24,157 nt of DNA. Source: a virus. Positions 1-24,157 of the stretch are shown here, one piece after another (the stretch's first letter is position 1; each line of letters starts with the position of its first letter). A model generated the notes under the pieces. It was not told the DNA's origin and did no database searches. It was given only the letters and a program-made list of their open reading frames with translations. The DNA lies in IMG/VR virus record IMGVR_UViG_3300044675_001585, positions 1 through 24,157 of that record; one strand, given 5' to 3'. The position numbers were made by a program, and so were the translations under genes.

Positions 1-733
1 ATCTTAGCAACACCTTGCGCCAGACGGCTAACTTGTAAGCAAGCGCGCGGGCACGTGGCATATTTCCTTCTTCAATCTTTCTCATGTGGTTCTTGCGATC
101 AATCATATTGTCCGAGTCTGGCTTTTCCTGCTTTGCCATTTCCTGCGCCTCAGCCCACAAGGCTTCCTTTTCCCCTTCCTTCCATTCGTTGATATAACCA
201 CGCTTCACGCATTCATCGTACCAAAATACGGGTATTTCTTCCAATGGCTTTTGAAAGTTTTTCAGCTTGTTATCAAAGTCCTTATCGTATTCCTCAGCCA
301 CTTTGCCCAGGCGTTTAATGCGATCTTCTTCTTCTTTCTTCGCCTGAATATCGGAATCCATGGCGAAATATATCTTTTGCCTCCACGTGATATACGCGGT
401 TAATATTCGCCCAATGGCATGAAGGTCAACTTTGCCATATAATTTATGGTCATTGATATCAAGCTCTTGTTTGGCAAATTTTTCAAAAGCCAGTTTTATC
501 TCATCAACGGCTAACAACTTGTAATTTGAAATAAAGTCCGTGACTTCCATCAAGTGTTCAGGCTTTGGCTCAATGCCATACACGGGGAGCAGTTGGCTTA
601 AGGTTTGCGCAATCTTCGGGATGGCTTCCTTTGTCCCTGTTTTAAAAATCCTGAGTTCGCGGTTCTGGATAACAAGCTGCACGTCTTGTATTTTCTCTTC
701 CACGCGATTTGCAATCATTGGTAAATTGTTCAT
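1..733 (-). CDS. Helical protein of the replication arm, C-terminus cut by window edge
   Basis: This leftward gene starts with ATG at 733-731 and stays open to the window edge, giving 244 visible residues beginning MNNLPMIANRVEEK. It is predicted to be almost wholly helical, with a charged Lys/Glu-rich stretch around residues 130-165 and a basic end. I see no enzymatic motif. It lies 15 nt downstream of the replication-initiator gene and is read in the same direction, so the two probably share a transcript. That position suggests a replication accessory role such as a helicase-loader-type partner, but this rests on context alone. No stop codon is visible. I am confident it is coding and not confident about function. 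Confidence 0.72.
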   Translation of the reverse strand, partial: MNNLPMIANRVEEKIQDVQLVIQNRELRIFKTGTKEAIPKIAQTLSQLLPVYGIEPKPEHLMEVTDFISNYKLLAVDEIKLAFEKFAKQELDINDHKLYGKVDLHAIGRILTAYITWRQKIYFAMDSDIQAKKEEEDRIKRLGKVAEEYDKDFDNKLKNFQKPLEEIPVFWYDECVKRGYINEWKEGEKEALWAEAQEMAKQEKPDSDNMIDRKNHMRKIEEGNMPRARALAYKLAVWRKVLLR

Positions 734-748
734 AATTGGTTGTTTTTA

Positions 749-1714
749 TTAATCTTGAAACTTTGCCATTCTTTCGGCAAGCAATTCTTGAATCCTGTCA
801 TTATACGCCTTATCCTTTGCCGCTGGGCTTGTCGTTTGGTAAGCCGTGAATATCTTTGAGGCTTGTCCGTAAATGTTTGCTATGGTGAAATTTGCCCTCA
901 GCCATTTGTCATTCAAGTTCCACGCCGCTTGTATAAATACCTTCAATGCCTCAATGCTATCGCCCTGCCTGTCTATTTTGTCAATGTATTTCAGGAGGTT
1001 TGCCATTTGCCCTGCATCTTTTGGCATCATTATATAATGTCCATTTTGGTCAGTTGGATACGCGGCACCGGATAACGATTCAAAGGTTTGGCAAAACACG
1101 GAAAAGGCGGCGTAAGTGGGGGAGGGAATCTTTTCTTTTTCCTTTTTTTCGCAACTTTTTGCTTTTTCTTTTTCAACAAGGGAAACTAAGGTAAAAGGGT
1201 TGACTTTGGGGCTTTGGACATTTGTAAAATCATTTGTTTCAACTTTTGTGAAGTGCGAAAATTCCGAAGGATTTTCAAAAGATATATCTGTTGTATTCTC
1301 TGAAGTATTATCTGTTGTATTCTCTGTATTACATTCGTTAATTTCACCATTATACTTTTGTGATTTTAACTTATTCAGTTTAGTGGATTTCACTAACGTA
1401 TTTTCGTTAATTGCATTTATCAACAATGTGACGTTTATGTCATAATGTGTTTTCGCGGGAATGCCATGAAGGGTAATCATTATAAATGGAAGTTCCTTTA
1501 ATCTTGATTTTGCGCCTCTCAATTCATTTAATGATAACATTGTTTCCTCCATGATTTCTGCGTCACTTTTGTAAAACTTTCGACCTTTGACGGCTGAATA
1601 CCAATACATGATTTGACTTAAAAGTAATCCAGCGTTCACGCTTCCAGTTAACTTTATGTAAATTGGGTAAACCGCTATCGGTCTTTGATTAAGGTTTATT
1701 AAAATTTCTTTCAT
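749..1714 (-). CDS. Probable phage replication initiator / replisome organiser
   Basis: This is a 321-residue protein. Residues 1-100 look like the winged-helix N-terminus typical of phage replication proteins (AVYPIYIKLTGSVNAGLLLSQ, then a Tyr/Trp-rich segment and KSDAEIMEET). Residues 105-190 form a low-complexity linker rich in Asn, Thr, Glu and Lys, with ENTTD twice at an 8-residue period (131-135 and 139-143). Residues 195-321 form a second folded region. A winged-helix head, flexible linker and C-terminal domain fit an origin-binding initiator that recruits a helicase or loader. It lies between a ParB-domain gene and another replication-arm gene. The start codon is only 13 nt beyond a terminator hairpin, so expression probably depends on read-through. 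Exact family is uncertain. Confidence 0.68.
   Translation of the reverse strand: MKEILINLNQRPIAVYPIYIKLTGSVNAGLLLSQIMYWYSAVKGRKFYKSDAEIMEETMLSLNELRGAKSRLKELPFIMITLHGIPAKTHYDINVTLLINAINENTLVKSTKLNKLKSQKYNGEINECNTENTTDNTSENTTDISFENPSEFSHFTKVETNDFTNVQSPKVNPFTLVSLVEKEKAKSCEKKEKEKIPSPTYAAFSVFCQTFESLSGAAYPTDQNGHYIMMPKDAGQMANLLKYIDKIDRQGDSIEALKVFIQAAWNLNDKWLRANFTIANIYGQASKIFTAYQTTSPAAKDKAYNDRIQELLAERMAKFQD
1285..1326. repeat. Tandem direct repeat inside the replication gene linker
   Basis: The 18-base unit TATCTGTTGTATTCTCTG (+ strand) occurs at 1285-1302 and again, identically, at 1309-1326, a 24-base period that keeps the reading frame of the leftward gene. A second repeated word, TTCGTTAATT, lies nearby at 1334-1343 and 1403-1412. 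Repeats inside the linker of an initiator gene recall lambda, where the origin iterons lie inside gene O. An origin here is inference; simple expansion of a disordered linker would also explain the repeat. Confidence 0.7.
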
Positions 1715-1726
1715 ACAGCATATTTT

Positions 1727-1754
1727 AAAAAGGCGCAGGTATTAACCCGCGCCC
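1727..1754 (-). terminator. Rho-independent terminator between the ParB and replication genes
   Basis: On the leftward transcript, GGCGCGGGT pairs with ACCTGCGCC around the loop TAAT: nine base pairs including one G-U. The stem is followed at once by TTTTT. It begins 8 nt after the ParB stop codon and ends 13 nt before the replication gene ATG. No other room for a promoter exists in the 47-nt gap, so it probably acts as a partial terminator or attenuator. It may also limit access of ribosomes to the next start codon. Confidence 0.75.
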
Positions 1755-1761
1755 AATTTTA

Positions 1762-2562
1762 TTATTTTTGTAAAATAATCCTTGTTTTACCCTGATTTCT
1801 AAAATTGTAAATATGCTCAATGTTTGCCATTATAACACTTACTGTCGAACTTCTCCTATGTTGGTCAGGGAATGTTGTAGCCTTTTTTACAAATTGATTT
1901 AAATTAAACTCAGGATTATTTATACATTTATTTAAACATCTTAAATATGCTACTATCATAACATCTGGAATGACTGTTTTAATTTTTCTTGCAGCATTAA
2001 AAATATATTCAGCTTTATTATTAGCATCGAATTTATAATATCCTTTTCTAATTAAATCGCCTTTTTCGCTATTGCCTTTTGAGTAAATATCTCTAATACT
2101 ATCAAGACTTGTTAATTCTGCGCAAATCATTAATCCAAAATCTTTATTAGCCTCGTAAAATTCTTGTAATCTAATATAATCTTTGTACCCTAAATCACAG
2201 TAACTTCTAATATAGTCTGCTATTGACCAGTTAGATTGATTTCTGTTTAGCGTTATAGCTGTTTTTAAATCGTAATTATTTACTTTATGATAGTAAATAA
2301 TTGAATTTAATTTTCTTGCAGCCATTAATCTGTGTTGACCGTCTATGACTTCGTAATTTTCGTTCACAATGATTGGCATTTGTAAAAATCCATTTTCCTC
2401 TATGGATTTTACCAATCTTTCAACATTTGCTAAATTAATGTTTCTATTTCCTTCCAGGATTTTAAAAACGCTAAGGTCAAGAGTTGAATGAATCTGTAAA
2501 TCATTTTGGCTCATCGCTGGTGTTGCGTCCGCCAAAATTGGATTTGATTGTAAATTTAACAT
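1762..2562 (-). CDS. ParB/Spo0J-like N-terminal-domain protein
   Basis: This 266-residue protein carries the ParB N-terminal signature: a helix with VKSIEENGF (51-59), then QMPIIV, then EVIDGQHRLMAARKL (71-85). DGQHR at 74-78 corresponds to the conserved nucleotide-binding GxHR-type motif. Residues 100-180 are helical and could hold a DNA-binding helix-turn-helix. Phage proteins of this kind act in partition, transcriptional control or as nucleases; the sequence does not decide between these. The gene is visibly more AT-rich than the rightward arm. Its 5' leader is highly structured (2595-2685), and a terminator follows its stop codon. I chose the ATG at 2562 because it gives a full domain. 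Confidence 0.8.
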   Translation of the reverse strand: MLNLQSNPILADATPAMSQNDLQIHSTLDLSVFKILEGNRNINLANVERLVKSIEENGFLQMPIIVNENYEVIDGQHRLMAARKLNSIIYYHKVNNYDLKTAITLNRNQSNWSIADYIRSYCDLGYKDYIRLQEFYEANKDFGLMICAELTSLDSIRDIYSKGNSEKGDLIRKGYYKFDANNKAEYIFNAARKIKTVIPDVMIVAYLRCLNKCINNPEFNLNQFVKKATTFPDQHRRSSTVSVIMANIEHIYNFRNQGKTRIILQK

Positions 2563-2572
2563 ATAAAAAAAT

Positions 2573-2650
2573 TTAAGAAATTACAAATAAAAATGCCCCA
2601 ATAGCTAGACATCTACCGGGGCAAGGTGAAACAAAAATAGTTTGTTTCAT
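2573..2650 (-). CDS. Possible 25-residue leader peptide ahead of the ParB gene
   Basis: A short leftward reading frame starts ATG at 2650-2648, preceded by AAAGGAG one base upstream, and ends TAA at 2575-2573, 10 nt before the ParB ATG. It would encode MKQTIFVSPC followed by a hydrophobic C-terminal half. The frame runs through the second and third leader hairpins, and the AAAGG of its would-be ribosome site is the 3' arm of the first hairpin. The layout looks like a translated attenuator. However, 25 codons can occur by chance and Bacteroidota rarely rely on Shine-Dalgarno pairing, so support is weak. Confidence 0.2.
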   Translation of the reverse strand: MKQTIFVSPCPGRCLAIGAFLFVIS

Positions 2651-2685
2651 GCTCCTTTGGGACGTTGTCTAGTCCGTTCCAAAGG
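2595..2685 (-). ncRNA. Structured leader RNA: three hairpins with complementary end loops
   Basis: Read leftward, three stem-loops follow in 91 nt. Hairpin 1 (2685-2654) has an 11-pair stem starting CCTTTGG with one A-C mismatch and a 10-nt loop. Hairpin 2 (2649-2627) pairs TGAAACAAA with TTTGTTTCA. Hairpin 3 (2622-2595) pairs GCCCCGGTAG with CTATTGGGGC (two G-U) around an 8-nt loop. Loop 1 contains CTAGACA and loop 3 contains TGTCTAG, which are perfect complements, so the ends could form a 7-bp kissing complex. Hairpin 3 is followed by ATTTTTATTTG, a weak terminator-like tail. A possible -7 element TATTTTG (2705-2699) would start transcription near the first hairpin. It lies 33 nt before the ParB ATG. 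I do not recognise it as a known riboswitch. Confidence 0.6.
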
Positions 2686-2709
2686 TTATGTAAATATACA
2701 AAATATTAA

Positions 2710-2865
2710 TTACTTTCCCCTTCTTTTTTTCCACGGCGGATTCCCCACGGCGCTTTGCATTTCCATGTATTTTACCACGGCTGGCGGTGTTTCGTATGTC
2801 ACAGACGGAAATTCATTTCCCTCTGTGAAAACCTTGTCCAATGCTGCCTTAATATAATTTGCCAT
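2710..2865 (-). CDS. 51-residue hypothetical protein
   Basis: This leftward ORF starts at ATG 2865-2863, four bases past the methyltransferase stop, with AGTAAAGGT just upstream, and encodes MANYIKAALDKVF and onward to a basic tail (WKKRRGK). A longer in-frame start inside the methyltransferase exists, but the internal ATG gives clean spacing. The N-terminal half looks like one amphipathic helix; a proline-rich middle (YETPPAVV) and a lysine/arginine end follow. No family is recognised. Tight coupling to the methyltransferase makes a shared transcript very likely. The C-terminal tail could bind nucleic acid, but that is a guess. Confidence 0.55.
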   Translation of the reverse strand: MANYIKAALDKVFTEGNEFPSVTYETPPAVVKYMEMQSAVGNPPWKKRRGK

Positions 2866-2869
2866 ACCT

Positions 2870-3478
2870 TTACTTTTTCTCCCGTTTAACAAATAACAAC
2901 CCCCACGGCGTCACCTCCGTCGCTTCCCTGAGTAAGTCAAAACCGTGGCGATGAAACAAGGCAACCCATTCGTCTTTTTGCTTCAAGTTAATATGACCCC
3001 ATTCAATGTCCCAGGCTGGATCGGCTGAAGCATGAGGCGTGGACGTAAAATAAAAATACTTTTTACAGGCCTTGTAAAGGATTGGCATGACAAAAGATAT
3101 TTGTTCGTCGGTCATGTGTTCAAAGACTTCGGTGGAATAAATGGCATCGTATGAACCATGAGTCTTTAATTCATATCTTCCTAACTGGTATTTCGTCACC
3201 CATTTGGCAAGTAAATATCTATTTGGGTCAATGCCCTTGCTTATCGCAAATTCCCTTTCATACGGGTTAATGTCGTAACCCATGTAATTATACAAGCCCA
3301 CGCGCTGGCACGCGGATAAAAAGAATCCAAGTCCTGAGCCGAACTCAAACACGGATTCGCACCCCATGATTTGCAAAACCCTTGCGCCGTTGGTATGCAA
3401 GTTGACAAGGGGTTCATAATCCGTGGTGGTAAAACCAAGTTCCACGGATTTGTCAAAAAAGAATTTGTTATCAATCAT
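2870..3478 (-). CDS. SAM-dependent methyltransferase (class I, type 11/12-like)
   Basis: The protein has 202 residues from ATG 3478-3476 (MIDNKFFFDK). The class I Rossmann signature is clear: motif I VFEFGSGLGFF (43-53) for S-adenosylmethionine, the acidic strand end YDIN (68-71), and motif STEVFEHM (115-122), the usual motif IV/post-I region in small-molecule and sugar methyltransferases. There is no DPPY or NPPY motif, so a DNA N6-adenine or N4-cytosine enzyme is unlikely. The frame stays open upstream to 3640, but that extension overlaps tRNA-like element C, so I reject it. The substrate is unknown; a glycosyltransferase in the opposite arm raises the possibility of glycan modification. 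It is coupled to the 51-residue ORF downstream. Confidence 0.8.
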   Translation of the reverse strand: MIDNKFFFDKSVELGFTTTDYEPLVNLHTNGARVLQIMGCESVFEFGSGLGFFLSACQRVGLYNYMGYDINPYEREFAISKGIDPNRYLLAKWVTKYQLGRYELKTHGSYDAIYSTEVFEHMTDEQISFVMPILYKACKKYFYFTSTPHASADPAWDIEWGHINLKQKDEWVALFHRHGFDLLREATEVTPWGLLFVKREKK

Positions 3479-3519
3479 TTGCTTTTGTTTTTGTAACCAT
3501 GTTCCTGAGGGCAGGAAAA

Positions 3520-3613
3520 TACAAGGTCGGGAATCGAACCCGCTTGTGTACCGCTCAACGTTGGGTAGCTTGCGTACACGGTTAGCCCTGGCGATACCTT
3601 TCGCCACCTTGCT
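3520..3613 (-). tRNA. tRNA-like element C (no standard anticodon arm)
   Basis: Read leftward from 3613: GCAAGG pairs with CCTTGT at the 3' end, followed by T8-G9, a D arm GCGA/TCGC around AAGGTA-type loop, and a T arm with GCGGG, loop TTCGATT, CCCGA (one G-A mismatch). Between D and T arms lie 46-47 nt instead of about 23. They hold an extended hairpin GTGTAC/GTACAC rather than a 5-bp stem with a 7-nt loop, and I find no credible anticodon with U33. No CCA is encoded. A small hairpin (TTCCTG/CAGGAA, 3502-3517) follows immediately. It overlaps the rejected N-terminal extension of the methyltransferase frame. Confidence 0.55.
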
Positions 3614-3753
3614 TTTTACACCGTTCCATCCCTTTATCAACGCACGGTGCCAGCATTGCTCAACCTTCGGGTGGTAAGTTGTGGTACAATACAGACTTTA
3701 GAAATATTACCACCATCTATTTCACTCTAGTTTAATGTCTGCCATTTGTAGAG
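3614..3753. other. Spacer between tRNA-like elements C and B
   Basis: These 140 bases lie between two tRNA-like elements. I see no ORF longer than about 20 codons on the leftward strand, no clear promoter and no terminator. A 77-base spacer between B and A (3874-3950) is similarly empty, although GACGGCAAA occurs just upstream of both A and B, which may reflect duplication of the flank along with the element. Confidence 0.5.
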
Positions 3754-3873
3754 CAGCAAGGGCAGGATTCGAACCTGCATGAACGTTTTTCTTATCGTAC
3801 CGTAACTTAATCGGACACTTTCGATTCGCTACTATCGGAACTTTTTAGCGTCTACCAATTCCGCCACCTTGCT
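3754..3873 (-). tRNA. tRNA-like element B (Leu-type 5' half, expanded centre)
   Basis: Read leftward from 3873: AGCAAGG pairs perfectly with CCTTGCT, followed by TG and a D arm GCGGAATTGGTAGACGC that closely matches bacterial tRNA-Leu. The T arm is perfect: GCAGG, loop TTCGAAT, CCTGC. Between them are 69 nt, about double what a leucine tRNA needs for anticodon and long variable arms. I cannot place a 5-bp anticodon stem with a 7-nt loop; the best local stem is CGAT/ATCG with an 8-nt loop. It could be a degenerate tRNA-Leu, an interrupted tRNA or a tRNA mimic. No CCA is encoded. Confidence 0.6.
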
Positions 3874-3950
3874 AAATTTGCCGTCTGTCCGTGCTGTCAA
3901 TATGGATATTTTGTGTACAATTCAGGATTCTCATATTTCTACCTTAGTTG

Positions 3951-4023
3951 TAACAAGGGTGGGATTTGAACCCACAATGTCAGCCGCGGTCGCCGCTTTG
4001 CGTTACCCATCCGCCACCTTGTT
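3951..4023 (-). tRNA. tRNA-like element A (normal length, abnormal anticodon arm)
   Basis: Read leftward from 4023: AACAAGG pairs with CCTTGTT (7 of 7), then TG, a D arm GCGG...ACGC with GGGTAA in the loop, and a perfect T arm GTGGG, TTCAAAT, CCCAC. The total of 73 nt with discriminator A is right for a class I tRNA. The anticodon region AAGCGGCGACCGCGGCTGA is GC-rich, lacks any U at position 33, and pairs only as a 4-bp stem CGGC/GCTG (loop GACCGCG) or as competing short hairpins. A call of tRNA-Arg(CCG) is conceivable but poorly supported. It is the first element downstream of the leftward promoter. Confidence 0.6.
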
Positions 4024-4099
4024 AATTTGCAAGTGAAGGAATCTAATCTTCGTCTTTTTGCCGTCGCAAAACATTTTAACATTAAACTAACTTGCGCCA

Positions 4100-4107
4100 C
4101 AAAGATA
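4100..4107 (-). promoter_or_regulatory. Leftward promoter -7 element
   Basis: TATCTTTG on the leftward strand matches the Bacteroidota -7 consensus TAnnTTTG exactly and lies about 77 nt upstream of the first tRNA-like element. The -33 region upstream is AT-rich but has no clear TTG. It would drive the tRNA-like elements, the methyltransferase and the 51-residue ORF. Confidence 0.5.
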
Positions 4108-4135
4108 TAAAAATATTCTTAAAAAATATTTTAAA

Positions 4136-4163
4136 TTTGATAACAAATAAAATATTATTTTTG
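4136..4163 (+). promoter_or_regulatory. Rightward promoter upstream of SSB
   Basis: TTTG at 4136-4139 and TATTTTTG at 4156-4163 (consensus TAnnTTTG) are separated by 16 bases, slightly short of the usual Bacteroidota spacing. The SSB ATG lies 17 nt beyond, in an A-rich leader. Together with TATCTTTG on the other strand it marks this AT-rich segment as a divergent control region. Confidence 0.55.
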
Positions 4164-4180
4164 CAGAAAGAAAAAATACA

Positions 4181-4558
4181 ATGATAAAATTAATAGTTGC
4201 AGGTCGTATTGGTCAGGATGCTGAAATTAAGTCCGTGGGAGATACAACCGTTTGTTCCTTCTCCGTGGCTCATACGGAAAAGACGTTTGGAAACAATCCC
4301 ACGGAAAAGACGGTTTGGGTCACTTGCTCAATGTGGGGTGAACGTGGTTCCAAACTTGCGCCACACTTGCTAAAAGGTACGTATGTCGTGGTCGAAGGAA
4401 CAGGCGGCGTGAATGCGTACATGAAAAACGGAGAACCGACGGGAATCATTCGTTGCATGGTAAATAATATCGAGTTTGGAGGCAAGGCAACGCCTGGGGA
4501 GAACAACCCGAAGATGACAAATGAAACAACGGTAAAAGACGAATCACTCCCATTTTAA
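4181..4558 (+). CDS. ssb: Single-stranded DNA-binding protein
   Basis: This 125-residue protein has an OB-fold SSB domain: MIKLIVAGRIGQDAEIK at the start, then CSFSVAHTEK, KTVWVTCSMWGERGSKLAPHLLKGTYVVVEG, and a glycine/asparagine linker. It ends in the acidic tip DESLPF (120-125), the conserved form of the SSB tail that recruits replication and repair proteins. It coats single-stranded DNA during phage replication and recombination. It is somewhat shorter than chromosomal SSBs because the linker is short, which is normal for phages. It is the first gene of the rightward arm, directly after a recognisable promoter, which fits early expression. Confidence 0.95.
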   Translation: MIKLIVAGRIGQDAEIKSVGDTTVCSFSVAHTEKTFGNNPTEKTVWVTCSMWGERGSKLAPHLLKGTYVVVEGTGGVNAYMKNGEPTGIIRCMVNNIEFGGKATPGENNPKMTNETTVKDESLPF

Positions 4559-4560
4559 TT

Positions 4561-4785
4561 ATGACACCTGAATATCAAAAGCAATATCGGGAAAACATGA
4601 CCGAATACCAGAAGCAAAAGCTAAGGGAATATTTTAGGCTTTATCACCAAAACCAATCACCTGAGAAAAAGGCTGAGAAAAGCATTAGGAATAAAGCATG
4701 GTATCAAGCCAACAAAGAGAGGGTAAATAAATACCAAATGGAACGTTATTACAGATTAAAAGAACAAAAAAATGAATGTCAATAA
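4561..4785 (+). CDS. 74-residue basic, Tyr/Gln-rich hypothetical protein
   Basis: The protein starts two bases after the SSB stop. It is dominated by charged helical segments with repeated Tyr-Gln-Lys patterns (EYQKQYREN, EYQKQKLREY, NKYQMERYYRLKEQ). There are about three short repeats of the form YxxxN/K-x-x-E/K. No domain is recognised. Length, composition and helical periodicity suggest a small nucleic-acid-binding or coiled-coil protein. Its last codons overlap the start of the next small ORF by 14 nt, so the two are probably translationally coupled. Confidence 0.6.
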   Translation: MTPEYQKQYRENMTEYQKQKLREYFRLYHQNQSPEKKAEKSIRNKAWYQANKERVNKYQMERYYRLKEQKNECQ

Positions 4786-4945
4786 ACCAGCCGCCGCCGT
4801 GTTTTCGGTAAGCTATCGGGACGAAAAAATAAGGAAAAAGTTGCTTGATTTGCAATTTCAACTCTGGAAGGAAACCAACGTAAAACACTCGATGGAAGAG
4901 GTGTTAAACCTTTTATTGGATAATTACCAAAAGCACAATAAATGA
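4772..4945 (+). CDS. 57-residue small protein, ribbon-helix-helix-like
   Basis: This ORF is below 60 codons. It starts ATG 4772 inside the end of the previous gene and stops TGA 4943-4945, overlapping the glycosyltransferase ATG (4942) as ATGA. The sequence starts MNVNKPAAAVFSVSYRDEKI, a short strand, followed by two amphipathic helices (RKKLLDLQFQLWKE and SMEEVLNLLLDNYQK). Strand-helix-helix in about 45 residues is the plan of ribbon-helix-helix DNA-binding proteins, so an operator-binding role is possible. This is a pattern judgement, not a family match. The tight junctions on both sides support it as a real gene. Confidence 0.6.
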   Translation: MNVNKPAAAVFSVSYRDEKIRKKLLDLQFQLWKETNVKHSMEEVLNLLLDNYQKHNK

Positions 4946-5946
4946 GGTTAGGCATTGTAACCAATTTAACCAGCCCAACGACCGATTATTATCGTTCGGT
5001 CAATCCATTTATGCGGCTTCGTTCTCAAATGGTAAATCTTCATATTACTTACCTCAATCCTGAGACGGTAAAGTGGTACGATTTTTACGACGTTGATGTT
5101 ATCTTATTTCAACGACCCAACGGTGACGGTATGTTATCCATGATTGCTGAGGCAAAGAAGATGGGTAAAAAAATCATTCTGGATCATGACGATCTTTTGC
5201 ATGAGGTCAACGCCGCGAATCCAGCGTCGGCACACTTCGGGAAACCTCAGGTAAAAGAATCGGTTGAAAAGGCTTTCAAGTACGCTGATTATATCATTGT
5301 TTCAACGCCTTACCTTAAGGAATTTTACAAACAATTCTTTGACGAAAGTAAAATAATGGTTATCCCCAACGCCATTGACTTTCAAGTGACGCCCCTTTGC
5401 CCCGTGTCACCTGATAAGCTGGAGGCAAAGATTAAGCGCGTGTTGTGGCGTGGTTCCATGACGCATATTGAGGACTTGAAAACCGTGGATACATTTTGGC
5501 ATTATGTCAGCAGCCGCAAGGACACCGAGGTTGCATTTATTGGGATTCCTGAGTGGTTGGGCAAAACATTGTATCCAAACGTAAAGGTCATACCGTGGAA
5601 CAATTCCTTGTTTCAATATTTCGAGCTGATAAAAAACAGTTCGGCTCATTACGCCGTGTTTCCTTTGACAAATGACAATTTCAATCAAAGCAAGTCGAAT
5701 AACTTTGCTATGGAGATGCTTGTCACGGGTTGCGTTCCGTATGCACCAAAGGAAATCACGGAGTTCAATGTTCCAGGAGTTCGGTTGTATGAAGGATCGG
5801 ACGATTTGTATTATCAATTTGAAAAGGCTTTGGAAAAGGATGGGAATTATTTTAATCATTTGCAGGCAGGCAGGAAATGGCTTTTGACTGAGCGAAATTT
5901 ATTAACCGTCAACAACAAACGTAAACAAGTGTTAAAAGGAATATGA
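4942..5946 (+). CDS. Glycosyltransferase, GT-B fold
   Basis: The 334-residue protein reads as a two-domain GT-B glycosyltransferase. The N-terminal Rossmann half has MRLGIVTNLT, then KKIILDHDD (76-84) and ADYIIVST (115-122). The linker motif MVIPNAIDF (139-147) is typical of GT4-like enzymes. The C-terminal half begins VLWRGSMTH (168-175) and contains the donor-binding segment KSNNFAMEMLVTGCVP (251-266). It lacks a signal peptide or membrane segment, so it acts in the cytoplasm. Phage enzymes of this kind glycosylate DNA bases, virion proteins or host surface sugars; the sequence does not say which. It overlaps its upstream neighbour by 4 nt and its downstream neighbour by 4 nt. Confidence 0.85.
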   Translation: MRLGIVTNLTSPTTDYYRSVNPFMRLRSQMVNLHITYLNPETVKWYDFYDVDVILFQRPNGDGMLSMIAEAKKMGKKIILDHDDLLHEVNAANPASAHFGKPQVKESVEKAFKYADYIIVSTPYLKEFYKQFFDESKIMVIPNAIDFQVTPLCPVSPDKLEAKIKRVLWRGSMTHIEDLKTVDTFWHYVSSRKDTEVAFIGIPEWLGKTLYPNVKVIPWNNSLFQYFELIKNSSAHYAVFPLTNDNFNQSKSNNFAMEMLVTGCVPYAPKEITEFNVPGVRLYEGSDDLYYQFEKALEKDGNYFNHLQAGRKWLLTERNLLTVNNKRKQVLKGI

Positions 5947-6404
5947 TGGGAAATGTAAACGAAAAATCATTATATGAATTTAAATTAATTCCTGGAATTG
6001 CTCCGACGGCTCAGGTTGTGGATTTAACATTTAAAACCATTGAAGTGACGGCGTATAATCCAAATAACATCATGGTAACAGCATTTAATCCAGATTGGTC
6101 AAGTCACGTAAATCACAAAGAGGAAAACTCTTTTGATATTTATTCGAATAACAAGTCGAATCCAATTCGTTGGTTGGAGTACGGTTATAATCAGCTTGAA
6201 TACGGTGAATACTTTACAAAAGAAACATGGGACAAGGCAGACGCCATGCAAATGGAAATCATGGACAATTTTTCCAAATGGCTTGTAAACAATGAATGGG
6301 AATTGAATTATACAAATGGCAACTGGGAAAAATTAAATGATGATATTCAAATATTATCATTCAGCGAACTTTACCAACTCTTTTTAAAAAGCAGGGAGGC
6401 ATGA
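5943..6404 (+). CDS. 153-residue hypothetical protein with duplicated C-terminal domain
   Basis: The gene starts in an ATGA overlap with the glycosyltransferase (ATG ATG; either could start). Residues 1-70 are beta-rich and contain two similar phrases, VTAYNPNNIMV and VTAFNPDW. Residues 85-153 are helical with MEIMDNFSKWLVNNEWELNY and end SFSELYQLFLKSREA. This C-terminal segment is clearly related to most of the following ORF, so the pair arose by duplication. No function is recognised. The last codons AAAAGCAGGGAGGCATGA double as the junction to the next gene. Confidence 0.65.
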   Translation: MMGNVNEKSLYEFKLIPGIAPTAQVVDLTFKTIEVTAYNPNNIMVTAFNPDWSSHVNHKEENSFDIYSNNKSNPIRWLEYGYNQLEYGEYFTKETWDKADAMQMEIMDNFSKWLVNNEWELNYTNGNWEKLNDDIQILSFSELYQLFLKSREA

Positions 6405-6613
6405 ACAAAGACGGACTTTTAATAACCATTGTAGATGAATGCTTGCAAAAGGCGCGGGAAATGCACATTGAAACAATGGACGAGTTTTCTCAATGGCTTG
6501 TAAAGGAAAAATACATTTTAAATTACCTTAACGGCAAATTGCAAAAGCCAAAAGATGAACAAAGACCAATGTCCAAACTTTACCAAATGTTTTTAAAAAG
6601 CAAGGAGGCATGA
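6401..6613 (+). CDS. 70-residue paralog of the upstream protein's C-terminus
   Basis: The protein matches the last ~60 residues of its upstream neighbour: IETMDEFSQWLVKEKYILNY against MEIMDNFSKWLVNNEWELNY, and MSKLYQMFLKSKEA against FSELYQLFLKSREA. It lacks the N-terminal beta-rich part. It starts and ends in ATGA overlaps, and its 3' end AAAGCAAGGAGGCATGA copies the upstream junction. A stand-alone domain next to a two-domain version suggests the helical module is the active or binding part. Function unknown. Confidence 0.65.
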   Translation: MNKDGLLITIVDECLQKAREMHIETMDEFSQWLVKEKYILNYLNGKLQKPKDEQRPMSKLYQMFLKSKEA

Positions 6614-7122
6614 TAATTGAAAAAAAGCAAATCGCCGATTTAATACCCGCGCCTTACAATCCACGGCAAAGCACGGCAAAGCAGGAAAAGCATTTGAAGG
6701 AAAGCCTTGAAAAGTTTGGCATGGTTGAACCGATTATTTACAACAAGCAAACGGGTTACATCGTCGGCGGTCATTTCCGTGTCCGTGAATTAAAGAAGCT
6801 TGGCATCAAGGAAATTGAATGTGTCATTGTTGATTTGAATGAGGCAGATGAAAAGGAATTGAACATACGATTGAACGCAAACACGGGGTCATGGGACTGG
6901 GACACCTTGGCGAACGATTGGGACGTGGTGGACTTGGAAGCGTGGGGGCTTGAGATACCGTTTTACGATGAAGAGGTGAAGGAGGAACAAAGCAAAGAGG
7001 AAGAGGAATTTAAAACTCTTGAATTAAACTTCAATGCTTGGGATTATAAAAACGTGGTTGCAAGGTTGAAACAAATAGACAGCAAGTCCCTTGAATCTGC
7101 ATTGATTAAGGCGCTTGAATAA
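6610..7122 (+). CDS. ParB-like nuclease-domain protein (second copy of fold)
   Basis: This 170-residue protein opens with the ParB/sulfiredoxin-like domain: IADLIPAPYNPRQ (8-20), HLKESLEKFGMVEPIIYN, then GYIVGGHFRVRELKKLG (49-65) with GGHFR as the conserved motif, and ECVIVDL. DEKELNIRLNANTGSWDWD follows, a pattern I know from phage ParB-domain proteins often fused or adjacent to DNA methylases. Here no methylase domain follows; the C-terminus is a Glu-rich acidic segment (122-137) and a short helix. It sits just before the packaging genes, so a role in packaging, genome segregation or regulation is possible. It is not closely similar to the leftward ParB-domain protein. Confidence 0.8.
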   Translation: MIIEKKQIADLIPAPYNPRQSTAKQEKHLKESLEKFGMVEPIIYNKQTGYIVGGHFRVRELKKLGIKEIECVIVDLNEADEKELNIRLNANTGSWDWDTLANDWDVVDLEAWGLEIPFYDEEVKEEQSKEEEEFKTLELNFNAWDYKNVVARLKQIDSKSLESALIKALE

Positions 7123-7140
7123 CGCGATAAAACCGTGAAA

Positions 7141-7479
7141 ATGGCAAACAACCCGAAACATAAAGATAACTTGAAACCATTTCCAAAAGGTAACAACGCA
7201 AACCCCAACGGTCGCCCTAAGAAACTCCCAGCCCTTGACTTGATAATGGCAAATGTCATGGGGCAGGAGAAAGACGGTATCACGGCGGCTGAGGCGATTA
7301 TCATGAAGCTTCGCGAACAGGCGGCAAAGGGTGACATCAAGGCGGCTCAGTTGCTCCTTGACAGGGCATACGGGAAGGCAAAGCAAAACATTGATATTAC
7401 GACGCAAGGGGAAAAGGTAACCGTGCCAACGATTATATTTACAAAGGAAAATAATAATAATGAAAAAAATAATGATTAG
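7141..7479 (+). CDS. Terminase small-subunit-like protein (DUF5681-type)
   Basis: The 112-residue protein begins MANNPKHKDNLKPFPKGNN with NPNGRPKKLP at about 20-29, the FxxGxxxNPxGRPK signature of DUF5681-type phage proteins that lie next to terminases. The middle is helical (TAAEAIIMKLREQ, GDIKAAQLLLDRAYG), and a short polar Asn/Glu tail follows. Its position two genes before the large terminase supports a role in DNA recognition for packaging. A GTG at 7135 is in frame, but the ATG at 7141 is preferred. The end overlaps the next gene by 20 nt. Confidence 0.65.
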   Translation: MANNPKHKDNLKPFPKGNNANPNGRPKKLPALDLIMANVMGQEKDGITAAEAIIMKLREQAAKGDIKAAQLLLDRAYGKAKQNIDITTQGEKVTVPTIIFTKENNNNEKNND

Positions 7480-7804
7480 TCAGCCAATGAATGGCTTAAC
7501 AGATGAACAGATTGATGAAACAAGAAATAGATTTTTTGAATTTGCCTGTAAAGAAAAATTTGATGTTGTCAATACTTTCTTTACAGGAGGATTTAATTCT
7601 CCTAGCTCAATGAAATCAAGAGGAATAATTCAAATACCTGTATATTTTTTAGCAAAGTCACTTGAATATATGAGCGAATGCAGTACTGTTTATTTTGCAA
7701 AAGGCTGGGAGAATGCACGGGGTTGTAAGATTGAGCATGAAATTGCCTTGCAATATGGATTAGAAATTATTTATGAGGCAAACGAGTTGAACGAATCAGT
7801 ATAA
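7460..7804 (+). CDS. DUF4406 / nucleoside 2-deoxyribosyltransferase-like protein
   Basis: The 114-residue protein begins MKKIMISQPMNGLTDEQI, the characteristic start of DUF4406 proteins, which have the fold of nucleoside 2-deoxyribosyltransferases. The later segment YMSECSTVYFAKGWENARGCKIEHEIALQYG carries the GW-x-x-ARGC-x-x-E pattern, with the glutamate expected in the active site and a Ser/Asp-type substrate pocket. A role in nucleotide salvage or cleavage of modified nucleosides is likely by family, but the exact substrate is unknown. The gene is more AT-rich than its neighbours and sits between the terminase subunits, which suggests a separate insertion. It ends one base before the large terminase ATG. 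Confidence 0.78.
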   Translation: MKKIMISQPMNGLTDEQIDETRNRFFEFACKEKFDVVNTFFTGGFNSPSSMKSRGIIQIPVYFLAKSLEYMSECSTVYFAKGWENARGCKIEHEIALQYGLEIIYEANELNESV

Positions 7805-9034
7805 ATGCAAATAAAGGTTAGTGACAAATACCAAGCCCTGTGGCAACCGCGGACGCGTTACTTCCTTATCACTGGGGGGCGTGGTTCGGCAAAGTCTTTC
7901 ACCGTGGGGCTTTGGGCTTGTAATATGTTACTTGCTTACAAAAATTGGAAGGTACTCTTTACCCGGTACACGTTATCAAGTGCCAATATTTCCGTTATCC
8001 CTGAGTTCCGTGAAAAGATTGACTTGCTTGGCGTGGGTGATGAGTTCAATATGACCAACGCGCAAATTGGTCACAAGGTGACAAAGAGTGAAATAATCTT
8101 TTCCGGTATAAAAACAAGTTCAGGAAACCAAACGGCAAAGTTGAAGTCAATTCCTGGGCTTAATGTTTTCATTGTCGATGAAGCGGAAGAGTTTGTGAGC
8201 GAAAAGGACTTTGATACAATCGACGAATCAATTCGTATGCCTGATACGCCGAACCTTGTTATCCTTGTAATGAACCCGCAAGACGTGGAGCATTGGATTT
8301 GGAAACGGTGGTTTGAAAAATCGCACCGCATGGAGACGATTGACGGGCACGCGGTCCCGATAAGCACGCACCCAGATATAACACACATTCATACGACTTA
8401 CTTTGACAATTACCATAACATAAGTAAGGATTATATTGCAAAGATTGAGGCAATTAAAAGCAAGTCACCTGAGGCATACGCGCACAGGTTCCTTGGCAAG
8501 TGGCTGGATAAAAAGCAAGGGGTAATATTTCCAAATTGGATTGAAGGGGAATTTGATAACTCTTTGCCTTTCGCCTACGGGCTTGACTTCGGCTTTTATC
8601 CCGATCCTTTGGCATTGGTCAAAGTTGCGGTTGATACCACGGCGAATAAGATATATGTAAAGGAAATCATTTACGAACAAAGCCTTTCTTATGACATGGT
8701 TGTTACAAAGATTAGAAACGAGGTTGAAACAGACGCCTTGATTGTTGCGGACACAAGTGAGCCACGTTTGATTGACGCGCTTTTGAGCAACGGTATCAAT
8801 GTAAACAAAACGGAAAAGTACGCGGGAAGCGTTGTGGATGGAATAAAACGAATGCTTGATTTTACCATTGTGGTTACTGAGGAATCGTATAATTTAAAGT
8901 TTGAATTAAGGAATTATATTTGGAATGACAAGAAATCTTCAACGCCAATGGATATGCATCAGCACGGGCTTGACGGAGTTCGCTATGCCTCGCTTCGTTT
9001 AATGCAAGGCTCGGATTCACTTGCGCACAACTAA
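7805..9034 (+). CDS. Terminase large subunit (ATPase and nuclease)
   Basis: The 409-residue protein has the two domains of a DNA-packaging motor. The ATPase part has Walker A GGRGSAKS (24-31), Walker B VFIVDEAEEF (121-130) with D125/E126, and a coupling segment LVILVMNPQD (151-160). The RNase H-like nuclease part starts YGLDFGFYPDPLAL (258-271) with D261, has LIVADTSEP (312-320) with D316, and a late Asp in HGLDGVRYA. This is the PBSX-like Terminase_3 type. It cuts concatemeric DNA and drives it into the prohead through the portal. Its length is normal. ATG at 7805 follows the upstream stop directly. Confidence 0.95.
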   Translation: MQIKVSDKYQALWQPRTRYFLITGGRGSAKSFTVGLWACNMLLAYKNWKVLFTRYTLSSANISVIPEFREKIDLLGVGDEFNMTNAQIGHKVTKSEIIFSGIKTSSGNQTAKLKSIPGLNVFIVDEAEEFVSEKDFDTIDESIRMPDTPNLVILVMNPQDVEHWIWKRWFEKSHRMETIDGHAVPISTHPDITHIHTTYFDNYHNISKDYIAKIEAIKSKSPEAYAHRFLGKWLDKKQGVIFPNWIEGEFDNSLPFAYGLDFGFYPDPLALVKVAVDTTANKIYVKEIIYEQSLSYDMVVTKIRNEVETDALIVADTSEPRLIDALLSNGINVNKTEKYAGSVVDGIKRMLDFTIVVTEESYNLKFELRNYIWNDKKSSTPMDMHQHGLDGVRYASLRLMQGSDSLAHN

Positions 9035-9041
9035 AAAAACT

Positions 9042-9260
9042 ATGACACCAAAAGAAAAAGCAGAGGAGTTAGTTGATAAGTTTAGAAATGAAATAACCTC
9101 ATTTTTAGGCGATAACATGAAAAAAATTAATGCTAAAAAATGCGCTTTGGTTGCCGTGGATGAGTTAATAAAAATCCATTATCTTTTAACGGCTACACAT
9201 GACACATCCCCTTCCATTAATTATTGGAAAGAAGTTAAACAAGAACTTGAAAAATTATGA
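9042..9260 (+). CDS. Small protein, MTPKEKA family, copy 1
   Basis: This 72-residue protein starts at ATG 9042, 7 nt after the terminase stop; an in-frame TTG at 9021 inside the terminase is rejected because the paralogs all begin MTPKEKA. The family plan is visible: MTPKEKAEELVDKF, a central helix ALVAVDELIK, a variable stretch, and a closing NYWKEVKQELEKL. I have the impression that ORFs of this plan are common in Bacteroidota phages, but function is unknown. It overlaps copy 2 by ATGA. Confidence 0.75.
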   Translation: MTPKEKAEELVDKFRNEITSFLGDNMKKINAKKCALVAVDELIKIHYLLTATHDTSPSINYWKEVKQELEKL

Positions 9261-9484
9261 CCCCGAAAGAAAAAGCAGACGAATTATTTACCCATTATCA
9301 CAACCTTATTCAAAGCATCGGAGGCGAACTTGGGCAAGAGATCCTTGTCTCCATCCTTGCAAAGCAAAGCGCCTTGTTTACCGCACGGGAGGTATTAAAG
9401 GAAAAGTGGAACATTGAGGTACCTGGCAGCGAAGATGAATATTATTGGTGGGAAGAAGTTGAACACGAAATAGAAAGTATATGA
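9257..9484 (+). CDS. Small protein, MTPKEKA family, copy 2
   Basis: This 75-residue protein shares the plan of its upstream neighbour: MTPKEKADELFTHY at the start, a central helix FTAREVLKE, and YYWWEEVEHEIESI at the end. The middle (SIGGELGQEILVSIL) differs strongly, so the ends are conserved and the centre is free to vary. ATGA overlaps join it to copies 1 and 3. Function unknown. Confidence 0.75.
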   Translation: MTPKEKADELFTHYHNLIQSIGGELGQEILVSILAKQSALFTAREVLKEKWNIEVPGSEDEYYWWEEVEHEIESI

Positions 9485-9723
9485 CACCGAAGGAAAAAGC
9501 AAGGGAATTGCATTTACAAATATATGACCAACTGCCATACAGGCATAACGTCACGGGTGAATACGATGGATTTAAAAAGGCAAAGGAAATTTCATTGTTT
9601 TTAACCGAACAAATCATAAGTAATAATCAAACGATTTGCGGACAACTTGGCTCAGACGTGGACGAAAACACGGCGTACTGGTGCGAGGTTGAATTGCATT
9701 TAAAAAACATAATAACGAAATGA
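9481..9723 (+). CDS. Small protein, MTPKEKA family, copy 3
   Basis: This 80-residue protein starts MTPKEKARELHLQIYDQL and ends AYWCEVELHLKNIITK, again the family's N-terminal box and YWxEVxxxL closing box. The central helix KEISLFLTEQIIS corresponds to the AxxAxxEI segment of copy 1. It is the most diverged of the three in the middle. ATGA overlaps link it to both neighbours. Confidence 0.72.
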   Translation: MTPKEKARELHLQIYDQLPYRHNVTGEYDGFKKAKEISLFLTEQIISNNQTICGQLGSDVDENTAYWCEVELHLKNIITK

Positions 9724-10019
9724 CGAACAACGAAAAGGCGGTTTATATTATTCACCTGATTGAGGAAATAACCAAAGAGATACAAGAATTTCCCATGCGA
9801 AGAAAACAATTGCTTCTCCTTCGTTCTCACCTTGAAAAGGCGGTACGGTTGACGGGAACGGGCAGGTACAGGGAGTTGAAACGCCCCGAGTCATTGCCCC
9901 TTGTTAGCCATGAAAAAGCATTAACCCCAAAGGTTAATGAAAATCAAAAAAACATTGAACCGAGCGCAAGCATCGCAGATAACATTCCCGAACCAACAAG
10001 AAAAAGCAAACGCAAATAA
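9720..10019 (+). CDS. 99-residue hypothetical protein, basic tail
   Basis: The protein starts in an ATGA overlap with MTNNEKAVYIIHLIEEITKE, loosely echoing the MTPKEKA start, but has no YWxEV closing box. Residues 1-50 are helical and basic; residues 55-99 are disordered with Pro, Ser and Lys and end RKSKRK. It may be a distant fourth member or an unrelated gene. Its stop TAA shares its last A with the ATG of the next gene. Function unknown. Confidence 0.6.
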   Translation: MTNNEKAVYIIHLIEEITKEIQEFPMRRKQLLLLRSHLEKAVRLTGTGRYRELKRPESLPLVSHEKALTPKVNENQKNIEPSASIADNIPEPTRKSKRK

Positions 10020-10912
10020 TGGTACAATTTCATTTAAGCCACTCCGATACAAAGTATTTTTATCCTGAGACCGCAGCGGATATAACACTTGAACAATACG
10101 TTTATTTCCATAAGTTTATCCTTTCCCAATACCCTGAGGTTGAACTTGATGCCCTTGTTGCGCAAAAGCAAATGATCGCGGCGTATGATAAAATCAAACC
10201 GTATGCGAAGAAGTTGGGCATTGACTTGAAAACAACGCCAACGGACGTGGTTCAAGAATGTGAAATAATCCTTTTGACAAATAATGTCAAAGACAATGTA
10301 CGTCGTTTCCTTCCTGCATTGATTGACCAATTCAACGCAAATCAAAAAGCATTGGACAAGTGCCTTGAAATCATGGACGAGGTTTGGGAGGCGCAGGTAA
10401 AATACCCGTACATGGCAAAGGTGGTAAACTATTTCACGGGCATTCCTTTGGACGCGTGTTATGGCAAAGTTGCAGAAAGTCTGGAGTTAAAATATTTGAC
10501 CTTCATGTTCTCAAAGATACTCAATGCAATTAGCGTACCCGAAGAACTTAAGTATAAACAGATTTATGACTTCAACGGAACTTTGTATTACCTGCCTGAT
10601 AAGCTAATGGCAAAATCCACGTTACTTGAGTTCGCTGAGGCAGCCCAATTTGACAAGGGAAGGAAAGCAATTGAAAACAATGACGCTCAGGGCTTGCTTC
10701 ATGTCATTGCCGTGTTGCTTAGGAAAAAGGACGAGGCATATAGCGACGAGGTTTTTCAAAGGAATTGCATTGACTTTTTAAAATTGCCCTTACAAGTTGG
10801 CTTTGAAATTGGTTTTTTTTTGACGAAGTTAAGCGAGAGTTATCAAGTCGATTTGCAGACCTCTATGCTTCGCAAGGCGATGCAAAGTATGCCAGCGCTT
10901 CAAGACAATTGA
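10019..10912 (+). CDS. Probable tail assembly chaperone, zero-frame product (G-like)
   Basis: The 297-residue protein has a beta-containing start (VQFHLSHSDTKYFYPE, ITLEQYVYFHKFI) and a long helical remainder, with FNGTLYYLPDKLMAKSTLLEFAEAAQF near residue 190-215 and LPLQVGFEIGFFLTKL near 257-272. A helical protein in this position whose gene ends in a frameshift into an overlapping ORF is the hallmark of siphovirus tail assembly chaperones (lambda G and GT). These bind the tape measure during tail assembly and are absent from the virion. The assignment rests mainly on the frameshift and on location among tail genes; there is no diagnostic motif. A start TAATG junction is used. Confidence 0.55.
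   Translation: MVQFHLSHSDTKYFYPETAADITLEQYVYFHKFILSQYPEVELDALVAQKQMIAAYDKIKPYAKKLGIDLKTTPTDVVQECEIILLTNNVKDNVRRFLPALIDQFNANQKALDKCLEIMDEVWEAQVKYPYMAKVVNYFTGIPLDACYGKVAESLELKYLTFMFSKILNAISVPEELKYKQIYDFNGTLYYLPDKLMAKSTLLEFAEAAQFDKGRKAIENNDAQGLLHVIAVLLRKKDEAYSDEVFQRNCIDFLKLPLQVGFEIGFFLTKLSESYQVDLQTSMLRKAMQSMPALQDN
10813..10822 (+). promoter_or_regulatory. -1 frameshift slippery site (T9 run)
   Basis: The zero frame reads GGT TTT TTT TTG ACG across nine consecutive T (10813-10821), giving slippery heptamers T TTT TTT and T TTT TTG. The -1 frame has a stop just upstream (TGA 10804-10806) and then stays open through the rest of the zero frame into the following ORF. The run is the longest single-base run I noticed in the window. 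Polymerase slippage on T9 would give a related outcome. Confidence 0.7.
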
Positions 10913-11094
10913 ATGACAAATACGGTTGGTACTTGACGATTAAGAAAATAGCTGAGTGCGGATTGTTTAACTTGGCAGGGCTCACCCCCTTACAATCAAG
11001 CGAAAGGGCAAATTTGTACGAGGTCTTTCAATACCTTGCGAGCAAAGCGGCGGAAGACAATCTTTACAATGAGATACAAAAGCAAAAGAAATGA
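10822..11094 (+). CDS. Tail assembly chaperone, -1 frame extension (T-like)
   Basis: This frame continues from the T9 run as DEVKRELSSRFADLYASQGD and onward through NDKYGWYLTIKKIAECGLFNLAGL to its stop at 11092-11094. It has no ATG anywhere; the only conventional initiator is a TTG at 10909 inside the end of the zero-frame gene. It is therefore most simply produced as the C-terminal part of a fusion of about 358 residues with the upstream protein. The sequence is a normal soluble helical one, with aromatic KYGWYLTI near the zero-frame end. This matches the T part of a G/GT pair. The stop overlaps the next ATG. Confidence 0.68.
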   Translation, partial: DEVKRELSSRFADLYASQGDAKYASASRQLNDKYGWYLTIKKIAECGLFNLAGLTPLQSSERANLYEVFQYLASKAAEDNLYNEIQKQKK

Positions 11095-11546
11095 CACTAT
11101 TAGAAATCGCAGACTTATTCAAAAGTACCACGGACGCAACGCAAGGACTAAACGGCTTTTCTTTCGGTTGGCCGTCGGATCGGACACGGTCACAGGATTA
11201 CGCGGACGTGGGGGAAAACAGTACAAACTTATTCCCCAGGGTTTTCTTTGCCGTGCCAACATTGACCAACAACCCGATAACACGCCGAGATGTGTACCAA
11301 ATTACTTTGTTCTTTGACGATTTACTTGGTTACAATGAAGACGGAACAGTGAATGAGGATACACAAATAGAAAAGTGGTCAGCCTTGACCGTGTTGGCTG
11401 AAAAATTCATGTTGCAGATAAATACCAATAAGCAGGTTGGCAACATTGCCGAAGGGGTTCAAATGACATTGGATAGCTTTTCCTCGATACAAAGGTTAAT
11501 AAGCGTACAGGCGACATTCAACTTAAATGTTATTTCTTCATGTTAG
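11091..11546 (+). CDS. 151-residue tail or connector protein
   Basis: The gene starts in an ATGA overlap. The protein opens with a helix (MTLLEIADLFKS), has aromatic and beta-rich central parts (FPRVFFAVPTLTNNP, DVYQITLFFDDLLGYNEDG), a helix (SALTVLAEKFMLQ) and a beta end (QRLISVQATFNLNVIS). A helix, sheet, helix, sheet order and its place beside a putative gp10-like protein fit a tail terminator or head-tail connector. No motif proves it. Confidence 0.55.
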   Translation: MTLLEIADLFKSTTDATQGLNGFSFGWPSDRTRSQDYADVGENSTNLFPRVFFAVPTLTNNPITRRDVYQITLFFDDLLGYNEDGTVNEDTQIEKWSALTVLAEKFMLQINTNKQVGNIAEGVQMTLDSFSSIQRLISVQATFNLNVISSC

Positions 11547-12067
11547 ACGAACTTCAAAAATTAGCTGATGATATTGCGCAAATGGCGATTGACGCCGTGG
11601 CGAATGAATGGAAAGCGCAAGGGCATAACTTGACAGGGGCAGCCATAAAGAATATGGAAACGGTAATACGATTCCAAACAAATGAATTAATCATTGAGGG
11701 CTATGTTCCAGAGTATATGGCAATCAATAACAAAGGGGTACTTGCAACAAAGATTCCTTATTACCCAGGCAGCGGAAATAAAACAAGCAAATATATTTCT
11801 GGCTTAATCGAGTACGTTAAAAAACGCATGGGGAAAAGTGACAAAGAGGCAAAGGGAATTGCTTTTGCCATTGCCTCAAAGCATAAAAAGGAGGGAATGC
11901 CAACGATTAAAAGTCAAAAGCATTCAAAGACGGGAAAGCGGACAGGCTTTATTGAACAGGCGTTGGAAAAGAAAGAGGCTGAAATGGCTGAGTTGATAAA
12001 CAGGGCGATTACATACAGTATTCAAACCACGATTGATACATTTTACAAATCAATACTTAACAGATGA
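11540..12067 (+). CDS. Putative tail completion protein (HK97 gp10-like)
   Basis: The 175-residue protein starts with a long amphipathic helix (LDELQKLADDIAQMAIDAVANEWK), followed by HNLTGAAIKNMETVIRF, a beta segment ELIIEGYVPEYMAI, a basic loop rich in Lys/Ser (GKSDKEAKGIAFAIASKHKKEG), and a C-terminal helix. A starting helix, the LTGA-type turn and a basic middle recall the gp10-like neck or tail-completion proteins. It overlaps its upstream neighbour by 7 nt and its downstream one by 4 nt. Assignment is by pattern and place only. Confidence 0.5.
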   Translation: MLDELQKLADDIAQMAIDAVANEWKAQGHNLTGAAIKNMETVIRFQTNELIIEGYVPEYMAINNKGVLATKIPYYPGSGNKTSKYISGLIEYVKKRMGKSDKEAKGIAFAIASKHKKEGMPTIKSQKHSKTGKRTGFIEQALEKKEAEMAELINRAITYSIQTTIDTFYKSILNR

Positions 12068-13266
12068 GTTACACGATAAACCCCGATACCATATCAAGCA
12101 GCCTTTACCCTGTGGCGTTTCGCTCTATTGAACCCTCAGCGGTGATTCAGCAGCAAATCAATGTTTACCTTGATGGAACGCTTGAAGGCTCATTCTTGGC
12201 GGCTCAAACGGGGACAAGTGGAACGTCGGCGGTGTTCGATACAAATGTTCAATCGTTCTTGATTACTCAGCTTGCACCAAAGACAAACGCGAAAACAAGT
12301 TTCTTCGGAAATCTTTACGGGTTCAGCCTCACAAATAATACCGACGTTATTTCATCATTGTATTGCACGGCTTTCAACCAAACGGTTAATTCATCGGGTT
12401 TTGTCGTTACCTCCACGGCTTCGCAAAGTAGCACCACGGCATACGTTTTGCCTTCCTTGTTTGTCGATGGGGAATATGACATGGGGGATTTTTATCAACC
12501 GTCGGCAAATCCTTTTTTATTCTTAACGCAAAGGAATGATTTTATTAAATGCAATTCCTCAGGTAACATATTTTTAAGTTACCTCGGGCGTGGCACAAAC
12601 GCGGCACAATTTGAGTTTTATTTAAAGTCTGGTTCTTCAGCCGTCACCATTGTTGACAATTTAAACTCCACGGCAACAAATGATTTATATTCTTTGTCCG
12701 TTGGTGTATCAAATATATTTGGAAACACTGCCATATTTCACGCTGGCAATTTTCCAACAAACCCAGATTTATACGATTATTACGACGTGTCCGTTGGCGT
12801 TTACTCAGGTGCATACACGCGCCTAAGCGAAAGGCAACGTATTTACATTTATCCTAATTGTGACGATAACATTGAGCTTCATTGGTTCGGAAAATATGGC
12901 GGCGCGGAAAGTTACCAGTTTACAGGCTTAATGATTGATAAGCAAACGAGCAACGCGGATACTATTAACCTTGCGCAAAGGTGGAACATTACCGCAAGTC
13001 CAAAGGCTAACACGTTTGATAAAAATGTTATTAAGGTTAATCAAAGGTCAAACAAAAGCAAGACGGTAACGGTGGCGGTAAGTCATGAGGATGCGTTGTA
13101 CATTGCCACAATGTTTAATTCCCCTGAGGTGTACATTATTGAGAATGGTAAATATGTTAACGTTACCATTGCCAACGGGGAGATAAACACGGATAACAAC
13201 AGGGCTACGGATATTGGTGTTACTTTTGAAATCATTTATCAAAATACGCCAGTCGCTCAGCTATGA
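12064..13266 (+). CDS. 400-residue beta-rich tail protein
   Basis: The protein is rich in Ser, Thr, Asn and aromatic residues and is almost wholly beta by appearance, with no signal peptide or membrane segment. It contains NIELHWFGKYGGAESYQFTG near residue 278 and ends in a beta domain with SHEDALYIATMFNSPEVYI. This looks like a virion protein of the distal tail region (distal tail or baseplate-type) and is paired with the large tail protein downstream. No receptor-binding domain is recognised. It precedes the tape measure, the reverse of the usual order. Confidence 0.6.
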   Translation: MSYTINPDTISSSLYPVAFRSIEPSAVIQQQINVYLDGTLEGSFLAAQTGTSGTSAVFDTNVQSFLITQLAPKTNAKTSFFGNLYGFSLTNNTDVISSLYCTAFNQTVNSSGFVVTSTASQSSTTAYVLPSLFVDGEYDMGDFYQPSANPFLFLTQRNDFIKCNSSGNIFLSYLGRGTNAAQFEFYLKSGSSAVTIVDNLNSTATNDLYSLSVGVSNIFGNTAIFHAGNFPTNPDLYDYYDVSVGVYSGAYTRLSERQRIYIYPNCDDNIELHWFGKYGGAESYQFTGLMIDKQTSNADTINLAQRWNITASPKANTFDKNVIKVNQRSNKSKTVTVAVSHEDALYIATMFNSPEVYIIENGKYVNVTIANGEINTDNNRATDIGVTFEIIYQNTPVAQL

Positions 13267-15698
13267 TAAAATTATTTATAAATAATCAAGAAGTCGATTT
13301 AAACCAAAAGGATGTTAATGTAACCATTGATTATTCGATTGAAAACATTGAACTTGGTAACATATCGGGCGCACATTCTAAAAGGAATGTAACATTACCC
13401 GGAACAAAGACAAACATTGAAATCTTTGAAAACATTGAGACGCCAAACGTCATTGTTACAAATGCTTACAAGTTACTTCCCGCACGGCTGGAGGCAAATG
13501 GCGTTCCAATTCTCACGGGAAAAGCACGGTTGGATTCAGGGGAATTAAATGCGATGAACCACGGATTCAAGGCGAATAATTACAAGGTCGCATTGATTGG
13601 AAACAATGCGGATTGGTTCGCCGACGTGGGTAATATCTTAGTCAGGTCATTGGGTTGGCAAGACATAACCGTTTCCACGGCGACGGTTAAAACCAATTAC
13701 AATCCATTGACTTCGGAACATTGTTTCATCTTGATGAAATGGAAAGCGTGGGAAAACGAAACGTACATTGTTGACAATGAGTTAACGCCTGCCATTTTCA
13801 TTTGGCAAATCTTGGAAAAGGCGTTTCAAAATAAAGGATACCAATTAAACAGTATTTTCAAAACCGATCCTTTCAGCCGCCTGATTATTCCCATGGGACT
13901 TAACTTGGATGCTGATTACATTGCGGACTTCGTAAACTTGAGGGCGTCAAATCCTTCGCCTTCATCCTTTGTTTATTCCTCAGGTGATTACGGGACGGTT
14001 GACATTGCATTCACAAACGAAACAACGTCACCCAACTTTGACACAGGAGGCAATTATTCAGGCGGCGTTTACACGGTCCCGATTAACGCCTTATATGAGT
14101 TGATCGCTGAGTTGAACGTTACCTTAACGGCTTCCATTGGTGACTTAAACCAATTCGCAGAACTGATTCTTTTCTTTGAGGTCAACGGAAACAACGTTTC
14201 AACGTATGATTTGACAAATGAAACCACGTTGAATGATTCCATTGCGCTTGAATTCCTGGGGGACTTGGTCGAAGGAGACAGCGTCCGCATGAGGCTGAGA
14301 TACGAAAACGTTACATTTAACCTTGTTATCGGTGGCTCATTCTCCGTGGTTGCACAAAAGGAAGGATTAGAGGAAGGAGAAACGGTAAACTTGGAATACA
14401 TTATACCTAATAGTTGGTATGTAAAGGACATTATTGCAGACCTTACAACCATTTTCAATCTTGCATGGGAGACAGACGTACTGAGCAAACAAGTGTACGC
14501 ATATCCAAAGGACAATTATACGGTGAGGTACAGGGCAAATGCCAGCGGCGCGATTACCCTTACTACCTTTGACGGCTTTTTTAAGGATACGAATAAGTAT
14601 GACTTGAATACCCGTGACATTGATGGCAGCGAATTAACCATTCTTGATAATTATAAGTCAAGTCAGGTACTGGCATACGCCACGGATGACGATACGACAA
14701 ACAAAGAGGAAGCAAGGCGCGGAGTTAACATTTACTCAGGCGGTTACAACTTCCCAGAGGACAGGTTTCCAAATGGCATTGAATTTCTTTATACAAAATT
14801 CTTTGCAAAAGCCATTCATATAAACGATGTGGCAATAACCACAGGTGGAACATACGGCGCACAGATGCCTCTTGTTTTCGGCGACGATTACAACACCGTA
14901 CCCGATGCTGAGCCCAATTATAACTTGGCGCCTCGTTTGCTTTATTATGCAGGCAGGCGAAGCGGCTTAGATGGATATGTTCGTTTGTTCGATGAGGCAA
15001 GCTCAGCGGCGTCGGCTTTTGATTTCCCTGCGGCTTTCATGGTAAATTACAATGACCCGAGCGGCGGTGATTTTAACCTTTCTTTTTCCGACGAAGTCAC
15101 AAATTATACAAATGTGATGCAAGGCGTTTTTAAAACCTTCCATCTTCAAACATATAAACGCATTGAACTTGGAAAGCAATATACGACCTTTGTCAAATGG
15201 GAAAACAAGGACATAACGCAACTGTCATTCAGACGAAAGGGAATGATTGGAAGTTCTAATTTCATCATTCAAGAACTTGAATACAATCCCAAATCCAATA
15301 GTCCAGCAAGAACGGTTATCTTATACGACGAAAAGCCAAATGTAAATGACCTTAACAAGGTTTCAAATACGATTACTTTGGCAGGCGCACCGCCTCAGGG
15401 TGGCACGGTGACAGGATCGGGAAGCGGCTTGGTTGGAGCAAATGGGGCAACGGTAAACATTCAGTTATCTTATACGCCGTTCCTTAACTCGATGACAAAC
15501 GTACTTGTATTACCGGTTAACTCAGGCATAACGCAGGTAAGTAACACGAATGCAAATGTACTTGTATTTCAGAACGGGCAAAAGTTGATACCAACGATTC
15601 AATATATTATTGGCGGCTCAACCATTGGAATAAACATTGATACCCATTACGATGGGGCAAATTATGAAGTTATTGTAAACGGAGTAACAAAAGGATAA
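13263..15698 (+). CDS. Large tail hub / tail-associated structural protein
   Basis: The 811-residue protein begins MIKLFINNQEVDL, and SIENIELGNISGAHSKRNVTLPGTK follows, a start typical of large tail proteins in Bacteroidota phages and prophages. The N-terminal ~200 residues alternate strands and helices (IFIWQILEKAFQNKGYQL), as in hub domains. The middle (240-380) is beta-sandwich-like with many Asn/Thr. The C-terminal region carries a glycine-rich stretch (APPQGGTVTGSGSGLVG) followed by a small beta domain. A role at the tail tip, joining tape measure, distal tail and receptor-binding parts, is inferred. No peptidase or lysozyme motif is seen. Confidence 0.6.
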   Translation: MIKLFINNQEVDLNQKDVNVTIDYSIENIELGNISGAHSKRNVTLPGTKTNIEIFENIETPNVIVTNAYKLLPARLEANGVPILTGKARLDSGELNAMNHGFKANNYKVALIGNNADWFADVGNILVRSLGWQDITVSTATVKTNYNPLTSEHCFILMKWKAWENETYIVDNELTPAIFIWQILEKAFQNKGYQLNSIFKTDPFSRLIIPMGLNLDADYIADFVNLRASNPSPSSFVYSSGDYGTVDIAFTNETTSPNFDTGGNYSGGVYTVPINALYELIAELNVTLTASIGDLNQFAELILFFEVNGNNVSTYDLTNETTLNDSIALEFLGDLVEGDSVRMRLRYENVTFNLVIGGSFSVVAQKEGLEEGETVNLEYIIPNSWYVKDIIADLTTIFNLAWETDVLSKQVYAYPKDNYTVRYRANASGAITLTTFDGFFKDTNKYDLNTRDIDGSELTILDNYKSSQVLAYATDDDTTNKEEARRGVNIYSGGYNFPEDRFPNGIEFLYTKFFAKAIHINDVAITTGGTYGAQMPLVFGDDYNTVPDAEPNYNLAPRLLYYAGRRSGLDGYVRLFDEASSAASAFDFPAAFMVNYNDPSGGDFNLSFSDEVTNYTNVMQGVFKTFHLQTYKRIELGKQYTTFVKWENKDITQLSFRRKGMIGSSNFIIQELEYNPKSNSPARTVILYDEKPNVNDLNKVSNTITLAGAPPQGGTVTGSGSGLVGANGATVNIQLSYTPFLNSMTNVLVLPVNSGITQVSNTNANVLVFQNGQKLIPTIQYIIGGSTIGINIDTHYDGANYEVIVNGVTKG

Positions 15699-18634
15699 TG
15701 GCACAAGTAATAGGTTTTCAAATACAAATAGACGGGCTTGGAAAAACGGTTGAAACGGCAACGGAGTTGAAAAGAGCCATTGCCGACGTTAACGCGGAGC
15801 TAAAGAAAACAACGGACGTTCAAGAAATCAAGAAACTTGAAACAAAGTTGGTTGACTTGAAGGCAGCGCAAATGGAAGTCAACAAAGTTGTTAAGGAGCA
15901 AATCAAAAGCCGCAACGAAGAAATAACCGCAACCGACAAAGCCAATGGAGCTTATCGCAAGTTAAGCAAGGAGTTGAATGATCAGCGCAACCGATACAAG
16001 GACTTGGCGGCGGCTGAGCAGGAATCAAGTCAGGAGGCAAAAGATTTATTGGTAAGTATCAATAACCTTGATAAAAAGCTAAAAGGCATTGATGCCACGG
16101 TTGGGCAATTCCAAAGAAACGTCGGCGGTTATACTGAGGCATTGGGGCAATTCTTTCCAAAACTTGGGGGAACATTGGGACAAGTGACGGGTACAATAGG
16201 CGGTTTATCTCAGGGAATAAATGGATTAACTCAAACCACAGGAGCATTTAATAAATCGCTTGGCGCCATTGGAATAGCATTAACCCTATTTAGTGGCATA
16301 TCTGAAATATTTCAAAGTATAAATGAATCGGTTGCCGAAACAAAAGAACTTTCTAATCAGGTGGCAGCGTTTACGGGTGCGACGGGAAACGTTTTAACCG
16401 ACTTTGTAAGCAAGTCAAAAGCAATATCAACAACATATAAAAAAGATGTAAACGACATAACCGTTGCAGCCAACGCGGCAAGTAAATCATTAGGCATTGG
16501 TTTTAATGAGGCATTAGACGCGATTGAGGCAGGATTTAGAAAGGGAGCGGATAGTAATGGGGAGTTCTTAGATAACCTAAAAGAATATCCAGCGCAATTT
16601 GCGGCGGCTGGATTAAGTATTAAAGATTATTTAGCCATTTCAATCGAGGCGGCAAATCAGGGTATTTATTCAGATAAAGGCTTGGATGTTGTAAAGGAAT
16701 TTGGATTAAGAATTAGGGAGCAAACAAAGACTTCAAAAGATGCTTTAGTGGGTGCATTTGGCGAAGAATTTACAGGTGAATTATTTGAGAATTTAAACAA
16801 CGGCTCAATTACAACCGCCGAAGCCTTATCGTTGGTTAGCGGTAAAATGGGTGATACTGAGGTTGCAGGCGATAAATTACAAACGGTTATCGCAGACGTT
16901 TTCGGTGCAGCTGGAGAAGATGCTGGGTTGGCGTATATTCTTTCGTTGGAAAAGATTTTAAAAAATACCGACGATATAACAAAGTCAACAAACCAATATC
17001 AAACACAACAAGAAATTCTTTATCAAACAAACTTAGATTTAGAAGCAAGTCAATCAGAATTAAATGAATCATTCACAAAGTTTGGAGGAGAATTTACAAT
17101 TATATCCTCTAAAGCAAAGATATTTTTTAACAATCTATTAGGTGGTTTACTTGATTTTGCCAATGAGTTTCCTGCAACCTTAAAAGCCATGGGGGCAGGG
17201 TTAACAACATTTTTTACGACGGGAAGCATAAGCGGTGCATTAAAAGCAAATCGAGATGTATTTAGAGCCGAAAAACAAAAAATAGATAAGGAAGATAAGT
17301 TAGCTATTGAGAAAGCGGAAAAGGATCGGATTGCACTTGAAAAGCAAAACGCCGAAGAACAAAAGAAAAGGTTAAAAGCCCAAAATAAAGAATTAAGCAC
17401 CACGGCAAATAAAGGAGGTAAGGACGTGGCTAAGTCCTTCACCGAAGGTTCACTTGCAGAACTTGAAAACCAACGTTCAGAATTACAAAGCGCGTTTTCC
17501 AACGCCGTGGTTGGCTCAGGAACACAGAAAGAACTTGCGGTAAAGTTGAACGCGATTAATAACCAAATTAAAACGGCGGTTGAAGAACAAAATCAAATCA
17601 TAGCCGATGCGTCACGGGGTAACTTGCTTAAAAATCTTCAGGATGCCCAGCAACTTGCAACGCTTCCATTAACAACAACTCCTTTAAAAAGTGTAAAGGC
17701 TTCCGATTTAGCAAAAAAGGAAGCCGACGATTTACAAAAAGTTTTTCAACAGGTAATAAAAAACTCAGACGATTTTAGAAAAAAGGAAGCCGATGCAACG
17801 GCTGAATTTTACGAGGAAAGGCAAAAGAAAGTTGAACTTTATTTACAAGGCGCAACGGCAATAACCGACCTTTTCTCCACGATTCAGCAAGCAAGGTTTA
17901 AAAAGGATACAGATTTATTAAATGAGGAAATACAAAAGACAGAGGAAAATATTACAACGCTTGAGTCAAAAGCAGAAAAAGCAACGGGCTTAAAAAAGAA
18001 GCGATTAGAAAAAGAAATTGTTCAAGAAAAAGCATTGTTGGAAGCAAAGAATAAACAAGCCGAAGCATTGCAATTAAAAGCGGCGAAGGCTGAAAAGAAA
18101 ATAGCCATTGTTCAATCAATCATTCAAGGAGCGTTGGCGGTTCAACGCGCTTTAAATTCATTCCCGTTCCCTCCATTATCCACGGGTCAAGCCATTGCCG
18201 CAGGTGTTTTCGCGGGAATACAAACGGCGACGATTATCGCCCAGCCCCTTGCTGAGGGTGGCGTTGTCACAGGGCAACGGGTGAATCAAAAGCAAAACAT
18301 ACCAACGCGGTCAAATGGTGACAATGTTCTTGCGTATGTTAAACGTGGTGAGGTTGTATTGAATCAACGTCAACAAAGTTTATTAGGCGGTTCTCCCACT
18401 TTCAGGAAACTTGGTATTAAAGGTTTCGCAGAAGGTGGCATGGTTCCACCGATTAACCCACCGATACAAGGCTTGGGCTTACAGGGTAACATGAACGAAT
18501 TTTTGCAAGTCATGGAGGCAAAGACGGACGCGATAAACAACAGGATAGACAGGTTGCAAGCATACGTTGTAAGCGAAGATATTGCGCGCGATCTCGCTGA
18601 GGGAAATAAATTGAAAATAAACGCCACTTTATAA
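15698..18634 (+). CDS. Tail tape measure protein
   Basis: This is the longest gene in the window (978 residues). Residues 10-140 form coiled coil (KRAIADVNAELKKTTDVQEIKKLE and following). A glycine-rich hydrophobic stretch (GGTLGQVTGTIGGLSQGINGL, then SLGAIGIALTLFSGI) lies at about 157-205. Further coiled coils lie at about 530-570 and 720-800 (KAEKATGLKKKRLEKEIVQEK). Residues 805-860 carry a second hydrophobic segment (AIAAGVFAGIQTATIIAQPLAEGG) and then the VLAYVKRGEVVLNQRQ region common near tape-measure C-termini. The protein sets tail length and travels into the host envelope. At about 1.5 angstrom per residue the tail would be near 145 nm. TAATG start. Confidence 0.88.
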   Translation: MAQVIGFQIQIDGLGKTVETATELKRAIADVNAELKKTTDVQEIKKLETKLVDLKAAQMEVNKVVKEQIKSRNEEITATDKANGAYRKLSKELNDQRNRYKDLAAAEQESSQEAKDLLVSINNLDKKLKGIDATVGQFQRNVGGYTEALGQFFPKLGGTLGQVTGTIGGLSQGINGLTQTTGAFNKSLGAIGIALTLFSGISEIFQSINESVAETKELSNQVAAFTGATGNVLTDFVSKSKAISTTYKKDVNDITVAANAASKSLGIGFNEALDAIEAGFRKGADSNGEFLDNLKEYPAQFAAAGLSIKDYLAISIEAANQGIYSDKGLDVVKEFGLRIREQTKTSKDALVGAFGEEFTGELFENLNNGSITTAEALSLVSGKMGDTEVAGDKLQTVIADVFGAAGEDAGLAYILSLEKILKNTDDITKSTNQYQTQQEILYQTNLDLEASQSELNESFTKFGGEFTIISSKAKIFFNNLLGGLLDFANEFPATLKAMGAGLTTFFTTGSISGALKANRDVFRAEKQKIDKEDKLAIEKAEKDRIALEKQNAEEQKKRLKAQNKELSTTANKGGKDVAKSFTEGSLAELENQRSELQSAFSNAVVGSGTQKELAVKLNAINNQIKTAVEEQNQIIADASRGNLLKNLQDAQQLATLPLTTTPLKSVKASDLAKKEADDLQKVFQQVIKNSDDFRKKEADATAEFYEERQKKVELYLQGATAITDLFSTIQQARFKKDTDLLNEEIQKTEENITTLESKAEKATGLKKKRLEKEIVQEKALLEAKNKQAEALQLKAAKAEKKIAIVQSIIQGALAVQRALNSFPFPPLSTGQAIAAGVFAGIQTATIIAQPLAEGGVVTGQRVNQKQNIPTRSNGDNVLAYVKRGEVVLNQRQQSLLGGSPTFRKLGIKGFAEGGMVPPINPPIQGLGLQGNMNEFLQVMEAKTDAINNRIDRLQAYVVSEDIARDLAEGNKLKINATL

Positions 18635-18898
18635 ATGTGTAATTGCATGAAGACAGATAGCATTTGGGGAGAGCTTGGTTCACGGATTCCAGAGGAATAC
18701 AAGGCGCAGGTTATCGCCACGGTTAATAGGACTTACAGGGTGTTAAGCATTGACCCGAACGACATGGATTATTTATTTAATATTTATAACAATTTTGTCA
18801 ATCATTACGAGCCTGAGCGGCGTAATTGTCCCGCGTGTCGTACAAAAGTAGTTGGTAAAATGAGGCAAATAGTAAATTATTGGAACGAAAATGGATGA
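18635..18898 (+). CDS. 87-residue protein with possible zinc-binding cysteines
   Basis: The protein follows the tape measure without a gap and begins MCNCMKTDSIWGE; a second start at Met5 is possible. It has Cys2 and Cys4 near the N-terminus and CPAC near residue 70 (RRNCPACRTKVV), which together could bind one metal ion. The rest is helical. It overlaps the next ORF by 8 nt. No family is recognised, and a zinc site is a suggestion from cysteine spacing only. Confidence 0.6.
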   Translation: MCNCMKTDSIWGELGSRIPEEYKAQVIATVNRTYRVLSIDPNDMDYLFNIYNNFVNHYEPERRNCPACRTKVVGKMRQIVNYWNENG

Positions 18899-19241
18899 AT
18901 TTGAAATGATTAACGGTGATTTATTACAGGATTTTACGCATGAAATCCTGAATAAATACAGTGCATTTTGCCAAAAGGAAGGTATTATTCCCAGCTTTTT
19001 TCATCTTATTTCCTTCCTCGTTAAAACCGACGTGGTGAAGGAAAAGACGGTGGCGAAATATATGGTTATGCACCTTTACCCAAATAGCCTTTATTCAAAT
19101 GATTCAAAGATGGATGCCATGATGGAAATAAGCATACGAACGGGTATTTCAAAGAAACACGTTTATAACATGGTGCAGCATCCTGAAAGGTTTGGTTTTC
19201 AAATCAAGCAAAAAAGAAAAGATAAAAACAAGACCGAGTAA
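18891..19241 (+). CDS. 116-residue helical protein with possible C-terminal HTH
   Basis: The protein is helical. Residues 78-100 (MEISIRTGISKKHVYNMVQHP) have the look of a helix-turn-helix, and the end is strongly basic (KQKRKDKNKTE). A DNA-binding or assembly role is conceivable. It lies between tail and head genes, joined to the previous ORF by an 8-nt overlap and followed by the only sizeable gap (26 nt, AT-rich) in this region. No family is recognised. Confidence 0.6.
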   Translation: MDEFEMINGDLLQDFTHEILNKYSAFCQKEGIIPSFFHLISFLVKTDVVKEKTVAKYMVMHLYPNSLYSNDSKMDAMMEISIRTGISKKHVYNMVQHPERFGFQIKQKRKDKNKTE

Positions 19242-19267
19242 TTTTGTAAATAAATTATTTTTATTTT

Positions 19268-20650
19268 ATGACATACGCCGATTATCCAGATGCTGCAAAG
19301 AACAACGCACGACGCGCACTCGACCACAAAGAAAAGAATGGGTCAGACTGCGGAACGCTTGTCGGCTGGCAACGGGCAAATCAAATTGCCAATGGTGAAG
19401 GCTTATCGGAAGAAACGGTGCAACGTACTTATTCATTTTTAAGTCGCGCGGAAACGTATGACCAGGGCAAATACTTTGATGAAGATGGAAAAGAACAGTG
19501 TGGAAGCATCATGTTTGACGCATGGGGCGGAAGTGCTATGAAGGTTTGGGCGGAAGCAAAATACAAGGCGATACAAAAGGACAAAGAAAAAAACATGGCA
19601 AAAGTAAGTATAGATATTTTAGGGGAAATTTCGGAATCGGTTAATTCTTACAACTCAGTAAGAACCAAAATTAACCAGGCGAACGGGCAGCCAATTAATT
19701 TAACGATATCCTCAGGAGGTGGCAGCGTCACCGAGGGAATGGGTATTGCTGACTTAGTGGCTAATTACCCAGAAGAAACCACGGCAACAGGAATCGGCTT
19801 GGTAGCAAGCATTGCAACGGTTGTATTGTTGGCAGCGGATAATGTTAAAATGACGGAAAATGCTTTTATGATGATTCACCGACCTTGGAGTTACACGATG
19901 GGTAACGCCGACGAACTTGAGGCAACGGCTGAATTATTGGACAAAATGGAAGCAAAGTTACTTGACATTTACACGGCTTCGGTTATTAAACGCAAAGGAG
20001 ACCAAAAGAACCTAAAAGAAATTATTACAAATATGATGGCAGCTGAAACTTGGCTGACCGCTCAGGAAGCATTAGAATTTGGCTTCATTGATGAAATTGT
20101 TAAAGTTGGCGAAAAAAACATAGATATGTTACCGTTGCAAAATAGCCTAAACAAGTTCTTGAATGTACCTGCCGCATTATTAACAAACACAAAAAAAGAA
20201 GATGAAATGGGTAGTTCTATTTTAGAAAAAATCAAATCCCTTCTTAATAGCATAGACGAAACTCCACCCGTGGAAAATGTTATTGAGGAGGAGGAAAAAG
20301 TAATTGAGGAGCCTGAGATGGATGAAGTTGAAAAAGCTATTTCCATGTTAAAGGAAAAAGGTTACATTGTAATGTCACCAGACGAAATGGATGCCATTAA
20401 CTCAAAGCAAAAAGAGGAAATGGAATCCATGTACAAAAAAACCGATGAACAAAAGAACTCAATCAATGAAATTGAGGCGGTTCTTGAAACATTGGGAAAT
20501 GAATTGGTTGCACTCAGGGCGCAAGTAAAAAAAGGCGTTGGACTTCCTTCGGGCGGCTCAGCCCACGAAAAGGTTCAAGAAACAAAAGCGAAATCGAGTT
20601 ACTTTGATTCTTTCGCTTCATTAGTTCAAACTAAAATTTCACAAAGATAA
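19268..20650 (+). CDS. Head maturation protease: N-terminal phage domain, ClpP-like (S14) domain, scaffold-like tail
   Basis: The 460-residue protein has three parts. Residues 1-100 (AKNNARRALDHKEKNG, DCGTLVGWQRANQIANGEGLS, MFDAWGGSAMKVWAEAKYKA) form a domain I know from phage head-protease proteins. Residues 110-285 are ClpP-like: GGGSVTEG (150-157), catalytic Ser181 in LVASIAT, His204 in MMIHRP, and AAETWLTAQEALEFGFIDE (258-276). The ClpP aspartate is not at its usual place; this is common in phage relatives. Residues 305-460 are acidic and coiled coil, as in scaffolds. It processes or scaffolds the prohead. An internal ATG (19595, Met110) after an A-rich run could start a shorter protease. 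Confidence 0.85.
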   Translation: MTYADYPDAAKNNARRALDHKEKNGSDCGTLVGWQRANQIANGEGLSEETVQRTYSFLSRAETYDQGKYFDEDGKEQCGSIMFDAWGGSAMKVWAEAKYKAIQKDKEKNMAKVSIDILGEISESVNSYNSVRTKINQANGQPINLTISSGGGSVTEGMGIADLVANYPEETTATGIGLVASIATVVLLAADNVKMTENAFMMIHRPWSYTMGNADELEATAELLDKMEAKLLDIYTASVIKRKGDQKNLKEIITNMMAAETWLTAQEALEFGFIDEIVKVGEKNIDMLPLQNSLNKFLNVPAALLTNTKKEDEMGSSILEKIKSLLNSIDETPPVENVIEEEEKVIEEPEMDEVEKAISMLKEKGYIVMSPDEMDAINSKQKEEMESMYKKTDEQKNSINEIEAVLETLGNELVALRAQVKKGVGLPSGGSAHEKVQETKAKSSYFDSFASLVQTKISQR

Positions 20651-21111
20651 TGGCAACAGCAAACGTTAATGGTTTTCTCGATAGCAATACATACGTCGGG
20701 CAAAACAGTTTAAACCGCACCAACCCGTATGCCAACGCGCAAGGGATAAACGCGGAGCAATTATACGGAATTGATACCTTCGAGGATCGCATTCCCGTTT
20801 CCTTCACTTATGGCACTTCCACGGCTGGCAATCGCTTGAGCATTGCACCGTTGACTGGTGTAACAAGTGCAAGTGATTTTTACAAGGTTACCGTGATGGA
20901 TGAATCAGGTAACGAGGCATACGCCAACTGGCAATCCTCAGCACCAACGGCAATTTTACAGATAGCAACCACGGCGTTGAACAAAGGCAACGATTGGAAG
21001 GTGTTATTTGCAACGGCAGCGGCTGGAGCAAAGACCGAGTTTTCATTTGTGATTGAGGATTCATTGGTTTTAACCAATACGTCTGCAACTATTTCTTACC
21101 CAAATCTTTAA
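20650..21111 (+). CDS. Putative capsid decoration or small head protein
   Basis: The 153-residue protein lies between protease and capsid genes, the place of decoration proteins (lambda gpD-like). It begins MATANVNGFLDSNTYVGQN and has a beta-rich body with Ala/Thr/Gly (IPVSFTYGTSTAGNRLS, DFYKVTVMDESGNEAY). No sequence motif proves the role, and a small capsid-associated protein of another kind is possible. TAATG junction with the protease. Confidence 0.55.
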   Translation: MATANVNGFLDSNTYVGQNSLNRTNPYANAQGINAEQLYGIDTFEDRIPVSFTYGTSTAGNRLSIAPLTGVTSASDFYKVTVMDESGNEAYANWQSSAPTAILQIATTALNKGNDWKVLFATAAAGAKTEFSFVIEDSLVLTNTSATISYPNL

Positions 21112-21113
21112 AA

Positions 21114-21123
21114 TTAAAAACAA
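21114..21123 (+). promoter_or_regulatory. A-rich translation start region of the capsid gene
   Basis: TTAAAAACAA directly precedes the capsid ATG. The same word with one change (TTAAAAACGA) precedes the next gene's ATG. A-rich upstream sequence drives strong translation in Bacteroidota, fitting the high demand for capsid protein. Confidence 0.55.
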
Positions 21124-22107
21124 ATGGCATTAGTTGAAATAAGCCAACTTGACGTATCCTTCAGAGGTACTGAGGCAAATAACATTTTTTTAGAGCCAGT
21201 ATTCTTTGACGATGACCTTCGCGGACAGTTCCGTGTACTTGGAAACGTTGCGAATAAAAAGAAAATGGTTTTTGTACAACAGTTGGAAAACATTGTAAGA
21301 AAGTACTCAGGATGCGGATTTAATCCCGTGGGTTCAGTTGACATTTACCAGCGTACCATCGACGTTGAAAAAATGAAAGTGGATTTAGAAATGTGTTGGG
21401 ACGAGTTCGAGGATACCGTTTTCGAAGAGTTATTGAAAACAGGTACAAGGCTTCCAGATGTTTCAGGAACATTGATTGAAAATATTCTTTTGACCCGTAC
21501 ACAACAGGCGATAAGAAATGACATTACCCGTCTTTCTTACTTCGGTGACCAGTCTTCAAACAATCCTAACTTTGATTCATTAGACGGTTTTTGGACGGTT
21601 TACTATCCTCAATTAGTTGCACAAGACTTAGTGCCACGTTGCAACACTGGTTCAGGTTCTGACCTTGGTGCAGGTGACGGCTTCGCGATCCTTCGCGCGG
21701 TGTATGACCAGGCTCCTTTGCAGTTGAAAGGTTTACCTGCCAATCAAAAGGTATTCAATGTAACTCAAAGCGTTTATTCTCAATTAAGGGAAGACATTGA
21801 AAACGGCGGTGGCGGTGACTACGGTTTACTTCAGTTAATCAACGGGGTTGAGCAATTCACCTTCCGTGGTGTAACCGTTATTCCTCAATTCCGTTGGGAC
21901 GACATTGCAACAGGACTTGGAACAACCAAGCCTCACTACGTGGAATATACCACGCCGCAAAACAAGGTACTTGCGACGGACGTGTTAAGCCCTGAAACGG
22001 CTTTGGAACTTTGGTATGACCAGAAGGACGAAAAGGTGTACATAAAGGCGCGCTTTAAAATGGGCGTAAATTATATTCACCCATCATTAATCAGCTTAGG
22101 CTACTAA
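21124..22107 (+). CDS. Major capsid protein
   Basis: The 327-residue protein has capsid composition and size: a beta/helix N-terminus (MALVEISQLDVSFRGTEAN), a long alpha region with acidic helices (KMKVDLEMCWDEFEDTVFEELL), a surface loop rich in Gly/Asn/Asp (NTGSGSDLGAGDG), and a C-terminal part with GVTVIPQFRWDD and ALELWYDQKDEKVYIKARFKMG, as in phage HK97-fold capsids. There is a strong A-rich start and the protein stands between head protease and portal. I cannot see a cleavage site with certainty. Confidence 0.8.
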   Translation: MALVEISQLDVSFRGTEANNIFLEPVFFDDDLRGQFRVLGNVANKKKMVFVQQLENIVRKYSGCGFNPVGSVDIYQRTIDVEKMKVDLEMCWDEFEDTVFEELLKTGTRLPDVSGTLIENILLTRTQQAIRNDITRLSYFGDQSSNNPNFDSLDGFWTVYYPQLVAQDLVPRCNTGSGSDLGAGDGFAILRAVYDQAPLQLKGLPANQKVFNVTQSVYSQLREDIENGGGGDYGLLQLINGVEQFTFRGVTVIPQFRWDDIATGLGTTKPHYVEYTTPQNKVLATDVLSPETALELWYDQKDEKVYIKARFKMGVNYIHPSLISLGY

Positions 22108-22117
22108 TTAAAAACGA
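22108..22117 (+). promoter_or_regulatory. A-rich translation start region of the 182-residue gene
   Basis: TTAAAAACGA lies directly before the ATG at 22118 and copies the site before the capsid gene. This suggests that the 182-residue protein is also made in large amounts. Confidence 0.5.
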
Positions 22118-22666
22118 ATGAGCGCAATAACAGGCGGTTGGCTTAATCAATGTACAGATGGCACTTGCGCAGGAGGTATTGGCAAATTTTATGTTGCCAA
22201 TGCTAATCAGGTGACAAGCATAACCAACAACGCATCGGGAGCAACCACGGCAATAACAATGACCTCAACGGCTGCCGTTTTTTACGAAATTGAATTTAGG
22301 GATAACTCAGGCGCGTTCACGGAAACGGTAACGCAAGATCCTGATACTTTGTCAGTAGCCATTGAGCAAAGTTTGACGGGAATCATTAATTGCCGCGATC
22401 AGGAATTAAGAAACCTTATTCAAGACATGGCAAATCAAGCGTGCGGTTTGGTTTGTGTGCACGTTGAAAACACGGGTAATTATTGGATTTGGGGCGTTGA
22501 ACCAGTAGGCGGTAAGAAAAGGGTTGCAAGGTTAACAAGTGCCGAAGGTTTATCTGGTGCATTGTTTACCGATTCAAATCAAGAAACACTTACCATTACT
22601 TGTAGAACAACGAACAAAGCGAGGTACATTGTGAACGGCGAAACAGTGATGAACGCCTTAGATTAA
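22118..22666 (+). CDS. Abundant structural protein, possible tail tube or head protein
   Basis: The 182-residue protein has a conserved-looking core GLVCVHVENTGNYWIWGVEPVGG followed by LTSAEGLSGALF and TLTITCRTTNKARYIVNG. This pattern, a strand ending in NYWxxG and a later Ser-Gly segment, resembles a structural protein family often next to capsid genes in Bacteroidota phages, possibly a tail tube. Two to four cysteines lie near the N-terminus (CTDGTC). The A-rich start, equal to that of the capsid gene, suggests high expression. Tail tube is the best guess; a head protein is also possible. Confidence 0.55.
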   Translation: MSAITGGWLNQCTDGTCAGGIGKFYVANANQVTSITNNASGATTAITMTSTAAVFYEIEFRDNSGAFTETVTQDPDTLSVAIEQSLTGIINCRDQELRNLIQDMANQACGLVCVHVENTGNYWIWGVEPVGGKKRVARLTSAEGLSGALFTDSNQETLTITCRTTNKARYIVNGETVMNALD

Positions 22667-22673
22667 ATAAAGT

Positions 22674-22910
22674 ATGATAGTAAGGGATAAAAGTAAGCAA
22701 ATGCTTTACGTTGGGGCTGACCTTTCGGGCAAAGCTGGAATCATTCGAAAAACTATCGGCGAACTTTCACAAAACGAATTGAGGGCTTGGTACACATCAA
22801 GCCCTCAGACCGTTGGGCAACACGTCATTTATACCCCTGAGAAAAAAAGCTATGAGCCAACAATTAAAGAAAATACAGGCAGTCCCGAACAGGAACAACA
22901 GGGTAAGTAA
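22674..22910 (+). CDS. 78-residue hypothetical protein
   Basis: The ORF starts ATG 22674 (MIVRDKSKQMLYVGADLSGK), a short mixed domain, and ends in a polar tail rich in Pro, Glu and Gln (NTGSPEQEQQGK). The tail overlaps the portal start by 59 nt, an unusually long overlap in this compact arm. It may be a connector or regulator, or the true portal start may be later. No family is recognised. Confidence 0.5.
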   Translation: MIVRDKSKQMLYVGADLSGKAGIIRKTIGELSQNELRAWYTSSPQTVGQHVIYTPEKKSYEPTIKENTGSPEQEQQGK

Positions 22911-24157
22911 AAGGAATCAAAGCCCTTTACTTGCGTCTGTTACTTTAGATACTTCCAATACCATGTTGGTAAAGGAGGACATTTTTAATGAGCCGTCACG
23001 GGAGAGGCTTGATTTCACGGGGGCAAAATGGGTAAGATTCTTTACGCAAAAAGACGACTTTTTAAAGAGCCTTATAGCCATTGTAAATAATTCGCCGACG
23101 TTACGAAGGATAATCGAAGATAAAACAAATATGGTTGTCGGTGACGGCTTCATTCCCATGAAAGGTAAGTCAAATACTTTGCTTACCACGTCGATGAAGG
23201 GTGAGGTTATCACCGACGATTCTTTAAATGAAATTGAGGATGTTATTTCACAGGTTAATTTACATGGTCAAAATCTGCAGGAAGTTTTGGCTCAACTTGC
23301 TTTTGACTATGATGCTTTTGGAAATAGCTTTTGTGAAATTGTTAAAGGCAAAGTAGGCAGCGAGCCATTCACTTATATTTATCATGTACCCGTGTATAAC
23401 ATTGGTATTCGAAAAGCGGAAGCGGATCAGCTTATAAAATCAGTTGGCATTTACGACAACTGGGAAGAAGTGCCGCTTACAACCGACGGCGTGTTTTACG
23501 AAAGTGAAGGATTCAGGGAAGTACCAATTTACCCAGACTTTAAGAAATTTGATGACGGAACACAAAGAAGTGTTATCCATGTAAAGCAATACGCGGCAGG
23601 CTATTTTTACTTTGGTTTACCTGAGTGGATTGGCGCAAAAATGTGGGCTGAAATGGAATACCGCATTCAAAGGTTTAATACAAGTAAGTTTGAAAACGGC
23701 TTCATGCCTTCGGGTATCATGCAATTTTTCGGCTCGGTTACTCCAAATGAAGCAAGGAAACTTGTTGAAGGAATTGAAAGCAAGTTCACGGGGATGGCAA
23801 ATAATCATAAGTTATTTGTACAGGTTCTGAGGGACGAGAAATTAAAAGCAAATTGGATTCCCACGTCAAAGGAAAATGAAGGGGAATTTTTAAACTTGCA
23901 AAACTTGGCAGCCTCGGCGATTGTCGTGGCGAATAGATGGAGCAAGTCACTTGCAGGCTTCGCAACCGCGGGGCAACTTGGTAGCAATCAACAGATAAGA
24001 CAAGAGATGGAGTACTTACAAAGCACGGTGATTAAGCCGCGCCAAAACTTGATGTTATCTAAAATCATAAATCCTTATTTAGCCGAAATTGGGCTTTATA
24101 ACCCAGCCTTAAAAGACGTTCAATTCTCAATATCAAACACTTTACCCGTGTCTTTCA
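22852..24157 (+). CDS. Portal protein, 3' end cut by window edge
   Basis: A rightward frame from ATG 22852 stays open to the window end (435 codons). It begins MSQQLKKIQAVPNRNNRV, and reads through QKDDFLKSLIAIVNNSPTLRR, then NLQEVLAQLAFDYDAFGNSF, HVPVYNIGIRKAEAD, VIHVKQYAAGYFYFGLPEW and GFMPSGIMQFFGS, then KSLAGFATAGQLGSNQQIRQE. The helix-rich build, the YxxFGLPEW turn and GQLGSNQQ segment are typical of PBSX-type portal proteins. The portal forms the dodecameric gate through which the terminase packages DNA. The first 20 codons overlap the previous ORF, so a later start is possible. Finding the portal at the far end, after capsid, is unusual. Confidence 0.82.
   Translation, partial: MSQQLKKIQAVPNRNNRVSKRNQSPLLASVTLDTSNTMLVKEDIFNEPSRERLDFTGAKWVRFFTQKDDFLKSLIAIVNNSPTLRRIIEDKTNMVVGDGFIPMKGKSNTLLTTSMKGEVITDDSLNEIEDVISQVNLHGQNLQEVLAQLAFDYDAFGNSFCEIVKGKVGSEPFTYIYHVPVYNIGIRKAEADQLIKSVGIYDNWEEVPLTTDGVFYESEGFREVPIYPDFKKFDDGTQRSVIHVKQYAAGYFYFGLPEWIGAKMWAEMEYRIQRFNTSKFENGFMPSGIMQFFGSVTPNEARKLVEGIESKFTGMANNHKLFVQVLRDEKLKANWIPTSKENEGEFLNLQNLAASAIVVANRWSKSLAGFATAGQLGSNQQIRQEMEYLQSTVIKPRQNLMLSKIINPYLAEIGLYNPALKDVQFSISNTLPVSF

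Follow-up and report, generated by a model that had tools for sequence, protein, structure and literature searches.

A three-hairpin phage RNA with covarying kissing loops and a terminator-like third hairpin, ahead of replication and DNA-modification genes

Introduction

What is encoded in the short stretch ahead of the ParB-like gene of this virus, where three hairpins follow one another closely and the loops of the first and the third could pair perfectly? The window, meaning the whole stretch of DNA analysed here, is an IMG/VR virus record of 24,157 bases. The record is that of a tailed phage whose large terminase is closest to those of Riemerella phages (46% identity), so that the host is likely to belong to the Bacteroidota. 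An earlier note had read the hairpins as a leader that switches between a kissing fold and a terminator-like or ribosome-blocking one, possibly sensing ParB or a ligand. The genes that flank the hairpins are these:

1762 to 2562, minus strand: gene for a ParB-like protein of 266 aa (PHROG 12305, E 1.4e-28); other families stand here in relatives
749 to 1714, minus strand: next gene of the operon, for an O-like replication initiator of 321 aa (PHROG 9773, E 1.3e-22)
2710 to 2865, minus strand: small upstream ORF of 51 aa (from the ORF list), ending just before the promoter; upstream genes differ among relatives

Experimental

Relatives were gathered from IMG/VR by a protein scan for the ParB-like gene, which gave 11 loci; by an exact pattern taken from the third hairpin (H3), which gave 4 loci; by a pattern of conserved stem letters without loop content, which gave 74 stretches; and by a pattern of letters of the first hairpin (H1) with two loop letters fixed, which gave 55 stretches. 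A covariance model, R1, was built on 13 sequences with the kissing pairs left out, and its E-values are rough. Alignment A4 holds 58 relatives fitted to the stems of R1, and its 55 distinct RNAs were used for column and pair counts; the fitting gives the stem counts an advantage that does not extend to the kissing pairs, which are absent from R1. Alignment A3, made with MAFFT, is independent of any model fit. All members of the RNA family are metagenomic virus contigs, several of them near-duplicates, and the scans are keyed on conserved stem letters, so that more diverged members would be missed.

Results

The minus strand from 2686 to 2584 encodes three hairpins in an RNA of about 95 nt, with the following parts:

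2654 to 2685, minus strand: hairpin H1, from the fold; 7 of 11 pairs have changed on both sides among 55 distinct relatives
2666 to 2672, minus strand: kissing word K1, CUAGACA, in the H1 loop; 7-nt complement of K3
2627 to 2649, minus strand: hairpin H2, from the fold; 99.1% of cells paired, 4 of 8 pairs changed on both sides
2595 to 2622, minus strand: hairpin H3, the predicted stem of an intrinsic terminator; 100% of cells paired, 8 of 9 pairs changed on both sides
2605 to 2611, minus strand: kissing word K3, UGUCUAG, in the H3 loop; kissing helix with 99.2% of cells paired, 6 of 7 pairs changed on both sides
2584 to 2594, minus strand: U tract of the terminator; four of its columns are U in all 55 distinct relatives

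All three stem-loops described earlier are thus present, and the H1 and H3 loop words are perfect 7-nt complements. The leftward RNA has a folding energy of -39.7 kcal/mol, where shuffled sequences average -22.7 (z -5.0, with 0 of 200 shuffles as good). The rightward strand folds well too (z -4.6), and the leftward RNA is favoured by the U tract and, as the earlier note held, by the G-U pairs: in the leftward sense the stem cells of the relatives contain 113 G-U against 19 A-C. A short ORF starting from an ATG between H1 and H2 (AAAGGAGCATG) was considered and dropped, the ATG not being conserved among relatives.

Three hairpins are found at the ParB loci of other contigs, with loops that are often unlike those of the window yet complementary to each other, and on contigs L013 and L015 the RNA of the window stands ahead of different genes. 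R1 identified about 90 members, spread over 75 virus contigs of IMG/VR, which score at least 54 bits against at most 33 for all other matches. Rfam 15 has nothing above the gathering threshold over the leader region, the best matches at E <= 10 lying far under the gathering scores, which agrees with the earlier judgement that this is no described RNA class. A blastn comparison of the leader of the window and of a more typical member with 50,697 genomes of isolate phages returned nothing beyond chance matches; 15 stretches of GTDB genomes fitted a search pattern, but R1 matched none of them below E 0.1, so that no host or prophage copy was found; and neither Flavobacterium phage lillamy nor Riemerella phage RAP44 has a significant match to the RNA. 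A literature search that reached few subscription journals found no published description of the three-hairpin RNA.

The loop words of the relatives vary widely, in 14 versions, and complementarity is kept throughout. Loop pairing in A4 is Watson-Crick at 7 of 7 positions in 54 of the 58 relatives and at 6 of 7 in the other 4, with no G-U pair, and A3 agrees on the kissing pairs. The covariation score of the whole structure is 0.549, compared with 0.204 +/- 0.008 when partners are shuffled and 0.07-0.09 when they are slid. On a tree built without the loop columns the loop word changes at least 20 times. Close relatives catch such changes in pairs. L059 (2685) and L062 have one difference outside the loops, and within the loops G has become C on one side and C has become G on the other. 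Between L039 (1070) and L059 (4817) two loop bases have been substituted, each with a compensating change in the partner loop; beyond the loops, a single pair of the H3 stem is flipped and the H1 stem carries one more change. The three-hairpin structure with its H1-H3 kissing helix is strongly supported by these covarying stems and loops, and the pattern of compensatory change indicates that the loop contact is genuine.

Besides the U tract, only one unpaired column is at least 90% conserved among the 55 distinct RNAs. Certain paired letters, UUU/AAA in the H1 stem and CAA/UUG in the H2 stem, almost never change, which suggests a binding partner that reads them. An ideal straight kissing complex would span about 75-83 A, against a linker reach of 60-93 A, a borderline fit calculated with idealised helices, so that the tightest members would need a bend or a partner molecule. 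Where one genome carries two copies of the RNA the loop words differ, no more than chance would often give from the word frequencies, and orthogonality of the two words is therefore not claimed.

The promoter assigned to this RNA lies immediately upstream of H1:

2691 to 2698, minus strand: predicted promoter -7 box TATATTTA, consensus TAnnTTTG, with a predicted start at about 2686

Each of the 64 distinct upstream flanks has the motif TAnnTTT(G/A) at one fixed position shortly before H1, whereas 15% of shuffled flanks contain it anywhere in 40 nt. In Flavobacterium psychrophilum the sigma-A box spans -12 to -5 (PMC9723704), and a box so placed puts the start in the window at 2686, one base before H1 and upstream of 2654. 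With this predicted start, and with loops that vary yet stay complementary, the structure passes both of the refuting checks set in the earlier note. By its sequence the -7 box is that of a Bacteroidota-type, sigma-A-type promoter, from which transcription is predicted to begin at the base of H1. Between 2480 and 2900 the only terminator-like site is H3 together with its U-rich tail, in keeping with the terminator reading of the earlier note. Since the box occurs in all distinct flanks and the predicted start falls at the base of H1, the unit consists of promoter, three-hairpin RNA and terminator. A search for opposing promoters of the sigma-70 type found none in 2480-2900. In a more distant group (L103 and L137) a second terminator-like stretch (GGGCTTTTTTATTTTG) lies just upstream of the RNA, before the promoter, and the cassette in that group may for this reason be insulated from upstream transcription.

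The start codon of the ParB-like gene, at 2562, is 33 nt past the H3 stem, as had been noted. A co-oriented ORF likewise starts 1-22 nt past the U tract in every instance with downstream sequence (all but one). BLASTP clustering places these ORFs in eleven families, among them ParB-methyltransferases, DNA methylases, HNH/AP2 and HNH-helicase proteins, a DUF4326 protein, an HTH_36 protein, the ParB-like family of the window and O-like initiators. The upstream neighbours are as varied. The words CUAGACA and GUAGCAG each precede five families, and a single family follows many words; with words and families so freely combined, the cassette has been reshuffled by recombination. The link to ParB drawn in the earlier note does not survive this comparison, for the same RNA, sometimes with an identical loop word, precedes ten other gene families, and the range of genes found in its place shows the ParB gene to be incidental.

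Records near 40 kb in length carry one or two copies of the RNA. In the two-copy records examined, with one exception, the O-like initiator gene follows the second copy directly; in the exception (G007) both copies precede HNH/AP2 genes. In a near-identical 40 kb record (G001) the ParB-like gene comes first after the RNA, then the O-like gene and more ORFs on the same strand. The slot behind the RNA (in L013, L015, L017, L022, L037, L059 and others) holds exchangeable DNA-modification and HNH endonuclease genes, and looks as if it were an accessory-gene hot spot between the cassette and the replication initiator.

Elsewhere in the window a run of tRNA-like genes occupies 3524-4096 on the minus strand, upstream of a methyltransferase gene. 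The Rfam tRNA model matches 3951-4023, 4027-4096 and 3754-3873 (all minus), the last with about 50 extra internal bases, and a T-arm-like stretch at 3528-3542 may belong to a fourth such gene. A second ParB_N-domain gene, different from the first, lies at 6610-7122 (plus), just before the terminase genes, and a gene for a ClpP-like head maturation protease at 19268-20650 (plus) is part of the late gene block.

Discussion

The promoter box, hairpins, kissing helix, U tract and co-oriented gene are established by comparing sequences, and from them we infer how the locus might work. The best explanation, whose chances we would put at about even, is a phage regulatory cassette: a cis-acting leader whose kissing complex would decide how much transcription passes the leader's terminator and enters the replication operon, the leader being also the source of an sRNA. 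Transcription would start from the sigma-A-type promoter at the base of H1, and the resulting RNA would form its three hairpins and a 7-bp kissing helix from the H1 loop to the H3 loop, with H3 serving as an intrinsic terminator and the start codon of a gene for replication or DNA metabolism coming immediately after it. The short distance from the U tract to that gene leaves no room for another promoter, so that polymerase must pass H3; all transcription entering the operon would do so, and the RNA would be a gate in cis. H1, already folded, would kiss the nascent H3 and so alter the frequency with which RNA polymerase terminates; a phage or host factor may read the invariant paired letters of H1 and H2; and terminated RNA would accumulate as a stable sRNA.

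As to the proposed switch, the structured leader and the terminator-like H3 stand, but the mutually exclusive folds do not: the kissing contact is compatible with both stems, and all are kept together. Their joint conservation speaks against a simple either/or switch and argues for a kissing complex that would modulate the terminator or stabilise the terminated sRNA. The gate in cis has difficulties of its own, in that the loop words do not track the downstream gene and, terminator and kissing contact being retained together in the conserved fold, no antiterminator fold is visible in the sequence.

A possible, if doubtful, alternative is an independent sRNA gene whose product would act away from this locus, either on targets of host or phage or in complex with a protein, and for which the adjoining downstream gene would be a neighbour and not a target. 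Phage genes are tightly packed and co-oriented, so such a gene between two others would look alike. Promoter and terminator bracket exactly the structured RNA, there is no conservation past the terminator, and the cassette is reshuffled against its neighbours on both sides, all of which favours an independent sRNA. Against it, the cassette has never been seen without a co-oriented gene right behind it, and a terminator 1-22 nt ahead of a start codon must affect that gene.

It is rather improbable that regulation is homotypic and in trans, with terminated RNAs kissing the nascent loops of sister leaders and thereby sensing their own dosage and that of the phage genome, as in plasmid copy control. 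Any two copies of one such RNA can pair with each other, the two sides of the contact change together, the RNA sits before replication genes and intramolecular closure is borderline in ideal geometry; against this, no separate antisense RNA was found, as judged by opposing promoters of the sigma-70 type, and self-folding would compete. The same low chance attaches to the corollary that the RNA is a phage dosage sensor setting entry into the replication operon, with the loop word as a compatibility group among co-infecting phages. If true, this would resemble plasmid incompatibility through antisense RNA, but with one self-complementary RNA.

The hypervariable yet self-matching loop pairs and the borderline geometry would also suit a structural multimer like pRNA, formed by kissing between H1 of each molecule and H3 of its neighbour. 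That is very unlikely, given a locus with replication genes rather than terminase and a third hairpin that is a terminator. A riboswitch sensing a ligand or ParB is more unlikely still: the RNA is indeed a kissing-loop leader ahead of a gene, but it has almost no conserved unpaired nucleotides, nothing like an aptamer core, and eleven downstream gene families, so that the ligand sensing considered in the earlier note finds little footing. Equally hard to credit is a role of the inverted repeats as DNA only, as repressor operators or a replication origin, for although H1 and H2 are near-palindromes at and just after the start site and before replication genes, G-U exceeds A-C by 113 to 19 on one strand, loop-loop covariation across some 60 bases has no simple operator meaning, and promoter and terminator are conserved.

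The family is widespread in phages and absent from Rfam, and its evidence for a loop-loop contact is unusually clean, the contact having been rewritten in 14 words while the rest is nearly fixed. The natural word variants are ready-made compensatory mutants for asking whether a kissing complex can tune an intrinsic terminator, and could serve as matched regulatory parts. The RNA would place a point of control ahead of replication and DNA-modification genes in phages whose hosts are probably Bacteroidota.

Several known systems share part of this design. In the PR'-6S RNA-tR' region of phage lambda a strong promoter makes a short terminated RNA, with an operon behind the terminator, under control of the Q protein. 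The layout of promoter, short terminated RNA and operon past the terminator is the same, but there control is by Q, and no kissing structure is known in that RNA. The pRNA of phi29 has a covarying loop-loop contact that joins molecules into the intermolecular ring of the packaging motor. It too has two complementary loops in one RNA, but it belongs to a packaging motor, whereas the present RNA lies with replication genes and not with terminase. Small-molecule riboswitches differ in having a conserved unpaired binding core. GOLLD, ROOL and OLE RNAs have conserved loop contacts between RNA molecules (PMC12286853); GOLLD and ROOL are likewise phage RNAs with covarying loop-loop contacts, but much larger.

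In the pT181-type attenuator a kissing-hairpin contact in the leader before the replication gene controls termination (PMC3753616), and an intrinsic terminator lies between promoter and gene as here; pT181 uses a separate antisense RNA, whereas here both partners are loops of one RNA. The rep leaders of I-complex plasmids (IncI-alpha, IncB/O, IncK) have loop-loop contacts before replication genes and a separate antisense RNA (PMC10724649). They resemble this RNA in pairing variable loops in the leader of a replication gene, an O-like initiator being part of the operon here; they differ in that the partner hairpin blocks translation and is opened by pairing, while here the partner is a terminator and stems and loop pairing coexist. 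The repZ pseudoknot of these plasmids exerts its leader control at translation and is opposed by the antisense RNAI.

None of put, pT181, the I-complex leaders or GOLLD, ROOL and OLE is the same as this RNA, which is uncatalogued in Rfam. The put RNA of phage HK022 is a structured phage RNA of about 70 nt with two stem-loops that antiterminates downstream terminators through RNA polymerase (PMC9378689). Unlike the present RNA, with its three hairpins of which the third is a terminator, put has two stem-loops, no terminator of its own and no described kissing loops. Like it, put is a structured RNA just downstream of an early promoter (here the -7 box, with the start at H1), occurs in two related copies per genome and concerns terminators before early genes. 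By this analogy put is the nearest system in position and copy number.
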